DNA from: Flavobacteriales bacterium
GTDB taxonomy: Bacteria > Bacteroidota > Bacteroidia > Flavobacteriales_F > PHOS-HE28
Direction: 5' to 3'
Length of the DNA stretch: 64,000 nt
Assembly (NCBI GenBank): GCA_026129465.1
Contig: JAHCIA010000001.1
Location: forward strand, 1,683,964 to 1,747,963
Shown piece by piece: positions 1-64,000 of this stretch. Within the stretch, counting starts at the first letter, position 1. Every line of letters begins with the position of its first letter. The notes beneath the pieces are model-generated. The model saw nothing but the letters and a program-made list of their open reading frames with translations. It searched no databases and was not told the origin of the DNA. A program made the position numbers and the translations under genes.

Positions 1-56
1 GGTTGGCGATCGCATTCGGGGGCAAAGACGTCCAACGGCCTTGAAACGCCCTCCGC

Positions 57-64
57 TACATTCG
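57..64 (+). promoter_or_regulatory. Putative -7 box of the amidohydrolase gene
   Basis: TACATTCG is a one-mismatch version of the Bacteroidota -7 consensus TAnnTTTG. It lies 36 nt upstream of the lipoprotein start at 101, which would give a leader of roughly 30 nt. Position and motif only; no -33 element was scored. Confidence 0.4.
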
Positions 65-100
65 GGCACCTCCACCCAACGCACATCCCATACCCTCAGC

Positions 101-1510
101 ATGCACAATTTGAAGCTCTCTCTGGCCGCCCTGATGTCCCTGGCCTTGTTCGCCTGCGCCCAGCCGGAGCGGACCAAGGAGTCCCCGACCCTGGTGCACG
201 ACCACGGCCATTCGCACGATGCCGGGGAGGAAGAGTCCCCGGCCGCCCCAGCACCGGCCCCTTCCACGCTCATCACCAACGTCCGCATCTTCAACGGCGT
301 GAGCAGCACCCTCTCCGCAGCGAGCAACGTGCTCATCGTGGGCAACACCATCGCGCGCATCAGTTCGGAGGCCATCGACGCGGAAGGTGCACTGGTGATC
401 GACGGAGGTGGACGCACCCTGATGCCGGGCCTCATCGATGCGCACACCCACATCATGTTCTCCACCCTGCCGCAGGTGGCCATCCTCACCAGCGACATCG
501 GCTTCGTGAACCTCGCTGCGGGCAAGGCGGCGAACGAAATGCTCATGCGTGGATTCACCAGTGTGCGCGATCTGGGTGGCCCCATCTTCGGACTGAAGAA
601 GGCCATCGACATGGGCATCGTGGAAGGACCGCGCATTTGGCCCAGTGGCGCGTTCATCTCCCAAAGCGGCGGGCACGGCGATTTCCGACTGCCCAACGAG
701 ATCCCCGCCAAGCCGGATGACTTCTCCTACGGCGAAAAAGTCAACGCTGCGGCCATCGCCGACGATCCCGCCTCGGTGCGCAAGCGCGCCCGGGAACAAC
801 TCATGCTCGGCGCCTCACAGCTCAAGCTCATGGCCGGTGGAGGCGTTTCCTCGGTGTACGATCCGATCGACGTGACGCAGTATACCGTGGAGGAGATCCG
901 CGCCGCGGTGGAAGCCGCCGAGAACTGGGGAACCTATGTCACCGTGCATGCCTATACGCCCCGGGCGGTGCAACAATCCATTGAGGCGGGTGTGAAGTGC
1001 ATCGACCATGGCCAGATGCTGGACGAGGCCACCGCACGAACCATGGCGCAGAAAGGGATCTGGTGGAGCTTGCAGCCTTTCGTGGAGGATGGCCGTTCAC
1101 CCTTTGCGGAAGGCACGCCCAACCGCATCAAGCAGCAGAAGATGTATGCAGGCACGGACCAGGCCTATGCATTGGCGAAAAAGCATGGCATCAAGACCGC
1201 CTGGGGTACGGACATCCTGTTCAGCGCGGCGAACGCCAAGCGGCAGAACGAGAAGCTGACGCTGATGACGCGCTGGTATACCCCGGCCGAGGTGCTGCGC
1301 ATGGCCACCAGCGTGAACGCGGAACTCCTCGCCCTCAGCGGCGAACGCAGCCCCTATGCAGGCAAGCTCGGTGTGGTGGAAAATGGCGCCCTGGCCGACC
1401 TGCTGCTGGTGGACGGCGACCCGCTGGCGGACATCTCCATCCTGAGCGACCCGGCAAAGAACCTGGTGCTGATCATCAAGGATGGCCGCATCGTGAAGAA
1501 CGGCCTTTGA
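101..1510 (+). CDS. Amidohydrolase family lipoprotein
   Basis: Predicted metal-dependent hydrolase anchored in the envelope. The ATG at 101 is preferred over an in-frame ATG at 41 because it begins a clean lipoprotein signal peptide (MHNLKLSLAALMSLALFAC, lipobox LFAC). A His/Asp/Glu-rich linker (HDHGHSHDAGEEE) and an Ala-Pro stretch follow. The catalytic domain shows the amidohydrolase signature MPGLIDAHTH (first metal-binding HxH), later conserved histidines in VHAYTPRAVQ and CIDHGQ, and the metal-ligand Asp in GTDILF. The C-terminal part returns to the composite beta-domain (GKLGVVENGALADLLLVDGDPL). Imidazolonepropionase-like and peptidase M38-like amidohydrolases share this layout; the substrate cannot be read from sequence. 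It stands alone, convergent with the next gene and separated from it by a hairpin. Family call firm, substrate unknown. Confidence 0.88.
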   Translation: MHNLKLSLAALMSLALFACAQPERTKESPTLVHDHGHSHDAGEEESPAAPAPAPSTLITNVRIFNGVSSTLSAASNVLIVGNTIARISSEAIDAEGALVIDGGGRTLMPGLIDAHTHIMFSTLPQVAILTSDIGFVNLAAGKAANEMLMRGFTSVRDLGGPIFGLKKAIDMGIVEGPRIWPSGAFISQSGGHGDFRLPNEIPAKPDDFSYGEKVNAAAIADDPASVRKRAREQLMLGASQLKLMAGGGVSSVYDPIDVTQYTVEEIRAAVEAAENWGTYVTVHAYTPRAVQQSIEAGVKCIDHGQMLDEATARTMAQKGIWWSLQPFVEDGRSPFAEGTPNRIKQQKMYAGTDQAYALAKKHGIKTAWGTDILFSAANAKRQNEKLTLMTRWYTPAEVLRMATSVNAELLALSGERSPYAGKLGVVENGALADLLLVDGDPLADISILSDPAKNLVLIIKDGRIVKNGL

Positions 1511-1532
1511 TCGGCATCCACCATCTCAAAGG

Positions 1533-1561
1533 AACGCCCCGGCCTTTCGGACCGGGGCGTT
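1533..1561. terminator. Bidirectional hairpin between convergent genes
   Basis: A perfect 10-bp inverted repeat (AACGCCCCGG / CCGGGGCGTT) with a 9-nt loop lies 22 nt after one stop codon and 21 nt before the opposite one. There is no T-run, but the placement between convergent genes fits a shared transcription terminator. Confidence 0.65.
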
Positions 1562-1582
1562 GGCACGGAAGACGGAGGCCGA

Positions 1583-1987
1583 TCAGATCGGCTTGCGGAA
1601 CAGGTAGCGGGTGATGAAGATGCCCGTGCCGCCCTTGCCTTCAGCGGCGCTGTTCACACCGGTGACCACCGTGTGCAGTTCCCAGCCATCGTTGACGTAA
1701 CCGTTGATGGTCTCCACGATGACACGGTCGTTGTTGGCGATGTTCTTGAAGTTGATGCCCACCATGCTGTAGAAGTTCAGCAGGTCCTTGCCCACCTCCT
1801 GGTCGCCCTGGTCGCTGATGATGACACGCGAGCGGCCGACGCCACCGGGCACGACGCTTTCGATGGTGCTGAACTGACGATAGGTGTAGGCTTGTGGGGC
1901 AGGCGGCTGTGGGCGGAAGCTGTAGCCGAGGAACATGGCCAGGGGCAGGGAGGCGCCCAGCAGCAGGGAGCGTAGGTTGACGGTCAT
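1583..1987 (-). CDS. Hypothetical protein with N-terminal membrane segment
   Basis: 134 residues. The start at 1987 (MTVNLRSLLLGASLPLAMFLGYSF) gives an N-terminal hydrophobic segment; a longer frame to 2068 would run into the divergent gene. The rest is a small soluble domain with the motifs GVGRSRVI, NFYSMVGINFKNI, NGYVNDGWELHTVV and a C-terminal ITRYLFRK. I do not recognise a named family; the GWELHTV segment recalls small DUF4177-like proteins, but this is only a resemblance. It is transcribed divergently from the gene at 2062 and convergent with the amidohydrolase gene. Function unknown; likely membrane-anchored or exported. Confidence 0.7.
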   Translation of the reverse strand: MTVNLRSLLLGASLPLAMFLGYSFRPQPPAPQAYTYRQFSTIESVVPGGVGRSRVIISDQGDQEVGKDLLNFYSMVGINFKNIANNDRVIVETINGYVNDGWELHTVVTGVNSAAEGKGGTGIFITRYLFRKPI

Positions 1988-2033
1988 GGTGGTTGGTCTG
2001 TTTTGTGTTTGGATGTGGGCCGAAAGCGGCACG

Positions 2034-2041
2034 TAACTTGG
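2034..2041 (+). promoter_or_regulatory. Putative -7 box for the gene at 2062
   Basis: TAACTTGG resembles TAnnTTTG and lies 20 nt upstream of the ATG at 2062, inside the short divergent intergenic region. Confidence 0.35.
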
Positions 2042-2053
2042 CGGGCCGCTGGT

Positions 2054-2061
2054 CAAAGTAA
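2054..2061 (-). promoter_or_regulatory. Putative -7 box for the minus-strand gene starting at 1987
   Basis: TTACTTTG on the minus strand, a near match to TAnnTTTG, about 66 nt upstream of the start at 1987. It abuts the start codon of the divergent gene. Confidence 0.3.
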
Positions 2062-2505
2062 ATGCCAAACCCCATGGAACGTTCCGCCCTCTTCCTCATC
2101 CTGGCCTTCGCCGCCTCCGCCCTGCAGGCCCAGACGCAACTGCGCATCACCAATGTAACCGTCACCGAGAAAGGCAACGTCCTCACCGGACAGGACGCCG
2201 TGGCCCAGGTGCGCGGCGCCGAGGGTGACGACCGGGTGACGCTCTTCGACCGCGACGGCATCCGCGTTCGCACACAGGCCCGCATCCGCACCCACAGCAG
2301 CAACCGCAGCAGTGTGAAGGAAAGCGCCGTGTACGTCACCTTCGAGCTGCGCCTGAACATGGACGGCAAGGAGGACCGCCGCACCGTACAGAAGGTCTTC
2401 TATGGCGAGCAGGAGCGCACCACCCGGGTCACGGAGAAGTACACCATGAAACGCGGCATCGACGTGCGGGTCATCACCGTGAGCTTCGACGCCACCCTGG
2501 AATAG
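2062..2505 (+). CDS. Secreted hypothetical protein
   Basis: 147 residues. A signal peptide is evident (MERSALFLILAFAASALQAQ, from the second ATG at 2074; the first ATG at 2062 adds four residues). The mature part is hydrophilic and rich in Arg, Thr and Val, with alternating beta-like segments (RITNVTVTEKGNVL, AVYVTFELRLNM, VRVITVSFDATLE). There are no cysteines or catalytic motifs that I can name. It lies 36 nt upstream of the acyl-CoA ligase gene, which has its own -7 box, so co-transcription is uncertain. Probably a periplasmic or surface beta-sandwich protein; function unknown. Confidence 0.7.
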   Translation: MPNPMERSALFLILAFAASALQAQTQLRITNVTVTEKGNVLTGQDAVAQVRGAEGDDRVTLFDRDGIRVRTQARIRTHSSNRSSVKESAVYVTFELRLNMDGKEDRRTVQKVFYGEQERTTRVTEKYTMKRGIDVRVITVSFDATLE

Positions 2506-2529
2506 GGGCGCGGTGATCGGCTCCCCGGC

Positions 2530-2537
2530 TATCTTGG
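2530..2537 (+). promoter_or_regulatory. Putative -7 box, 4 nt before the acyl-CoA ligase start
   Basis: TATCTTGG ends only 4 nt before the ATG at 2542. With the usual spacing from -7 box to start site, transcription would begin at or next to the start codon. Confidence 0.5.
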
Positions 2538-2541
2538 GGCC

Positions 2542-4305
2542 ATGGAACCGAAGCGCCTGCATGACATCCCCGAGTACCAGCTCGCCCATTTCCCCAAGGA
2601 CATCGCCATCGCCACCAAGGAGGGTGGTGCTTGGAGAGGGTATTCCACACAGGAACTGATCGATACCGCCGAGCGCATCGCCTTGGGCTTGATGAAGCTG
2701 GGCGTGGCGCCTGGTGACAAAGTGGCCATCGCCAGTGGCAACCGCAGCGAGTGGTGCCTGGTGGACCAGGCCGTGCTGCGCATCGGCGCCATCGGCATCC
2801 CCATTTACCCAACCAGCAGCGCCGAGGACTACGCCTATGTGCTGCAACACTCGGAAAGCAAGGTCATCTTCAGCGCGAACGCGGAGATCCACGCCAAGGC
2901 CGCGGCCGCCCACCCGCAATGCCCCGGGTTGGGCCACCTCTTCACTTTCGATCGGGTGGAGGGGGCCCGCCATTGGTCCGAAGTGCCCGCCCTGGCCGAA
3001 GCATCCGACCGCCCCACCCTGCAGCGCTACAAGGAGCAGGTGCGGAACGCCGACCTGGCCACCATCATCTACACCAGCGGCACCACCGGCCGTCCCAAGG
3101 GCGTGATGCTCACCCACGACAACATCCTGAGCAATGTGGTGGCCAGTGCCACACGTTTCCCGGTGGACAGCCAGGCGCGCTGCATCAGCTTCCTGCCCCT
3201 CTCCCACATCTACGAACGGATGCTCATGTACCTCTACATGTACGCCGGCGTGAGCATCCACTTCCAGGAAACGCTGGATGACCTGGGCGACCGCATCCGC
3301 GAAGTGGAGCCCGATGTCTTCACCGCCGTGCCGCGCCTGCTGGAGAAGATCTACGACAAGATCGTGGCCAAGGGCGACGCGCTCACCGGCATCAAGCGCA
3401 GCCTGTTCTTCTGGGCCCTGGACCTGGGCCACCGCTATGAGGTGCACGGCCGGAGTCCCTGGTACGACCTCCAGTTGGCGCTGGCCCGCAAACTCATCTT
3501 CAGCAAGTGGCAGGCGGCCCTGGGCGGCAAGTGCCGCGTGGTGGCCAGTGGCAGCGCCGCGCTGCAACCGCGCCTTGCAAGGGTCTTCAACGCCGCCGGC
3601 ATCCCGGTGATGGAAGGCTACGGCCTTACGGAATCAAGCCCGGTGATCAGCGTGAACGAAATGGACAACGATGGCCTGCGCTTCGGCTCGGTGGGCCGCC
3701 CCATACCCGGCGTGCAGGTGAGGATCGCCGAGGACGGCGAGATCCTGGCCAAGGGACCCAACATCATGGTGGGCTATTACAAGGATGAAGAGATGACGCG
3801 CCAGACGCTCGACGAGGACGGCTGGCTGCACACGGGCGACATCGGTGAGATCACCGCCGAGGGTTTCCTGCGCATCACCGATCGCAAGAAAGAGATCTTC
3901 AAGACCAGCGGCGGGAAGTACGTGGCCCCCCAGGTGATGGAGAACAAGCTCAAAGCCTCGCGCTTCATCGAGCAGGTCATGGTCATCGGAGAGAACCGCC
4001 ACTTCCCCGCCGCCCTCATCGTGCCCGAGTTCGTGTTCCTGAAGGACTGGTGCGCGCGGAAGGAGATCCCCTTCGAGAGCCGCGAACAGGCCATCCGGGA
4101 CCAGCGGGTCATCGACCGCATCTTCAAGGAGGTGGAGGCCGCCAACGAGGGACTGGGCCAGTGGGAGCAGGTGAAGAAGATAGCCCTGCTGCCCAAGGAG
4201 TTCGCCATCGACACCGGCGAACTCACGCCCACCTTGAAGTTGCGCCGCAAACCCATCCTGGCCAAATACGCCGCCGAGGTGGAGGCCATCTACCGGGAAG
4301 GTTGA
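2542..4305 (+). CDS. Long-chain fatty acid-CoA ligase (AMP-forming)
   Basis: 587 residues, full length for the FadD15/ACSL-like branch of the adenylate-forming superfamily. It would activate fatty acids with ATP and CoA to acyl-CoA for lipid synthesis or beta-oxidation. All core motifs are present: the P-loop-like YTSGTTGRPKGVMLTHDN near residue 177, the EGYGLTES adenine/acyl site near 357, GWLHTGDIG near 425, and the ITDRKKEIFKTSGGKYVAP hinge region. The C-terminus (ELTPTLKLRRKPI) carries the catalytic lysine region typical of long-chain ligases. The start follows a -7-like box at 2530-2537 by 4 nt. Downstream is a small lipoprotein gene with its own promoter-like box. Enzyme class firm; chain-length preference is inferred from the family. 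Confidence 0.92.
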   Translation: MEPKRLHDIPEYQLAHFPKDIAIATKEGGAWRGYSTQELIDTAERIALGLMKLGVAPGDKVAIASGNRSEWCLVDQAVLRIGAIGIPIYPTSSAEDYAYVLQHSESKVIFSANAEIHAKAAAAHPQCPGLGHLFTFDRVEGARHWSEVPALAEASDRPTLQRYKEQVRNADLATIIYTSGTTGRPKGVMLTHDNILSNVVASATRFPVDSQARCISFLPLSHIYERMLMYLYMYAGVSIHFQETLDDLGDRIREVEPDVFTAVPRLLEKIYDKIVAKGDALTGIKRSLFFWALDLGHRYEVHGRSPWYDLQLALARKLIFSKWQAALGGKCRVVASGSAALQPRLARVFNAAGIPVMEGYGLTESSPVISVNEMDNDGLRFGSVGRPIPGVQVRIAEDGEILAKGPNIMVGYYKDEEMTRQTLDEDGWLHTGDIGEITAEGFLRITDRKKEIFKTSGGKYVAPQVMENKLKASRFIEQVMVIGENRHFPAALIVPEFVFLKDWCARKEIPFESREQAIRDQRVIDRIFKEVEAANEGLGQWEQVKKIALLPKEFAIDTGELTPTLKLRRKPILAKYAAEVEAIYREG

Positions 4306-4311
4306 TACCCT

Positions 4312-4319
4312 TACTTTTA
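4312..4319 (+). promoter_or_regulatory. Putative -7 box upstream of the lipoprotein gene
   Basis: TACTTTTA, a near match to TAnnTTTG, 23 nt upstream of the ATG at 4343. It could drive the following lipoprotein and DUF2490-like genes. Confidence 0.4.
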
Positions 4320-4342
4320 CCCGGGATCAACCTGCAAGCAAC

Positions 4343-4741
4343 ATGAGGATAATGGTGACGGCCTGGATGGCCATGGCGGTGGTCTTGTCCGCCGGATGCA
4401 GCAAAGAACCCGGCGAGGGCGGAAGAGGCGAGATCCGCGGGCGGGTGATCGAACAACGCTACAGCATGAGCACGCAGCAGCCCGTGGGCCAGCCCTATGC
4501 CCTGGCCGACCACCGCGTGTACATCATCTATGGCGACGGACAATACCACGACGATGACGTGCGCACCGGCCCGGACGGCGGTTTCCGCTTCCCCTGGCTG
4601 CGCAAGGGCGACTACACGATCTACACCATCTCCGAGTGTGGCCAATTCAACGGCTGCACCTACGGCGTTTACGCACGCGCCAGCATCGGCAGCCGCAAGG
4701 ATGCGGTGGACGTGGGCGTGCTGAACGTGCAGAACTTCTGA
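4343..4741 (+). CDS. Small lipoprotein with carboxypeptidase-regulatory-like fold
   Basis: 132 residues with a lipoprotein signal peptide (MRIMVTAWMAMAVVLSAGC, lipobox LSAGC). The mature part begins with IRGRVIEQ and contains a DGGFRFPWLRKGDYTIYTI segment. This pattern (a modifiable beta-sandwich with a G-x-F-x-F then G-x-Y-x-I motif) is typical of carboxypeptidase-regulatory or SdrD-B-like domains in Bacteroidota surface proteins. Three further Cys residues occur in the mature part (SECGQFNGCTYG contains two close together), perhaps a disulfide. The next gene starts 2 nt after its stop, so the two are almost certainly co-transcribed. Role in the envelope unknown. Confidence 0.75.
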   Translation: MRIMVTAWMAMAVVLSAGCSKEPGEGGRGEIRGRVIEQRYSMSTQQPVGQPYALADHRVYIIYGDGQYHDDDVRTGPDGGFRFPWLRKGDYTIYTISECGQFNGCTYGVYARASIGSRKDAVDVGVLNVQNF

Positions 4742-4743
4742 GG

Positions 4744-5451
4744 ATGCGCAGCGGGCAGATACGCCTGGTGGCCGCCTGCATGGCCCTGCTGCCGCTGTTC
4801 GCCGCGGCCCAGGAGCGCCTGCGCCCCGGCTTCTCCGACGAGCTCTGGCTAAGTGCCCAGATACGCAGCACCCTGCCCAAATTCCTGAAGAAGCCCCTGG
4901 GCGACCACTACAAGAAGCTCCGCATGTCCGGCGAACTGGGCTACCGCTCGGCGGACAACTTCTTCGCCGGCCGACAGATCTACACGGACCTGGCCCTGCG
5001 CTACCGCTTCAACAAGCACTTCAACGCCAACATCGAATACCGCTACGCGGACCGTGGCGCCTACCTCCCCAACCGCCAACGCCTGCTGCTGGTGGGCCGC
5101 GCAGGCACCGCTGTTGAACGGTTCGACCTGGGCTACCGCTTCATCCAGCAATGGGTCTTCCTGGACCGCGGCCGCACGCGCAACATCATCCGCAACCGGT
5201 TCAGCGTCGAATACGACATCCGCAAGTGGAAGCTGGATCCTGAATTCTCCTTGGAGTTCTTCACCCGCACCGATCAGCCACAGGGCTGGAACCATATCGG
5301 CACGCGCTACAGCCTGGGCACCTCCTTCTCCCCCTGGAAAGGCCACACCTTCAGCCCGTCCATCATCCACGACCGCGACGCGCGCGTGGCCTGGCCCATG
5401 AACCGCATCATGTATTCCATCGACTACGTGGTGGATCTGCGGCGGCTCTGA
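4744..5451 (+). CDS. DUF2490-like outer-membrane beta-barrel protein
   Basis: 235 residues. The start at 4744 gives a signal peptide (MRSGQIRLVAACMALLPLFAAAQ) and sits 2 nt after the preceding stop. The mature sequence alternates short amphipathic strands with aromatic girdle residues, for example LALRYRFNKHFNANIEYRYA, RFDLGYRFIQQWVFL, NRFSVEYDI and MYSIDYVVDL, ending near the C-terminus as many small outer-membrane barrels do. This pattern matches DUF2490 proteins, which are porin-like barrels of unknown function common in Bacteroidota. It forms a two-gene unit with the upstream lipoprotein, and the SCO1-like gene follows 25 nt later. Fold inferred from strand pattern. Confidence 0.75.
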   Translation: MRSGQIRLVAACMALLPLFAAAQERLRPGFSDELWLSAQIRSTLPKFLKKPLGDHYKKLRMSGELGYRSADNFFAGRQIYTDLALRYRFNKHFNANIEYRYADRGAYLPNRQRLLLVGRAGTAVERFDLGYRFIQQWVFLDRGRTRNIIRNRFSVEYDIRKWKLDPEFSLEFFTRTDQPQGWNHIGTRYSLGTSFSPWKGHTFSPSIIHDRDARVAWPMNRIMYSIDYVVDLRRL

Positions 5452-5476
5452 CGAACTTCGCGGCGTATCCGCGACC

Positions 5477-6157
5477 ATGACCCGCATCGTTCTCTTCCTG
5501 GCCATCTTCCTAGCGGCGGTCGTCGCGGGGTGGCTCATCCTGCGGCCGTCCGGCGAACTGCCCATCTACCATCCCAGCCAGCTCGATCCCCGCCTGGTGG
5601 ACCGCGACACGCGCAAACAGCGCGGTGAGCACCACATCATGGATTTCAAGCTCACCGACCAATTGGGCCGCACGGTGACCCTGGACGAGGTGGGCGATCG
5701 CATCATCCTGGCCGATTTCTTCTTCACCACCTGCCCCACCATCTGTCCGAAGATGACCGCCGAGATGGCCCGCGTGCAGGAGACCTACAAGCACGAGGAC
5801 CGCCTGATCCTCCTCTCCCATTCGGTCACGCCCGAATTGGATTCCGTGCCCGTGCTCAAGGCCTACGCCGACCTCCACGGCGCCGACCACGAACGCTGGC
5901 GCTTCCTCACCGGCCCCCGCAAGCAGATCTACGCCCTCGCCCGCCGCAGCTACTTCGCGTGCCTGGACGAAGGCGACGGTGGTATGCAGGATTTCGTGCA
6001 CACCGAGAATTTCGTGCTCGTGGACCCCCAGCGCCGCCTGCGTGGTTTCTATGATGGCACAAGCCCGAAGGACGTCGACCGTTTGATCAAGGATATCCGG
6101 ATGTTGCTGAAGGAAGTTGAGCGCCCCGATGCGATTCGGGGCGAGATTGGAGTTTGA
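5477..6157 (+). CDS. SCO1/SenC-family copper chaperone, membrane-anchored thioredoxin fold
   Basis: 226 residues. An N-terminal transmembrane anchor (residues 4-22) is followed by a thioredoxin-like domain. The copper-binding CxxxC motif is Cys86-Pro-Thr-Ile-Cys90 in FFFTTCPTICPKM, and the third ligand is His175 in FVHTENFVLVDP. This is the full metal site of SCO proteins, which deliver copper to the CuA centre of cytochrome c oxidase or act as thiol reductases in the periplasm. No oxidase subunits lie nearby. A hairpin is embedded in the last codons of the gene. Family assignment firm; the oxidase partner is inferred from the family. Confidence 0.92.
   Translation: MTRIVLFLAIFLAAVVAGWLILRPSGELPIYHPSQLDPRLVDRDTRKQRGEHHIMDFKLTDQLGRTVTLDEVGDRIILADFFFTTCPTICPKMTAEMARVQETYKHEDRLILLSHSVTPELDSVPVLKAYADLHGADHERWRFLTGPRKQIYALARRSYFACLDEGDGGMQDFVHTENFVLVDPQRRLRGFYDGTSPKDVDRLIKDIRMLLKEVERPDAIRGEIGV
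6122..6143. terminator. Hairpin within the 3' end of the SCO gene
   Basis: An 8-bp inverted repeat (CGCCCCGA / TCGGGGCG, 6-nt loop) lies just before the SCO stop codon. There is no T-run. It might terminate transcription ahead of the next gene, but it is also coding sequence, so this is tentative. Confidence 0.3.
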
Positions 6158-6235
6158 CCATCCTGGAAGAGACCATCGCCAATCCCTCGATCACCTGCGA
6201 CCACCAACCACCAACAGCCTGCCATAGTTGAAGCC

Positions 6236-7210
6236 ATGCGCAAACTCCTGGACCGCTACTATGGCAAGTTCCGCAAGCTGAAGGCGAGCTACGTACTGAT
6301 GAACCTCTTCAATCTGAAGAAGCTCCGGCACACGCGGCGCATGTACCGCAAATACGGCATCCACCGCAGCGTGCTGCTGCCGATCAACAGCGGCATGCTG
6401 CCCCAGGACCCCGGCGAGCGACCCTGGCTGGACACGCCTGAGGGTGTGGCCCGCCTGCCGCAGCATCCCGGACTGGGAAAATTCGATCCCGCTGTGCGAG
6501 AGGCCATTCTGCAATGGCCGGAGAACGGCTACCTCGTGGTGCGCGGCCTCTTCAGCGTGGACGAAGTGGCCGCCGTCAACGCCGAGGTGGACCGCCTGAT
6601 CCGCGACCAGGTGGTGGACTTCAACTTCACCGGCCGCAAGATCATGTTCGCCTTCCACCACAGCGAACTGCTGCGCAAGGCCGTGCATGACCGGCGCATC
6701 CTGGACCTGATGGACTTCCTGCTCGGGAAGAGGATCAAGGTTTTCCAGAGCATCAACTTCCTCACCGGCAGCGAGCAGGCCGCGCACAGCGACAGCATCC
6801 ACATGACCACCTACCCGCTGGGCTACATGATCGCCGCGTGGATAGCGCTGGAACCCATCACCGCCGACAACGGCCCGCTGATCTACCACCCTGGCAGCCA
6901 CAAGCTGCCCTACCTGCTCAACGACAAATACGACCACGGTGGCGACCGCTTCACCATCGGCGACGACGCCTACGCCCGCTATGAAGAGGCCGTTGCGCGC
7001 ACCATCCGCGAGGGCGGCTTCCCCGCCAAGGAACTGCACGCCCAACCCGGTGATGTGCTCTTCTGGCATGCCAACCTTCTGCACGGCGGCAAGAAAATGA
7101 GCACACCCAATGCCTCCCGCAAGAGCATGGTCATCCACTGCTTCGCGGATGATGTACTGTGCTATCACGAGCTGACACAGCGGGCGGCGATGATGGAGGA
7201 GGACCACTGA
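6236..7210 (+). CDS. Phytanoyl-CoA dioxygenase (PhyH) family protein
   Basis: 324 residues. It belongs to the non-haem Fe(II)/2-oxoglutarate-dependent PhyH family. The predicted iron triad is visible: His184-x-Asp186 in AAHSDSIHM and a distal His in HANLLHGG (His283). HPGSHKLPYLL precedes a likely cosubstrate-binding region, and the start of the domain reads NGYLVVRGLFSVDEVAAVNAEVD, the usual PhyH entry motif. About 95 residues at the N-terminus precede it, basic and without a signal peptide, so the enzyme is cytoplasmic. Substrates in this family range from acyl-CoAs to antibiotics and small alcohols, so none can be assigned. It is followed 38 nt later by the ABC-F gene. Confidence 0.85.
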   Translation: MRKLLDRYYGKFRKLKASYVLMNLFNLKKLRHTRRMYRKYGIHRSVLLPINSGMLPQDPGERPWLDTPEGVARLPQHPGLGKFDPAVREAILQWPENGYLVVRGLFSVDEVAAVNAEVDRLIRDQVVDFNFTGRKIMFAFHHSELLRKAVHDRRILDLMDFLLGKRIKVFQSINFLTGSEQAAHSDSIHMTTYPLGYMIAAWIALEPITADNGPLIYHPGSHKLPYLLNDKYDHGGDRFTIGDDAYARYEEAVARTIREGGFPAKELHAQPGDVLFWHANLLHGGKKMSTPNASRKSMVIHCFADDVLCYHELTQRAAMMEEDH

Positions 7211-7215
7211 GGGGC

Positions 7216-7223
7216 GATCTTCG
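7216..7223 (+). promoter_or_regulatory. Putative -7 box upstream of the ABC-F gene
   Basis: GATCTTCG, a weaker relative of TAnnTTTG, 25 nt upstream of the ATG at 7249. Confidence 0.3.
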
Positions 7224-7248
7224 CACCCGCCTTCTCCGGCAGCCTTGC

Positions 7249-9156
7249 ATGAACCTGCTCTCCGTCGAACGCCTCGCCAAGCACTACGGCCCCCGCCAGC
7301 TCTTCCAGGATCTCTCCTTCGGGTTGGAGAAGGGGCAGAAGACGGCCATCGTGGCGCGCAACGGCAGCGGCAAGAGCACCCTGCTGAAGTGCATCGCCGG
7401 AGTGGAGACCCCGGATGCGGGCATCGTCACCTTCAACAAGGGCATCCGCACAGGCTACCTGGACCAGCACGTCCAAATGACCTCCGCCCGCAGTGTGGTG
7501 GATGAGATGCTGGACCGCGACGATCCGGTCTCCGCCGCCATACGCGCCTATGAGCACGCCGTGGCGCAGGGACTCGGCGGCAAGGCCCTGCAGCAGGCCA
7601 TAGACCGCATGGAGGAGTTGCACGCCTGGGACCATGAGGCACGCGCCAAGGGACTGCTGCACCGCTTCGGGCTGCGCGACATGGAGCAGCCCGTGAACAC
7701 CCTCAGCGGCGGCCAGCAGAAACGCCTGGCCATGGCCAAGGTGCTGATCGACCTGCCCGATCTGCTGATCCTGGACGAACCCACCAACCACCTGGACCTG
7801 CCCATGATCGAGCAGCTCGAGGAGGAGTTGTCCACCCAGGGTCTCACCCTCCTGCTCGTCACCCACGACCGTTACTTCCTGGACAACGTCTGCGATGAGA
7901 TCATCGAACTGGAAGGCGGGGTCATCACCCGCTTCAATGGCAACTACTCCTACTACGTGGAGAAGAAGGCGCTGCTGGATGAGGTGCGCGATGCCACCCA
8001 GCACCACCTGCGTGGCTTGATGAAGCGTGAACTGGAATGGGTGCGCAAGATGCCCCGCGCGCGTGGCACCAAGAGCAAGAGCCGGCTGGACAAGTTCGAG
8101 GACATCAAGGCCCAGGCGACGCGCCGCTTCGACAAGGAGGATGTGAAGCTGGAGGTGAAGACCGACCGCCTGGGCGGCAAGGTGATCGAAGCCCGCAACC
8201 TCACCAAGGCCTTCGGCAAGCCGGAGGATGGCGACAGGTACAAGCCGATCGTAGCGCACTTCAACTACTCCATCAAGAAAGGCGACCGCATCGGCATCGT
8301 GGGACCCAACGGCATAGGCAAGAGCACCTTCATCGACCTGCTCACCAAGCACATCGAACCCGATATGGGCAAGGTCACCATCGGGGAGACCGTGGCGCTC
8401 GGCACTTTCGGGCAGCAGGGCCTGCGACTGAAGGAGGACCAGCGCATCATCGAGGTGGTGCGCGACATCGCCGACGTGATCCCCCTGAACAAGGGCCGCA
8501 CGATGACCGCCTCACAGCTTTTGGAGCGCTTCCTCTTCGACAAAGAGCAACAGTTCCAATACGCGAGCACCCTCAGTGGCGGCGAACGGCGGCGGCTCCA
8601 CCTCTGCACCGTGCTGATGCGCAATCCGAACGTGCTGATCCTCGACGAGCCGACCAATGACCTGGACATCCCCACGCTCAACGCACTGGAGGATTTCCTC
8701 ATGGACCTCGATGCCTGCCTGCTCATCGTGAGCCACGACCGCTTCTTCATGGACAAGCTCTGCACGAAACTGCTGGTCTTCGAGGGCGAAGGCAGGATCA
8801 AGGAGTGGGTGGGCAGCTACACCGATCTGCGGGAGATCCAGAAGGCGAATGCCGCAAGGCCGAAAAAGACCGCGCCCGAACGTGCCCCGGAGACTCGCGC
8901 GGAAGCCCCTTCAGCGAAGAGCACAACGGTGACCCCGAAGAAGAAGCTCACCTACGCGGAGCGCCTGGAACTGCAGCGCATCGACAAGGACCTGCCCGGA
9001 TTGGAGAAACGCAAGGCCGAACTGCTGGCGATCCTCTCCGCCGGCGGCACCGACCACCACGCCATGATGGAGAAGTCCATCGAACTGGAGCGCATCATCA
9101 AGGACCTGGACCGGATGACGGACCGGTGGTTGGAATTGAGTGAGCGGGCAGGTTGA
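7249..9156 (+). CDS. ABC-F family ATPase, Uup-like
   Basis: 635 residues with two ABC ATPase domains in one chain and no membrane segments, the hallmark of ABC-F proteins that act on the ribosome or, for Uup, in replication and ribosome assembly. Domain 1: Walker A ARNGSGKST near residue 36, signature LSGGQQKRLAMAKVL, Walker B LLILDEPTNHLDLP. An inter-domain linker (about residues 235-300) is rich in basic residues (KMPRARGTKSKSRLDKFEDIKAQA). Domain 2: GPNGIGKST, LSGGERRRLHL, VLILDEPTNDLDIP. The C-terminal LTYAERLELQRIDKDLPGLEKRKAEL is a predicted coiled coil typical of Uup. The start at 7249 matches the conserved N-terminus (MNLLSVERLAKHYG). Convergent with the PorP gene, with a hairpin between them. 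Confidence 0.9.
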   Translation: MNLLSVERLAKHYGPRQLFQDLSFGLEKGQKTAIVARNGSGKSTLLKCIAGVETPDAGIVTFNKGIRTGYLDQHVQMTSARSVVDEMLDRDDPVSAAIRAYEHAVAQGLGGKALQQAIDRMEELHAWDHEARAKGLLHRFGLRDMEQPVNTLSGGQQKRLAMAKVLIDLPDLLILDEPTNHLDLPMIEQLEEELSTQGLTLLLVTHDRYFLDNVCDEIIELEGGVITRFNGNYSYYVEKKALLDEVRDATQHHLRGLMKRELEWVRKMPRARGTKSKSRLDKFEDIKAQATRRFDKEDVKLEVKTDRLGGKVIEARNLTKAFGKPEDGDRYKPIVAHFNYSIKKGDRIGIVGPNGIGKSTFIDLLTKHIEPDMGKVTIGETVALGTFGQQGLRLKEDQRIIEVVRDIADVIPLNKGRTMTASQLLERFLFDKEQQFQYASTLSGGERRRLHLCTVLMRNPNVLILDEPTNDLDIPTLNALEDFLMDLDACLLIVSHDRFFMDKLCTKLLVFEGEGRIKEWVGSYTDLREIQKANAARPKKTAPERAPETRAEAPSAKSTTVTPKKKLTYAERLELQRIDKDLPGLEKRKAELLAILSAGGTDHHAMMEKSIELERIIKDLDRMTDRWLELSERAG

Positions 9157-9165
9157 AGATCGTCG

Positions 9166-9192
9166 CGGACCATTGGCGCGAACCAAGGTCCG
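9166..9192. terminator. Bidirectional hairpin between convergent ABC-F and PorP genes
   Basis: CGGACC-A-TTGG pairs with CCAAGGTCCG around a 6-nt loop: a 10-bp stem with one bulged base. It lies 10 nt after the ABC-F stop and 34 nt from the opposite stop. No T-run. Confidence 0.5.
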
Positions 9193-9225
9193 AACCCGCG
9201 ACCTACAAGCACCAGCGGCCCCTGG

Positions 9226-10227
9226 TCAGAACTTGGCGCAGGGCACGATGCGCCGCTTGGACATCGAGCGTTTCTTGTGCTGCTGCGCCAGCTCATAGCC
9301 CAGCGTCAGTTCATGCGCACCACCGGAATGACCGGCCAACCGGGAGATCGTCACATCATGGCTGTAGCCGATGCGCAGATCGTTGACGATGACCCCCACG
9401 AGCACCGCGACCGCGTCGTTGTTCATGTAGGCCTGCTCGTAACGCTTCAACAACGGTAGCCCCCGGTACCACAGCCCGGCGAAGAAGGGCTGCCGCTCGA
9501 AGTAGGCGCCGATATCCAGCTGGTCGTACTTCTCCTGTGCCCTGTAGTTGAAGGCGAACACGATGCTCTGCGCATGCTCGCGGATCACCGGGCTCCGAAG
9601 CTCGGTGCGGTAGCCGCCGTGCATGCTGAAGCGGCGCGGTATGCGCGCCTCACCATACAGCAGCGATTGGTTCGGCCGGTTCAGGTGGTGCATGGCCACC
9701 CCCAGCCACATCTTCGGGGTGAAGAAGAGCAGGCCCGTGCCCATGTCGGTGTAGGAAACGCTGTGGCCGTTGTAGGACTCGAAGGTGCCCACATCACCAC
9801 CGCGCACAAGCTGGTCGCCGAAAACGAGCCGCGAGTAGTCCACCGCATGGTTCACCCAGCCGAACTGCAGCGCCGGGCGTAGGAAGACCTTGCGCTTGAG
9901 TTCGATCTCGTAGGCGTACTGCGCTGTGACGCTAGTGTAGCGCAGACCACCACTGCCGGCCTTGTCGTGGTTCACCAGCAGGCCGATGCCGCTGTTCACC
10001 TCGGGCATGTAGTGGTCGAAGGCGAAGTTGCCCGTGACGAAGCTGCCCGGCATGCTCGGCCATTGGTCGCGGTAGGCCAGGCCGAATCTGGTCTGGAGAC
10101 CCGTGCCCACGAAGGCCGGGCTGATGTACGTGGGCACGGCATAGAACTGCGTGAACTGCGCGTCCTGCGCATGGAGCGCCAGGGCGGACAGGCAGCAGAG
10201 CACCGTGCCAACGTGGCGTTCAATCAT
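9226..10227 (-). CDS. Type IX secretion system PorP/SprF family membrane protein
   Basis: 333 residues with a signal peptide (MIERHVGTVLCCLSALALHAQ) and the PorP/SprF opening DAQFTQFYAVPTYISPAFVGTG. The remainder alternates beta-strands of an outer-membrane barrel (for example QTRFGLAYRDQWP, FAFDHYMPEVNSGIGLLVNHD, DIGAYFERQPFFAGLWYRG). In Flavobacterium, SprF is needed to secrete the gliding adhesin SprB, and PorP/SprF paralogues usually accompany proteins with type B sorting domains. That is the arrangement here: it is the last gene of a unit with the giant PKD protein and the PD40 protein, and its start overlaps the PD40 stop by 8 nt. Role inferred from family and context. Confidence 0.9.
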   Translation of the reverse strand: MIERHVGTVLCCLSALALHAQDAQFTQFYAVPTYISPAFVGTGLQTRFGLAYRDQWPSMPGSFVTGNFAFDHYMPEVNSGIGLLVNHDKAGSGGLRYTSVTAQYAYEIELKRKVFLRPALQFGWVNHAVDYSRLVFGDQLVRGGDVGTFESYNGHSVSYTDMGTGLLFFTPKMWLGVAMHHLNRPNQSLLYGEARIPRRFSMHGGYRTELRSPVIREHAQSIVFAFNYRAQEKYDQLDIGAYFERQPFFAGLWYRGLPLLKRYEQAYMNNDAVAVLVGVIVNDLRIGYSHDVTISRLAGHSGGAHELTLGYELAQQHKKRSMSKRRIVPCAKF

Positions 10228-11803
10228 GCCTGGTGAGGCTTTGTTCCCCGCGCGTGAGCAGGATGTCCATGGGAAGCTCCCGCGTGCCGTTGATGGTGCG
10301 CGCGTGCAACTCCATGCTGCGCGTGGCGAAGCCCGGCGCCTCCACGGTGAGGCTGTAGCGCATGCCCGGGGTGAGCACCAGCAGATAGCGGCCGGTGCGC
10401 TCGTTGCTGTTGTACACGCCCTGCAGTTCCTCGCTCTTCGGGTCGGTCACCACGATGCGGGCCTTCACCGGTTCCTCGGCGGTATCGGTCACGACGCCGC
10501 GCACCACCAGATAGTCCAGCTGGCTGCCGGGGAACTCCACCTGGTAGATGTCCTGCATCCCAAGTCCGCCAGGGCGTTCGGAGGAGAACCAGCCGGTGAG
10601 GCCGTCCTCGCTCAGGCAGAAGTAGATGTCGTCATTCACCGTGTTCAATGGATAGCCCATGTTCTCCGGGATGCTCCAGCCGTTCATGTCGGGATCGGTG
10701 AGCACGGTCTTGAAGATGTCGTAACCGCCCATGCTGTTGTGGCCCTTGCTGCTGAAGAAGAGCGTGACGCCATCGCTGTGGATGAAGGGCGCGTCCTCAT
10801 CATGCGCGGTGTTCACATTGGGTCCCAGGTTCAGCGGCAGGCTCCATTGCCCGTTCGGCAGGCGCCTGATGCGGTAGATGTCCCGTCCGCCGTAGCCTCC
10901 GGGCCGGTCGCTCGTGAAATAGATCTCATCGCCGCCGGGCGCGATGCTCGCGCTGGGTTCGTGGTGCTTGGAGTTGATGCGGTCCGTGAGCAGCATCGGC
11001 TCGGTCCATTTGCCGTTCGTGTACTCCGAGCCATACAGGTCGCCGCTCACCAGGTTGGGATGCGTACGATAGATGATCATCGACCGCCCGTCCGGGCTCA
11101 GGCCCACCGTGGCGTCGTGCATGGCGGTGTTCAGCGGTCCGCGCACATTCACCGCGTTGGTCCACTCGTCGTCGATCCGCCGCGCCATCCAGATGTCCTC
11201 GAACCATTGGCCGCTGCCGTCCTTGCGTTCGCCCGTGGTGCCGCGCCGGCGTGAGGTGAAGTACATCGTGTTGCCGTCCGCAGTCACCAGCGGACAGTAA
11301 TCGTGCGCGGGCGAGTTTACCATGGGACCCAGGTTCCGGATGCGCACGTCGATCGGTTCGCGCACCAGGGCCTTGGCGTTGACGGCATGGCCGATGCGGT
11401 GGTCCACCTCGGCGTCGCGCACCGCGCGCCCATGAAGTTGCTTGTAGCTACGCAGCAGGTCCACGGATTCATCGAAGCGCTGCTGGCGATGGCGCGCGAG
11501 TCCCAGTTCATAGAAGGACTCCAAATGCCCCAGCCGCATGGCATGCTCGAAGTGTGGCACCGACTTCTCCTTCTGCCCGGGGATGTTCACCAGGCAGACT
11601 CCCATCTCGTGGAACACCTCCGCGAAGCCGCTGTCCATCGGGAGCAACCGCTTGTAGATCTTGGTGGCCTCCTCATAGTACCCATTGTTCATCATCAATT
11701 TGGCCTCGTCCAGCATGCGGTTGTGCACGCGCTTGTAGTTGCGCTGGGCATATGCCGCCATGGTGGTGGTGATGAAAAGGATGAGTATCAAGTGTCGCAT
11801 CAT
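10220..11803 (-). CDS. Secreted TPR/PD40 (WD40-like) repeat protein, PorE-like without OmpA domain
   Basis: 527 residues. The start at 11803 (MMRHLILILFITTTMAAYAQ) gives a signal peptide and sits 4 nt after the upstream stop; an in-frame ATG at 11827 would only add residues overlapping that gene. Order of parts: TPR-like helices at about residues 20-130 (LMMNNGYYEEATKIYKRLL, ESFYELGLARHRQQRFDESV); a run of PD40 beta-propeller blades at about 165-430 (GDEIYFTSDRPGGYGGRDIY, GVTLFFSSKGHNSMGGYDIF, LTGWFSSERPGGLGMQDIY); then a carboxypeptidase-regulatory-like beta domain. T9SS component PorE has TPR-PD40-CRD-OmpA; here the OmpA peptidoglycan-binding part is missing. Middle gene of the PKD-PD40-PorP/SprF unit; probably a partner in display of the adhesin. 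Confidence 0.85.
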   Translation of the reverse strand: MMRHLILILFITTTMAAYAQRNYKRVHNRMLDEAKLMMNNGYYEEATKIYKRLLPMDSGFAEVFHEMGVCLVNIPGQKEKSVPHFEHAMRLGHLESFYELGLARHRQQRFDESVDLLRSYKQLHGRAVRDAEVDHRIGHAVNAKALVREPIDVRIRNLGPMVNSPAHDYCPLVTADGNTMYFTSRRRGTTGERKDGSGQWFEDIWMARRIDDEWTNAVNVRGPLNTAMHDATVGLSPDGRSMIIYRTHPNLVSGDLYGSEYTNGKWTEPMLLTDRINSKHHEPSASIAPGGDEIYFTSDRPGGYGGRDIYRIRRLPNGQWSLPLNLGPNVNTAHDEDAPFIHSDGVTLFFSSKGHNSMGGYDIFKTVLTDPDMNGWSIPENMGYPLNTVNDDIYFCLSEDGLTGWFSSERPGGLGMQDIYQVEFPGSQLDYLVVRGVVTDTAEEPVKARIVVTDPKSEELQGVYNSNERTGRYLLVLTPGMRYSLTVEAPGFATRSMELHARTINGTRELPMDILLTRGEQSLTRHD

Positions 11804-11807
11804 GGTC

Positions 11808-14800
11808 TCAGCGTAAGAGGGTGACATCGCCTTTCAGGATGGTCTCACGGCCATCGCTGAAGCGCGCGAAGCATTTCCAGACATAGACATCCTGCTTGGC
11901 GGGCTGGCCGCGGTACCAGCCGTCCCATCCCTTGCGGACATCCTGGGAGACGAAGAGCAGCTCGCCCCAGCGGTTGAAGATCTCCAGGCGATAGGCCTCC
12001 ACGCCCTCGTACACCGGGAAGAACACATCGTTGTCATAGGCGTTGGCGTCGTAGCTGCCATCGCCCGGTCCCGAACCGTTGGGCGTGAAGGCGTTCGGGA
12101 ACTGGATATCGCCCGAAACGCGCGTGGTGACGGCACTCTCCAGCAGGAAGGTGTCCGGGCAGTTCCATTGGTTGTTGGCGATGAGCATCACGTCGAACTG
12201 GCCCGCCTGCTGGTAGTAGTGGATCGGATTGAAGGTGGTGTAGGTGGTCCCGTCGCCGAAGTCCCAGAACCAACTGGTGGCATTGCCGGAGAGGTTGTAC
12301 GTGAACACCGGCTGACTGGGTACCACCACCTCGGTGGGCTGCAGCACGAAGTAGGCGATGGCGCGCGGGTGCACCACCACACTGTCCACCTTGGAGATGG
12401 TGTGTACACCGCCCTCGAAGCCGAAGGCCGTGAGCGTGACCGTGTAGGTACCGGGCGTATTGTAGGTGTAGGTCGGGCTCTCCGCGACGCTCGTACCGCC
12501 ATCGCCGAAGTTCCACTGGTAGGTGAAGCCACCAAAGGAGGTGTTCGTGAAAGCCACTGTGAGCGGCACACAGCCCTCACCCGATCCGATGAAGCTGGCG
12601 TTGGGCAGCGGAGGCAGGATCTCCACCACCTGCGTCACCGTATCGCTGCAATAAGCGCCGCTCACCACCAGGGTGATCGTGTACTGTCCCCAGCTTCCAT
12701 AGGTGTGCGAGCCTGGGTTCTGCCCCGTGGAGGTGTTGCCATCGCCGAGATCCCAGGCATAGGTCCAGGGCCCGTTGTTGCTGTTGTTGTTGATGTTCAC
12801 CGTGGCGTCAGGGAACTGCTGGATGAAGGGCGTGGCCTGGAACGCGGCGAAGGGCGTGGGATGCACATGCACATCCTGCGTCATGACACTGGCACAGCCA
12901 TAGGGGGAAGTGGCGGTAAGCGTGATGGTGTACACCTGTGGCGCCAGAGTGGTGTTCACGTAGGTGAAGACCGGCTCCTCCGTGACGAAGACGGTGCCTT
13001 CGCCCATGCTCCACATGTAGCTGTTGGCGCCCGTGCTGTTGTTGGCGATCTGCACGGTCAGGGGGGAACAACCCACCGTGTCCATGGTGAAGGCGGCCAC
13101 GACCGGCGGATAGACCTCGATGCTGCTCTGCGTGGTGTCCGTGCACCCGTGGATGGAGGTGGCGACCAGCACCGGGTCGTAGGTCACCGGCTCGTTGCTC
13201 GTGTTGGAGTAAATGTGTGTGACATTGCCCGGCGCGGTGGTCTGCGATTGGCCATCACCGAAGTTCCAAAGCATTTGCGCCGCGCCGATCGAAAGGTCCT
13301 GAAAGTCCACCGTCAACGGCGTGCAACCCGCCTGCGCGGACGGAATGAACTGTGCAAGGGGTTGCGGCCAGGTGTGTATCACGGCCGCGGTGGTATCGCT
13401 GCAACCGAAGGAGGATGTGGCGACCAGGGTGGCGGTGAAGGAGACTTCGTTCAGACCCTGGTTCTGATAGACATGCGTGGGTGAGGTCTCCGCACTGAAC
13501 TGGCCGTCGCCGAAATACCACTGGTAGGCCGTGGCACCGCTGCTGACATTGATGAAGGGCACGGTGAGCGGTGCGCAACCCGTATCGGGTGCCACGAATG
13601 CCGCAGTGACGGCAGGATGCACCTGCACCTGGGCGGTGGCCGTGCTCGTGCAGCCCTGTGTGGTGGTGGCGGTGAGCGTGATCGGATAGGTCACCGTGCC
13701 GGGGCCGGCGAAATTGTTCCAAGTGTGGCTGTGGATCGCGCTGTCCACGGTGGAGTTGAGTCCATCACCATAGCTCCAACTGAACATGTCCGCACCGGTG
13801 GATCCGTTGATCAGCTGCGTGGTGAAGGCATGGCAACCGACCGGCTCGGCCACGGTGAATTGCGCGGTGGGGTTCGGGAACACCACGATCTGTGTGGTGG
13901 CCGTGTCCGTGCAACCGAAGGCGTTGGCGCCCACCATGGTCACCACATAGACCATGTTGTTGGTGGTGCTGTTGAAGAAGGTGTGCGTGGGGCTGGGACC
14001 GCTGCCCGAGGCGCCATCTCCGAAGTCCCATTGGTAGGTCACCGCGCCCACCACCGAGGGAAAGGTCACCGTGAGGGGGCTGCACCCGCTGTCTGGCGTG
14101 GCCACGAAGGTGAAGTCCGGTGTGGGATAGACCATGATGTTCATGGTCGCCGTGTCGCTGCATCCCGCCGGCGATGTGGCCACCAGGGTCACCGTGTGGA
14201 TGTCGAGGAAATAGGTGTCGTTCACATAGGTGTGCTGGGGCGACACGGCCGTACTGGTGTTGCCGTCACCAAAGTCCCAGAAAAAGCTGCTCGCACCCGT
14301 GCTGTTGTTGGTGAAGGTCACCGCCATGGGCGCGCAGCCCGGCTGGCCGTTGTGGGTGAAGAGCGCATTGACCATCGGCGCCACGGTGATGTCCACGCTG
14401 GTGGTGTCGTTGCAGCCGAACGCGGTGGCGACCACGAGCTGCACGGTGAAGGTGGTGTCCGCCGAACCCGTGTTGAGGTAGGTGTAGGACGCGTCCCAGG
14501 TGCTGGTGCCCGCGCCGTTGCCGAAGGCCCAGACCGCCTGTGAAGCGCCGGTGCTGTTGTTTGTGAAGGTCACCGTCATGGGCGAGCAGCCATAGGTCAC
14601 ATCCGGCGTGAAGGCGGCCACCGGTGGGGCTTGTACCTGTATCGGCAGGCTGCCCGTGCCGGAGCAATAGGCTGTGGTGGCCGTGAGCGTCACCGTGTAG
14701 TCGCCCGCGGTGCCATAAGTGTGCGTCGGTGCGGGTTGGTCGCTGTTGGTGCCATCACCCAGGTCCCATGCCCAGGCGACGATGGGGTTGCCGGGTTCGG

Positions 14801-16340
14801 TCAACGAGAGGTCCATGAACTGTGAGGGCGAGCCGAGACAGACGTTCTGCGCGCCAATGGTCACCTGCGGTGGTTGGAACACGTGCACCTGCTGCGCCGC
14901 CGTGGCGGTACAGCCTTCCTCGTTGGTCACCGTCAGGGTGATGGTATAGGTGCCCGGACTCGTGTAGTCCTGCGGTGGCGGTTCCTCCAGGTCGCTGGTG
15001 TTGCCGTTGCCGAAATTCCACAGGAATGCGGTGCCGTTCACCGAAAGGTTGGTGAAGGCCACGGTGAGCTGGTCGCACGCCGCATCGTTGTCCACGGTGA
15101 ACGCTGCCGTGGGACTGGGCAGCACGGTGATGGTCACGCTCGCGGTATCCGCGCAGCCCGCCGTGGCGCCTTGGATGCTCGCGGCATAGGACGCTTCGTA
15201 CACGCCCGGCACTTGGTAGGTGAAGGCCTGGCCACCAGCGCCGGTGTTCTGCCAGCCCATGCCCGTACCGAAGTTCCATTGGAAGTGGTTCGCCCCTCCA
15301 TTCGTGATGGGCGTGAAGTAGACCGTTCCACCCGCGCAGATGGTCGTGGGGTTCGCCGTGAGCGACACGGTGGGCGGCGGCACGATGGTGATCTGGATGA
15401 AGGCCGTGTCGATGCCACAATAGTTGCTGTCCAACAGCATCACCTCATAGGTGCCGATGCCCGGGTAGGCGATCGTGTAGGGGAAGGTTGGTGGCCAGGG
15501 CGTCCAGTCGATGATGGAATCCTGCCCCAAGCCCCAGTAGTCGCCGAAATTCCAGTACTCGAAGCGCTGGAAGATATTGCCCTGCTGGAAACAGTTGCGG
15601 TAGGTGGTGTTCAGGTAGGTGACCTCATTGTCCGGCCAGCAAAGCAGCGTGGCACTGGGGGTGATCGCCGCATCGTCGATGTCCCAGATGCGGATGGGAT
15701 TGAAGGTGGCCACACTGGCGCCGCCCTGCAGCATGTTGCAGGTGTTCTGCGCGGTGAGCGTCACAGTGGTCTCACAGTCCACCGTGCCCTGCTCGTACAT
15801 GTGGGTGATGGTCTGCAGCCAGTTGGTGTGGTCGAAGGTGAGTGGCGGTGAACCGTCGCCGAAGTCCCAGGTGAAGACCGTGTTGGGCGAAACGTTGGTG
15901 CTGCTGTTGATGAAGTCCACCGGATGCGGGGCGCACACCTGGGTGAGTCCGCCCACGGGGATCTGGATGGAGGCGCTGGTGCTCTGCTCCATGGTGAGCG
16001 TACCGGTTACGACGCAGCCGGTGGCGGTCTCCGTGAACGTGATGGTGTAGGTGGCCACGGCGGCGGGGTACACATGGCTCACCGACATGGGCGGCATCAG
16101 GGCCGCGCCATTGTGCAGGGGGCTGCCATCCCCCCAGTCGATGGTGTAGGCACCCACGGTCTGGGGCGTGGCGATGAGCAGGGTGAAATTGGTGCCGGAA
16201 CAGCTGTACCACTGGGGCGTGGGCGAAGGCACCCCGTAATAGTCGTAGAGCAGCGGGCATTGGGCCTGGGCACCACCCAGCAGGGCCACCACCGATAGGG
16301 TGGCCAGGGCCCTGCGCGTGTCCATCCAATGCTTTCCCAT
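11808..16340 (-). CDS. Giant PKD-repeat surface protein with T9SS type B (CHU_C) sorting domain
   Basis: 1510 residues; predicted cell-surface adhesin secreted by the type IX system. Starts at 16340 (MGKHWMDTRRALATLSVV...) and 16325 (MDTRRALATL) both give a signal peptide ending near GGAQAQ. The body holds about sixteen PKD-like beta domains of roughly 85 residues, most with the pattern GC-x-PLTV-x-F-x-N-x-S then W-x-FGDG (for example GCSPLTVTF, WDFGDGNTSTAVSP) and a closing GC-x-DT. The C-terminal ~90 residues are the gliding-motility-associated domain: FPNAFTPNGSGPGDG, RLEIFNRWGELLF, GWDGWYRGQP, VYVWKC, ending KGDVTLLR. First gene of a unit with the PD40 and PorP/SprF genes. The paired Cys at domain edges may form disulfides. 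Ligand unknown. Confidence 0.92.
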   Translation of the reverse strand: MGKHWMDTRRALATLSVVALLGGAQAQCPLLYDYYGVPSPTPQWYSCSGTNFTLLIATPQTVGAYTIDWGDGSPLHNGAALMPPMSVSHVYPAAVATYTITFTETATGCVVTGTLTMEQSTSASIQIPVGGLTQVCAPHPVDFINSSTNVSPNTVFTWDFGDGSPPLTFDHTNWLQTITHMYEQGTVDCETTVTLTAQNTCNMLQGGASVATFNPIRIWDIDDAAITPSATLLCWPDNEVTYLNTTYRNCFQQGNIFQRFEYWNFGDYWGLGQDSIIDWTPWPPTFPYTIAYPGIGTYEVMLLDSNYCGIDTAFIQITIVPPPTVSLTANPTTICAGGTVYFTPITNGGANHFQWNFGTGMGWQNTGAGGQAFTYQVPGVYEASYAASIQGATAGCADTASVTITVLPSPTAAFTVDNDAACDQLTVAFTNLSVNGTAFLWNFGNGNTSDLEEPPPQDYTSPGTYTITLTVTNEEGCTATAAQQVHVFQPPQVTIGAQNVCLGSPSQFMDLSLTEPGNPIVAWAWDLGDGTNSDQPAPTHTYGTAGDYTVTLTATTAYCSGTGSLPIQVQAPPVAAFTPDVTYGCSPMTVTFTNNSTGASQAVWAFGNGAGTSTWDASYTYLNTGSADTTFTVQLVVATAFGCNDTTSVDITVAPMVNALFTHNGQPGCAPMAVTFTNNSTGASSFFWDFGDGNTSTAVSPQHTYVNDTYFLDIHTVTLVATSPAGCSDTATMNIMVYPTPDFTFVATPDSGCSPLTVTFPSVVGAVTYQWDFGDGASGSGPSPTHTFFNSTTNNMVYVVTMVGANAFGCTDTATTQIVVFPNPTAQFTVAEPVGCHAFTTQLINGSTGADMFSWSYGDGLNSTVDSAIHSHTWNNFAGPGTVTYPITLTATTTQGCTSTATAQVQVHPAVTAAFVAPDTGCAPLTVPFINVSSGATAYQWYFGDGQFSAETSPTHVYQNQGLNEVSFTATLVATSSFGCSDTTAAVIHTWPQPLAQFIPSAQAGCTPLTVDFQDLSIGAAQMLWNFGDGQSQTTAPGNVTHIYSNTSNEPVTYDPVLVATSIHGCTDTTQSSIEVYPPVVAAFTMDTVGCSPLTVQIANNSTGANSYMWSMGEGTVFVTEEPVFTYVNTTLAPQVYTITLTATSPYGCASVMTQDVHVHPTPFAAFQATPFIQQFPDATVNINNNSNNGPWTYAWDLGDGNTSTGQNPGSHTYGSWGQYTITLVVSGAYCSDTVTQVVEILPPLPNASFIGSGEGCVPLTVAFTNTSFGGFTYQWNFGDGGTSVAESPTYTYNTPGTYTVTLTAFGFEGGVHTISKVDSVVVHPRAIAYFVLQPTEVVVPSQPVFTYNLSGNATSWFWDFGDGTTYTTFNPIHYYQQAGQFDVMLIANNQWNCPDTFLLESAVTTRVSGDIQFPNAFTPNGSGPGDGSYDANAYDNDVFFPVYEGVEAYRLEIFNRWGELLFVSQDVRKGWDGWYRGQPAKQDVYVWKCFARFSDGRETILKGDVTLLR

Positions 16341-16524
16341 CACGCGACCTGCTACGACCCGCCACAGGCAAAGGATACCGGGTGCCCTCACGATCCGACC
16401 AAAGCACCCGATCGGCCTGACCGATCACCAGCGGACACCGATGACCACCCTCGGGAACCCACGTCCTGCGATCGCGTATGAACCGGCTCGACGCGCACCC
16501 GATCGCGCAGCACAGCACCCCGGC

Positions 16525-18021
16525 ATGCAGCATTTCAACCTCTGTGTCATCGGTGGCGGACCCGCAGGATACGCGGCCGCCATGCGCGGCCTGGACCTGG
16601 GCCTGAAGGTGATGATGGTGGAGCGCGACCGGGTGGGCGGTACGGGCATCTACAATGGCGCGTTGACCAGCAAGACGCTCTGGGAGATCGCCCAGCGCGT
16701 ATCAAGCACCAACGAATTGATGCGTACCCGGGGCCGGGAACCATTCCGGCTGGGCTGGAATGAGATCCAGAAGACCTTGAATGAGGCCACCTTCGAGCGC
16801 AAGTACCTCCATGCCTGCCACATGCAGCTGCTCGCCGCGCAAGGACGGGCCGAGGGCCTGGGCGAATTCCGGCACGAACGCGGGCTGGCCCATCTCACCG
16901 GCCCGCATACCGTGAGCATCAAGCGCGGCTCGCAGCTCACCGATGTATCCGCGGACCATATCATCGTGGCCACCGGCAGCCGCCCCCGTGTGCTGCCCAA
17001 CATCCCTGCCGACGAGAAGCACATCCTCACCAGCGACGGCATCTTCCAACTGGAAGAGCAGCCCGCGAGCATCGTCATCATCGGCGCCGGTGTCATCGGC
17101 TGCGAGTTCGCCACCATCTTCTCCAACCTGGGTGGCACGCGCGTCCATTTGATCGACCGTGCGGAACGCATCCTGCCTTTCGAGGACGAGGACGTGTCCG
17201 AGCTCATCGCCAAGAACCTCGAGCGCAAGGGTGCCATCATCCACCGCAGCGCCAAGTTGGAACGCATCGCCGTGATGGACGGTGAGGTGGAATACCTCCT
17301 CTCCTATCCCGAAGGCCGCACCGAAACGGTACGCGTGGAAAAAGCCCTGCTCTCCGTTGGGCGCATCCCCAACCTGGAGGGACTCGGCTGGGAGAACACC
17401 GGTGCCGCCCTCGATCCCATGACGGGCATGCCCTTGATCCAGGACAACGCCACCAGCCTGCCCCACCTGCATGTGGTGGGCGACGCCACCGGAAAGAACA
17501 TGCTGGTGAACCTGGGTGAGATGCAGGCCCGCCGCGTGGTGGCCGCCATCGCGGGAGGCACCTCCAGCGAGGTGAAGAACGACAATGTCAGCACCATCAT
17601 GTTCCTCGACCCCGAAGTGGCCGGGGTCGGCCTCAACGAGCAGGAGTGCCGCCAACGGGGCATACCCTATCGCCTGGCGCGGATCGACTACTCCTGCCTG
17701 GCACGCGCTATCGCCATGCGCCGCACCAAGGGCTTCTTCAAACTGCTGGTGACCAATGACGACCAGATGCGTGTGCTGGGCATGCGCGCCGTGGGGGAAC
17801 ACGCCTCCAGCGCCATCCAAGCGGTGGCACTGATGATGCGTCTGGGCACACCCATCGAGGAACTCGCCTGCCTGGTACATCCGCACCCGAGCATCACTGA
17901 AGGCGTGCAGGAATGTGCCCGCATGCTCCTCGGCCGGTCCATCTTCAAGCCACAGGTCTTCGGCGACCGCATGCGCTGCTATGCCTGGTCGCCCGCCGTG
18001 GAAGGACTGGTGGCCGCGTGA
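16525..18021 (+). CDS. FAD/NAD(P)-dependent oxidoreductase of the disulfide-reductase family lacking redox cysteines
   Basis: 498 residues. N-terminal FAD site GGGPAGYAAA (from residue 10), second dinucleotide site IVIIGAGVIGCEFA, FAD-binding VVGDATGKNMLVNLG, and the C-terminal dimerisation domain with the base-proton HPHPSITEGVQE motif: the full plan of dihydrolipoyl dehydrogenase and soluble transhydrogenase enzymes. The motif that should read GGTCxxxGCxPSK instead reads GGTGIYNGALTSK, so both redox-active Cys are replaced (Gly41 and Ala46). It therefore cannot use the usual dithiol mechanism; a transhydrogenase, diaphorase or quinone-reductase activity is possible. The start at 16525 matches the conserved N-terminus; an upstream in-frame ATG at 16441 would add 28 poorly conserved-looking residues. 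Confidence 0.85.
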   Translation: MQHFNLCVIGGGPAGYAAAMRGLDLGLKVMMVERDRVGGTGIYNGALTSKTLWEIAQRVSSTNELMRTRGREPFRLGWNEIQKTLNEATFERKYLHACHMQLLAAQGRAEGLGEFRHERGLAHLTGPHTVSIKRGSQLTDVSADHIIVATGSRPRVLPNIPADEKHILTSDGIFQLEEQPASIVIIGAGVIGCEFATIFSNLGGTRVHLIDRAERILPFEDEDVSELIAKNLERKGAIIHRSAKLERIAVMDGEVEYLLSYPEGRTETVRVEKALLSVGRIPNLEGLGWENTGAALDPMTGMPLIQDNATSLPHLHVVGDATGKNMLVNLGEMQARRVVAAIAGGTSSEVKNDNVSTIMFLDPEVAGVGLNEQECRQRGIPYRLARIDYSCLARAIAMRRTKGFFKLLVTNDDQMRVLGMRAVGEHASSAIQAVALMMRLGTPIEELACLVHPHPSITEGVQECARMLLGRSIFKPQVFGDRMRCYAWSPAVEGLVAA

Positions 18022-18024
18022 TGG

Positions 18025-19149
18025 CTACGGTGGCCCCGGATCGCTGAAGCGATCGTCCGTCAAGAAATCCTGGTCCGTGAGCGTGTGCAGGAAGGCGATC
18101 AACTGGGCTTTTTTCTCAGGCGTGAGGGACAACCCGCCCTGTGTGTACTTCATGTTCGGGTCAATGGTGGTGCTGGGGTGGCCACCGCTGTTGTAGTGGT
18201 CGATCACCTGCTGCAGCGTCTCAAAGCGTCCATCGTGCATGTAAGGTGCCGTCAAGGCCACATTGCGCAGGCTGGGGGTCTTGAACTTGCCATTGTCCTG
18301 CGGCAGACCGGTGACACCACCGAGCCCCAGATCCGCCCAAGCGCCTTCGGGATCCAGGCCGTTGTTGCGCAGGATGCCATCGGTGAAGCGTCCACCGCCA
18401 TGCGGGTGGCAATGGAAACAATCCGCGCCCCACTGCCCACCCAACCCCAGGGCCGGATCACCGCCCTCCAGAAGCGTGAGCTGGAAACCGAGCTGCTCCT
18501 CGATGGTGAGCAACTCCTCGCCGCGCATGAATCGGTCGAACTTGGAGTTGCCGCTGATCATGGTGCGCAGGAACTGGGCGATGGCCTTGCTCACCAGCAC
18601 CGAGTCGATGGTGGTGGTGCCGAAGGCTTTGCTGAAAAGGTCCCGGTAGGCGGCATCGTCCTGCAACTTGGCCACGGTGGCGGGCCAGCTCTGGTGCATC
18701 TCGATCGGATCGGGCACCGGGAAGAAGATCTGCTGCTCCAAGGTGAGCGCACGGCCATCCCAGAAGAAGCGGTTCTCCCAGCCCAGATTCTGCAGGGCCA
18801 TGCTGTTGCGTGTGCCCTGCAGGCCCTGTATGCCAGTGCTGAAGCGATCGCTGTCCGTAAAGGCGATGGACTGCGCATGGCAGCTGGCACAACTCATGGT
18901 GTTGTCGCCGGAGAGGCGGTTCTCATGGAACAGGTGCCGCCCCAGCTTCACGCCCTCCACCGTCAACGGATTGTCCGGCGGGATGGGCATGGGCGGGAAG
19001 TTCGCCGGTATCTGCAGCGTATACGGCGTGGGCTGGTGTCCGCCCGGTCCCGGGGGGGCGGGATCGTCCGGATCGGGTCGGCGGCAGGACGTTTGGGCCA
19101 GCACCAGGATTCCCAGGCCAAGCAGGGCGATGTTCCGCAGCTTCATCAT
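18025..19149 (-). CDS. Di-haem cytochrome c peroxidase (MauG/MbnH-like) lipoprotein
   Basis: 374 residues with an N-terminal lipoprotein-like signal (MMKLRNIALLGLGILVLAQTSC, cleavage at TSC). Two c-type haem motifs are visible: Cys87-Ala-Ser-Cys90-His91 and Cys244-Phe-His-Cys247-His248, with the segments GTRNSMALQNLGWENRFFWDGRA and FKTPSLRNVALTAPYMHDGR that are diagnostic of the CCP/MauG family. The enzymes act in the periplasm, either on peroxide or to oxidise a protein partner. The linker after the lipid Cys is Pro-rich (DPDDPAPPGPGG). Its start overlaps the stop of the upstream paralogue by 4 nt, and the MbnP-like gene begins the unit, so the likely substrate is that protein. Confidence 0.9.
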   Translation of the reverse strand: MMKLRNIALLGLGILVLAQTSCRRPDPDDPAPPGPGGHQPTPYTLQIPANFPPMPIPPDNPLTVEGVKLGRHLFHENRLSGDNTMSCASCHAQSIAFTDSDRFSTGIQGLQGTRNSMALQNLGWENRFFWDGRALTLEQQIFFPVPDPIEMHQSWPATVAKLQDDAAYRDLFSKAFGTTTIDSVLVSKAIAQFLRTMISGNSKFDRFMRGEELLTIEEQLGFQLTLLEGGDPALGLGGQWGADCFHCHPHGGGRFTDGILRNNGLDPEGAWADLGLGGVTGLPQDNGKFKTPSLRNVALTAPYMHDGRFETLQQVIDHYNSGGHPSTTIDPNMKYTQGGLSLTPEKKAQLIAFLHTLTDQDFLTDDRFSDPGPP

Positions 19150-20156
19150 GGTACCTGGTCGATATCGCGTTCGTCGGTCAAGGCGTGCAGGAAGTTGATC
19201 AGGTCGGTCCTGTCCTTCGCGGTCAGGTTGAGACTGTGCATGAGATGGCTCAGATTCGGGTGGGCCTCGCCGCCTGAAACATAGTGGCTGATGACCTCAT
19301 TCAACGTGGCCATGGATCCGTCGTGCATGTAAGGTGCGGTCAGGGCCACGTTGCGCAGCGAAGGGGTCTTGAACTTCCCCTCATCGGCGGCATCCAGCGT
19401 GATGCGCGCACGGCCGGGATCGGCGTAGACCTGGTACAGGCCGATGTTATGGAAGTCATGGTCGCTGAGGTCGAAGTCCGAATGGCATTCACGGCAGCCG
19501 GTGGAGGGGCTGTTGAAGAGCAGCCAACCGCGCGCCTCCGAAGGCGTAAGTGCTTCTGACTCGCCTTGCATGTAACGGTCCCAGCGAGACCAGCCACTGA
19601 TCAGCGTCCTCTGGTAGTTGGCCAGTGCCCGGGTGATCACCCAGCCATTCATCGGCTTGCCATAGGCCACCTGGCTCAGCCTGGCATAGGGCTCCACATC
19701 GCGCAGCAGGGCCGCGGCCGCATGGATGTCGTGGTCCATCTCCTTCGGGTCATGGATCGGTGCTATGGCCTGCTGCTCCAGGGTGGGCACGCCGCCATCG
19801 CGGAAGAAGCTCGAGTGATAGCCCACATTGGCCAGGCCTGGAGAGTTGCGCTCACCCAGGCGCCCTTCGATGCCCGTGCTCACCGCCGTCACATCGCTGA
19901 AGGCCTTCTCTGGCAAGTGGCAACTCGCGCAACTGATGGTGCCATCGCGCGACAAGCGGGGATCGAAGAAGAGCGCCTTGCCCAGCTGCACGGAGGCCGT
20001 CGTCAGCGGATTGTCCGGGGGCGTTCCAGGCCACGGAAAGCCCACCGGCAACTGGAGCGCGAAAGGCGTGTCGCCATCCTGCGGCATGGTATCCAGGTCG
20101 CGGCGGCAGGACACCAACAGCAGTGCGAGCAAGGCGATGTACGCGGACGTCCTCAT
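19146..20156 (-). CDS. Di-haem cytochrome c peroxidase (MauG/MbnH-like) lipoprotein, second copy
   Basis: 336 residues. Start at 20156 gives a lipoprotein signal (MRTSAYIALLALLLVSC). Haem-binding motifs are Cys76-Ala-Ser-Cys79-His80 and Cys221-Arg-Glu-Cys224-His225; the family segments GERNSPGLANVGYHSSFFRDGG and FKTPSLRNVALTAPYMHDGS are intact. It is a clear paralogue of the next gene (shared SCASCH, KTPSLRNVALTAPYMHDG and LINFLHALTD/LIAFLHTLTD segments) but about 40 residues shorter. It overlaps the MbnP-like gene by 4 nt (ATGA) at one end and the second peroxidase by 4 nt at the other, so all three are translated from one message. Role as an MbnH-type protein oxidase is inferred from context. 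Confidence 0.9.
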   Translation of the reverse strand: MRTSAYIALLALLLVSCRRDLDTMPQDGDTPFALQLPVGFPWPGTPPDNPLTTASVQLGKALFFDPRLSRDGTISCASCHLPEKAFSDVTAVSTGIEGRLGERNSPGLANVGYHSSFFRDGGVPTLEQQAIAPIHDPKEMDHDIHAAAALLRDVEPYARLSQVAYGKPMNGWVITRALANYQRTLISGWSRWDRYMQGESEALTPSEARGWLLFNSPSTGCRECHSDFDLSDHDFHNIGLYQVYADPGRARITLDAADEGKFKTPSLRNVALTAPYMHDGSMATLNEVISHYVSGGEAHPNLSHLMHSLNLTAKDRTDLINFLHALTDERDIDQVP

Positions 20157-20938
20157 TCCACCGAAAAGCTGGCCACCACGTTGTTCACCAGTTTCCATTG
20201 CAGCGGCAGGTTGTTGCCGTGCGCGCTGTTCTCTGTGGCCAGATCGATGCTGTACTGGTCCGTGTGGAGGAATCCTTCGACCGCCACGCCCACCACCAAT
20301 TCTGTCACCTGCCCGGGTTCCACCACGATCCCAGCACCAGGCTGCAACTCGAACTCGACGTAGCTGGGTTCCATGCCCGGGTGGATGGAATAGGAGGCGA
20401 TCAATGGTCCGGTGCCTTGTGGATCGGTGTCGTAGCGGCCCTCGAACATCACATAGCGATAGCCTGTGGCCCAGGTCCAGTAGGTGCCGTTGCTCACGCT
20501 CAGCGGGTGGCCCGGACCATAGTTGGCCGGATCGGCATAGTTCAACTCCTCCGGCACACCGAGGCCCGCCCGAAGTTTCGCCCAAGTGCCCGTTGCCACT
20601 GTCCACTCCAGGCTAACCGGCCCGTTGTCGAAAACGAAAAGGTCCACATCCTTCACCGCCAGGGTGTCGTCACCGGCGATCAGCCGCACATCGCCGAAGT
20701 ACATCTTCAGCAGTTCCACCGTCACGCGATAGTCATTGTGGTCGCGGTACTCGGTGAACCGCTGGAAGGGCTGCCCATCCCAGGTGGCTACGAGCGTGAT
20801 GCGCAACGTGCCTTGGTCCAAGACCGTGGTGTCAACGGGAGGTGCCACCGGTGGCATCGGTGGTACGGGCGGATCCACCCGACAACCGGCCAAAGCCAGG
20901 GCCACCCCGGCAGCGATGATGTATCGGCTGATGCGCAT
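20153..20938 (-). CDS. MbnP-like copper-associated lipoprotein
   Basis: 261 residues. The start at 20938 gives MRISRYIIAAGVALALAGC with lipobox LAGC; an upstream in-frame ATG at 20953 is possible. After a Pro-rich linker the mature domain begins with LRITLVATWDGQPF and contains KMYFGDVRLIAGDDT, DVDLFVFDNG, the Trp-rich core SNGTYWTWATGYRYVMFEGRY and a long C-terminal beta region (VEFELQPG, TELVVGVAVEGFL). This layout fits MbnP-type proteins, in which a Trp is converted to kynurenine by the di-haem partner MbnH and copper is bound. Two such di-haem genes follow in the same operon. A perfect -7 box lies upstream. Family call moderately firm, function inferred. Confidence 0.8.
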   Translation of the reverse strand: MRISRYIIAAGVALALAGCRVDPPVPPMPPVAPPVDTTVLDQGTLRITLVATWDGQPFQRFTEYRDHNDYRVTVELLKMYFGDVRLIAGDDTLAVKDVDLFVFDNGPVSLEWTVATGTWAKLRAGLGVPEELNYADPANYGPGHPLSVSNGTYWTWATGYRYVMFEGRYDTDPQGTGPLIASYSIHPGMEPSYVEFELQPGAGIVVEPGQVTELVVGVAVEGFLHTDQYSIDLATENSAHGNNLPLQWKLVNNVVASFSVE

Positions 20939-21022
20939 CGATCCCATTCCCATGCAAGACGCCCCATCCCTGCCCGAAGTTCGATCGGCAGGAAGAAAAC
21001 CGGCGCCCCAAGAGCACATGAT

Positions 21023-21030
21023 CAAAGGTA
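21023..21030 (-). promoter_or_regulatory. -7 box of the MbnP/di-haem operon
   Basis: TACCTTTG on the minus strand is a perfect match to TAnnTTTG, 84 nt upstream of the MbnP-like start at 20938 (leader about 75-80 nt). Confidence 0.55.
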
Positions 21031-21075
21031 CGGCGCCATCGACCGGGGGAAGGGTGACACGCATCACGCCAGGGC

Positions 21076-21083
21076 TATCTTCC
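21076..21083 (+). promoter_or_regulatory. Putative -7 box, 5 nt before the AddA-like start
   Basis: TATCTTCC ends 5 nt before the ATG at 21089, predicting a leaderless or nearly leaderless message for the helicase gene. Confidence 0.5.
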
Positions 21084-21088
21084 CCGCG

Positions 21089-24000
21089 ATGTTCACCCTC
21101 CTGCACAGCGGTGCCGGCGCCGGGAAGACCCACGCGCTGGTGAAACATTACCTGAGGCATTGCCTTTCGGGCGATGACCCAGCCGCCTATCGCCATGTGC
21201 TGGCCCTCACCTTCACCAACAAGGCCGCGGCGGAAATGCGCGCGCGCGTGCTGCGCTACCTCAAGGCCCTGGCGGCGCAGGACACCGGCAACAAGCAACT
21301 GGAGGATGTGATGACCAGCCTGACCCACGCCGCGAAGTGCGATGCGGTCACGTTGGCCCGGCGAGCGGAAGCGACCCTGGGCCACATGCTTCACCATTGG
21401 GGAGATGTGTCCATCAGCACCATCGACGCCTTCACGCGCCGGGTGGTGAAGCCCTTCGCGCGCGACCTGCGGCTGGACCACGACCTGCGCATGACCACCG
21501 AAACGGACCACTACCTCGGCCACGCCGTGGAGCAATTGGTCGCGCAGGCGGGCGTGGAACCCAACCTAACGGGCCTGCTCTCGGACGCCTGCCTGCAGTT
21601 GCTCGACGATGAAAAGGGCTGGGACCCAGAACCGCCCTTGCGCGAACTGGGCAAGCAACTCTTTCGCGAGGATGCCATCCGGCCCCTGGCGGAACTCGGC
21701 GCCATGGACGCCGAGGCGGTACAACGGCTGGCGCGGCGGTTGCGCGAACAGGTGGCGGGCTTTCGCAAGCAGGTGCAGGCAGTGGGCCGCGAGGCCTTGG
21801 AGCTTCTCCAGAAAGCCGGTGTCACGGCCGAGGACATGGCCCACGGCACGAATGGTATCCATGGCTGGTTCCGCAAACTCAACCTGCTCGATGTCAAGTG
21901 GGACGAACCGGGCAGGAACACCTTGAAGCCGTTGGAGACCGGCGTGTGGCACAGCGCCAAGGCCCAGCCTGCAGCGAAGCGTGCGTTGGAGACACTGTCG
22001 GGCGACCTGACGGAACTCTTCCACCGCGCGTTGGAACTTCGCGATGCAGGGTATCGAACGTTCCTCCTGCGCGATGCGGTGGCCCGGGAACTCGTCACCG
22101 CCTATGCGCTATGCGCTCTGGGAGAGCAACTGGAGAAGGCCAAACTCGAGGAGGGTGTCACCTTTTTCAGCGACCTCACACGCAAAGTGGCCGAGGTGGT
22201 GCGGGGTGAGCCGGCGCCCTTCATCCACGAACGCCTCGGCGCGCGATACAGGCACTACCTCATCGATGAGTTCCAGGACACCTCACTGCTGCAGTGGGGT
22301 TCCTTGCTGCCCTTGATCCATGAAGCGCTCTCCACCGGCGGCAGCGCATTGCTGGTGGGCGATGCCAAGCAGGCGATCTACCGCTGGCGCAACGGCGAAG
22401 TGCGGCTCTTCCGCGACCTGCCCCGCGTCTTCGGACGCGACCCCGCGGACGAGGCCGAGGCCGAGCGCGAAGCGACCCTGAAGCGGTACTACCAGCCGAC
22501 CCCACCACTGGACCACAACTACCGCTCGGCCTCCACCATAGTGCACTTCAACAACACGCTTTTCGCCCGGCTGCAGGAGGGTCTTCCTGAAGAGTTGCGC
22601 GCCATCTATGCGGACCATGGGCAGCGTGTGGTACAGCAACGGGAAGGCTACGTGCGCCTGGAGCGCCTGCCAGCCGACGCGACCGGCGATGGAAGGGAAA
22701 GGGCCATGCTGGACCACATGTTGCGCCAGGTACAGATGGCGCTGGATGATGGCTTCGCGCCGGGTGACATCGCCGTGCTGGTCCGCACCGGATCGCAGGG
22801 AAGATCCGTCGCCAAACATATGGTGGCGCAAGGCCACGCTGTCATTTCACCGGATGGGCTCCGGCTCGGCGGCGACCCGGTCATCAACCTGATCATCGAT
22901 CTGCTCCGCTTCCTCCATGCCGGGGAACAGGCCCTGGCCGCACGAGTGATCCAAGGCCAGGCGAGACTGCTGGCCGCCAGCGACGACCTGTTCGTGGAAC
23001 CCTTCGCTGGCGATGCCGGACAGAAAGACCCGGCCGCTCGGCTCCGACGTTGGCTGATCTCCCATGGATCGCCGCGCCTCCGCACCACACTCACCGCACT
23101 CATCGCGCAACTGGCCCGTGCGCATGGCATCAGCCCGGCCACCGATGCGCAAATGCTCACCCTGCTCGATGAAGCGCACCAATACGCCACGCGACATGGA
23201 CAGGACATCGGCGGTTTCCTGGACCATTGGGAACGTGCCGGTGGGCAGCGCTCCGTCGCGGTTCCCGCGCATGGCCGCGCTGTGCAGGTGATGACCGTGC
23301 ACAAGTCCAAAGGGTTGGAATTCCCGGTGGTGATCTTGGCGGACAGCACAATGGGTTCCTCGCCAAGACAAGCGGAGCGGCTCTGGGTGCGGCCCGGCGT
23401 ATCAATACCGGAATTGCCTGTGGCGCTGGTGCGCGACACAAAGCCGTTATCGGAAGCGGGGCTGCCTGAGATCGAGGAGGAACATGCCATGCGCGGACTG
23501 GATGCCCTCAACCTGCTCTATGTGGCCTGTACGCGCGCGGTGCAACGGCTGCACCTGCTGGTGCCGGAGCGTGGCGCCGACGTCCTGAACAAGGGCGTGC
23601 TCGCCCACATGGATGAACATGGCCGGGATGGCGTGCTGGAGATCGGGCAGCGAATGCCGCCATGGGAGGAAGATGATGGTACCCAGGCGGACATGCTGCA
23701 GGATGCGGGCGGCCTGGACGGCATGCCCTCCCTGGCGATCCGCTTTGAAGCACCGGAGGAATGGGACCCGCAAGATCCCCTGGCCGCCGACGCCCAACGC
23801 CGGCATGGCGAAGTGGTGCACGCCATCCTCGCGCGCATCATCACCGCCGATGATGTGGAAGCCGCTCTGGCGCAGGCCGTAGGGCGCGGTGAACTGGCCC
23901 CGTCGGAACCCGACGCACTGGCCAGCCAGCTAAAGGAAATACTCGCCGCTCCGGCCATGCTCAACTGGTTCGGGGCCGGGTTGCAGGTGCGCAACGAGGC

Positions 24001-24220
24001 CACGCTCATCACTGCCGAGGGCAAAGCCCTGCGGCCCGATCGGGTGGTGCGGGAAGGCGATCGCTTGCGCGTGCTGGACATCAAGACGGGACGGCGCAGC
24101 GACAGGCACCACGAGCAGGTGCGCGAATACATGCGGCACCTCGGCGCCATGGGGCATGCCGGCGTGGAAGGTGCGCTGCTCTATATCACCGAAAGAGAAC
24201 TCGTTCCCGTTTCGCCATGA
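21089..24220 (+). CDS. UvrD/RecB-like helicase-nuclease, AddA-like
   Basis: 1043 residues. Predicted large subunit of an AddAB/RecBCD-type double-strand-break resection enzyme. Superfamily 1 helicase motifs in order: Walker A SGAGAGKTHA at residues 7-16, motif Ia ALTFTNKAAAEMRARV, motif II YLIDEFQDTS, motif III LLVGDAKQAIYRWRNGE, motif V VMTVHKSKGLEFPVVIL, motif VI NLLYVACTRAV. The C-terminus has a RecB-type nuclease core: HAILAR, then LRPDRVV and VLDIKTGR (the D-x-K catalytic pattern). The start at 21089 fits the conserved MFTLLHSGAGAGKT and sits 5 nt after a -7-like box. It overlaps the GNAT gene by 4 nt. The AddB-like partner lies 5.3 kb downstream on the same strand, beyond two PKD genes. 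Confidence 0.9.
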   Translation: MFTLLHSGAGAGKTHALVKHYLRHCLSGDDPAAYRHVLALTFTNKAAAEMRARVLRYLKALAAQDTGNKQLEDVMTSLTHAAKCDAVTLARRAEATLGHMLHHWGDVSISTIDAFTRRVVKPFARDLRLDHDLRMTTETDHYLGHAVEQLVAQAGVEPNLTGLLSDACLQLLDDEKGWDPEPPLRELGKQLFREDAIRPLAELGAMDAEAVQRLARRLREQVAGFRKQVQAVGREALELLQKAGVTAEDMAHGTNGIHGWFRKLNLLDVKWDEPGRNTLKPLETGVWHSAKAQPAAKRALETLSGDLTELFHRALELRDAGYRTFLLRDAVARELVTAYALCALGEQLEKAKLEEGVTFFSDLTRKVAEVVRGEPAPFIHERLGARYRHYLIDEFQDTSLLQWGSLLPLIHEALSTGGSALLVGDAKQAIYRWRNGEVRLFRDLPRVFGRDPADEAEAEREATLKRYYQPTPPLDHNYRSASTIVHFNNTLFARLQEGLPEELRAIYADHGQRVVQQREGYVRLERLPADATGDGRERAMLDHMLRQVQMALDDGFAPGDIAVLVRTGSQGRSVAKHMVAQGHAVISPDGLRLGGDPVINLIIDLLRFLHAGEQALAARVIQGQARLLAASDDLFVEPFAGDAGQKDPAARLRRWLISHGSPRLRTTLTALIAQLARAHGISPATDAQMLTLLDEAHQYATRHGQDIGGFLDHWERAGGQRSVAVPAHGRAVQVMTVHKSKGLEFPVVILADSTMGSSPRQAERLWVRPGVSIPELPVALVRDTKPLSEAGLPEIEEEHAMRGLDALNLLYVACTRAVQRLHLLVPERGADVLNKGVLAHMDEHGRDGVLEIGQRMPPWEEDDGTQADMLQDAGGLDGMPSLAIRFEAPEEWDPQDPLAADAQRRHGEVVHAILARIITADDVEAALAQAVGRGELAPSEPDALASQLKEILAAPAMLNWFGAGLQVRNEATLITAEGKALRPDRVVREGDRLRVLDIKTGRRSDRHHEQVREYMRHLGAMGHAGVEGALLYITERELVPVSP

Positions 24221-24666
24221 GCATCCATTGGTCCCTCGGCGATATCGAAAGTCTTGGCGTGCATGGCCTGCACGAAGTGCTTCGCTTGCGCACGGACGTG
24301 TTCGTGGTGGAGCAACGTTGCGCCTACGCCGAAGTGGATGGACGCGATCCCGAAGCCCTGCATCTGCTCGGCCGCGATGATATCGGCGGGCTGGTGGCCT
24401 ATGCCCGCATCCTGCCGCCCGACGGGAACGGTCATCCGCACATCGGACGTGTGGTGGTGCGCGCCGATGCGCGTGGACATGGACTGGCACGTGAGCTCAT
24501 GCTACGTTCCATCGAAGCCGTGCGCGAACGCTTCGGACAGGTGCCCATCGCGGTCTCCGCCCAGACCTATCTCGAAGCGTTCTATGCCGGGCTGGGCTTC
24601 GAAAGACAAGGACAGGACTACGACTGGGACGGCATAGCACACGTGGACATGCTGCTGCCCGCGTGA
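24217..24666 (+). CDS. GNAT family N-acetyltransferase, ElaA-like
   Basis: 149 residues. The N-terminal LHEVLRLRTDVFVVEQRCAYAEVDGRD is the ElaA-type signature, and the acetyl-CoA-binding core is IGRVVVRADARGHGLARELM (the R/Q-x-x-G-x-G/A loop). The protein closes with EAFYAGLGFERQGQDYDWDGIAHVDM. The substrate of ElaA proteins is not established. Its start overlaps the AddA-like stop by 4 nt (ATGA), so it is translationally coupled. It is convergent with the PKD gene, with only 4 nt between stops. Confidence 0.88.
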   Translation: MSIHWSLGDIESLGVHGLHEVLRLRTDVFVVEQRCAYAEVDGRDPEALHLLGRDDIGGLVAYARILPPDGNGHPHIGRVVVRADARGHGLARELMLRSIEAVRERFGQVPIAVSAQTYLEAFYAGLGFERQGQDYDWDGIAHVDMLLPA

Positions 24667-24670
24667 GGGA

Positions 24671-27283
24671 TCAGCGCAGCAGCGAGAAGTGCCCTTGGTA
24701 CTCCTTGCTATATGCGCCCCATTCCTTGATGCGCGCCGTGTAGACATACACGCCCTGCGGATGGTCGGCGCCATTCCAGCCCTGCTTCGGATCGTCGGTG
24801 CTGAACACCAGCCGGCCCCAGCGGTCGTGGATCATCAACTCGTAGAAACGCGCACCGATCACCGTGGGCAGCCACACCTCGTTCACCTCGTCGTCATCGG
24901 GCGTGAAGGCGTTCGGCGCCCAGAAGATATGGTCCGAGACATAGACCATGCGCAGGGTGCTGTCCGGACAGCCGTTGGGCGAGACCACATACTGCCAGAT
25001 CTCGTACTGCCCGCCATCGGAAAAGAAATGTGTGAAGGTGGGCGAGTTGTACGTCTGTCCATCCACCGTGTAGTACCAACTCACCGCATCGTAGGCGAAG
25101 TCCTCTATTGACACCACGGGATCGAATACGCTCACCTCATTGGGCAGGGCGGTGAAGGCCGCGATGGGGTTCGGATAGACCACCACCTGGTCCGGCCGGA
25201 TGCGCGTATCGCTGGCGATGCAGCCCATGGTCGTATTCACGGTGAGCGTCACCGTGTAGCTGCCCGGCGCCTGGTATTGGTGCACCGGATCGCTCGCCGT
25301 GGAAGTATTCCCGTCGCCAAAGTCCCACAGGTACGCCATGGGCGTGAGGGCTTCACTGAGATCGGTGAAGGCGAACCAAGCCCCTACGCAGGCCTGGCTT
25401 TCGCTTGTGAAGTCGGCCACAGGGAAGGGATGTATCTCCACCGTTCCGGTATAGCTGCCCTCGCATCCGTTCGCTTCCACATCCACGGTCACCTCGTGCA
25501 CACCCACCTCCGCAAAGCTTGAACTGGCCGTGACCCCGGTGCCGGCGGCAGGCATGCCCGAGCCGAAGTTCCATACGAACTGGGTGCCCGCCCCGAAGTT
25601 GCCCTGCGCGGTGAAGACCACCGGCTGGCCCGGGCAGGCGATGGGCGGCTCCGCGAAGGAGATCGGGATGTCCGTGTAAACATCGAAGACCGCCGTGGTG
25701 CTGTTCGGGCAGGGTCCATTGGGATCGGCGGTGAGCGTTACCGTGTAGGTGCCGGTCTGCCCGTAGGTCCAATTGGGGTTCGTGGCGGTGGAGTTGTCAT
25801 TGGCGCTGCTGGGATCGCCGAAGTCCCAGAGGTAGCCGGATGCGCCCTGGCTCTCGTTGGTGAATTGCATCGTGAGTCCCGTACAGAAAGTGGTCTGTTC
25901 CCCGATCGCCGCCACAGGAATCGGAAACACCGAGACCTGGCCGGTGAAGCTCTCCGTGCAGCCGTTCTCGCTCACTGTCACCGTCACGTCCTGAGTTCCG
26001 ATCGGTTGGAAGGTGACGTCCACAATTGCGCCTTGCGCCATGGATGGCGTGGCCGTGGGGCCGAGGTTCCAGGTCACCGTTGCCGCACCGGTGAAATTGC
26101 CCGTGGCGGTGAGTTCGGTCATGGAGGCCCCACACAAGGCCTCCGGGGGCTCAAAGACCGGGTCGAGTGGCAGGAACACGCTGTACACCGAGGTGCTAGT
26201 ATCGGCGCACGGCCAGCCGGGGTTGGCGATGAGTGTGACGGTATAGCTGCCCGGTGCGGGATAGGTGTAGGTGGGTGTGGCCAGGTTCGAGGTGTCGGCC
26301 AGCGTGGTGGGATCGCCGAAGTCCCAGAAGAAGAACTGGCCGTTGACACTGTTGTTGCCGAAGGTCTGTGTAAGACCCAGGCAAGCCGCGCCCGATGGCT
26401 GCCCCGCCACCACGGAAACGATGTTGGCGTCGCATACCACCACCACGAACATGAAATCGCGGCGGCCTTCACTCAACAGCACGCCGTTGCGGTACTCCTT
26501 CACACAGACCCCCACGGCGTAGAAGCCGATCTGCGTGGGCGTCACCGTGAGGATGCCGTTGTCGGCGTTCACGGTCATGGCCGGGTTGGAATTGATCTGG
26601 TTGTTCACGTTGTAGCCGGCCGCCCAAGGCACGAAGGCGTAAGGAGGCGCTGCCGGAAACGGTGCCGGATCGAACTGGCTGCCGCCGTGGTACGGCGTGC
26701 ACAACTCGTACACCAGTTCATCGCCATCCGGATCGCTGGCACCGTGATCGAAGACCAGTTGCTCACCCACACACAGCACAATGGGCGGATAGTTGTCGAA
26801 ACGCGCGCTGCTGTTCTGGCTGTTGGGCGTACCGGGGATCTTCACCGTGCAGGTGAGGCCCTGCGCACCGGGGTTCACCAGGTTGAGGATGGCCGGCACC
26901 CGGCAGCAACGCTGGTAGGTGAGCGTGTAGCCCCCGGGTGTGGGGGGCAGGCTCACCACGGTGGAATAGGTGGTGGTGGCGATGCACAGATTGGGGGGCG
27001 CCTGGAGGCAGGGATTGCCCACCACGATGGGGATCTGGATCTCGCCGGGAAAAGGGATGCTCAACGTGGAATGCAGGCCTCCATTGGCATTGAAGATCCC
27101 GATGGTGACATTGGCATCGAAGCCGGTGATGCCCGGGCCGCAGTCGCGATACAGCTTCAGGTGGACCTGGTAGTTGTTGTTGCCCAGGTGGTCGTAGTAG
27201 ATCTCCCCGCCGATGATGTGGGCACCCTGCAGGCCAGTGACACAGGCCGCGGTCAGCAGGAGGGTGAGGAGACGGCTGCCCAT
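24671..27283 (-). CDS. PKD-domain surface protein with CHU_C (T9SS type B) sorting domain
   Basis: 870 residues. Start at 27283 (MGSRLLTLLLTAACVTGLQG) gives a signal peptide. The mature N-terminus AHIIGGEIYYDHLGNNNYQV opens a conserved ~300-residue domain (LYRDCGPGITGFDANVTIGIF, TYQRCCRVPAILNLVNPGAQG, LVFDHGASDPDGDELVYELCTPYHGGS) shared with the next gene. Four or five PKD-like units follow (FFWDFGDPTTLADTSN, YLWDFGDPSS, YLWDFGDGNTSTASDP). The C-terminal sorting domain reads FWAPNAFTPDDDEVNEVW, FYELMIHDRWGRLVFST, GWNGADHPQGVYVYTARI and ends GHFSLLR. Likely a cell-surface or secreted adhesin exported by T9SS. It shares a nearly identical 56-nt block with its tandem neighbour. A -7-like box lies 15 nt upstream. 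Confidence 0.9.
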   Translation of the reverse strand: MGSRLLTLLLTAACVTGLQGAHIIGGEIYYDHLGNNNYQVHLKLYRDCGPGITGFDANVTIGIFNANGGLHSTLSIPFPGEIQIPIVVGNPCLQAPPNLCIATTTYSTVVSLPPTPGGYTLTYQRCCRVPAILNLVNPGAQGLTCTVKIPGTPNSQNSSARFDNYPPIVLCVGEQLVFDHGASDPDGDELVYELCTPYHGGSQFDPAPFPAAPPYAFVPWAAGYNVNNQINSNPAMTVNADNGILTVTPTQIGFYAVGVCVKEYRNGVLLSEGRRDFMFVVVVCDANIVSVVAGQPSGAACLGLTQTFGNNSVNGQFFFWDFGDPTTLADTSNLATPTYTYPAPGSYTVTLIANPGWPCADTSTSVYSVFLPLDPVFEPPEALCGASMTELTATGNFTGAATVTWNLGPTATPSMAQGAIVDVTFQPIGTQDVTVTVSENGCTESFTGQVSVFPIPVAAIGEQTTFCTGLTMQFTNESQGASGYLWDFGDPSSANDNSTATNPNWTYGQTGTYTVTLTADPNGPCPNSTTAVFDVYTDIPISFAEPPIACPGQPVVFTAQGNFGAGTQFVWNFGSGMPAAGTGVTASSSFAEVGVHEVTVDVEANGCEGSYTGTVEIHPFPVADFTSESQACVGAWFAFTDLSEALTPMAYLWDFGDGNTSTASDPVHQYQAPGSYTVTLTVNTTMGCIASDTRIRPDQVVVYPNPIAAFTALPNEVSVFDPVVSIEDFAYDAVSWYYTVDGQTYNSPTFTHFFSDGGQYEIWQYVVSPNGCPDSTLRMVYVSDHIFWAPNAFTPDDDEVNEVWLPTVIGARFYELMIHDRWGRLVFSTDDPKQGWNGADHPQGVYVYTARIKEWGAYSKEYQGHFSLLR
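27165..27220. repeat. Direct repeat copy A within PKD paralogue (55 of 56 nt identical to 29114-29169)
   Basis: Compared by eye, this segment (coding for GGEIYYDHLGNNNYQV in the minus frame) differs from 29114-29169 by one base. Neighbouring codons differ freely, so the block stands out as conserved at nucleotide level. Confidence 0.85.
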
Positions 27284-27298
27284 GACAGGTTCACGACC

Positions 27299-27306
27299 TG
27301 AAGATA
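27299..27306 (-). promoter_or_regulatory. Putative -7 box of the first PKD paralogue
   Basis: TATCTTCA on the minus strand, 15 nt upstream of the start at 27283; two changes from TAnnTTTG at the 3' end. Confidence 0.4.
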
Positions 27307-27363
27307 GGCCTTCCGGTTGCCCGGTGCTGTCCAAGGCCCGTTCCGTTCCGAACGATCCCCGGT

Positions 27364-29238
27364 TCAGCGCAAAAAGGTGACGTGACCGGTGAACTCCCTT
27401 CCATCGCCCAGCTTCAGCACATAGTAATAGGTACCATCAGGAACACCCACAGCCCGCCATTGGTTGGCATAGTTGCTCGTCGCGAATACCGACTGCCCCC
27501 AGCGGTTGTAGATGGTCAGCTCATTCTCGTAGTACTGCACATTCACGATCGTGAAGCTGTCGTTGAGGCCGTCACCGTTCGGCGTGAACACGTTGGGGAT
27601 CTCGATGTCCTCCGGAATGATGACGTAAGTGATCGAGTAGCTGTCCGTACACCCGTCCGCGGTGGTCACCACCAGGGTGATCGTGTGTGTGCCGGGTGTG
27701 GCACCCAACCAGTCCCAGGTACCACCACCCTGCTGCGCCAGATTGTTGTCCAGCCACCAGGCCAGCCCCGTGATGGACGCTCCGTTGCCCTGGCTGCCAT
27801 TGGTGAAGAAGACATTCGCGCCGGCTGGCTGCGGCGATGGCGGCTCGAAGGTGAAAAAGGCCGTGGGCTGCGGGTGGGAAATGACCGAGGCGGTGTAGGT
27901 GCCCGTGCAGCCGTTCTCCGACACGGTGACCGTGACCGGTTGAACACCATTGGTGCCGAAGGCCGCCTGCGCCGGGTTACCGGTGGCCTGGGGTGGTGTG
28001 GCACCCGGCCCGAAGGACCAATTCACCGTGGCGCCTGCACCGAACGTGCCCTCCGCCGTGAACAACACCTCGATCGGGCCGCAACTGGGCTCGGGTACCT
28101 CGAAGAATGGCGCCGGTGTCGGATAGAGCGCATAGACCGCCGTGGCCGTGTCGGCGCATACCGTGCCCGGGTTCACGATCAAGGTGATGGTGTACGTGCC
28201 CGGAGCGGCATAGGTCCAGGAGGGCGCGGCCAGGTTCGAGGTGTCCGCTTCCGTGGCGGGATCACCGAAATCCCAATGGAAGAACTGCCCGCCAATACCC
28301 GTGTTCACAGGTTGCACGGTCAGGTTGCCGGTACAGAATTCGGTCTGCGGCGCTATGGCGGCGGTGACCGTGGCATCGCAGGGCACCACCGAGAAAAGGA
28401 AATCCCGGATCACCACCGACAGGAGCTGACCGTTGCGGTACTCCTTCGCCGCGATCGCCACCACGAAATCCCCGATCAGCGTGGGGGTAAAGGTGAGTTG
28501 CCCCGTGACCGGATCGACCGCGATGGCGGGGTTGGAGGCGATCTGGTAGCTCTCCGAGTAGCCCGGCCCCCAGGGCACCTGGATGTATGGCGGCGGCGCG
28601 GACTGGGCCGGATAGGGCGTGGCCTGGCTGCCACCGGTGAAGGGGGTGACGAGCGAATACTCGAGCTGGTCACCATCGGGGTCCGTCGCCGAATGGTCGA
28701 ACACGAGCGGTTCATTGAGGCAGATCGCCACCGGAGGCAGGTCGTTGAAGCGTGGGGAGCTGTTCACTTCAGCGCCTGTTCCAGGGACGGTGACCGTGCA
28801 GGTCTGCCCCACAGCGCCCGGGTTCACCAAGTTGATGATCTGGGGTTTGCGGCAACAGCGCTGAAAGGAGATCACGTAGCCATCCGGTCTGGGGGGCAGG
28901 TTGAGAATGGTGATGTAGGAAGTGGTCTCCACGCACAGGTTGGGTGGCAGGGTCAAACAGGGCGTATCCAGTACCACCGGGATGAAAGTGCTCCCGGCAT
29001 AGGGGACACCTACGAGGCTCACGAAACTGCCATTGCCCCCGAATACCGTGATGTTCCCGAAATTGTCGAAGGGAGCGCCCGGGCCGTTGCAATCGCGGTA
29101 GAGCGTCAGCGTCACCTGGTAGTTGTTGTTGCCCAGGTGGTCGTAGTAGATCTCCCCGCCAATGATGTGCTCGGCCCGGAGAGGGGTGGCCAAGGCGAGT
29201 GAAAGCCAAAAGAACGAGCGGATCCGCATGCTGGTCAT
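27364..29238 (-). CDS. PKD-domain surface protein with CHU_C (T9SS type B) sorting domain, paralogue
   Basis: 624 residues from the ATG at 29238, or 621 from the ATG at 29229 (MRIRSFFWLSLALATPLRA), which gives the tighter signal peptide. The N-terminal domain EHIIGGEIYYDHLGNNNYQV, LYRDCNGPGAPFDNF, SFQRCCRKPQIINLVNPGA and LVFDHSATDPDGDQLEYSL parallels the adjacent gene. It has fewer PKD-like units (FFHWDFGDPATEADTSN and two or three diverged ones). The sorting domain is intact: IPNVFTPNGDGLNDSF, ENELTIYNRWGQSVFA, VPDGTYYYVLKLGDG, ending GHVTFLR. Tandem duplication followed by loss or gain of PKD units explains the size difference. A -7-like box ends 4 nt upstream of the ATG at 29238. Confidence 0.9.
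   Translation of the reverse strand: MTSMRIRSFFWLSLALATPLRAEHIIGGEIYYDHLGNNNYQVTLTLYRDCNGPGAPFDNFGNITVFGGNGSFVSLVGVPYAGSTFIPVVLDTPCLTLPPNLCVETTSYITILNLPPRPDGYVISFQRCCRKPQIINLVNPGAVGQTCTVTVPGTGAEVNSSPRFNDLPPVAICLNEPLVFDHSATDPDGDQLEYSLVTPFTGGSQATPYPAQSAPPPYIQVPWGPGYSESYQIASNPAIAVDPVTGQLTFTPTLIGDFVVAIAAKEYRNGQLLSVVIRDFLFSVVPCDATVTAAIAPQTEFCTGNLTVQPVNTGIGGQFFHWDFGDPATEADTSNLAAPSWTYAAPGTYTITLIVNPGTVCADTATAVYALYPTPAPFFEVPEPSCGPIEVLFTAEGTFGAGATVNWSFGPGATPPQATGNPAQAAFGTNGVQPVTVTVSENGCTGTYTASVISHPQPTAFFTFEPPSPQPAGANVFFTNGSQGNGASITGLAWWLDNNLAQQGGGTWDWLGATPGTHTITLVVTTADGCTDSYSITYVIIPEDIEIPNVFTPNGDGLNDSFTIVNVQYYENELTIYNRWGQSVFATSNYANQWRAVGVPDGTYYYVLKLGDGREFTGHVTFLR
29114..29169. repeat. Direct repeat copy B within PKD paralogue (55 of 56 nt identical to 27165-27220)
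   Basis: Partner of the segment at 27165-27220, in the same reading frame and same position in the protein. Consistent with recent duplication, local gene conversion or strong codon-level constraint. Confidence 0.85.
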
Positions 29239-29242
29239 GCGG

Positions 29243-29250
29243 CCAAAATA
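29243..29250 (-). promoter_or_regulatory. Putative -7 box of the second PKD paralogue
   Basis: TATTTTGG on the minus strand ends 4 nt before the ATG at 29238. If used, the message begins at or inside the first codons, so the second ATG at 29229 may be the real start. Confidence 0.45.
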
Positions 29251-29262
29251 GCCGTTCCACGT

Positions 29263-29541
29263 TCAAGACTCCGAACTTCCCTTCCAGCGGTCGTGAAGAT
29301 CTTGCCAGTCGCCGGGGGCCAAGGGCACATAACGGCCATCGGCCAGGGCGATCATTTCCACGATGCGCAGCTTCTCCGGATAGGCCTTCGCCACGACCTC
29401 GTGCAACAGCACCCGGCGGCCAACGAACTGGATCTCCGTGAACCGGTCCGGCGCCTCGATCCGATAGGCATGGCGTCCATCCGCCGTGCGCCGGTATATC
29501 GGGAAGGTCTCCAAAGTGCCGGGTCTATCTTCCGCCGCCAT
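29263..29541 (-). CDS. Small conserved-looking hypothetical protein
   Basis: Up to 92 residues. It fills the gap between the PKD gene and the AddB-like gene. The sequence reads like a real small domain: FPIYRRTADGRHAYRIEAP, FTEIQFVGRRVLLHEVVAKAYPEKLRIVEMI, DGRYVPLAPGDWQDL. I do not recognise a named family. The start is uncertain. The ATG at 29541 would overlap the divergent ATG at 29540 of the AddB-like gene and place the promoter inside that gene. A TTG at 29514, just before ETFPIYRR, avoids the overlap of functional parts and may be the true start. Soluble, no signal peptide. Function unknown. Confidence 0.6.
   Translation of the reverse strand: MAAEDRPGTLETFPIYRRTADGRHAYRIEAPDRFTEIQFVGRRVLLHEVVAKAYPEKLRIVEMIALADGRYVPLAPGDWQDLHDRWKGSSES
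29526..29533 (+). promoter_or_regulatory. Putative -7 box, 6 nt before the AddB-like start
   Basis: TATCTTCC, the same octamer as at the AddA-like gene (21076-21083), ends 6 nt before the ATG at 29540. The two subunit genes thus share the same promoter-start layout. Confidence 0.5.
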
Positions 29542-32284
29542 GTCCGCCCATTCTCCCTTCCTGGAACGCCTGGCCGGGGCACTGCTCGCCGCGCATCCCC
29601 ACGGACTCCAGGATGTGGCCGTGGTGCTGCCCGGGCGTCGTGCGGGAATGGTGCTGCGAAAGTATCTGGCGCAGGCCACCGGCCGGCCGCAATGGAGTCC
29701 GGCCCTTTTCGACATGGGAAGCTTCCTGGAAGCGGTCTCCGGAATGCGCCGGGGGGGGGCGGTGGAACTGCTCTTCATGCTGCATGCCGCACATCGCGAG
29801 GTGGCCGGTGCCCGGGCACAGCCCTTGGATGCTTTCCTCCAATGGGCGCCGGTGACACTGCGCGACATGAGCGAGGTGGACCAGCACCTGCTGGACCTGG
29901 ACAGCCTCTACCGCCAGCTTTCCTCCTATGAAGGGATCGATGCCTGGAGTTCCAGGCTGGACGGCCCCAGCGCCGGTATGGAGCGCTGGTTCGGCCATTG
30001 GCTGGAAACGGGCGCCCTTCACAGGGCCATGTCCGAACGCATGCTGGCCGCCCAGGTGGGAACGGCCGGTGCCGTGGCCCGTGCGGCGGCCGGCAAGGCC
30101 ATGGGTGGTGGCATCACCTGGCCATGGGAGGCGGTCTGGTTCGCCGGATTGAACGCCTTGGAGCCGGCGCCCACCGCGGTGGTGAAGGCAATTCAAGAGG
30201 CCGGAAAGGCTGAACTCGCCTGGGACACCGACCACTGGTACCTGGACGACCAAGGCCAGGAGGCGGGCCGGTACCTGCGGCGATCCATGTCCGCGCTGGG
30301 TGCGGGTGGGATCCCACCGCGCGATGACATCCGCAGCGCAGCAAGATCGATCGATATCGTGGCCGTCCCGGATCCCGTGGCTCAGGCCGCTTGGGCGGCC
30401 CAGCACATCACGGAAATGACCCCTCAGGAGCGGGCGCACACCGCCGTGGTGCTGGCCGACGAACAATTGTTGATGCCGCTCCTGGAAGCCCTGCCGGTGG
30501 ACATAGGCCCGGTCAATGTCACCATGGGCCTGCCGCTCACGGCACTGCCCATCCACGGGTTCACGGAATGTTTCCTGGACCTGCATGCCGGGCATGCGCC
30601 GGATATCGGCTTCCGGCTGAGCGATGCCGAACGGCTCTTCTCCCACGCCATGGTGTCCCAGGGCTACGACGCACAGGCGCTCATTTCCGCGTGGCGTTCC
30701 GCAGGCAGCGCTTCGCTGGGAGCGGACCGGATAATAGCGGCCTGGGCAACGATCATATCGCCCCATGTCGATCGGCTCACCAGTGCTCTTCGCCCCGTCG
30801 CCGATCCGGTGATGGATCTGCCGGAGCGCTTCCAAGCGCTGTTCAGTTGGGCCATGGCCTTCGCCCAGGACGATCCACTGCGTCGCGAGCAGCTCTACCG
30901 CATGGCGCGTTCGCAAGCGGCACTGGACAACGAATTGAAACGCCATGCCCCAGGCCCCCTGGGCATGGAGACCTACATGGTCCTGCGTGACCGCCTGCTG
31001 CGCGAGGAGCGGGTAGACCTTGTTGGCGAACCATTGAGCGGCCTCCAGGTGATGGGGCTGCTGGAAACCCGTGCCATCGACCATGCGCAAGTGGTCCTGC
31101 TGGGCGCATCCGAAGGTGTATTGCCGAGGGCCGAAGGCGAGCAGAGTTGGATCATCAATGAGGTGCGCCGCAGCCATGGTCTGCCCCTGCATCATGACCG
31201 GGAGGCCATCACCGCCTACCACGTGACGCGCCTGCTGCATGCGGTTGAAACCCTGGTGGTGGCGCATCCTGCGGATGCCTCCGGCGAGCAACCCGGCCCA
31301 TCACGCTATCTGGCACAATGGGCCCATGAACTGCCAGGGCGATCGGCGACCCGGATATCCTTCAGCACCTGTCATGCCGCCATGCCGGTGCGCCGTGCCC
31401 CCGGCATCGCGGTGGCCAAACAGGGCCAGGTCCTGGAAAGGTTGGAACAGTTGCTGGCCAGGGGACTCTCACCCTCCATGCTCGCCAATTGGCTCCAGTG
31501 CCCCTTGGACTTCTACTTCGCCCACCTCATGGGCATCCAGAAGGCCGATGAGCTTGACGGCCGCTTGGGCAGCGATGTGTTGGGCGAAGCTGTGCATCAC
31601 GTCATGGAGGAGGTCTATCGTCCTTGGATGGGTGTCCAAATGGAAGGTCGGGTGCTAAGTGATCTGGCGGACCGTGCCCACGATCTGCTTGTCGGCCGGC
31701 TGCGCCGCACGATCCCCAATGCCACCCTGCAATGTGGGCAGCACCGGCTACGCGTCGAAATGGCCGCCCATGCCATGGCGCGCCATGCTCGTTCCGAGGC
31801 GCAAGCCGTCTCCGTGCGACATACGGTCGCCATCGCTTTGGAAAAGGTGGTGGCCGGGGAGTTGCCGAACGGGATCCGGCTCAAGGGCAGGATCGATCGT
31901 GTGGAGGAACGTGATGGACTCATCCACATCCTGGATCTCAAGACCGGTGGCGTGGATGGGACCGCGCTGAAGTTGAAGACCTTGGGGCGAGAAGGCATCC
32001 GAGGGGAACATGCGCAAGCCTTGCAGCTCCTCATCTACGTCTGGGCTTTCCTGCAACAGAACCCCGCGATCCCGGAGGTATCCGCGGCCATCATTCCATT
32101 GCGCCAGCACTCTTCGGCCGATGGGGTACCCTTGGTGGTGGAAGGCGACACACGTATCCACAGGAACAAGCTGCCGGGTATCACGGACCTGCTGGTGCGT
32201 CTGGTGGAGGAATTGCGCGATCCGGCACTGGCCATCACCCACACCGAGGGAAGCCGTTGGTGCCGTGCCTGCTTGAAGGATTGA
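29540..32284 (+). CDS. PD-(D/E)XK nuclease family protein, AddB-like
   Basis: 914 residues. The N-terminal half is a degenerate helicase-like region of the AddB type (VAVVLPGRRAGMVLRKYLA near residue 28 in place of a strict Walker A; VVLADEQLLMPLLEALP; MGLPLTALPIHGF). The C-terminal half carries the nuclease: PSMLANWLQCPLDFYFAHLMGI, LGEAVHHVMEEVY (catalytic His), GIRLKGRIDRVEERDGLIHILDLKTG (D-x-K core), and a late Cys pair in WCRACLKD that could, with the earlier Cys of the LQCPLDFYF motif, form an AddB-like iron-sulfur site; this last point is an inference. Start at 29540 fits the pattern seen for the AddA-like gene. A tract of nine G lies near codons 71-74. Convergent with a T9SS gene, hairpin between. 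Confidence 0.85.
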   Translation: MSAHSPFLERLAGALLAAHPHGLQDVAVVLPGRRAGMVLRKYLAQATGRPQWSPALFDMGSFLEAVSGMRRGGAVELLFMLHAAHREVAGARAQPLDAFLQWAPVTLRDMSEVDQHLLDLDSLYRQLSSYEGIDAWSSRLDGPSAGMERWFGHWLETGALHRAMSERMLAAQVGTAGAVARAAAGKAMGGGITWPWEAVWFAGLNALEPAPTAVVKAIQEAGKAELAWDTDHWYLDDQGQEAGRYLRRSMSALGAGGIPPRDDIRSAARSIDIVAVPDPVAQAAWAAQHITEMTPQERAHTAVVLADEQLLMPLLEALPVDIGPVNVTMGLPLTALPIHGFTECFLDLHAGHAPDIGFRLSDAERLFSHAMVSQGYDAQALISAWRSAGSASLGADRIIAAWATIISPHVDRLTSALRPVADPVMDLPERFQALFSWAMAFAQDDPLRREQLYRMARSQAALDNELKRHAPGPLGMETYMVLRDRLLREERVDLVGEPLSGLQVMGLLETRAIDHAQVVLLGASEGVLPRAEGEQSWIINEVRRSHGLPLHHDREAITAYHVTRLLHAVETLVVAHPADASGEQPGPSRYLAQWAHELPGRSATRISFSTCHAAMPVRRAPGIAVAKQGQVLERLEQLLARGLSPSMLANWLQCPLDFYFAHLMGIQKADELDGRLGSDVLGEAVHHVMEEVYRPWMGVQMEGRVLSDLADRAHDLLVGRLRRTIPNATLQCGQHRLRVEMAAHAMARHARSEAQAVSVRHTVAIALEKVVAGELPNGIRLKGRIDRVEERDGLIHILDLKTGGVDGTALKLKTLGREGIRGEHAQALQLLIYVWAFLQQNPAIPEVSAAIIPLRQHSSADGVPLVVEGDTRIHRNKLPGITDLLVRLVEELRDPALAITHTEGSRWCRACLKD

Positions 32285-32319
32285 TCAAGGCCCCTGGCGC
32301 AGGGACCACAGAAAACAAG

Positions 32320-32347
32320 AAGGGCCGATCCAGCAGGATCGGCCCTT
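32320..32347. terminator. Bidirectional intrinsic terminator
   Basis: A perfect 11-bp stem (AAGGGCCGATC / GATCGGCCCTT) with a 6-nt loop, flanked by an A-rich stretch on the left and TTT on the right, between the AddB-like stop and the convergent T9SS gene stop. Confidence 0.8.
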
Positions 32348-32366
32348 TGATGGGAATTTGGCGATG

Positions 32367-33143
32367 TTACTGCCGCACGATCTTGTGCACGGAGGTCACA
32401 TCGCCACGCTTGATCTTCAGGAAGTACACACCGCTGGCCATGGAGCGGATGTCCATGTCGCGGCGGTAAGTGCCTTCGAGGGAGAGTACCGCATCGGTGA
32501 AGATCACCTGGCCCATGGGGTTGTGCACCTCCACGGTGGTGTTCACCGCGGATGAATTGGTGAAGCTGAAGGTGAACTGGCCGTTGTTGGGGTTGGGCTG
32601 GATCGATACGCTACCCTCGTCCATGGAGGCGAGGCCCTTATAGATGATTCCCGTACGATCGACGCCACCCAGGGAGAGGTAGAAATCACCATTGTTCTTG
32701 GCCTCCCGGGTCCAGTCGTCGTTCATCAGCTCGAAATCGGCGGTACCCGCCACTGGGATGCGGGCGATGGTGTACTCCTGGCCGGCCGCCCAAGCGGCAT
32801 CCAAACTGGACATGGGTGTCAGACCGAAGCCGGCGAACACCTGGTAATTGTTGCCACTTGACTGCCGCACCGCGCCGGAACGCGCAATGGGCAGGTAGCT
32901 GGCCACAGCCCCTTCCTGCATGGGGGTGCCCAAGCTGGCGTTGGCTGAAGCATCCCACCGGATGGTGAACACCACGGCGGAGAAAATGCCATCGAAGGAG
33001 GTCTGGGGACGGACGGTCACTTCCAAGTGACCTTCACGCTGATAGAGGCCGATGTCCACCGGACTCTGGGACTGGACCATGGGTCCGGCCAGGAGGGCTG
33101 TCAACGCGGCTACGACGGGGAGGGAGTTGGGATTCCGGATCAT
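32367..33143 (-). CDS. T9SS type A sorting domain-containing secreted protein
   Basis: 258 residues. Start at 33143 gives a signal peptide (MIRNPNSLPVVAALTALLAGPMVQSQ). The mature domain (about residues 27-175) looks like a single beta-sandwich: VDIGLYQREGHLEVTVRP, FSAVVFTIRWDAS, YQVFAGFGLTPM. The C-terminal ~80 residues are a type A sorting domain: VSIQPNPNNGQFTFSF, TTVEVHNPMGQVIFTD, YRRDMDIRSMASGVYFLKIKRGDVTSVHKIVRQ. It should be exported by the type IX system and attached to or released from the surface. It has its own promoter-like box 87 nt upstream. Function of the passenger unknown. Confidence 0.88.
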   Translation of the reverse strand: MIRNPNSLPVVAALTALLAGPMVQSQSPVDIGLYQREGHLEVTVRPQTSFDGIFSAVVFTIRWDASANASLGTPMQEGAVASYLPIARSGAVRQSSGNNYQVFAGFGLTPMSSLDAAWAAGQEYTIARIPVAGTADFELMNDDWTREAKNNGDFYLSLGGVDRTGIIYKGLASMDEGSVSIQPNPNNGQFTFSFTNSSAVNTTVEVHNPMGQVIFTDAVLSLEGTYRRDMDIRSMASGVYFLKIKRGDVTSVHKIVRQ

Positions 33144-33230
33144 GGCGGCAGGCTTGAGGTGTCGGTTCCAGTTGAGAATGAGGAGCGTTCTACGCGCGTG
33201 GCCCCCAAGAGGTTGGCGGCCCGGCGGACC

Positions 33231-33238
33231 GCAAGATA
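33231..33238 (-). promoter_or_regulatory. Putative -7 box of the T9SS type A gene
   Basis: TATCTTGC on the minus strand, 87 nt upstream of the start at 33143, predicting an unusually long leader for this window (about 80 nt). Confidence 0.4.
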
Positions 33239-33332
33239 GAAGCGCACCCGGCCAGATGCAAAACCCGTTTCTCCACAGCTTGTGCGAATGGAGCGATCCC
33301 AAGCATGGCATCCGGCGGTCCTGAAAACCGAA

Positions 33333-33354
33333 CAGGAGTCCCGGGGGACTCCTG
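33333..33354. repeat. Perfect inverted repeat, 10-bp arms
   Basis: CAGGAGTCCC and GGGACTCCTG flank a 2-nt centre. The tiny loop makes an RNA hairpin with a tight turn or a palindromic protein-binding site possible. It lies about 95 nt upstream of the T9SS gene -7 box and about 110 nt beyond the response-regulator stop. Confidence 0.6.
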
Positions 33355-33455
33355 CGCGGTAAACCTGCAAGGAAATTGGAACCAGTCCAAGGCTTGGAAG
33401 ATCGGCCTTGGTGATAGGAAGACGCCGGCCCAAAGAAGTGGTTGCCGCCCCCCTG

Positions 33456-33487
33456 AAAAAAAATCAGTGGGTGAACTTGTAGCCCAC
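33456..33487 (-). terminator. Probable intrinsic terminator of the response regulator gene
   Basis: On the minus strand a 5-bp stem (GTGGG / CCCAC, 11-nt loop) covers the last codons, the stop follows, and eight T come directly after. The short stem lowers confidence, but the T8 placement is right. Confidence 0.45.
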
Positions 33488-34168
33488 CCCCCGTACGGAG
33501 TGGAAGTGCTTGGGCCGCCTCGGGTCGGGCTCGAAATACTTGCGGAAGGACACGATGAAATTGTCCACGGTGCGGGTCGTGGGAAACACATCATAGCCCC
33601 ATACCTTTTGGAGGATCTCCTCCCGGCTCACCACCTCCCCGGCCTGCTCCATCAACAAGCGCAGCAGGAGCGCCTCCCGCTGGCTCAAGGCGTGCTGGCG
33701 GCCATCGTAGCCCCTGGCCTCATAGCTGTTGAAATCCACCTGGTTGCCACCGAAATCGACCTTTGCGGGGAGGGCCGGAGGAAGGACCTCCGCATGGCGG
33801 CGCAGGAGGTTGGCCACCCGCAGCAACAGTTCTTCCAGCTCGAAGGGTTTGCCCAAGTGGTCGTCGCCGGTGCGCAAGCCCCTGATACGGTCGGCGGCGG
33901 CCGTACGGGCGGTGAGGAACAGCACCGGGGTGGTATTGCCCTCCAAGCGGACCGTTTCCACCACGGAATAGCCGTCCATGCCGGGCAGCATCACGTCCAT
34001 TACCACCAGATCGAAACGAGCACCACGCAGCCGCTCCAAGGCTTCCGGGCCGCTGGTGGCCATGGTCACATCATGGCCCTCCAGTTCGAAATTGAGCTTC
34101 AAGGTGAGGCGCAGGGAGGATTCGTCCTCCACCAACAAGATCCGGTGCCGGATGGCGTCAGCGTCCAT
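33464..34168 (-). CDS. Response regulator transcription factor, OmpR/PhoB family
   Basis: 234 residues. Receiver domain at about 9-125 with the acidic pair Glu14-Asp15, phosphoacceptor Asp58 in LVVMDVMLPGMDG, the Thr/Ala switch region FLTART and the conserved Lys107 in DDHLGKPFELEEL. A winged-helix DNA-binding domain follows (about 135-234): LSQREALLLRLLMEQAGEVVSREEILQKVWG and RTVDNFIVSFRKYFEPDP then HSVRGVGYKF. Start at 34168 chosen because it begins the receiver and is preceded by a -7-like box; upstream codons run into the divergent thioesterase gene. No histidine kinase gene is in the window, so it is an orphan here. Targets unknown; the neighbouring T9SS type A gene is one candidate. Confidence 0.92.
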   Translation of the reverse strand: MDADAIRHRILLVEDESSLRLTLKLNFELEGHDVTMATSGPEALERLRGARFDLVVMDVMLPGMDGYSVVETVRLEGNTTPVLFLTARTAAADRIRGLRTGDDHLGKPFELEELLLRVANLLRRHAEVLPPALPAKVDFGGNQVDFNSYEARGYDGRQHALSQREALLLRLLMEQAGEVVSREEILQKVWGYDVFPTTRTVDNFIVSFRKYFEPDPRRPKHFHSVRGVGYKFTH

Positions 34169-34172
34169 GTGG

Positions 34173-34180
34173 CAAAGTTC
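34173..34180 (-). promoter_or_regulatory. Putative -7 box of the response regulator gene
   Basis: GAACTTTG on the minus strand (first base differs from TAnnTTTG) ends 4 nt before the start at 34168. Confidence 0.4.
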
Positions 34181-34187
34181 GGCCGGA

Positions 34188-34195
34188 TACCTTCG
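34188..34195 (+). promoter_or_regulatory. Putative -7 box of the menaquinone operon
   Basis: TACCTTCG ends 7 nt before the ATG at 34203. It lies back to back with the minus-strand box at 34173-34180, only 7 nt apart, so the two divergent promoters would compete or be co-regulated. Confidence 0.5.
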
Positions 34196-34202
34196 CAACG
34201 CG

Positions 34203-34622
34203 ATGCGATTCACCCCGGAACATGCCACCCGCGCCAATGCCCTGCGCCCGGGCACCCTGGTGGAACACCTCGGAATAACCTACCACGTGGACGGTGATGG
34301 GAACATGTGCGCCACCATGCCCGTGGAAGCGAGGACCCATCAGCCCATGGGCCTGCTGCACGGTGGGGCCACGGCGGCCCTGGCCGAATCGCTTGGCAGC
34401 ATGGCATCGGCGCTGATCGTGGACCTGGAAAGGCAGGCCGTGGTCGGCATCGAGGTGGCCGCCAACCACCTGAAGGGGGTGCGCAGCGGCCTGGTCACCG
34501 CCACCGGCGAGATCATCCACCTGGGGCGCACCACCCACGTATGGGACATCCGCGTGCGCGACGAACAAGGCGCGTTGGTGGCCGTTTGCCGGTTGACCAA
34601 TCTGGTGATCGAACGGCGCTGA
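34203..34622 (+). CDS. Hotdog-fold thioesterase, probable DHNA-CoA hydrolase (MenI-like)
   Basis: 139 residues, a PaaI/YbdB-type hotdog domain. Core motifs: GTLVEHLGITYHVDGDGNMCATMPVEARTHQPMGLLHGGATAALAESLGSMAS (the HGG turn and catalytic Glu helix) and IGIEVAANHLKG as seen in VVGIEVAANHLKG. This family includes MenI, which hydrolyses 1,4-dihydroxy-2-naphthoyl-CoA, the step before MenA prenylation. It is the first gene of the men cluster, one base before menF, which supports that role. Start at 34203 follows a -7-like box by 7 nt. General acyl-CoA thioesterase activity remains possible. Confidence 0.85.
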   Translation: MRFTPEHATRANALRPGTLVEHLGITYHVDGDGNMCATMPVEARTHQPMGLLHGGATAALAESLGSMASALIVDLERQAVVGIEVAANHLKGVRSGLVTATGEIIHLGRTTHVWDIRVRDEQGALVAVCRLTNLVIERR

Positions 34623-34623
34623 T

Positions 34624-35718
34624 ATGGTGGACATGCTCGGGGCCTTGCGCCATGTCCTGGAACAGGGGATCCCCTTCGCGGCTTTCCGCTGGAAGGGAAT
34701 TACCCGGCTTTGGGCCACCCAACAGTTCGTGCATGCCGATCCCGCCCAACTTGAGCTCAACAGCCGGTGTTTTTTGGTCCGGCCGTTCGACCGGAATGGT
34801 CCATGGGGCGCCATCCTGGACCCTGAGGTGGAGTTGGACCTGGATGCCCAGCGGATCGACCTGGATGCTATCACGCCGCTGCAGGGCTTCACCATTCCCT
34901 TGGCAGATAGGCCGCCGGTGGCTTGGGCGCGGGAGGACCACCTGGTCGCCGTGGAAGAGGCGAAGCGGCACATGCAGGATGATGGTCTGCACAAAGTGGT
35001 CCTCGCGCGCACCCTCTCCATCCCCTTCCCCATCCAGCGACTGCCCGAGCTTTTCATCGAAGGTCTCGCGGCCCATCCGAACGCCTTCGTATGCATGGTC
35101 AACTCCCCCTTCGGCTTGTGGCTGGGCGCTTCACCGGAGAGGCTGGTATCGGCGGAAGGTGGCCAGGTGGCCGTGGATGCCATCGCGGGCACGATGCCAC
35201 TTGATGCGGCTCCGAAGCATGAGGCCGGATGGGGCGCGAAGGAGCGGGAGGAACAGGAGATCGTGACCCTGGCCGTGGAGGAAGCGTTCCGGGAACTTGA
35301 CCTGCGGGAGGTGACCAGGGAAGGTCCGGACGTATTGCGCGCAGGCCACATGGCCCATTTGCATACGCGCTTGCATGCCCGCATGGGTGGCGTGCCGCTC
35401 GCCCGGATCGTGGACCGGTTGCACCCGACGCCTGCCGTGTGCGGCACGCCTACGGAGGCGGCCATCCGCTTCATCCGGGAACACGAGCCGCAGGACCGTT
35501 CGCTCTATGGCGGCTGCTGGGGGCCATGGGACGTGGACGGCCGAACGGAATTGTTCGTGAACATCCGTTGCCTGCGTGCCACCCAGGACCACGTGCACAT
35601 CCATGTGGGTGGGGGCATCACGGCGGCCAGCGTGCCGGAGGATGAATGGCGTGAGACGGAACTCAAAGCCCAGGCCTGGCTGCGACCCATCGAGGCCATG
35701 CTGGCCCGGATACCTTAG
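34624..35718 (+). CDS. menF: Isochorismate synthase MenF
   Basis: 364 residues. Converts chorismate to isochorismate, the first committed step to menaquinone. The chorismate-binding domain is recognisable: HKVVLARTLSIPFP, LWLGASPERLVS, VDAIAGTMPLD, the acidic helix EREEQEIVTLAVEEA, LHTRLHARM, LHPTPAVCGTPTEAA and YGGCWGPWDVDGRTELFVNIRC, HIHVGGGITAASVPEDEW. The order and spacing match isochorismate synthases. It starts 1 nt after the thioesterase stop and ends 5 nt before menD; its last six bases also form part of a -7-like box for menD. Salicylate or siderophore versions exist, but the neighbours fix it in the men pathway. Confidence 0.92.
   Translation: MVDMLGALRHVLEQGIPFAAFRWKGITRLWATQQFVHADPAQLELNSRCFLVRPFDRNGPWGAILDPEVELDLDAQRIDLDAITPLQGFTIPLADRPPVAWAREDHLVAVEEAKRHMQDDGLHKVVLARTLSIPFPIQRLPELFIEGLAAHPNAFVCMVNSPFGLWLGASPERLVSAEGGQVAVDAIAGTMPLDAAPKHEAGWGAKEREEQEIVTLAVEEAFRELDLREVTREGPDVLRAGHMAHLHTRLHARMGGVPLARIVDRLHPTPAVCGTPTEAAIRFIREHEPQDRSLYGGCWGPWDVDGRTELFVNIRCLRATQDHVHIHVGGGITAASVPEDEWRETELKAQAWLRPIEAMLARIP
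35711..35718 (+). promoter_or_regulatory. Putative internal -7 box before menD
   Basis: TACCTTAG, including the menF stop codon, ends 5 nt before the menD ATG. It may be an internal promoter or a chance match. Confidence 0.3.
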
Positions 35719-35723
35719 CGCCC

Positions 35724-37424
35724 ATGCCCACCAGCGACCATTTCGCCGCCGCCGAACTCGCTCGGCTCTGTGCCGCCAAGGGCATCCGCCGCGCGGTGGT
35801 CAGCCCAGGCTCGCGCAACGCTCCCTTGGTGATCGCCTTCGATGGCGAACCGGCGATCCAGTGCCTGCAGGTGATCGATGAGCGCAGCGCGGCCTTCTTC
35901 GCCCTGGGCATGGCACAGCGGGCACATGCACCCGTGGTGCTCATCTGCACCAGTGGCAGTGCCGTGCTCAACTATGGACCCGCCATCGCCGAAGCCTTCT
36001 ACCAGCGCATACCCCTGCTGGTCATCACCGCAGACCGTCCCGAGGAATGGGTCGATCAAGGCGAGGGGCAGGCCATCCGCCAGGCGGGTGTGCTGGCCCT
36101 GCATATGAAACGCAGTGTGCAGTTGCCCAGAAACCCGGCCGATGAACTATCCCGCTGGCACTGCGGCCGGTTGATCAATGAGGCGATCGACGCCACACTG
36201 CTGCCCGTGCCGGGTCCGGTGCATGTGAACGTGCCTTTCGCGGAACCACTGTATGGTCAGGTGGAAAAGCACGACCACCCGGCGCGTCCGATCGCGCAGG
36301 TGATGACCGAGAGCTTCATCCTGCCCGAACATGCACGCTGGCTGATCCAGCAGGTGTCCAGCACGAGGAAGATGCTGGTGCTCGCCGGGCAGGGCCTATG
36401 GAGCCCGCAGTTGAAGGAACAACTCGAACGCTTCGCCGCCCTGCCGCAATGCGCTGTGCTCACCGAGGCCACATCCAATTTGGACGACAGCGCCTTCATC
36501 ACCTGCATCGACCGGGTGATCGAAGGCGTGAACGATGGCCATGCCGCCGCTCTGAGGCCCGATCTGCTCATCACCTTCGGCGGGGCGGTGGTGAGCAAGC
36601 GCATCAAAGGGTTGATGCGTCAATGGAAACCCGCCATGCACTGGCACATCGACATCGGGCAGCGGCACTACGACACCTATCAGAGCCTGACGCATGACAT
36701 CGCCACCAGCCCGGAGGTCTTCTTCGCGCAACTGGCCGAACAGGTGAAGCCTTCGGAAAACGGGTACGGGGAAGCGTGGCGCGCGATCGACCGCCGGACC
36801 ACCTCACTGCACCACGCCTACCTGAACGACACGCCATGGTGCGACCTGAAAGCGTTCGAGACCATCCTGGCGAGGATCCCGGAAGGAAGCGATGTGCACC
36901 TGGCCAACAGCACGCCCGCGCGCTATGCGATGCTCTTCGAGCGCAACGGCACCCACCGTTGGTACAGCAACCGCGGCACCAGCGGCATTGACGGCTGCGT
37001 GAGCACGGCCGTGGGCGCGGCCTTCGTTTCCGAACGCCCCACCACCCTGATCTGCGGCGACACGGCATTCCTGTATGACAGCAACGCGTTCTGGAACAAG
37101 CACCTGAGCGGAGACCTGCGCGTGATCGTCATGGACAACGGCGGCGGCAACATATTCCGCTACATCCCCGGCCCGGACAGCGATCCCGCAAGGCTGCACT
37201 GGTTCGAGGCACCGCATGGCCGCGACCCCCTGGCCCTGGTGCGCAGCTACGGCCTGCCCAACTACGAGGCCTTCGACAGGGCTTCACTGAAGAACGCGCT
37301 GGAACAACTCTACGCGCCCCATGACCGGCCTGCCGTGCTGGTGGTGCGCACCGACGCGGAGATCAGCCCGAAGGTGTTGCGCGGATATTTCAAAGCCTTG
37401 CGCGATCCACATGGCCCACCTTGA
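35724..37424 (+). CDS. menD: MenD, SEPHCHC synthase
   Basis: 566 residues. Thiamine-diphosphate enzyme joining isochorismate and 2-oxoglutarate to give SEPHCHC. N-terminal domain: RAVVSPGSRNAPLVIAF, DERSAAFFALGMAQR (with the cofactor-activating Glu), CTSGSAVLNYGPAIAEAFY, and TADRPEEWVDQGEGQAIRQ. C-terminal cofactor domain: YSNRGTSGIDGCVSTAVGAAF and ICGDTAFLYDSNAF... VMDNGGGNIF (the GD-x-N magnesium/thiamine motif). Length is normal for MenD. The menA start lies inside its last 14 bases, so the two are translationally coupled. Assignment is firm. Confidence 0.95.
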   Translation: MPTSDHFAAAELARLCAAKGIRRAVVSPGSRNAPLVIAFDGEPAIQCLQVIDERSAAFFALGMAQRAHAPVVLICTSGSAVLNYGPAIAEAFYQRIPLLVITADRPEEWVDQGEGQAIRQAGVLALHMKRSVQLPRNPADELSRWHCGRLINEAIDATLLPVPGPVHVNVPFAEPLYGQVEKHDHPARPIAQVMTESFILPEHARWLIQQVSSTRKMLVLAGQGLWSPQLKEQLERFAALPQCAVLTEATSNLDDSAFITCIDRVIEGVNDGHAAALRPDLLITFGGAVVSKRIKGLMRQWKPAMHWHIDIGQRHYDTYQSLTHDIATSPEVFFAQLAEQVKPSENGYGEAWRAIDRRTTSLHHAYLNDTPWCDLKAFETILARIPEGSDVHLANSTPARYAMLFERNGTHRWYSNRGTSGIDGCVSTAVGAAFVSERPTTLICGDTAFLYDSNAFWNKHLSGDLRVIVMDNGGGNIFRYIPGPDSDPARLHWFEAPHGRDPLALVRSYGLPNYEAFDRASLKNALEQLYAPHDRPAVLVVRTDAEISPKVLRGYFKALRDPHGPP

Positions 37425-38310
37425 GACCTGGCTCCACGCCTTCCGTCTGCGCACGCTTCCCCTCGCGGTGAGCAGCATCATCGTGGGCAGCGGGCTGGCC
37501 GCCTTCGCCGACGGCTTCCGGCCGCTGGTGATGGCCCTCGCCGTGCTCACGGCCGTTCTGTTGCAGATACTCAGCAACCTCAGCAACGACCTGGGCGACC
37601 ACCAGCACGGCACCGACAACCCCGACCGCGTGGGACCGCAGCGGGCCGTTCAGAGCGGTGCGATAACGCCCGCGACGATGAAGCGCGCCATGTGGACCTG
37701 TGGCCTGCTCGCCTTCGCCAGCGGCCTCGCGCTCATCGTCACCGCGCTCGGCTTCTCCTGGCCCACGTTGGTCTTCCTGTTCATCGGACTGCTGGCGCTG
37801 GGCGCGGCGGTGCGCTACACCTACGGACGCAACCCCTATGGATACGGCGGCTTCGGCGATGCCAGCGTATTCCTCTTCTTCGGCCTGGTGGGCGTGCTTG
37901 GCACCTGCTACCTCCACACGCAACGGTTCGAGATCGGCCTGCTGCTGCCCGCCGCGGCCTTCGGCTTCTTCAGCGCCGGTGTGCTCAACGTGAACAACCT
38001 GCGCGACATCCGCAACGACAAGGCCAGCGGCAAACTGACCCAGGCCGTGCGCATGGGCTTCGAGGGCGGCAAGGGCTACCACGGCATCCTCATCACCGGC
38101 GGCCTTTCGTTCCTGATGCTTTTCACCGCGCTGCACTTCCGTGGCATGCCGCAATGGGGCTTCCTCATCACCACCCCCATGCTTGCCGCGCATCTTCGGC
38201 AGGTGTTGCGGACGCACGATCCCGCGGCCCTCGATCCGCAGTTGAAGAAGCTGGCGCTGGGTACCTTCGCCACGGCCGTGGCCTTTTCCATCGGCCTGTG
38301 GATGGTCTGA
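37411..38310 (+). CDS. menA: 1,4-dihydroxy-2-naphthoate polyprenyltransferase MenA
   Basis: 299 residues, integral membrane protein of the UbiA superfamily with about eight or nine hydrophobic helices. It attaches the isoprenoid tail to dihydroxynaphthoate. The first Asp-rich motif is NLSNDLGDHQHGTDNPDR followed by VGPQRAVQSG, diagnostic of MenA; the second conserved loop is NNLRDIRNDKASGKLTQAVRMG. The start at 37411 (MAHLETWLHAFRLRTLPLA) is fixed by the conserved N-terminal sequence and overlaps menD by 14 nt. menC follows directly: its ATG begins at the base after the menA stop. Confidence 0.94.
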   Translation: MAHLETWLHAFRLRTLPLAVSSIIVGSGLAAFADGFRPLVMALAVLTAVLLQILSNLSNDLGDHQHGTDNPDRVGPQRAVQSGAITPATMKRAMWTCGLLAFASGLALIVTALGFSWPTLVFLFIGLLALGAAVRYTYGRNPYGYGGFGDASVFLFFGLVGVLGTCYLHTQRFEIGLLLPAAAFGFFSAGVLNVNNLRDIRNDKASGKLTQAVRMGFEGGKGYHGILITGGLSFLMLFTALHFRGMPQWGFLITTPMLAAHLRQVLRTHDPAALDPQLKKLALGTFATAVAFSIGLWMV

Positions 38311-39366
38311 ATGCTACGCGCACGCTGGATCGAACGCACGCTCACCCCACGCTTCACGCTGGGCACCAGCAAAGGCAGCATCAAGGCCCGTACGGTATGG
38401 TACCTGATCGCCTGGGACGATGAACGTCCGGCCGTGAAAGGCATCGGTGAGGCCGCGCTCTTCCCCGGCCACAGCAAGGAATTCCCGGCGGATGTGAAGG
38501 TGAAGCTGATCGAGTTGTGTGAACGGACGGACAATTGGGCGCAACGCCTTGGCACCGACCTGGTGGACGTGCCCAGCGTGCGCTTCGCGGTGGAGCAATG
38601 CCTGAAGGACCTCGGGGCCGGCGGCACCAAAACGCTCTTCCCATCGGACTTCACCCTGGGCCGCAGGCCGATACCGATCAATGGCCTGGTGTGGATGGGC
38701 GACCTGGCCACGATGAGGACACGCATCCGGGAGCGGATCTCCGAAGGCTTCACCACGGTGAAGATGAAGATCGGCGCCATCGGGATCGATGACGAGCTGG
38801 CATTGCTGCGGTCGGTGCGCGATGAATATGGTCCGCAGGACATCACCCTGCGCGTGGATGCCAACGGCGCCTTCTCCCTGCAAGAAGCTTCGCGCATTCT
38901 GGAAGAACTGGCGAAGCTGCAGGTGCACAGCATCGAACAACCCATCGCGCCTGGCCGCTATGAGGCGATGGCCGAACTCTGCGCCAGCTCACCGGTGCCC
39001 ATCGCGCTGGACGAGGACCTGATCGGCCTGAACATGCCAGACAGCAAGGTGGACCTGCTCGATCACGTGAAGCCACATTACATCGTGATCAAACCCAGCC
39101 TCGTGGGCGGGTGGGCCGCCACACGCGAATGGATCGATCTCGCCGAAGAGCGCGGCATCGGCTGGTGGATCACCTCGGCACTGGAAAGCAGTATCGGCCT
39201 CAACGCCATCGCGCAGTTCACCGCCACCCTGCCCATCGCCATGGCGCAGGGACTGGGCACCGGGCAGGTCTACATGGACAACATCCCATCACCGTTGCTG
39301 GCGGAACGCGGCTTTCTCCACTACCGCCCCGAAGAAGCCTGGGACCTTTCCTCCCTGGGCATCTGA
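38311..39366 (+). CDS. menC: o-Succinylbenzoate synthase MenC
   Basis: 351 residues of the enolase superfamily. Dehydrates SHCHC to o-succinylbenzoate. Catalytic elements can be read: the Lys pair region FTTVKMKIGAIG, metal-ligand Asp in LRVDANGAFS, Glu in VHSIEQPI, Asp in IALDEDLIG, and the second catalytic Lys in YIVIKPSLVGG. The C-terminus keeps SALESSIGLNAIAQF, another family signature. The ATG immediately follows the menA stop, so no separate promoter is likely. The gap to menE is 12 nt. Related muconate-cycloisomerase-type enzymes share the fold, but the operon settles the function. Confidence 0.93.
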   Translation: MLRARWIERTLTPRFTLGTSKGSIKARTVWYLIAWDDERPAVKGIGEAALFPGHSKEFPADVKVKLIELCERTDNWAQRLGTDLVDVPSVRFAVEQCLKDLGAGGTKTLFPSDFTLGRRPIPINGLVWMGDLATMRTRIRERISEGFTTVKMKIGAIGIDDELALLRSVRDEYGPQDITLRVDANGAFSLQEASRILEELAKLQVHSIEQPIAPGRYEAMAELCASSPVPIALDEDLIGLNMPDSKVDLLDHVKPHYIVIKPSLVGGWAATREWIDLAEERGIGWWITSALESSIGLNAIAQFTATLPIAMAQGLGTGQVYMDNIPSPLLAERGFLHYRPEEAWDLSSLGI

Positions 39367-39378
39367 ACATCGCCAGGC

Positions 39379-40476
39379 ATGATGGCCGCCGCACGCGAAT
39401 ACACGGGCATCGCCAAGGCCTTCGAGCGTATCGTCATCGATGGCGAGGAACTCACCGCGTTGATCGCCTATACACGGTTCCACCAAAAGGTGAAGCGCAA
39501 TGGCCCGGCGTGGATGAAGGCCGTGGAGGACACCCTGTTCGACCTGGGGATGCGCCGTGGCGGCATGCGCGCCACCAGCAGCGGCACCACCGGCCCGCCC
39601 AAGCGTTTCACCATAACGCGCCGCGACCTGGTGATGAGCGCACGCCTCACCGGCAAGGCTTTCGGCCTGCGCCCGGGTGATCGGGTGCTGCATGCCCTGC
39701 CCAGTGATTTCATCGCAGGCAAAATGATGCTGGTACGCGCCTTCGCCCTGGGCCTCGACCTGCATCTGATCGATCCACGCGGGAGCGTGCTGGAGAAGCT
39801 GCGCACCGAAGAGCGCTTCCGTTTCACCGCGCTCGTGCCGCTGCAACTGCATCGTGCCATCCAGGAGGACCGGGCAAGGGTCGAGCGGCAGTTCCGGACG
39901 ATACTGCTCGGTGGCGGACCCGTGAGCGAGGCTTTGATCGAGGACCTTCAGGACCTGGATGTGGAGGTGTTCCAGAGCTACGGCAGCACGGAGACCGTCA
40001 CGCATGTGGCGTTGCGCCGCTTGAACGGACCTGATCGCGAAGAGCGGTTCATGGCCATCGGCGATTGCCATTTCGCCCGTGACCCGCGCGGCTGCCTTGT
40101 GGTATATACGCCGCACCTCACGACCAGGCAGCATCTCACCAACGACCTGGTGGAATTGATCGACGACCGCCGATTCCGCTGGCTGGGCCGCCACGACAAC
40201 GTGATCCTCAGCGGCGGCAAGAAGATCTTCCCCGAGCAGCTCGAATCGAGGACCGCCGGGATCATCCCCTATCCGCATTACTTCACCAAGGTGGCCGATG
40301 ACGTGCTGGGCCAGGCGGTGATGCTGGTGCTGGAGACCGATCGCCCCCAGGAGGATGTGCTGCCCGAGGTGTTGGAAAAGGTGATGTCCGCCCTCCATCC
40401 GCACGAATGGCCGCGCCGCGTGCAGGCGCTGCGGCGGATCCAACGCACCAGCGCGGGGAAGATCATCCGCGAGTGA
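39379..40476 (+). CDS. menE: o-Succinylbenzoate-CoA ligase MenE-like
   Basis: 365 residues from the ATG at 39379 (a second ATG follows directly). Adenylate-forming enzyme expected to activate o-succinylbenzoate with CoA. Motifs: ATSSGTTGPPKRF (P-loop-like), TILLGGGPVSEALIEDL, VEVFQSYGSTETVTHVALR, RWLGRHDNVILSGGKKIFPEQLE (hinge) and the C-terminal IQRTSAGKIIRE with the adenylation Lys. It is shorter than typical MenE (about 450 residues) because the N-terminal subdomain is compact, with only ~65 residues before the P-loop. Last gene of the men cluster; convergent with rluD with only 6 nt between stops. Confidence 0.88.
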   Translation: MMAAAREYTGIAKAFERIVIDGEELTALIAYTRFHQKVKRNGPAWMKAVEDTLFDLGMRRGGMRATSSGTTGPPKRFTITRRDLVMSARLTGKAFGLRPGDRVLHALPSDFIAGKMMLVRAFALGLDLHLIDPRGSVLEKLRTEERFRFTALVPLQLHRAIQEDRARVERQFRTILLGGGPVSEALIEDLQDLDVEVFQSYGSTETVTHVALRRLNGPDREERFMAIGDCHFARDPRGCLVVYTPHLTTRQHLTNDLVELIDDRRFRWLGRHDNVILSGGKKIFPEQLESRTAGIIPYPHYFTKVADDVLGQAVMLVLETDRPQEDVLPEVLEKVMSALHPHEWPRRVQALRRIQRTSAGKIIRE

Positions 40477-40482
40477 TCCGGA

Positions 40483-41574
40483 TCAGCGGAGGTTGTTCAA
40501 CGCTTCCTTGTCCAGCGGCTCCTCATCGTCATCGTCCAGCGGCTTGGCACCCGTATAGGTCCGCCACTTCTCCAGGACCGCCCGCATATCCGGGGGGAGC
40601 CCGCTTTCAAAGTGCATGCGCTGGCCGCTGGCGGGATGATCGATACTGAGCGTACGTGCATGCAGCGCCTGGCGCGGCAGCAGGCGGAAGCAGTTCTCCA
40701 CGAACTGGCGGTACCTGGTGAAGGTGGTGCCCTTCAGGATGCGGTCCCCACCATAGGCCGCGTCATTGAAAAGCGGATGTCCCGTCCACTGCATGTGAAC
40801 GCGGATCTGGTGGGTGCGGCCGGTCTCCAACTTGCATTCCACCAGTGTCACATAGCGGAAGCGTTCCACCACCCGCCATCGCGTCACCGCCGTTTTGCCT
40901 TGGTCGCCTTCGGGATAGACGAACATCACCGTGCGGTCCTTCTGGCTGCGGCCGATATTCCCCTCGATCACGCCCTCATCCTCGGCGAAGTCGCCCCAGA
41001 CCAACGCCAGGTAGCGCCGGTCACTGGTGCGCTGGAAGAACTGGCGCGCCAGATGCGTGAGCGCCTCCTCGGTCTTGCCCACCACCATCACACCACTGGT
41101 GTCCTTGTCCAGGCGGTGCACAAGCCCAGGCCTGGGGATCTCCGCGCCAGGCACAGCAGGCAGCTTGCCGAAGTGGAAGAGCAGCGCGTTCACCAGGGTG
41201 CCGGTCCAATTGCCATGGCCCGGATGCACCACCAGGCCGGCGGGCTTGTCCAACACGATCAGGTGCTCGTCCTCGAACAGGATGTCCAGCGGGATATCCT
41301 CCGGCAGCAGCTCCACTTCGCGCTGCGGGTAGGGCAATACGATGCTGATCTCGTCCCCGGGCTTCACCTTCAAGCTGGGCTTGGCGGCCTTGCCGTTCAC
41401 CAGCACGTTGCCCGCCTTGGCCGCGGTCTGTATGCGGTTGCGAGAGGTGTTCGGCAACCTGTCGAACAGGAACTTGTCCAGCCTGATCAGCGACTGCTTG
41501 GGATCGCAGACGATGCGGTGGTGCTCATAGAGCTCCTGCTCATCCTGCGCAATGTCGATCGCATCCTCCGCCAT
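40483..41574 (-). CDS. RluD-type 23S rRNA pseudouridine synthase
   Basis: 363 residues. An S4 RNA-binding domain (about 30-95: RLDKFLFDRLPNTSRNRIQTA, AGNVLVNGKAAKPSLKVKPGDEI) precedes the RsuA/RluA catalytic domain, with the catalytic Asp in GLVHRLDKDTSGVMVV and the motifs YLALVWGDF, TGRTHQIRVHMQWTGHPLFND and RQALHARTL. This is the RluA/C/D group that modifies large-subunit rRNA or tRNA. An acidic tail (LDDDDEEPLDKEA) ends the protein. The start at 41574 begins MAEDAIDIAQDEQ and overlaps the upstream T9SS gene stop, so translation is probably coupled. Exact target uridines cannot be told from sequence. Confidence 0.9.
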   Translation of the reverse strand: MAEDAIDIAQDEQELYEHHRIVCDPKQSLIRLDKFLFDRLPNTSRNRIQTAAKAGNVLVNGKAAKPSLKVKPGDEISIVLPYPQREVELLPEDIPLDILFEDEHLIVLDKPAGLVVHPGHGNWTGTLVNALLFHFGKLPAVPGAEIPRPGLVHRLDKDTSGVMVVGKTEEALTHLARQFFQRTSDRRYLALVWGDFAEDEGVIEGNIGRSQKDRTVMFVYPEGDQGKTAVTRWRVVERFRYVTLVECKLETGRTHQIRVHMQWTGHPLFNDAAYGGDRILKGTTFTRYRQFVENCFRLLPRQALHARTLSIDHPASGQRMHFESGLPPDMRAVLEKWRTYTGAKPLDDDDEEPLDKEALNNLR

Positions 41575-43850
41575 CAGCGCAGGATGAGCAATCGTGCCTG
41601 GCCCAGTGGCAGTCCCGCATGGTCCAGCACGCGCACCAGATGCAGGCCGTTGGCCATGGCGTCCGTGGACACCGGCTGTCCGGGGCTCCACGCCTGCTCC
41701 AGCACCAGCCGCCCCGTGGCGTCCAGGCATTGCACACGCTCGCCGCCATGCGTTTCGGGCAGGCTCAATTGGAAGCTCTCCGTGGCGGGATTCGGGTATA
41801 CGAGGAGCTCATCCCCCATCACCACCGGCTCCTCCACACCAAGGAAGGGATCCACCGCGGAGACGAACACGGGCCGCATCATCAATGATCCTTCGTGGAC
41901 GGTGATCTGCCAGTTGAGCCCGGTGCGGAAGAAGATCTTGTTGTTGTTGTTGCGGTTCTTGTCGAAGCCCAGGTTCATCTTCACGTTGTTCGTCTGCGTC
42001 CAGCCTATGTAGAACGTACCGTCCACCCAGATGGTGGAATCCAGCGGATACTCCACGAACTTGTCGTGGCCGTGGTCACGGTACTCCGGCGATGAGAAGG
42101 AGAAGTTCTGGTGGATGATCACCGGTTCCGGCGTCAACTGCTTCCACACGGTGATGAGGAAGGAGCCCTGCGTGGGCTGCTGGTCCGGCGGTGGGTTGGC
42201 CATGGGCAGGAAGTACATGCGGATGGCGCGCAGCGAATCGCCGCCCACGATGTCGAATCGGTGGGCGAGTTGCGCACCGGCGATGTTCAGACTGTAGCCC
42301 GCCTCGGCGCTGCCATCATCATAGCTGTAGTAGTTGCTCAGTTCCTGCACGAAGGTGATCGTGTCGTTGTAGCGGTTCACATCGGGCGTGGTGTTGGTGA
42401 TGAACCGCACACGCCAGAACGCGGCGTCCTCACTGAGCGAGGTGTCGTAGGTGAAGTTGTTCGGTGCGCTGTTGATCGGGTGAACGCTGGGGAAGATGGT
42501 GTATGCGTTGTTGCTGGTGTTGTTCCCGTAGCTCGGCGGATCGAAAAGCACCGGGCCTTCGTCCAGCCCGGCCTGCATGCGCCAGGTGACGAAGCGGTCG
42601 TCATCGTCCAGGTTGCGCTGGAGGGTCGTCACCGATTGCGCCATGTACGAGCCCGGCGACTGGCTGAACTTGTTGAAGGGCACCGAGGTGTATGTCTCCA
42701 GCAGTGTGGAAGCGGGCACCATCCACGCCACGTCGGTGAGCGTGGTGTCGCTTTGGGTGCGGTTGGCGGCCAGGCGCACATAATCCAGGTGCCAGTGGTC
42801 GAATGCGCCGCTCAGGGTCGCGTAGTTCTTGAAGCGCATGCGGAAGCCGTTCTGCAGGTAACGGAACTCCTTGATCGGGATCATCACCTGCTGGAAGGGG
42901 ATGAGGATGCTGTGCGGGCGGCTCCACACCTTGTACCAGAGGTTCTCCTGCGGGGCGAAGAATTCCAGCACCAGGCTGTCCTGCGGTTGGGATTGATTGT
43001 CGCCGCTGAGGCCCTGCGGTTGCACGAAGAAGCTCAGGTAGATGGAATCGCTCGCCGGGTGGAACATGTCGATGGGCACTGAGGTGAGCTTGTCGGCCAC
43101 GCCATAGGCCAGGTAATTGCCGGCTTCGTAGGGCAGCCCATTGCGCGCGAGGCCGTCGAAGGTGGCCACACCCACGGTGGGCGGGTTCACGGGATAGTTG
43201 CCATTCACGAAGACATCATCGTCCTCCCACAGGATCAAGGGGCCGATGTTGCCGCCCGTGTTGTAGGTGTCGGGCACCGGAGGCACGAGGTACACCAGAA
43301 GGGAATCCTGCGTCCACGGCGGGGAAATGATCCAGAGCGTGTCGGCCGGGGGCACCTGGAGCGAATCGATGATGTTGTAGGGCGGCCAGGCGGTGACGAT
43401 GTTCTCCGTGGGGGGATAGACCGACAGGTTCCGCACGGTGAGCTGCACGGAAGGCAATGCCTCGCTGGAGAAGATGATGGTGTCGGGATCCGACTGGTCC
43501 ACGATGAAGCGGAAGGTGGTGTCGTTGGCGAAGGCCATGTCAGGCGTGGAAACGCCATCCACGGCCAGCCGGTAGATGGTCTCCTGCAGGGTGACGCCCG
43601 GGTCGTCCGGCTTCGCCCAGCGCTTGCGGGTGCGGTCCACGGAGAAGTCGTCCACGATGGGCAGCGTCTGTGGCAGGTTCTGGTAGATGAAGTATTCCTT
43701 GCCGCCGGACTTCCGGAGTGCTTCCAGTGCTTCGGGCACCGGCCGCATGGTGAGCGGCATGAGCACTTCGCCCCCTTGCTGGGCGAACACGCCGGCCTGG
43801 GCACAGAAGAATCCGAAGGCCGTGAGGGTGTTACTGGTTCTCTTCATCAT
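41574..43850 (-). CDS. Large T9SS type A sorting domain-containing protein
   Basis: 758 residues with a signal peptide (MMKRTSNTLTAFGFFCAQAGVFAQ). The passenger contains MAM/lectin-like beta regions: DSLVLEFFAPQENLWYKVWSRP, FRMRFKNYATLSGAFDHWHLDYVRL, and later EAGYSLNIAGAQLAHRFDIVGGDSLRAIRMYFL. These resemble jelly-roll domains common in secreted Bacteroidota proteins. The C-terminal ~80 residues are a type A sorting domain (LLVYPNPATESFQLSLPE, RVQCLDATGRLVLEQ, MANGLHLVRVLD, ending ARLLILR). Its start lies inside the 3' end of the PASTA gene (20-nt overlap) and its stop overlaps the rluD start. Function of the passenger unknown; secretion route well supported. Confidence 0.88.
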   Translation of the reverse strand: MMKRTSNTLTAFGFFCAQAGVFAQQGGEVLMPLTMRPVPEALEALRKSGGKEYFIYQNLPQTLPIVDDFSVDRTRKRWAKPDDPGVTLQETIYRLAVDGVSTPDMAFANDTTFRFIVDQSDPDTIIFSSEALPSVQLTVRNLSVYPPTENIVTAWPPYNIIDSLQVPPADTLWIISPPWTQDSLLVYLVPPVPDTYNTGGNIGPLILWEDDDVFVNGNYPVNPPTVGVATFDGLARNGLPYEAGNYLAYGVADKLTSVPIDMFHPASDSIYLSFFVQPQGLSGDNQSQPQDSLVLEFFAPQENLWYKVWSRPHSILIPFQQVMIPIKEFRYLQNGFRMRFKNYATLSGAFDHWHLDYVRLAANRTQSDTTLTDVAWMVPASTLLETYTSVPFNKFSQSPGSYMAQSVTTLQRNLDDDDRFVTWRMQAGLDEGPVLFDPPSYGNNTSNNAYTIFPSVHPINSAPNNFTYDTSLSEDAAFWRVRFITNTTPDVNRYNDTITFVQELSNYYSYDDGSAEAGYSLNIAGAQLAHRFDIVGGDSLRAIRMYFLPMANPPPDQQPTQGSFLITVWKQLTPEPVIIHQNFSFSSPEYRDHGHDKFVEYPLDSTIWVDGTFYIGWTQTNNVKMNLGFDKNRNNNNKIFFRTGLNWQITVHEGSLMMRPVFVSAVDPFLGVEEPVVMGDELLVYPNPATESFQLSLPETHGGERVQCLDATGRLVLEQAWSPGQPVSTDAMANGLHLVRVLDHAGLPLGQARLLILR

Positions 43851-44667
43851 CTTCCTCTTCCTCTGTTTCGCGGTAGCGATCGGGGTCGTCCCAGCCCGGT
43901 GTGGGCCGCAGCCCGGTGGTGTCGGCCGTGAGCCAGATGTCGATCATGCTGCCATAGGCGATCCGGTTGCTGGCATCGGCCACCGGTGATTGGCGGCGCA
44001 CCCTCGCCAACGCGGAATCGCCGGGGGTATTGCAGCCCTCGCAGTCCACCACCACACCCAGGTTCAGGGAGGCCATGTTCAGCACCATGCCCACCTCGGC
44101 GTGCGTAAGGCCGCGCAGGTCGGGTACGGGGACCCGGCCGCCCTTTTCGCCACTGCCCAGCACCAGCGTGATGGATTCACCCTTGCGGATGCGCGTGTCC
44201 GGCTCGATCGGTTCGCCTTTGTAGAGTTGGGCGATGACACAATCCGTGCAGGGATCCGGCTTGTACTGGAGTTCCTTCACCTTCAGGCCCAGGATGTCCA
44301 GGATCGAAAGTGCCTGCCGCTTGGATAGGTCCACCAGCCGGGGCATGTCGATCATCTTCGGCTGGTTGGCGTTCATCACCACGTACACCTTGCGGCCGGG
44401 TTTCACATCGCGTCCCGCAGCGGGGTCCTGGTCCACCACGCTGCCCTTGGGCCGGTCGTCGGTGTGCACCGAATCGATGACCATCAATTGCAGGTCGCGC
44501 CGCGCCAGGATATCCGTGGCCTCCTCCAAGGACAACGCTCTAAGGTCGGGAACACGCACGCTGACCTCATGCCGCGTGTAGGAGCGCAGCCACATCCAAC
44601 CGGCACCCAGCAGCAGGACCAGCAGGACCAGGGGCAGCGCCAGGCGGAGGAGACGTTTGCCGGACAT
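43831..44667 (-). CDS. PASTA domain-containing membrane-anchored protein
   Basis: 278 residues. Start at 44667 gives MSGKRLLRLALPLVLLVLLLGAGWMWL, an uncleaved N-terminal transmembrane anchor. Three PASTA units follow in the periplasm: about residues 33-105 (VSVRVPDLRALSLEEATDIL ... GSVVDQDPAAGRDVKPGRKVYVVM), 108-180 (MPRLVDLSKRQALSILDILGL ... GEPIEPDTRIRKGESITLVLG) and 183-260 (VPVPDLRGLTHAEVGMVLNMASL ... SMIDIWLTA). PASTA domains bind peptidoglycan or its precursors. There is no kinase or penicillin-binding domain, so it is a stand-alone PASTA protein. It diverges from the D-Ala-D-Ala ligase gene, a fitting cell-wall neighbour. The tail is very acidic (ETEEEEDDEENQ). Confidence 0.88.
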   Translation of the reverse strand: MSGKRLLRLALPLVLLVLLLGAGWMWLRSYTRHEVSVRVPDLRALSLEEATDILARRDLQLMVIDSVHTDDRPKGSVVDQDPAAGRDVKPGRKVYVVMNANQPKMIDMPRLVDLSKRQALSILDILGLKVKELQYKPDPCTDCVIAQLYKGEPIEPDTRIRKGESITLVLGSGEKGGRVPVPDLRGLTHAEVGMVLNMASLNLGVVVDCEGCNTPGDSALARVRRQSPVADASNRIAYGSMIDIWLTADTTGLRPTPGWDDPDRYRETEEEEDDEENQ

Positions 44668-44708
44668 GGTGGGTGCCTTGGGCCTGATGGGCCTTGGGCG
44701 GGGCGCGG

Positions 44709-44716
44709 CGAAGATA
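44709..44716 (-). promoter_or_regulatory. Putative -7 box of the PASTA-T9SS-rluD operon
   Basis: TATCTTCG on the minus strand, 41 nt upstream of the PASTA start at 44667. Confidence 0.45.
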
Positions 44717-44766
44717 GGCGGCATGCCCACCGCGCGGCGAGGTTTGCGGAGCGCCGGGCCCGCCCG

Positions 44767-44774
44767 CATCTTTG
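44767..44774 (+). promoter_or_regulatory. Putative -7 box of the D-Ala-D-Ala ligase gene
   Basis: CATCTTTG, one mismatch from TAnnTTTG, 15 nt upstream of the ATG at 44790. An in-frame TTG that overlaps the box end (44772) is therefore unlikely to be the start. Confidence 0.45.
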
Positions 44775-44789
44775 CCCGCCAACACCACC

Positions 44790-45785
44790 ATGTCACGCCC
44801 CCTTGTCGCCGTCGTCCGTGGCGGGTATTCCGGCGAATCGGTCATCAGCCACCAGAGCGCCGTGAACATGGCGCAGGCCATCGACCGCACACGCTTCGAG
44901 CCTCTCTTCGTCACCATCACCCAAGGGGCATGGGCCTGCGCCGACCTGGAAGAAAGCCCCCTGCCGTTCGACCGTGGAGCCTTCGCCGTGGACCGCGGCC
45001 AGGGACCCGAACGCTTCGTCGCAGCGCTGATCGCCATCCACGGCACACCGGGCGAGGACGGCAAATTGCAGGGCTATCTGGACATGCTGGGCGTGCCCTA
45101 CCAGACCGGTGGCGTGCTGAACATGGCGCTCACCTTCAGCAAGTCGGCCACCACCGGTCTGCTCGGCCAGCGTGGATTCCCGGTGGCGCCTTCGGTGCTC
45201 CTGATGAACGGCGATGCCGGCCATGCGGAACGTGTGGCCACGCTGGGTTATCCCTGTTTCGTGAAGCCCGACCAGAGCGGCAGCAGTCTGGGCGTGTCCA
45301 AGGTGAAGGCGCCCGGCGAGTTGCGGGCGGCTTTGGACAAGGCCTTCTCCGAATGCGCCACAGTGCTGGTGGAAGCCGCCGTGCATGGGCGCGAACTCAC
45401 CTGTGGCGTGATGGAGGGACCCGATGGACCCATGGCCCTGCCCATCTGCGAGGTGCGCACCACACGCGAGTTCTTCGATTATGAAGCGAAGTACCATGCG
45501 GCCGATACCGAAGAACTCGTGCCGGCACCGATCCCGGATGATGTGGCGGACCTGGTGCAGCGACGCTCCGCAGCCATCTACCGCGCATTGGATTGCCGCG
45601 GTCTGGTCCGCGTGGACCACTTCTGGGATCCTGCCGCCAGCGGCGATGCCGCCTTGGTGACCATCGAACTCAATACGGTGCCGGGCTTCAGCGAGGCGAG
45701 CATCTTCCCCAAGATGCTGCGTGCGGCGGACATCGGTGTGGAGCAGGCGATCAATGGGCTGGTGCACCGGATGCTGACGCGCTGA
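44790..45785 (+). CDS. ddl: D-alanine-D-alanine ligase
   Basis: 331 residues, ATP-grasp fold. Joins two D-Ala for peptidoglycan precursors in the cytoplasm. Recognisable elements: N-terminal VAVVRGGYSGESVISHQSA (D-Ala site), IHGTPGEDGKLQGYLDMLGVPYQTGG (the typical HG-x-x-GEDG-x-x-QG loop), CFVKPDQSGSSLGVSKV (ATP-grasp Lys and glycine loop), EAAVHGRELTCGVME, LDCRGLVRVDHF and the magnesium/substrate motif IELNTVPGFSEASIFPKM. The usual NT-x-PG-x-T reads NTVPGFSE here, a mild deviation. The ATG at 44790 begins the conserved MSRPLVAVVRGG. Divergent from the PASTA gene. Confidence 0.93.
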   Translation: MSRPLVAVVRGGYSGESVISHQSAVNMAQAIDRTRFEPLFVTITQGAWACADLEESPLPFDRGAFAVDRGQGPERFVAALIAIHGTPGEDGKLQGYLDMLGVPYQTGGVLNMALTFSKSATTGLLGQRGFPVAPSVLLMNGDAGHAERVATLGYPCFVKPDQSGSSLGVSKVKAPGELRAALDKAFSECATVLVEAAVHGRELTCGVMEGPDGPMALPICEVRTTREFFDYEAKYHAADTEELVPAPIPDDVADLVQRRSAAIYRALDCRGLVRVDHFWDPAASGDAALVTIELNTVPGFSEASIFPKMLRAADIGVEQAINGLVHRMLTR

Positions 45786-45804
45786 ACCGCCCTTCTTCGC
45801 CGAA

Positions 45805-45823
45805 GATCCTTGACGCCAGGATC
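45805..45823. terminator. Weak hairpin between convergent ddl and rdgB
   Basis: GATCCT / AGGATC, 6-bp stem with a 7-nt loop, in the 82-bp gap between two convergent stops. No T-run; low confidence. Confidence 0.3.
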
Positions 45824-45867
45824 ATCGGCGGGATCCACGCATGCGACAGCACTGGCGACGCGGCCCT

Positions 45868-46449
45868 TCAGCCATGCTTCGACAAGCGCTCCACCAGACC
45901 GGCCATCGCCCTTGCCCGGTGACTTGTTCTGTTCTTCTGGTCGGTGCTCATCTCGGCGAAGGTGCTGTCCAAGCCTTCCGGCACAAAGACAGGATCGTAG
46001 CCGAATCCTCCCCGGCCGCGTGGCGCCATGGTGATGCTTCCCTCCACCACACCGTGGAACAACTCCTCGCCATGCCGGTGCACGAAGGCGATCGCCGTGC
46101 GGAAGCGTGCCCTGCGATCCGTCACACCCTCCATTTCCCGCAGCAGGCGCGCCACGTTGCGGTCAGCATCCCGCTCCGGCCCCGCATATCGCGCGCTGTA
46201 CACCCCGGGCGCGCCGCCAAGGGCATCCACCTCGAGTCCGGTATCGTCGGCCACACAAGGCATGCCGGTGCGTTCGAAGGCGTAGCGCGCCTTTTCCAGC
46301 GCGTTGGCTTCGAGCGTGTCGCCCGTTTCAGGCAATTCCACATGCAGGCCCGCATCGGCAAGCGCGAGCACCGTGGTGCCCGAAGGCAACAGGGCCATCA
46401 GTTCATCGCGTTTGCCGGCGTTGCCGGTGCAGAGCAGCAGTGGTTCCAT
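45868..46449 (-). CDS. rdgB: RdgB/HAM1 non-canonical purine NTP pyrophosphatase
   Basis: 193 residues. Hydrolyses dITP, XTP and similar aberrant purine nucleotides to monophosphates, keeping them out of DNA. Family motifs: LLCTGNAGKRDEL at the N-terminus (substrate loop, usually T/S-x-N-x-GK), ETGDTLEANALEKARYA, CVADDTGLEVDALGGAPGVYSARYAG (metal site), GRGGFGYDPVFVPEG and TFAEMSTDQKNRTSHRARA. Length is normal. The start at 46449 lies 7 nt after a minus-strand -7-like box that is back to back with the promoter box of the ABC exporter. Confidence 0.94.
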   Translation of the reverse strand: MEPLLLCTGNAGKRDELMALLPSGTTVLALADAGLHVELPETGDTLEANALEKARYAFERTGMPCVADDTGLEVDALGGAPGVYSARYAGPERDADRNVARLLREMEGVTDRRARFRTAIAFVHRHGEELFHGVVEGSITMAPRGRGGFGYDPVFVPEGLDSTFAEMSTDQKNRTSHRARAMAGLVERLSKHG

Positions 46450-46456
46450 GGGCGGC

Positions 46457-46464
46457 GAAAGATC
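46457..46464 (-). promoter_or_regulatory. Putative -7 box of rdgB
   Basis: GATCTTTC on the minus strand ends 7 nt upstream of the rdgB start. Confidence 0.35.
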
Positions 46465-46465
46465 G

Positions 46466-46473
46466 TACTTTCG
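46466..46473 (+). promoter_or_regulatory. Putative -7 box of the ABC exporter genes
   Basis: TACTTTCG, 47 nt upstream of the permease ATG at 46521. One base separates it from the rdgB box on the other strand; together they form an imperfect palindrome with GAAAG and CTTTC arms. Confidence 0.4.
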
Positions 46474-46520
46474 CCCACCCCGGAGCGATCGGCGACCCGC
46501 GCCACACCGGAGTTTCAGCG

Positions 46521-47354
46521 ATGACGCGCATGCGGATCGAAGTGGACGCCAAGGCCTGGCGATGGATACCCGACCTGCGGGAACTCGTCCACCACCGCGA
46601 CCTCTTCCTCACCCTCTCCTACCGCGACCTGCGTGTGCGCTACGCCCAGACGGCACTGGGCCTGCTGTGGGCTTTCTTCCAGCCGCTGGCCACGCTGCTC
46701 ATCCTCACCCTCATCTTCGGCCGTGCGGTGCAGGTGGACACCGGGGGCCTGCCTTATCCGCTCTTCGCCATCACCGGTGTTTCGGCATGGACCTATTTCG
46801 CCTTCGTCCTGAAGGAATCCGGCGGCTCGATCATCGGTGCGCAGGAGATCGTGCGCAAGATCTGGTTCCCCCGCCTCATCATTCCGCTCAGCAAGGCCAC
46901 CGTGGGCCTGGTGGACCTGGCCGTGGCGCTGCTGGTGATGGTGGTGCTCTTCATCCACCACGGCATCGCACCGCATTGGGGGCTGGCACTGGCCTTCCTG
47001 TATCTGCTGGGCATCATGGCCTCGGCGGTGGGCGTGGGCATCTGGGTCAGCGCCCTCAGCATCCGCTTCCGCGACCTGCAGCATGTGGTGCCCTTCATGA
47101 TCCAGTTCGGACTCTTCGTTACACCGGTGGCCTATCCCGCCGAGGCCATCATGGGGTCCATCCCGAAATGGGCCCAGGTGCTCTATTTCCTCAACCCCAT
47201 GGCGGGCATGATCGAAGGTTACCGCTGGGCACTGCTGGGCGTGGGCGATCCCGGCGGCATGTGCCTGTTGAGCATCGCCTCGGCCGTCGTGCTTTTCGTC
47301 ACGGGTCTCGTCTATTTCCGTGTGATGGAACGGCAGGTCGCCGATCTGGTCTGA
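46521..47354 (+). CDS. ABC-2 type polysaccharide exporter permease (Wzm-like)
   Basis: 277 residues with about six transmembrane segments. The start at 46521 precedes a soluble N-terminal stretch and the Wzm-type sequence LRELVHHRDLFLTLSYRDLRVRYAQTALGLLWAFFQPLATLLILTLIFG, the classic entrance of O-antigen and teichoic-acid permeases. Later, VSALSIRFRDLQHVVPFMIQFGLFVTPVAYP and a Pro-rich YFLNPMAGMIEGYRW loop are also typical. It pairs with the ATPase that begins 9 nt after its stop. The cargo is expected to be an undecaprenyl-linked glycan; the following glycosyltransferase genes fit that. Polymer identity unknown. Confidence 0.9.
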   Translation: MTRMRIEVDAKAWRWIPDLRELVHHRDLFLTLSYRDLRVRYAQTALGLLWAFFQPLATLLILTLIFGRAVQVDTGGLPYPLFAITGVSAWTYFAFVLKESGGSIIGAQEIVRKIWFPRLIIPLSKATVGLVDLAVALLVMVVLFIHHGIAPHWGLALAFLYLLGIMASAVGVGIWVSALSIRFRDLQHVVPFMIQFGLFVTPVAYPAEAIMGSIPKWAQVLYFLNPMAGMIEGYRWALLGVGDPGGMCLLSIASAVVLFVTGLVYFRVMERQVADLV

Positions 47355-47363
47355 GGCTGAGCC

Positions 47364-48593
47364 ATGAGTCGGATGATCACCGTGGAAGGCCTGGGCAAGC
47401 GCTATCGCCTGCAAGGGGACGGCACCCTGGACCTGCGTGCGGGCGTGCTCGCCAATATCCGGCGCATGCTGGCCCGGCCCAGTGAGCCTTTCTGGGCACT
47501 TCGCGACATCTCCTTCAGCGTGGACGAAGGACAGAGCCTCGGCATCATCGGCCGCAACGGCGCGGGGAAGAGCACCTTGCTGAAGATCCTCTCGCGCATC
47601 ACCTTCCCCTCCGAGGGCCGCTTCACCGTGGAAGGCCGCATGAGTTCCTTGCTGGAGGTGGGCACCGGTTTCCATGGTGAACTGAGCGGGCGGGAGAACA
47701 TCTATCTCAACGGCACCATCCTGGGCATGCGCCGCGCGGAGGTGAAGCGCAAATTCGATGAGATCGTCGCCTTCTCCGGCGTGGAGCAATTCATCGACAC
47801 GCCCGTGAAGCACTACAGCAGCGGGCAGACCGTTCGGCTCGCATTCGCCGTGGCGGCGCACCTGGAACCCGAGGTGCTCATCATCGACGAGGTGCTCGCC
47901 GTGGGCGACGTGGAATTCCAGCGCAAGTGCCTGGGCAAGATGAAGGACGTGGCCACCAGTGGCCGCACCGTGCTCTTCGTGAGCCACAACATGGCCGCGG
48001 TGAACAGCCTCTGCGACAAATGCATCCTGCTGGACCATGGCCGCGTGGACCACATCGGAGATACCGCCGAAGTGACCCGACGATACCTGAGCCGCAACGA
48101 CGAGGCCGCGCACGGGGAGATGGACCTGGGCCAGCTGCCGATGAACATCGGCCACGAGGCCCGCTTCCGCCATGCACGCTGGGTGGACCGGGAGGGACGC
48201 ACCATCCAGCATGCCAAGGTCACCATGCCCTTCGGCCTGGAGATCGAACACGAGGTGCTGCGTGACGGCTTCAAGCCACAACCCGTGGTGCTCCTATTCA
48301 ACTCGCAGGGCGAACAGGTACTCACCTCCTACCCCGGCATCACCACGCCGCTGGGCAACGCGCCGGGCCGCTACCGCACCAGCGTTTGGCTGCCCGCCGA
48401 CCTGCTGAACGCCGACACCTACTACCTCACCCTGTGGCTGGTGACCTGGCTGCCCTACAAGGCGCACCAGCTGGCGGAGAACATCATGAGCCTGGAGGTG
48501 CTGGACGACATGGCCTCATCCACACACCCGCCTTCGGACCGCAAGCTGGGCGGGGTGATCAGACCGAAGCTGGAATGGCGCATCGGGGCATGA
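47364..48593 (+). CDS. ABC exporter ATPase with C-terminal glycan-recognition domain (Wzt-like)
   Basis: 409 residues. ATPase domain at about 4-250: Walker A GRNGAGKST at 63-71, the polysaccharide-exporter signature FHGELSGRENIYLNG, signature HYSSGQTVRLAFAVAAH, Walker B VLIIDEVLAVGD and switch His in FVSHNM. The C-terminal ~150 residues (from about 255) form a beta-rich domain (ARFRHARWVDREGRTIQ, MPFGLEIEHEVLRDG, FGS-free core, YRTSVWLPADLLNADTYYLTLWL) like the Wzt carbohydrate-binding module that in some systems reads a methylated or phosphorylated glycan end. The stop overlaps the next glycosyltransferase gene by 4 nt if its ATG at 48590 is used. Confidence 0.92.
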   Translation: MSRMITVEGLGKRYRLQGDGTLDLRAGVLANIRRMLARPSEPFWALRDISFSVDEGQSLGIIGRNGAGKSTLLKILSRITFPSEGRFTVEGRMSSLLEVGTGFHGELSGRENIYLNGTILGMRRAEVKRKFDEIVAFSGVEQFIDTPVKHYSSGQTVRLAFAVAAHLEPEVLIIDEVLAVGDVEFQRKCLGKMKDVATSGRTVLFVSHNMAAVNSLCDKCILLDHGRVDHIGDTAEVTRRYLSRNDEAAHGEMDLGQLPMNIGHEARFRHARWVDREGRTIQHAKVTMPFGLEIEHEVLRDGFKPQPVVLLFNSQGEQVLTSYPGITTPLGNAPGRYRTSVWLPADLLNADTYYLTLWLVTWLPYKAHQLAENIMSLEVLDDMASSTHPPSDRKLGGVIRPKLEWRIGA

Positions 48594-49771
48594 TCCCGGC
48601 GATGGACATCCTGGTGATCAGCTTCTCGAACCTGGCCACCGATGCACGTGTGCGGCGCCAGATCGGTGCGCTGTGCGACAGGTACACGGTGGGGACCGCA
48701 GCGCTCGGCGCCGATGGCCGCGAAGGGAAGCTGCATTGGACATTGCCCTGGGAGGACCACCATCTGGGTCTTCCGCCCTTGCTGCGCAAAATGGTCTCCG
48801 CTGGCATGCACGCCAGGCGCTACATCACGCGCCATGTGCTGCGCGACCCCGAGGCCGCATATTGGGAGGGCCATCGCCGCGCCGCCTGGCGTATGATCCG
48901 TCATCTGCGGCCGGCTCTCATCATCGCCAATGATCTGGACGCCTTGCCCTTGGCCATACGCCTCGCTGATGGACGCGCCAAGGTGGTCTTCGATGCGCAC
49001 GAGTTCAGTCCGCGTCAGCACGAGAACGATCCGGAATGGATGCGGGAACACCAGCCCATATGGGAATACCTGTGCAAGCGATACATGCCGCTGGCCGACG
49101 CCTGCTTCACGGTGAGCGAGGGCATCGCGGAGGCCTACCTGGAACTCACGGGTATCCGGCCTGCGGTGCTCACCAATGCGGTGCCCTATGAAGAACTCTC
49201 ACCTGTGACCACCGATCCGCGCCGGATCAAGCTCGTCCACCACGGCATGGCCTCGCCCCAACGCCGCATCGCGGAACTGGTGGAAATGATGGATGCGCTG
49301 CGCGATACGCATGAGCTCCACCTCTTCCTGCGACCCGCGCGCAACGCGGCCTATGGCGAACGCATCGCCGCATTGTGCGCGACAAGGGACCATGTGCATC
49401 TGCATCCCAGCATCGCACCGGACGACATCGCGCGCGCCATCAACGCCTTCGACATCGGCGTGCACCACCTGCACGCGGACACCTTCAACCACCGGTACGC
49501 GCTGCCGAACAAGCTGTTCGAGTTCGTGCAGGCACGCCTCGCGGTGGTGGTGACACCGAATCCGGCCATGGCGGATCTCGTGCGGAAACACGATCTGGGA
49601 CCAGTGGCCAACGGGCATTCCATGGAAGCCGTGCTGGAAGCGATCCGCGCACTGGATGCAGGAAGGATCATGCGGCACAAGGCGGCGGCCAACGCCGCGG
49701 CGCGGGAGCTCTCCGCGGAACGTGGCGCGGACCTGCTGCGCGAGGTGGTGGCCCGCCTGCTGGGCCATTGA
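48590..49771 (+). CDS. Glycosyltransferase, GT4-like
   Basis: 393 residues from the ATG at 48590, which overlaps the Wzt stop; an ATG at 48602 (MDILVISFSNLATDARVRRQI) begins the recognisable domain and may be used instead. The two-domain GT-B architecture is suggested by an N-terminal donor-free half (FDAHEFSPRQHENDPEWM, CFTVSEGIAEAYLELTGIRPAVLTNAVPYEE) and a C-terminal half (KLVHHGMASPQRRIAELVEMMDAL, HVHLHPSIAPDDIARAINAFDIGVHHL, ALPNKLFEFVQARLAVVVTPNPAMADLV) with the E-F-x-x-A nucleotide-sugar-site pattern of GT4 enzymes. Sugar and linkage unknown. Part of the exporter-linked surface-glycan set. Confidence 0.87.
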   Translation: MIPAMDILVISFSNLATDARVRRQIGALCDRYTVGTAALGADGREGKLHWTLPWEDHHLGLPPLLRKMVSAGMHARRYITRHVLRDPEAAYWEGHRRAAWRMIRHLRPALIIANDLDALPLAIRLADGRAKVVFDAHEFSPRQHENDPEWMREHQPIWEYLCKRYMPLADACFTVSEGIAEAYLELTGIRPAVLTNAVPYEELSPVTTDPRRIKLVHHGMASPQRRIAELVEMMDALRDTHELHLFLRPARNAAYGERIAALCATRDHVHLHPSIAPDDIARAINAFDIGVHHLHADTFNHRYALPNKLFEFVQARLAVVVTPNPAMADLVRKHDLGPVANGHSMEAVLEAIRALDAGRIMRHKAAANAAARELSAERGADLLREVVARLLGH

Positions 49772-49805
49772 ACCACCGGGCCGGAGCCAGCTCAATACGC
49801 CCGGC

Positions 49806-49813
49806 TACATTTG
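49806..49813 (+). promoter_or_regulatory. -7 box upstream of the methyltransferase gene
   Basis: TACATTTG matches TAnnTTTG perfectly and lies 64 nt upstream of the ATG at 49878, in the only sizeable gap of the glycan cluster. Confidence 0.45.
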
Positions 49814-49877
49814 CGAGGCACCCCAAGCCTGCGTCCGGGGCCTGCCCACAGGGCCATGCGCCCATCTCTCATCGCCC

Positions 49878-50618
49878 ATGACCGACCTGCTGACCAAGGC
49901 CCTGCTGCGCTTCTCCAAGCATGTACCTCTTCCCCACCGCTGGAGCTGGCGGATCGGCATGCGCGATGAACTCGCCTTCTGGGACCGATACATCGCTGCC
50001 AACTACGCCCCGGTCAAGGGCCAGGCGCCTACCGAAGAAGGCCGCTTCCGCACCGATCCGGCAGCGCCACTGCAGGACACCTTTTGCGCTTTGCTCGCCC
50101 ATGTGCGGGAGGAGAAGGTCCAGATCCTCGATGTGGGTTCAGGGCCGCTATCGCGCGTGGGGAAGACCATGCCCGGCAAGCACATCTCGCTCATCGCCAC
50201 CGACCCGCTGGCCGAGGCGTACATGCGCCTTTGCCGCAAACACGGCGTGGTGCCACCAGTGCCGCCCATCGCCTGCGACGCCGAGGAGTTGGACAAGCAC
50301 TTCGCACCGGACAGCTTCCATCTGGCACATGCGAACAATTGCCTAGACCACGCCTACGATCCCGTGAAGGCCATCCGCAATATGCTGGGGCTGGTGAAGC
50401 CCGGCTGCCACGTGTATCTGCGGCACGAAGTGAACGTGGCCACTGGCGCCGATTTCGTGGGCATGCACCAATGGAATTTCCGACTCGGCCCCCGGGGCGA
50501 GTTCCTCGTGAGTGACCGCGATACCACGGTGGACATGGACGAACTCCTCCGCGCGGAGGCCGAGATCACCTCCCATGTGGAGGGCATGTTCGTCGTCAAC
50601 ATCTTCCGCAAACGCTGA
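49878..50618 (+). CDS. Class I SAM-dependent methyltransferase
   Basis: 246 residues. Start at 49878 (MTDLLTKALLRFSK). The SAM-binding core is visible: motif I VQILDVGSGPLSRVG (about residues 77-91), motif II-like ISLIATDPLAEAYMRLC, motif III region FHLAHANNCLDHAYDPVKAIRNMLGLVKPGCHVYLRHEV. The N-terminal ~70 residues include RIGMRDELAFWDRYIA, similar to methyltransferases found in O-antigen clusters. It could cap or decorate the glycan exported by the Wzm/Wzt pair; this is inferred from position only. Substrate unknown. Confidence 0.82.
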   Translation: MTDLLTKALLRFSKHVPLPHRWSWRIGMRDELAFWDRYIAANYAPVKGQAPTEEGRFRTDPAAPLQDTFCALLAHVREEKVQILDVGSGPLSRVGKTMPGKHISLIATDPLAEAYMRLCRKHGVVPPVPPIACDAEELDKHFAPDSFHLAHANNCLDHAYDPVKAIRNMLGLVKPGCHVYLRHEVNVATGADFVGMHQWNFRLGPRGEFLVSDRDTTVDMDELLRAEAEITSHVEGMFVVNIFRKR

Positions 50619-50657
50619 TGGCCACCCTGGCGCAACGGAACGTTCACCCGCCCAAGC

Positions 50658-50665
50658 GATCTTCC
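50658..50665 (+). promoter_or_regulatory. Putative -7 box, 4 nt before the second glycosyltransferase
   Basis: GATCTTCC ends 4 nt before the ATG at 50670. Confidence 0.35.
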
Positions 50666-50669
50666 CCGC

Positions 50670-52031
50670 ATGGTTGATGCGAACGGCGATCTGGTCGTTG
50701 GCGGAGCTGATGGCCCCCTTCCGGCAGTGCTGATCGTCTGCCAGGCCTTTCCACCGGCCAATCATACAGGCGCCCGTCGCCCCTACCATCTGGCCAAGGC
50801 CCTTCGCGACGCGGGCCACAGGACCAGTGTGCTCACCATGGACCTGAAGGGAACCGATCCCTGGGCCGCGGACCTGGAAGGTATCGAGGTATTGCGTCTT
50901 CCCATGACCCGGATGCCGCGCGGACTTGGCCCCTTGCAACGATTGCTGGCCCATGCATTCTGGTCGTGGGAAGGGAAGGCATCCCATGCGGTGGTGCGCA
51001 CCCTGGCCTTTCTCTTCCTGCCTTTGGATCTCGCCTCGCGCATGGATCTCGACGAGGAGGTGGTGGAGCGCCGCCTGGGCCGAAGCCCCATTGTGGTGGC
51101 CACGGGCCCATGCTGGTCCATGCTGGAATTCGGGCACCGCCTGGCCAAGCGCTGGCATGCGGTGTACCTGCCCGATCATCGCGACCCCTGGAACGTGTGG
51201 AACCCGGAAGTGGGACTTCGCACGGTGACCTGGTACGGAAGCGGCCTCTCAGGCTGGTTGAAGCGGCGGCACATGGAGGCTCTGGAGCGGCGTTTCACAG
51301 CCAACGCGCACGGCTTCACTTTCGCCACGCATGGCCTCATGGAGAACGCCAAGCGCGTGATCGCCGGAAGACCCGCGCAAGTGGTGATGAATGGCGCCGA
51401 CCCTGGCCCGGCCGGCGAGGTCACGGCCCACGGCCACCTGCGCGTGGTGCATACCGGACGCTTGTACCATGAACAGGAGTGGAACATCGTCATCGGCGCA
51501 TTGGACAGGCTCCACCGGGCTTCACCCGGGCGGCCCCCCCGTTTGCTGGTCGAGCTCTGGGGCGCGAGAACGGAGGATGAACAACTGCTGGAAGCTTTGC
51601 GCGCCTGCGGCGAACGCACCGGCCTGTTGCGCATCATGGGGCGTGCGGGCCGCGAAGAGACCCTGGCCCTGCAACGCTCGGCGGACCTGCTCCTGCACGT
51701 GGCCTTCAAAGGCAAGCGCGGCATCGTACCGATCAAATTCCTGGAGTACATGCGCTCCGGCAGACCCATCATACAGGCCGGGTCCGGCCAGGATGAATTG
51801 GGCGCCATGCTCGCTGAGACGCGCACCGGCCGCGTCGCGGGCGATGCCACGGTGCTCGCCGATATGCTGGCGCAGGCCTGTGGTAACAAGGAGGCCGGCG
51901 AAGCGATCGCCCATGAGCCGCTGGAGGACAAACTGACCGAATTGGACTGGGAGAACCGCATGTTGGCCTGGGTCAAGTTCATCCGTGACATCTTCGCGGC
52001 CCGGACCGATCCGGCATGGAAGCGCCCCTGA
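50670..52031 (+). CDS. Glycosyltransferase, GT4-like, with WbuB-type N-terminus
   Basis: 453 residues. The N-terminus VLIVCQAFPPANHTGARRPYHLAKALRDAGHRTSVLT is the start of many GT4 enzymes of surface-glycan clusters. The C-terminal domain has HLRVVHTGRLYHEQEWNIVIGALDRLH, LLVELWGARTEDEQLLEAL, IMGRAGREETLALQRSADLLLHVAFKGKRGIVPIKFLEYMRSGRPIIQ; the last segment is the nucleotide-sugar-binding E-x(7)-E-like region in which K-F-L-E-Y replaces K-x-x-E. No membrane segment is evident. Its stop overlaps the next gene by 16 nt, implying coupled translation. Acceptor and sugar unknown. Confidence 0.87.
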   Translation: MVDANGDLVVGGADGPLPAVLIVCQAFPPANHTGARRPYHLAKALRDAGHRTSVLTMDLKGTDPWAADLEGIEVLRLPMTRMPRGLGPLQRLLAHAFWSWEGKASHAVVRTLAFLFLPLDLASRMDLDEEVVERRLGRSPIVVATGPCWSMLEFGHRLAKRWHAVYLPDHRDPWNVWNPEVGLRTVTWYGSGLSGWLKRRHMEALERRFTANAHGFTFATHGLMENAKRVIAGRPAQVVMNGADPGPAGEVTAHGHLRVVHTGRLYHEQEWNIVIGALDRLHRASPGRPPRLLVELWGARTEDEQLLEALRACGERTGLLRIMGRAGREETLALQRSADLLLHVAFKGKRGIVPIKFLEYMRSGRPIIQAGSGQDELGAMLAETRTGRVAGDATVLADMLAQACGNKEAGEAIAHEPLEDKLTELDWENRMLAWVKFIRDIFAARTDPAWKRP

Positions 52032-54034
52032 TCAGCATCATCATGCCCGCCTACAACGCGGGCCGCTACATCAGCGAAGCCATCGCCTCGGTGCTGGCCC
52101 AGGACACGTCTGACTGGGAACTCATCATCGTCAACGATGGAAGCACCGACGACACGCGCGAGGCGATCGCCCGCTACACCGATCTGCGGATACATGTGTT
52201 GCATGAGGAGAACGGTGGTGTGAGTGCCGCTCGCAATGCGGGACTCGGCTTCGCGCGAGGCAGATACATCTGTTTTCTGGATGCGGACGACCGCCTTCCA
52301 GCCGGGAGTCTGGCGGCGCGCGCCAAGGTTTTGGATGAGGAGCCGGGAACCTCGTTCGTCGATGGCGTCGTGCTTCCCCTGGAAGATGAGCGACCCGATG
52401 CGACGCCCTTGTACCGGCCCACCTTCCGCGGTGCGCCCTTCGGCGAACTGATGCGCCTGAGTGGGTCGTGCTTCTTTGGCCCCACCTGGATGATCCGCAG
52501 GGAGATCATCGGCGACAGGCGCTTCCCGGAGCATATGCGCCACGCCGAGGACCTGGCCTTCTACCTGAGCATCGCGCGCGATGGCGTCTACGGGTCCACG
52601 GAGCGGCCCGTGCTGCTTTACCGACGGGGGCATGGATCGGCCATGTCCGACCTGGACGGCCTGGATCGCGGATACCAGGCCTTGTTCCGTTTCGCGCAGC
52701 ACCTGGAGCCCAAGCCTTCCGAAGGGGACCTCGGCCTGATGCGGCGCAAGATCCGCAGGGTGATGATGCGCGGCTACCTGAAAGTGGGCCGGCCTTGGCG
52801 CGCCATGCGAGCCTGGTTCCGCCGCATGCCGGTGGCATTGCCCAAAAGGCCGGTGCAGCGTGTGCTATTCCTGAGCTATTGGAGCCTGCGCGAACCACTC
52901 ACCGCAGCGGCCATCTTCCCCTACCTGCGGATCCTCTCCGACCGGCCCTCCATCAAGGACATCCATCTGGTGACCATGGAGACCACCAGTGATTTCCTGC
53001 CCGATGTGGACCTGGCCATCCCCAAAGTGGAACATGTGGCGGTCCTGCCCCGCTTCAAATGGTGGTTCCTCCTTTCCAAGGTGGATCTCTACCTGAGGTC
53101 GATCGGCACCATATCCCGCCTGGTACGGCGCGAGGGTATAGACCTGATCATGGCCAAAGCCTCCATGGCGGGCGCCATCGCGCACTTCGTGCATCGTCGT
53201 ACGGGCGTGCCGTACAACGTGGAATCATTCGAACCCCACGCCACCTACATGGTGGAGTGCGGGGTATGGCCCAAGCGGGGCCTGCGCTTCCTCTTCGCCG
53301 ACCACATGGAGCGCGTGCAGCTGCACCACGCCAGCAACATCATCACCGTCACCTGGAACCATGCGCGCGACCTGGTGCGCGAAGGCCAGGACCCCTGGCG
53401 TGTGCATGTGATACCCTCCATCACCGATCTGGAACGCTTTCGCTTCCAGCCTGAGGATCGGGCCGCCGTAAGGCAGAGGCTCGGCATTCCCGCCGACGCC
53501 ACGGTGGGTGTCTACGTGGGCAAATTCGGCGGACTCTATTTCGACCGGGAAGCCTTCCACATGTTCAAGGAGGCGTTCAAGCATTTTCCTGACCTGCATC
53601 TGGTGGTGCTTTCACCCATGGATCCCACGGTGATAGAGGCGCGTGCCGCCGAAGCGGGCATTCCCGCCGATCGCTTCCATGTGAGCGTGGCCGCGCACAC
53701 CGAGGTGCCGGCGCATCTGTCGGCGGCGGACCTCGCCTTCAGCCCCATCAAACCAGCGCCCATCAAGCGCTACCAGTGTCCCATCAAGAACGGCGAGTAC
53801 TGGGCCAGCGGATTGCCGATCCTGATGACGGACGGCGTGGCGGACGAGCATCTGCTCATGCGCAAGGGCATCGGCGGTGCGGTCTACGGCACCGACCTCT
53901 CGGGCCTCGATGAGGCCTTCGCCACCATCAAGCGCATCATGCGCGAACCGGACTATCGGGCATCCATCACACGGTTGGCGGAGCGCTACAAATCCGTGCG
54001 TATCGCCGAGGAGGTCTACCAGCGCATCCTTTAG
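52016..54034 (+). CDS. Two-domain glycosyltransferase, GT2 fused to GT4
   Basis: 672 residues. Residues 1 to about 280 form a GT-A enzyme: PLISIIMPAYNAGRYISEAI, LIIVNDGSTDDT, GVSAARNAGLGFARGRYICFLDADDRLP (the DxD-type metal site), and RHAEDLAFYLSIARDG (the ED acceptor region). From about 283 (RVLFLSYWSLREPLTAAAIFPYLRIL) a separate GT-B domain runs to the end: IDLIMAKASMAGAIAHFV, NVESFEPHATYMVECGVW, VTWNHARDLVREG, ATVGVYVGKFGGLYFD, VPAHLSAADLAFSPIKPAP and YWASGLPILMTDG. Fusion would let one chain add two sugars in sequence. Its stop overlaps the convergent membrane-protein gene by 4 nt. Linkages unknown. Confidence 0.88.
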   Translation: MEAPLISIIMPAYNAGRYISEAIASVLAQDTSDWELIIVNDGSTDDTREAIARYTDLRIHVLHEENGGVSAARNAGLGFARGRYICFLDADDRLPAGSLAARAKVLDEEPGTSFVDGVVLPLEDERPDATPLYRPTFRGAPFGELMRLSGSCFFGPTWMIRREIIGDRRFPEHMRHAEDLAFYLSIARDGVYGSTERPVLLYRRGHGSAMSDLDGLDRGYQALFRFAQHLEPKPSEGDLGLMRRKIRRVMMRGYLKVGRPWRAMRAWFRRMPVALPKRPVQRVLFLSYWSLREPLTAAAIFPYLRILSDRPSIKDIHLVTMETTSDFLPDVDLAIPKVEHVAVLPRFKWWFLLSKVDLYLRSIGTISRLVRREGIDLIMAKASMAGAIAHFVHRRTGVPYNVESFEPHATYMVECGVWPKRGLRFLFADHMERVQLHHASNIITVTWNHARDLVREGQDPWRVHVIPSITDLERFRFQPEDRAAVRQRLGIPADATVGVYVGKFGGLYFDREAFHMFKEAFKHFPDLHLVVLSPMDPTVIEARAAEAGIPADRFHVSVAAHTEVPAHLSAADLAFSPIKPAPIKRYQCPIKNGEYWASGLPILMTDGVADEHLLMRKGIGGAVYGTDLSGLDEAFATIKRIMREPDYRASITRLAERYKSVRIAEEVYQRIL

Positions 54035-55545
54035 CGCATGGCGCCTTGTGCCGCCAGGATGGGTCCTCGCATGCCGCGCGCGCCCCTCCCTCCCGGGTGT
54101 TCCTTCCGCGCCATGGGCCTGCCGGTCTTCCGGTCCGGATCCCCGTCCACGAAACTCTCGAAGTCGAAGCGCCCGCCCCCCGCCAGAGCGGCACGCCGGC
54201 GGTCCAGGATGTGCGCGGTGATGAACATGGCCGCGACGAAGAAAGGCAGCAAGGGGATCTTGAACCGCACCATGGCGCCGAAGTTGGGCGTGGTGATGGC
54301 GATCATGAAGGCGTAGCCCACCGCGAAGAAGTAGCACATCTGCAACAACGGGTTCCTCAGCAGCAGCGTGAAGAAGAAGACGAGCCGCGACCGGTACAGG
54401 ATGTACAGCGCCAGCAGGAGCAGGAAAGTGTTCTCCAACCCGGCCAGGAACATCACCACGTTGTTGCTTTCCACGATCATGGGCCGGAACAGGCCCGCGA
54501 AGGTGGCCTGCGGAAATTTCGACAGCACGCTTTCCCAGGTGGGCTCAATGTCGCCAAGGTCGAAGAAATTCTCACCGTAATGCTCGCTCCGCTTCATGTC
54601 CTTCTGGTTGAGCACCACGGTGTCCAGGGCCTTGTCCAGGGAGAACTTGCTCAGGCGGTCACCGAGACTCTCCAGCGTGATGATCGTCCCCACCACCAGC
54701 AGGACCATGGCCACCGGCAGGAACATCACACGCACCAGCGCATTGCGGATATTGGCCACGCGCTGATAGAGCACCCAGAGCAGACTTGCTGGGAAGATGG
54801 TCATGAAGATGTAGGGCTTCAGACCCAGGAGGATGATGGACGCCACGACCATGTTCACCCAGCTTGTGAAACCTCCCTGCCTGAGCATGAACACGCGGTC
54901 CAGCGCGTAGACGTACCAGCACAACGCCGTGAAAGTGAAAGTGTCCTTGAGGATGCCCGAACCCCAGAACACCGAGGAGGGCAGGAAGAGCACGGCCACG
55001 GCCAACTGCCATTGCAGCTTGGGATAATACCGGACCAGGGTGCGGTACAGCCGCCACACCCCACCATAGGCCAGCACGCTTACCGCCACAGCGCACAGCA
55101 GGTAGCTCTGGAAAGTGATGATGGTGAAGGGACTGATGAGGCGCACCAGGAGATAGGACCTGCTGTCGAAGTAGATGTAGGACATGGGATACCCGGTGCG
55201 CAGGGTGAACAACGCGGACCGGTTCTCCACGCTGTTCTCCATGACCAACGCCTGCGCGTAAAGGATGGGGTCCTCCCAAAAAAGCTTCGCCAGCGGCACG
55301 CTGGACAGGAAGTAGCTGATGGTGTCACCATTGGCGTAGTAGTACACGTAGGTGAGCGAGAACAGCGCCGCCCCGATCATCTTGATGTACAGACCCCAGA
55401 GGTAGTAGCGGTACTCGGGATATCGCTTGATGTTCGCGTTCTTCTCCCGGGCATGCCAGAGCCCCACGGCGGCCAGCATCAGGAACAGCACGAAGTACTC
55501 CCAGATGGCGATGTTGACCGGGCTCTGCGAATCGCTGAAATACAT
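54031..55545 (-). CDS. Polytopic membrane protein of unknown function in the glycan cluster
   Basis: 504 residues with about ten to twelve hydrophobic segments, for example IAIWEYFVLFLMLAAVGLW, MIGAALFSLTYVYYYANG, YLLCAVAVSVLAYGGVW and LAVAVLFLPSSVFWGSGILKD. A loop with FTLRTGYPMSYIYFDSRS lies between helices. The shape (many helices, short loops, one larger loop) suits a polysaccharide polymerase or lipid-linked glycosyltransferase, but I see no diagnostic motif and do not assign one. The last ~55 residues are hydrophilic and Arg/Gly-rich (GGGRFDFESFVDGDPDRKTG). A perfect -7 box lies 17 nt upstream. It is convergent with the fused glycosyltransferase gene, stops overlapping. Confidence 0.78.
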   Translation of the reverse strand: MYFSDSQSPVNIAIWEYFVLFLMLAAVGLWHAREKNANIKRYPEYRYYLWGLYIKMIGAALFSLTYVYYYANGDTISYFLSSVPLAKLFWEDPILYAQALVMENSVENRSALFTLRTGYPMSYIYFDSRSYLLVRLISPFTIITFQSYLLCAVAVSVLAYGGVWRLYRTLVRYYPKLQWQLAVAVLFLPSSVFWGSGILKDTFTFTALCWYVYALDRVFMLRQGGFTSWVNMVVASIILLGLKPYIFMTIFPASLLWVLYQRVANIRNALVRVMFLPVAMVLLVVGTIITLESLGDRLSKFSLDKALDTVVLNQKDMKRSEHYGENFFDLGDIEPTWESVLSKFPQATFAGLFRPMIVESNNVVMFLAGLENTFLLLLALYILYRSRLVFFFTLLLRNPLLQMCYFFAVGYAFMIAITTPNFGAMVRFKIPLLPFFVAAMFITAHILDRRRAALAGGGRFDFESFVDGDPDRKTGRPMARKEHPGGRGARGMRGPILAAQGAMR

Positions 55546-55562
55546 CGTTGGAAAGCGCCTTC

Positions 55563-55570
55563 CAAAGATA
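55563..55570 (-). promoter_or_regulatory. -7 box of the membrane-protein gene
   Basis: TATCTTTG on the minus strand, a perfect TAnnTTTG, 17 nt upstream of the start at 55545. A TTG about 23 nt further upstream could be the -33 element. Confidence 0.55.
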
Positions 55571-55612
55571 GCCGGGCATTCCGAGGACTACGGCAAGGCC
55601 TCAGCTCCCATC

Positions 55613-55620
55613 TATCTTCG
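55613..55620 (+). promoter_or_regulatory. Putative -7 box, 5 nt before the methyltransferase start
   Basis: TATCTTCG ends 5 nt before the ATG at 55626. Confidence 0.5.
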
Positions 55621-55625
55621 CCGCC

Positions 55626-56501
55626 ATGGAGCGACCCGGCCGCCGGTGTCCAGTTTGCGGCCAGGCGGGCGGCGTGGCGTTGCCCCGTTTCAGCGGCCAT
55701 CATCTCCTCCGATGCCGGAACTGTGGCATGGTGTACGCCGGTCGCACCCCCACCGAGCAGGAACTCGACGAGATGTACGCCACCTATCCGGTGCGTACCG
55801 AGCTCCCCCCGCTCACACGTAAGCGCTACCACCAGTTGCTGGACGGCTTCGCGTCCTTCAGGCGCACCGGACAGCTGCTCGATGTGGGGGCCGGCAGCGG
55901 CTTCTTCCTGGACGTGGCCCGGGAACGCGGCTGGACCGCGCATGGTACCGAGTATGACCCTGGCGTGGTGGAAGCCTGCCGCGCGCGGGGGCTGCACATG
56001 GAGCAGGGTGCGCTCGATCCGGCCAACTACCGGCCCGGCATGTTCGATGTGATCACCAGCTTCGAGGTGCTGGAGCATCTCGTCGATCCGGCGCGTGAGG
56101 CGCGCCATTTCCACCATCTGTTGCGGCCCGGCGGCCTGCTCTACATCACCACGCCCAACTTCAACGCACTGAGCCGATGGTTGGCCGGTGCCACATGGAC
56201 GGTGGTGAACTACCCGGAGCACCTCAACTACTTCACACCGCGCACCCTGCGGATCCTCATGCGCGGCGCCGACCTTCCCCGGGGGAGGATATCCACCACG
56301 GGCATCAGCGTGATGCGCGTGCGCGCGAGCCGTACCGGAGTGGCGCAGGACAATACCGACATGGGCAATGATGACCAGCGCCTGCGTGCACGCATCGAGG
56401 GCAACCTCCTGCTGCGGATCATGAAGTCCGGCATCAACTTCCTGCTGGACATCACCCGCAGGGGGGACACCATCAAGCTGCGCATGGTGCGGCCTCAGTG
56501 A
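55626..56501 (+). CDS. Class I SAM methyltransferase with N-terminal zinc ribbon
   Basis: 291 residues. The N-terminus has a four-Cys zinc ribbon (CPVCGQ ... RCRNCGMVYAGR, residues 7-37). The methyltransferase core follows: GQLLDVGAGSGFFLDVARERGW (motif I), GTEYDPGVVEACRARGL, FDVITSFEVLEHLVDPAREARHFHHLLRPGGLLYITTPN and PEHLNYFTPRTLRILM. The EHLVDP and EHLNYF segments are typical of sugar or lipid-linked C-/O-methyltransferases of surface-glycan clusters and their relatives. The C-terminus includes another hydrophobic patch (LLLRIMKSGINFLLDI). Overlaps the convergent rlmH gene by 7 nt. Substrate unknown. Confidence 0.85.
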   Translation: MERPGRRCPVCGQAGGVALPRFSGHHLLRCRNCGMVYAGRTPTEQELDEMYATYPVRTELPPLTRKRYHQLLDGFASFRRTGQLLDVGAGSGFFLDVARERGWTAHGTEYDPGVVEACRARGLHMEQGALDPANYRPGMFDVITSFEVLEHLVDPAREARHFHHLLRPGGLLYITTPNFNALSRWLAGATWTVVNYPEHLNYFTPRTLRILMRGADLPRGRISTTGISVMRVRASRTGVAQDNTDMGNDDQRLRARIEGNLLLRIMKSGINFLLDITRRGDTIKLRMVRPQ

Positions 56502-56956
56502 TGGTAAGGCCGGCCATGGAGGATGGTGAGCGCCCGGTAGAGCTGCTCGGCGAGTATCACCCGCACCATCTGGTGGGTGAAGGTCATGGGCGAGAGGGCC
56601 AGGACCAGATCGGCGCGCTGCCGAACGGGGTCGTCCAGGCCATAGGCACCACCGATCACGAAGGTCAACTGGCGCACGCCGCTGTCGCGCCAGGCACCCA
56701 ATCTGCCGGCGAAGGAACGGCTGTCCAGCAGGCTGCCCCGCTCGTCCAAGACCACCACACGCTCATGGGGCGACAAGGCGGCCAGCAGACGCGCGCATTC
56801 CACACGACGCTGGTGCGCTTCATCCCCGGTGCCCGCATCAGGCACCACCACCTCCTCCACCGGCACCATTCGCTTCAGCCGGCCCAGATACTCCGCCACC
56901 CCCTGGGCCACTGGTCCCCGCTCCGTGCGGCCCACCATCAACAGCCTGATCCTCAT
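56495..56956 (-). CDS. rlmH: 23S rRNA pseudouridine-1915 N3-methyltransferase RlmH
   Basis: 153 residues, the usual RlmH size. SPOUT-class enzyme that methylates pseudouridine 1915 of 23S rRNA. The C-terminal trefoil knot is clear: RVVVLDERGSLLDSRSFAGRL, LTFVIGGAYGLDDPVRQRADLVLALSPMTFTHQMVRVILAEQLYRALTILHGRPYHH, including the terminal RPYHH signature. Start at 56956 (MRIRLLMVGRTERGPV). Convergent with the methyltransferase gene; the two reading frames overlap by 7 nt at their ends. Confidence 0.95.
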   Translation of the reverse strand: MRIRLLMVGRTERGPVAQGVAEYLGRLKRMVPVEEVVVPDAGTGDEAHQRRVECARLLAALSPHERVVVLDERGSLLDSRSFAGRLGAWRDSGVRQLTFVIGGAYGLDDPVRQRADLVLALSPMTFTHQMVRVILAEQLYRALTILHGRPYHH

Positions 56957-57031
56957 GGCGCAAAGGACGGTGTTGGAAGCCAGCCGGACATTCACCAACT
57001 TGGCTCGGTATTTGACCCCTCCGCGCGACCC

Positions 57032-57442
57032 ATGAAGACCCGGATGAAACGCTTGGTATTCCCGATCCTCCTGCTGGCCACGGCGCCTTTTGCCATGGCC
57101 CAGGAAGCCGTGAAGGACAAGGTGGTGGAGGCCATGAAGCAGGGCAACTCCCGCGAGTTGGCGGCCCACTTCATCCCCAACATCGACCTCACCGTCAAGG
57201 ACAATTCCGACGTCTACAGCAAGGCCCAGGCGGAACAGATCCTGAGGAAGTTCTTCAACGACCATCCGCCCGTGGACCTGGTGATCGAGCACAGCGGCGT
57301 GAGCAAGTTCGGCGACCAGTACTTCATCGGCATCCTGCGCACACGCACCGGCTATTTCCGGGTGACCTTCTTCCTGAAGCGCACCGAGACCGAGCATCAG
57401 GTGAAACAGCTCCGCATCGAGAGCAGCAAGAACGACTTCTGA
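57032..57442 (+). CDS. DUF4783-like secreted protein
   Basis: 136 residues with a signal peptide (MKTRMKRLVFPILLLATAPFAMAQ). The mature domain (VKDKVVEAMKQGNSRELAAHFIPNIDLTVKDNSDVYSKAQAEQILRKFF, then LVIEHSGVSKFGDQYFIGILRT and YFRVTFFLKRTETEHQVKQLRIE) matches the SnoaL-like DUF4783 pattern of Bacteroidota: a cone-shaped alpha+beta fold without assigned activity. nadC starts 2 nt after its stop, a pairing that suggests co-transcription but not shared function. Confidence 0.85.
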   Translation: MKTRMKRLVFPILLLATAPFAMAQEAVKDKVVEAMKQGNSRELAAHFIPNIDLTVKDNSDVYSKAQAEQILRKFFNDHPPVDLVIEHSGVSKFGDQYFIGILRTRTGYFRVTFFLKRTETEHQVKQLRIESSKNDF

Positions 57443-57444
57443 CC

Positions 57445-58302
57445 GTGCTGCCCCCAGGAGCCGAGGAAGCGATCGACAGGGCATTGGCCGAGGACCTCGG
57501 CGGCGCACCAGCGATCTGGAAGGACCACACCACTTTCGCGACGATACCACCCGAAGCGCGCGGCGCGGCCCGCCTGGTGGTGAAACAGGATGGCCTGCTC
57601 GCCGGGGTGGAGATCGCCGCCGCCGTGCTGGCCAAGGTGGATCCCGCGCTCAAGATGAAGGCCTATCTGACCGACGGCGCCCATGTGAAGGCCGGTGACA
57701 TGGCCTTCACCGTGATGGGGCCGGCACGTGGCATCCTCATCGCCGAACGCACCCTGCTCAATTTCATGCAGCGCATGAGCGGCATCGCCACGCTCACACG
57801 CCGTTTCGTGGATGCCGTGGAGGGCACCGGTTGCCAGGTGCTGGACACGCGCAAGACCACCCCCGGTCTGCGTGCGGTGGAAAAATGGGCCGTGCGTATC
57901 GGTGGCGGCATGAACCACCGCATGGGGCTCTTCGACATGGTGATGATCAAGGACAACCATGCGGACATGGCCGGTGGCATCAGCAAGGCCATGGCCGCAG
58001 TGAAAGCCTACCTGGCCAAAGAGGGCCTTGATCTGCCGATCGTGGTGGAAACGCGCGACCTCAAGGAGGTGGAACAGGTGCTCGAGGCGGGTGGCGCCTC
58101 GCGCATCCTGCTGGACAATTTCGAACCTGAACTTCTGCGCAAGGCGGTGAAGCTGATCGCGGGCCGGGTACCCACGGAGGCCTCCGGCGGCATCACGCTG
58201 GAGAACGTGCACACCTTTGCCGCCACGGGTGTGGGCCACATCTCCACGGGTGCCATCACCCACAGCGCCGTGGCGCTGGACCTGAGCCTCAAAGCCCTGT
58301 AG
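57445..58302 (+). CDS. nadC: Nicotinate-nucleotide pyrophosphorylase (carboxylating), NadC
   Basis: 285 residues with a GTG start 2 nt after the previous stop. Converts quinolinate and PRPP to nicotinate mononucleotide in de novo NAD synthesis. Signature segments: ALAEDLGGAP, RTLLNFMQRMSGIATLTRRFVDAVEG as seen in ERTLLNFMQRMSGIATLT, LDTRKTTPGLRAVEKWAVRIGGGMNHRMGLFDMVMIKDNH (substrate site), IVVETRDLKEVEQVLEAGGASRILLDNF, EASGGITLENVHTFAATGVGHISTGAITHS. All catalytic lysines and arginines of the family appear present. The next gene starts 4 nt after its stop. Confidence 0.95.
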   Translation: MLPPGAEEAIDRALAEDLGGAPAIWKDHTTFATIPPEARGAARLVVKQDGLLAGVEIAAAVLAKVDPALKMKAYLTDGAHVKAGDMAFTVMGPARGILIAERTLLNFMQRMSGIATLTRRFVDAVEGTGCQVLDTRKTTPGLRAVEKWAVRIGGGMNHRMGLFDMVMIKDNHADMAGGISKAMAAVKAYLAKEGLDLPIVVETRDLKEVEQVLEAGGASRILLDNFEPELLRKAVKLIAGRVPTEASGGITLENVHTFAATGVGHISTGAITHSAVALDLSLKAL

Positions 58303-58306
58303 GACC

Positions 58307-59266
58307 ATGGTGGAGCGGATAAAGCGGAAGGTGCTCTACTCGCGGCCTTTCCGCCGCCTGCTTGGCTGGTCGCGCCGCATCACGCCCCCGGGCTTCGAGG
58401 GCTTCAGCATCCTGGAGATCTCGCGATTCTTCTTCTCCGCGCTCACCCAGGGCCACCTGATCACCAGGGCCTCGGCCATCTCCTTCAAGCTCTTTCTCGC
58501 CTTCTTCCCGGCGGTGATCGTGCTGCTCACGCTGATCCCCTACGTGCCCATCGCCGATTTCCAGGACCGCCTGCTGGACACCTTTGAGCAGATGATGCCC
58601 CTGGAGGTGTTCCGCTTCATCGAAGGGACGCTGGAGGACCTGGTGGTGAAGAAGCATGGCACCCTGCTTTCGGTGAGCTTCTTCCTTGGCCTGTACTTCG
58701 CCAGCAACAGCATCGACGCCATCCTGCAGGGCTTCAGCGGAAGCACCAACCTGGGGGGCTGGCACAGCGCCATGAAACAGCGGCTGCTGAGCCTGGGCCT
58801 GCTTTTCGCGCTCACCCTGCTGGCCGTGCTGGCCGTGCCGGTGCTCACCCTCAGCGGCATCATCATCCGCTGGGTGAACGAGCTGGGCGTGTTCACCGGC
58901 GAGCTTCAGGTGTTCGCCCTGTTCGCCGCCAAGTGGCTCGTCTCCATCATGCTGGTGATCTTCGCCGTGTCGCTGCTCTACAACGTGGGTGATCCGCACA
59001 CCAAACGTTTCCGCGTGTTCACCCCGGGCAGCATCCTGGCGGTGGCCCTCATCCTGCTGGTGTCGCAGGCCCTGGCCTTCTTCTTCAGCAACATCACCAA
59101 CTACAACGCGCTCTACGGCAGCATCGGGGCCATCCTGGCGGTGCAGTTGTGGATCTACCTGAACATGATCGTGTTGCTGATCGGCTACGAGCTCAACATC
59201 AGCATCACCCGGGCGCGTTTCAAGCACAGCGAACGGTTGGAATTGCGGCGGCGGCGGATGGCCTGA
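58307..59266 (+). CDS. YihY/BrkB family inner-membrane protein
   Basis: 319 residues with about six transmembrane helices. Family features: ALTQGHLITRASAISFKLFLAFFPAVIVLLTLIPY, the DxL-x-x-IL-like FASNSIDAILQGFSG, RQR-type basic loop MKQRLLSLGLLFALTLLAVLAVPVLTL, and TNYNALYGSIGAILAVQLWIYLNMIVLLIGYELN near the C-terminus. The family was once annotated as ribonuclease BN, which is not supported. Its role is not established; some members are proposed transporters. It begins 4 nt after nadC and ends 23 nt before the peptidase gene. Confidence 0.9.
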   Translation: MVERIKRKVLYSRPFRRLLGWSRRITPPGFEGFSILEISRFFFSALTQGHLITRASAISFKLFLAFFPAVIVLLTLIPYVPIADFQDRLLDTFEQMMPLEVFRFIEGTLEDLVVKKHGTLLSVSFFLGLYFASNSIDAILQGFSGSTNLGGWHSAMKQRLLSLGLLFALTLLAVLAVPVLTLSGIIIRWVNELGVFTGELQVFALFAAKWLVSIMLVIFAVSLLYNVGDPHTKRFRVFTPGSILAVALILLVSQALAFFFSNITNYNALYGSIGAILAVQLWIYLNMIVLLIGYELNISITRARFKHSERLELRRRRMA

Positions 59267-59273
59267 GCCGGGA

Positions 59274-59281
59274 TACCTTCG
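59274..59281 (+). promoter_or_regulatory. Putative -7 box, 8 nt before the M1 peptidase start
   Basis: TACCTTCG, the same octamer as at the men operon (34188-34195), ends 8 nt before the ATG at 59290. Confidence 0.5.
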
Positions 59282-59289
59282 GGGCGACC

Positions 59290-62200
59290 ATGATGCGCAC
59301 ACTTCCGGTCCTGATCCTCCTGCTGCCTGCCACATTTTCCATGGGCCAGCGGTTCGACGCCAAACATCCGCCCAACACCTACCGCAACGCCGACAATCCC
59401 GAGTACTGGCGCAACAGGCCGCCACACCCCGGCTATTGGCAGCAGGATGTGCACCACCTGATCAGCGCGCGGATCGATGACGAACGCGATCTGCTGGAAG
59501 GCAGGATGACCCTGCACTACCACAACAATTCGCCGGACACGCTGCCCTTCGTGTTCTTCCATCTTTACCAGGAAGCCTACGTGAACGGCTCACACCTGGA
59601 GGAGCGGATGACCGCCAGCGGAGAGAACATGCGGCGGTACCGGAACATGCCCTACGCGGGCACAAGGGTGGAGTCGCTCACGGCGGAAGGCGCACCGGTG
59701 CGTACCGAACAGGACAACACCGTGATGAAGGCCTGGCTGCCGCGCCCACTTCCGCCCGGTGGTACCGTGACCTTCGAATGCGGTTTCACCACCCACTGGG
59801 CCATGGGGCTGCCGCGCCGCATGAAACTGTTCAACGCGTGGGGCCAAAAGCACTACGATGGCGTGCACTGGTATCCACGGATCGCCGTGTACGACCGGCG
59901 CAAAGGCTGGGACACGGACCAACACCTTGGCCAGGAGTTCTATGGCAACTTCGGCACCTTCGACGTGGAGCTCGACCTTCCGCACCACTACATCGTGGAA
60001 GCGACCGGCTGGCTGCAGAACCGCGATGAAGCGCTGCCCGCCGATCTGCGTGCCAGGCTGGACATCTCCAACTTCAAGGACAAGCCCTGGAACGAGAAAC
60101 CCTCGGTGGTGATCGAGCCCGACCCCACGCAGCGCAGGGTGTGGAAGTACCACGCCGAGAACGTGCACGACTTCGCCTTCACCGCCGACCCCACCTACCG
60201 CATCGGTGAGGCGGAATGGAACGGCGTGCTGTGCGTGGCCGTGGTGCAGGAGCCGCATGCCAGCGGATGGCAGAACGCCGCCAGCTACACCGCGGACATC
60301 ATCCGCGTCTTCAGCGAGGACTTCGGCATGTACGCCTACCCCAAGATGGTGGTGGCCGATGCCCGTGACGGCATGGAGTACCCGATGCTGACGCTGGACA
60401 GCGGCCGCGACCCCGACTACCGCGGGCTGCTGGTGCATGAGGTGGGGCACAACTGGTTCTATGGCATGCTCGGCAACAACGAGACCTACCGCGCTTTCCT
60501 CGACGAGGGTTTCACACAATTCCTCACCGCCTGGGGACTGGAACGCATCGATGGCGATACCATGGTGACCGACACGCCGAAGAGCCGATACGCCGCACGC
60601 TACCTGCCACCCGCACTGGCCCGGGAAGAGGAGGTCTACTACGGCTACCAGCGTGATGCCGTACGCGACGGGGTGCCGCCGATCGACACGCACAGCGACG
60701 AATTCGGACACTATACCAGCCGAGGTTATGGCGGCTACGGCCACGTGTACAGCAAGACCGCCGTGATGCTCTACAACCTGCAGTACACGCTGGGCGACTC
60801 CCTCTTCCGCTCGGCCATGAGGCACTACGTGGCCAAATGGCGGACCTGCCACCCCTACCCGGAAGACATGCGCCGCAGTTTCAGCGAACATGCCGGCACG
60901 GACCTCGACTGGTTCTTCGACCAATGGCTCGGCACGGACAAACGCATCGACTACGCCATACGCCGGGTGACACGCCGCAACCGGGATGGCGGGCAGAACA
61001 TCCACCTGCGCCGCAAGGGTGGCATGCAGATGCCGATCGATCTGCGCGTGACCGCCAAGGACGGCAGCATCCACGACTTCCACATCCCCAACACCTGGTT
61101 CGAGAAGAAGACCGACGCGAAAGTGCTGCCACGCTGGATCGGATTCGATGATCTGCGCCGCGATCACGTGGTGCAAGTGGACATCCCCACCGGCATCGAG
61201 CAGGTCTCCATCGATCCCACGAACCGGCTGGCGGACGCCTACAAGCTGAACGATCACCTGCACCCGCCGCTGAGCATCACCTTCGACCACCACCTGCCCA
61301 CCCGCCCGGACCGCCGCGGCTACGAAGGTTTCGTGCGGCCCGACCTCTGGTGGAACGGTTACGACGGCGTGAAGGCGGGTGTACACTTGAACGGCTCCTA
61401 CATGCGCCACAAGCACAAGGTGCATCTGAGCGCCTGGGTGAACACCGGCATGGGCCAGCACCTGCCGCCCAACAATCCATCCCTGCTGGTCGACTCCATT
61501 CCCGGCAATACCGACACAGGTTATGACGCCATGTCGTTCAACTTCCGCTACGAGAATGGCACCGAGAAGATCCTCCGGGGCTCGCATGTGTTCGTGCATG
61601 CGCGTGCGCTCGATGGCCTGCAACGCTATGGCGCAGGCTGGCGCTGGGAACTTCCGAACGGACGCACCGAAGTGCGTGCCGAAGTGCTCTACTTCTTGCG
61701 GCGCGACAGCACCGACCTGACCTACCTGCTCCATCCCGGGCACTGGGAATTGGACCAGCTCAATGGTGCGGTGGACCTGAGCCTGCGTCACCGTTACAAC
61801 TACGACTTCGGACAGGGCGCGTTGAAGCTGGAGACCCGAAACAGTTCGGTGGGATCGGCCAACGCCTATGCCCAGGTGCGGGGCATAGCGGTGAACTACA
61901 ATGACCTCGGTCCCATCCAGGTGCGCACGCGCGGTTTCGCACAATTTGGCACCGGCGCCACGCCGCGTGAGAGCGCGCTCTACCTCGCAGGAGCATCGCC
62001 CGAGGACATGATGGAGAACAAGTATGTGCGCAGCATCGGCTTCGTGCCCTACGACTGGTTGGGCTACGGCGCCGATGTGAACCACTTCCACCACGCCGGT
62101 GGCATGGGCCTGCGCGGCTATGCGGGCTATGTGGCGCCCGAGAACTCGGGTGATGGCGAAGTGGTGCTCACCTACGTGGGCAATACAGGCCTCAGCGCCA

Positions 62201-62526
62201 GTGGCGAGATCGATCTGGACGGACTGGTGAAGTGGCGGCCCGGCAAACTGGCGCGCTACCTCCACATGGACGTGTATCTCTTCGGTGATGTGGGCGTGAT
62301 GGGATACCGCGTGGAACGGGATGGCCGCGAACAATTGCGGCTGGCCCAGCCCCGTGCCGATGCCGGCGCCGGTGTGGCGCTCACCATCAAACGGTTCGGG
62401 CCGCTGGTGGACATCAAGCCGCTCACGATCCGCTTCGACATGCCGCTGCTCCTCAGCGCGCTCCCCGATGGCCAGGCCGACCATCTCGCCTTCCGCTATG
62501 TGGTGGGCATAGGCCGAACCTTCTGA
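59290..62526 (+). CDS. Secreted M1 family metallopeptidase with long C-terminal extension
   Basis: 1078 residues from 59290 (a second ATG follows at 59293); signal peptide MMRTLPVLILLLPATFSMGQ. The zinc-peptidase core has His383-Glu-Val-Gly-His387 in VHEVGHNWFYGML and the third ligand Glu in FLDEGFTQFL, as in gluzincin M1 enzymes. Residues before it (about 50-330) form the N-terminal beta domain (ARIDDERDLLEGRMTLHYHN). After the catalytic part, about 450 residues continue with beta-rich, barrel-like sequence (LSLRHRYNYDFGQGALKLETRNSS, GMGLRGYAGYVAPENSGDGEVVLTYVG) and end in an aromatic residue (GIGRTF), suggesting an outer-membrane-associated C-terminal region. Probable extracytoplasmic peptide degradation. 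Confidence 0.9.
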   Translation: MMRTLPVLILLLPATFSMGQRFDAKHPPNTYRNADNPEYWRNRPPHPGYWQQDVHHLISARIDDERDLLEGRMTLHYHNNSPDTLPFVFFHLYQEAYVNGSHLEERMTASGENMRRYRNMPYAGTRVESLTAEGAPVRTEQDNTVMKAWLPRPLPPGGTVTFECGFTTHWAMGLPRRMKLFNAWGQKHYDGVHWYPRIAVYDRRKGWDTDQHLGQEFYGNFGTFDVELDLPHHYIVEATGWLQNRDEALPADLRARLDISNFKDKPWNEKPSVVIEPDPTQRRVWKYHAENVHDFAFTADPTYRIGEAEWNGVLCVAVVQEPHASGWQNAASYTADIIRVFSEDFGMYAYPKMVVADARDGMEYPMLTLDSGRDPDYRGLLVHEVGHNWFYGMLGNNETYRAFLDEGFTQFLTAWGLERIDGDTMVTDTPKSRYAARYLPPALAREEEVYYGYQRDAVRDGVPPIDTHSDEFGHYTSRGYGGYGHVYSKTAVMLYNLQYTLGDSLFRSAMRHYVAKWRTCHPYPEDMRRSFSEHAGTDLDWFFDQWLGTDKRIDYAIRRVTRRNRDGGQNIHLRRKGGMQMPIDLRVTAKDGSIHDFHIPNTWFEKKTDAKVLPRWIGFDDLRRDHVVQVDIPTGIEQVSIDPTNRLADAYKLNDHLHPPLSITFDHHLPTRPDRRGYEGFVRPDLWWNGYDGVKAGVHLNGSYMRHKHKVHLSAWVNTGMGQHLPPNNPSLLVDSIPGNTDTGYDAMSFNFRYENGTEKILRGSHVFVHARALDGLQRYGAGWRWELPNGRTEVRAEVLYFLRRDSTDLTYLLHPGHWELDQLNGAVDLSLRHRYNYDFGQGALKLETRNSSVGSANAYAQVRGIAVNYNDLGPIQVRTRGFAQFGTGATPRESALYLAGASPEDMMENKYVRSIGFVPYDWLGYGADVNHFHHAGGMGLRGYAGYVAPENSGDGEVVLTYVGNTGLSASGEIDLDGLVKWRPGKLARYLHMDVYLFGDVGVMGYRVERDGREQLRLAQPRADAGAGVALTIKRFGPLVDIKPLTIRFDMPLLLSALPDGQADHLAFRYVVGIGRTF

Positions 62527-62537
62527 ACACCCCGCCC

Positions 62538-62954
62538 ATGCGCTCCCTTTCACTCCTTCCCGCGATCCTCCTGTGCGGTGCCGCCTTGGCACAGTCCGTC
62601 ACGGGCCGTTGGACCACCATTGATGACAACACCGGCAAACCCCGCAGCGTAGTGGAGATCACCGAGCGCGAGGGCAGACTCAGTGGCCGCATCGTGGAAC
62701 TCTACGAAAAGGAGAAGCGCGACAAGCTCTGCGAGAAATGCCCCGACGACCGCAGGAACAAACCCGTTGCCGGACTGGAGATCATCCGCGACATGGTGCG
62801 CAGCGGCAAGGAGTGGGGCAAGGGCACCATCCTGGATCCCGAGACGGGCAAGATCTACGACTGCAAATTGTGGATCGAGGATGGCAGGCTGAAAGTGCGT
62901 GGATATGTGGCCTTCTTCTTCCGCACGCAGACCTGGGTGCGGGAGGTGAAGTGA
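62538..62954 (+). CDS. DUF2147 domain-containing secreted protein
   Basis: 138 residues; signal peptide MRSLSLLPAILLCGAALAQ. The mature part is a single lipocalin-like DUF2147 domain: VTGRWTTIDDNTGKPRSVVEITEREGRLSGRIVELYEKEKR, then CEKCPDDRRNKPVAGLEIIRDM, GKGTILDPETGKIYDCKLWIEDG and RGYVAFFFRTQTWVR. The Cys pair in LCEKC and a third Cys in YDCKL could make a disulfide. It lies 11 nt after the peptidase stop and is probably co-transcribed. Convergent with the flippase gene, 5 nt between stops. Function of DUF2147 proteins is not known. Confidence 0.88.
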   Translation: MRSLSLLPAILLCGAALAQSVTGRWTTIDDNTGKPRSVVEITEREGRLSGRIVELYEKEKRDKLCEKCPDDRRNKPVAGLEIIRDMVRSGKEWGKGTILDPETGKIYDCKLWIEDGRLKVRGYVAFFFRTQTWVREVK

Positions 62955-62959
62955 CGCCC

Positions 62960-64000
62960 TCAGCCTCGACGCAGCACACGCGAGGCCACCTGGCCCAGTT
63001 CGGGGACCAGCCCCAGCACATGTACCACGGGCCAGTAGGCCAGGGCGATCAAGGCGCTGCGCAGGGCGATATCCACCAGGGGCTGGCCGGTGAGCGGTAT
63101 CCAGGGTAAGACCAGCGCGATGGCCGCGATGAGCAGGAGGGCCCCCACGGTGCGCAGGCCGAAAGGCCAGAGACCATAGCGCCAGCGCAACCAACCGGTG
63201 CGGAAGGCATTGACGAGAACAAGCGACAGCAGCGTGGCCCAGGCCGCGCCGATGATGCCCATGCTGCGCACGAGGAAGAAGTTCGCCACCGCGTTCAGCA
63301 CCAGCAAGGCGAAACTGGAGAGCGCATCGAGGCGGTAGGAGCGTGACATGGAAATGATGCCCATGTTGAGCCCCACCATGCTGTTGAGCAGATAGGCCAG
63401 GCCCACCACCCAGGCCACGCCCGCCGCCCCGGAATACTCGGCGGGCAGCAGCGTGAAGAGGTCGTCGATGCTCATCCACATGAGCAGGAAGAGGAAGCCG
63501 CTGACGACGGTCTGCACGAGTGAGGAGCGCACGTAGATCTTGCGCAATGCCGGCATGTCGCGGCGCTTCCAGGCGTCGGCCACGGCGGGCATGGCGGCCT
63601 GGTACAAAGCGCGGCCCGGTGCGGCGATCACCGATCCGAAGTAGAAGGCCACCGAGTAGTAGGCCACCTGCTTGAGACCTTCGCCCAGCAGGGCGCCGAT
63701 CATCAACTGGTCCATGTTGCCGAGCACGATGCCGGCCAGGCTCGCCGAGAGCGTGAAGCCGCTGTAGGTGGTCATGCTGCGGCGCAGGCGGCCCGGCAGC
63801 CAGCGTTCCTTCAGCCCGGGGGTGAAGTGCCCTGAGCGCCACAGATCGGCCACGAGCAGCAGCGTGCACAGCAGGAACACACCGGTGTACAGCGCCATGA
63901 AAACACCGAAGTCCATGGGGCGCCAGGCCTGATGGAGGATCAGCAGCATCTGCAGCAGGCGCAGCAGGAACTCGCGGATGAAGGTGGGCTGCACCGTTCG
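62960..64000 (-). CDS. Polysaccharide flippase-like membrane protein, truncated by window edge
   Basis: C-terminal ~347 residues of a longer gene; the frame stays open to base 64000, so the start lies outside. At least eight hydrophobic helices are seen (FGVFMALYTGVFLLCTLLLVADLW, AGIVLGNMDQLMIGALLG, VAWVVGLAYLLNSMVGLNMG, LLLIAAIALVLPWIPL). The mid-region (SVAFYFGSVIAAPGRALYQAAMPAVADAWKRRD) is typical of the MOP/Wzx superfamily that flips lipid-linked oligosaccharides. A Wzx-type role would fit other glycan genes in the window, although those already include an ABC exporter. Confidence 0.82.
   Translation of the reverse strand, partial: RTVQPTFIREFLLRLLQMLLILHQAWRPMDFGVFMALYTGVFLLCTLLLVADLWRSGHFTPGLKERWLPGRLRRSMTTYSGFTLSASLAGIVLGNMDQLMIGALLGEGLKQVAYYSVAFYFGSVIAAPGRALYQAAMPAVADAWKRRDMPALRKIYVRSSLVQTVVSGFLFLLMWMSIDDLFTLLPAEYSGAAGVAWVVGLAYLLNSMVGLNMGIISMSRSYRLDALSSFALLVLNAVANFFLVRSMGIIGAAWATLLSLVLVNAFRTGWLRWRYGLWPFGLRTVGALLLIAAIALVLPWIPLTGQPLVDIALRSALIALAYWPVVHVLGLVPELGQVASRVLRRG

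Follow-up and report, generated by a model that had tools for sequence, protein, structure and literature searches.

An MbnP-family lipoprotein operon with two non-equivalent MbnH-like di-haem proteins in Flavobacteriales

Operon organization and family assignment

Why is a gene for a single MbnP-family lipoprotein followed by genes for two different di-haem proteins? The question is raised by an operon found in a stretch of 64,000 nucleotides from a Flavobacteriales bacterium, referred to here as the window. The operon comprises three lipoprotein genes on the minus strand, from 20938 to 18025, in the order MbnP, di-haem A and di-haem B. The first gene (20153..20938, minus strand) encodes the MbnP-family lipoprotein, of 261 aa; the second (19146..20156, minus strand) encodes di-haem lipoprotein A, of 336 aa; and the third (18025..19149, minus strand) encodes di-haem lipoprotein B, of 374 aa. 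The MbnP/A and A/B junctions are both overlaps of exactly 4 nt, and each protein opens with a signal peptide and a lipobox-like Cys (LAGC in MbnP, LVSC in A and QTSC in B). Three overlapping lipoprotein genes, for an MbnP and two di-haem proteins, were also what a preliminary description of this DNA had reported, and the ORFs, the overlaps, the lipobox-like Cys and the family matches confirm it.

A divergent gene for a UvrD-type helicase/nuclease lies upstream, and a convergent gene for a flavin disulphide oxidoreductase lies downstream. Synteny showed that both flank the operon across the genus too; there are no copper genes in this neighbourhood, and the flanking genes give no functional hint. 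Elsewhere in the window, at 11808–16391 and 24671–27334, the minus strand encodes very long proteins in which FxWDFGDG-type (PKD-like) motifs are repeated many times and the C-terminal region is of the gliding type.

The MbnP protein matched PF20243 with an E-value of 9.2e-21 and 75 bits, against a Pfam gathering cut-off of 27, and the MbnP domain presumed in the preliminary description is therefore detected. Its AlphaFold2 model (pLDDT 92) aligned with 7l6g_D over 199 residues (VIA-align Z 16.5, rmsd 2.9), while the runner-up structure reached a Z of only 5.4. The score of the protein in TIGR04052 (MbnP_like_WxW), 36 bits, is under the NCBIfam cut-off of 140. A PDB sequence search also linked MbnP to virus glycoprotein G over 64 residues (E 2.5e-4); neither the profile search nor the fold search recovered these matches, which were discarded as chance.

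Both di-haem proteins matched CCP_MauG (1.2e-52 for A and 3.2e-57 for B) and carry two CxxCH motifs, at residues 76–80 and 221–225 in A and at residues 87–91 and 244–248 in B, which also has the Pro-rich linker PDPDDPAPPGPGG mentioned in the preliminary description. The best NCBIfam family was MbnH (TIGR04039) in both cases, with 268 bits for A (MauG, 233 bits) and 267 bits for B (MauG, 176 bits), and both proteins are below the MbnH cut-off of 363 bits. The model of A (pLDDT 77) was closest to MbnH 6e1c, with a Z of 27.8, 300 aligned residues and 41% identity; the top peroxidase structure followed with a Z of 24.5.

Bacterial cytochrome c peroxidases (1iqc, CcpA) have in common with A and B the fold, the two haems and the distal residues, and differ from them by a lower structural score than that of MbnH and by the axial residue. 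The axial Met of classical CcpA does not occur in any readable A or B protein of the genus, where Tyr or Phe is found instead. A classical peroxidase reading of A and B was thus rejected, since the axial Met is absent and the best family and fold are those of MbnH; nor are the two proteins related to CcpA only, in agreement with their first assignment. By Pfam, best match and fold, MbnP, A and B are MbnP-like and MbnH-like proteins that stand outside the narrow NCBIfam definitions. No match to the methanobactin synthase MbnB (PF05114) was found in the genome of the window, which is 99.7% complete, and the lack of methanobactin synthesis genes noted from the window is borne out as regards MbnB.

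Two lineages of di-haem protein

In MauG-type enzymes, an inter-haem Trp and an axial Tyr are held to allow the storage of two oxidising equivalents and the oxidation of a distant Trp. MauG of Paracoccus (3l4m) has the set Trp93, Gln103, Pro107, Glu113 and Tyr294, and its substrate is pre-methylamine dehydrogenase, whereas the partner gene here encodes MbnP. Protein B presents the full MauG/MbnH set: Trp130, whose codon was placed by alignment at 18760..18762 (minus strand), Gln140, Pro144 and Glu150, these four with exactly the spacing of MauG, and the axial Tyr319, which corresponds to MauG Tyr294. Among the B proteins of the genus, the Trp was found in 29 of 29, the Tyr in 26 of 26 readable ones, and the Gln, Pro and Glu in all 29.

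In protein A, residues 119, 129, 133 and 139 reproduce the spacing of MauG Trp93-Gln103-Pro107-Glu113. Gln129, Pro133 and Glu139 are kept, and residue 119, at the position of the inter-haem Trp, is Arg; its codon, located by alignment and by the spacing to the other three residues, is at 19800..19802 (minus strand). The Trp is gone in the A proteins of the whole genus (30/30), replaced by Arg in 27 and by Lys, Met and Ser once each, while Gln, Pro and Glu are intact in 29 of the 30, the remaining one having Leu for Gln. The axial Tyr is changed to Phe in 26 of 29 readable A proteins; the A protein of the window is one of the three with Tyr (Tyr292, codon at 19281..19283, minus strand, by alignment to MauG Tyr294). 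The preliminary description had one MbnP served by two MbnH/MauG-like paralogues; the pair itself stands, and the paralogues are not equivalent, A being without the inter-haem Trp.

The complete triad was counted by hand in 26 of 35 genomes of the genus, that of the window included; in six a contig end interrupts it, and the other three are without it or unclear. An MbnP was found in 52 of 58 sampled genomes of this class of Bacteroidota, and a scan of named bacterial genomes added triads in Cryomorpha, Chitinophagales, Saprospiraceae and unclassified Flavobacteriales. The search for genomes of the same arrangement, suggested at the outset, thus revealed a triad widespread in the genus and in other Bacteroidota and not peculiar to this genome. 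The operon is not a chance association, since the same gene order is kept in most of the genus and in other Bacteroidota. A contig labelled Phycisphaerales (L128) also has an MbnP-A-B triad, which groups inside Bacteroidota and perhaps reflects a binning error. No match to A was returned from viral contigs.

Of the 49 distinct loci where MbnP is accompanied by two adjacent CCP genes, 48 have exactly one Trp-less copy, a count derived from 50 of 51 after the removal of two loci that repeated contigs already counted; in the sole exception (L183), both copies bear the Trp. In a tree of di-haem proteins built without the diagnostic Trp and Tyr columns, B formed a clade of 65 rows, all with the Trp (SH-aLRT 97), and A a clade of 54 rows, 51 of them Trp-less (SH-aLRT 89, below the star threshold); MbnH 6e1c falls outside both. 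Purifying selection on A is much like that on B, with dN/dS of about 0.2–0.33 and dS near saturation. These analyses showed that A and B are anciently different paralogues, separated by a deep split and both selectively maintained. The view of A as a decaying duplicate was rejected, since its dN/dS is near that of B and many genomes show an identical change of residue.

The two lineages are not always side by side. In several loci of Crocinitomicaceae and Saprospiraceae, A adjoins MbnP with no adjacent B, and a Trp-bearing paralogue was located elsewhere in 13 of the 13 genomes examined where A has no adjacent B. Some Bacteroidota have A and B at separate loci, each beside its own MbnP, which implies that one shared MbnP is not required.

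The WxW motif and a candidate copper site

The sequence YWTWATGYRY, pointed out early as a Trp-rich core, is present in MbnP and contains the WxW motif, formed by W154-T-W156 (20471..20479, minus strand). A profile alignment paired it with the WNW of 7l6g, and W154 with the Trp that is turned into kynurenine in Methylosinus trichosporium MbnP. The motif is nearly invariant in both MbnP alignments (A1 and A2). One MbnP of the genus has Leu for the first Trp (LSW; L073:3413-4336), next to A and B genes that are intact up to the end of the contig; with this change, the position could no longer be converted into kynurenine.

In A2, the alignment of triad MbnPs, two His are invariant: His186, in an HxG motif (20381..20383, minus strand), a candidate copper ligand, and His240 (20219..20221, minus strand), a candidate second ligand. 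The triad MbnPs keep them together with W154, W156 and the lipobox Cys, and the two conserved His could form a copper site, to judge from the alignment. M. trichosporium MbnP, the one family member of known structure, reportedly binds copper, in a site said to consist of His, Met, solvent and kynurenine. An HxG His is likewise found in that protein at the place of His186, and column 240, which is His in the triad MbnPs, is Met in a number of other MbnPs (e.g., NHIMSP).

His was found at column 240 in 77 of 80 MbnPs adjoining an A gene vs 29 of 61 adjoining B only; these are raw counts, and the 80 named loci came from retrieval with the A profile, the mix thus not being a random sample. The association between A and His240 loses its significance when independent pairs are used to correct for relatedness. 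A co-evolution of the two, suggested by the strong raw counts, is accordingly not claimed.

Six triads (L074, L083, L086, L088, L090 and L099) have an extra MbnP in front, giving the order MbnP, MbnP, A, B, and in two of them, L088 and L090 (G024 and G026), the extra MbnP has Glu at the position of His186. The genome of the window encodes two further MbnP-family proteins. One is an orphan with 104 bits and a WxW (L104:3612-4886, C1 about 3387.1–3388.4 kb), with no di-haem gene nearby, whose gene adjoins those for aconitase and ribosomal protein L9. The other is an MbnP-like protein of about 25 bits, below the cut-off, that has lost the WxW and is encoded beside a type IX secretion sorting domain protein (L105:4354-5340).

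Proposed roles of the two di-haem proteins

We propose, as the most likely reading and at slightly less than even confidence, that the operon encodes a membrane-anchored copper-site protein, MbnP, and its finishing enzymes, B forming the kynurenine and A performing a different, short-range step. The role of A, the kynurenine and the copper we infer. In the first step, B would take H2O2 at its five-coordinate haem, by analogy with MbnH, hold two oxidising equivalents over both haems by means of Trp130 and the His/Tyr haem, and oxidise W154 of the MbnP WxW to kynurenine. In the second, kynurenine-154, His186 and His240 would constitute a Cu(I) site, with ligands nearer to those of MopE and CorA (two His and kynurenine) than to those of M. 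trichosporium MbnP (His, Met and kynurenine). The third step is the least certain: A, an old and separately conserved paralogue that retains the peroxide-activating haem and has lost the Trp relay, would oxidise MbnP, or the product of B, at short range and in a different way, without duplicating the reaction of B.

The presence of a Trp-bearing B and a Trp-less A across Bacteroidota suggests distinct tasks for the two on a single target, as far as can be judged from the residues. A division of labour is favoured over scavenging, scaffold and redundancy, because A keeps the peroxide haem without the relay and is under purifying selection like B. A relay through A, one of the possibilities raised in the preliminary description, looks less likely, A being the copy that lost the relay residues. 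Weighing against the proposal as a whole are the scores under the MbnH and WxW MbnP cut-offs of NCBIfam, a neighbourhood that does not point to copper, and the Bacteroidota in which A and B are at separate loci with an MbnP each.

The loss of the Trp alone is no proof of a different chemistry, since BthA of Burkholderia thailandensis (6nx0), a MauG-type di-haem enzyme that, like A, has no inter-haem Trp (Ser257), still forms bis-Fe(IV) (PMC6405878). By this comparison, the A protein of the window, with Arg and Tyr, could still make bis-Fe(IV), and in its Arg/Phe relatives this state is probably out of reach by the known route, as the BthA variant Y463H lost bis-Fe(IV) and kept H2O2 reduction (PMC6405878). 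A also differs from BthA in that it keeps, as Asn104, Thr273 and Pro275, the Ca2+ residues of MauG (Asn66, Thr275 and Pro277; PMC6405878), which BthA has lost. Furthermore, the A proteins mostly have Arg and not Ser, are often Tyr-less too, and have a Trp-bearing paralogue and an MbnP as partners.

The Y463H variant is comparable to the A proteins with Phe for Tyr, and A could therefore protect MbnP and B as a peroxide scavenger or an electron-accepting peroxidase, with B alone modifying MbnP. This role, with which the retention of the distal Gln, Pro and Glu and of both haems in A also agrees, is rather unlikely: the peroxidases of this fold have an axial Met (PMC6405878), which no A protein has, and A stays beside MbnP, at times without an adjoining B, as a general scavenger need not. 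It is unlikely, too, that A is a non-catalytic or weakly catalytic pseudo-enzyme subunit, binding MbnP and B and either shaping the complex or supplying electrons. Such a subunit would fit the A proteins of the genus, all of which have lost the Trp and most the Tyr, as well as the 4-nt overlaps of the A gene with the genes on both sides and the Trp-bearing paralogue in every genome checked. Against it stand the peroxide-activating residues, retained in full along with both CxxCH motifs, and the lineages where A is beside MbnP without an adjacent B.

A further reading concerns the target: the modified MbnP may not be a copper protein, and the kynurenine or another oxidised residue would then serve a surface redox or binding role. 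It draws on the lack of copper genes adjoining the operon and on the MbnP-like protein without WxW in the same genome, and we consider it quite improbable, given that the invariant His186 and His240 of the aligned triad MbnPs fit a metal site and that the only member of known structure is said to bind copper. Plain redundancy, two MbnH copies with the same job, is very improbable in view of the two deep, separately conserved clades, whose residue states are opposite in 48 of the 49 triads, even though A and B score alike on the MbnH family, the A of the window has the Tyr, and BthA reaches bis-Fe(IV) without the Trp (PMC6405878).

The nearest known counterpart of the operon is the MbnP/MbnH pair of M. 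trichosporium (7l6g and 6e1c; PF20243, TIGR04039 and TIGR04052), which shares the MbnP fold, the WxW, an MbnH-like partner and adjacent genes. The operon departs from that pair in several ways: there are two di-haem partners, of which A lacks the inter-haem Trp; column 240 of MbnP is His and not the Met of a number of other MbnPs; the genome has no MbnB; and the scores fall short of the NCBIfam cut-offs. CorA/CorB of Methylomicrobium album and MopE/SACCP of Methylococcus have a kynurenine-dependent Cu(I) site with two His, a co-transcribed di-haem partner and surface association (PMC3912023); their di-haem partner is single, vs two here, where the two-His site is one that we infer. MbnP is reported to lack marked sequence similarity to MopE and CorA (PMC3621798). 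A copper role would be one that the operon inherits from its family.

The MbnP/MbnH kind is thus known, and the variant with two non-equivalent di-haem partners is new, although a doubled MbnH in Bacteroidota may have been reported earlier. In its most specific form, the proposal is a finishing line of two enzymes, where B makes the kynurenine and A, with no Trp relay and often no axial Tyr, adds a second, different oxidation; we hold this form to be doubtful, and if true, the two-His copper site of the mature MbnP would be doubly modified, a kind of site without precedent so far. A long-kept natural pair, one copy with Trp and Tyr and one without one or both, together with one presumed substrate, offers a way to test what the relay does, and takes the MbnP chemistry of this class of Bacteroidota beyond a single enzyme. 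The surprise is limited by BthA, in which the Trp can be dispensed with. In the same genome, a second adjacent CCP_MauG pair (L103:3785-5990, C1 about 3622284–3624489), with no MbnP beside it, has the inter-haem Trp and the axial Tyr in both copies, and its neighbours encode a DPP-IV type peptidase and MurB.
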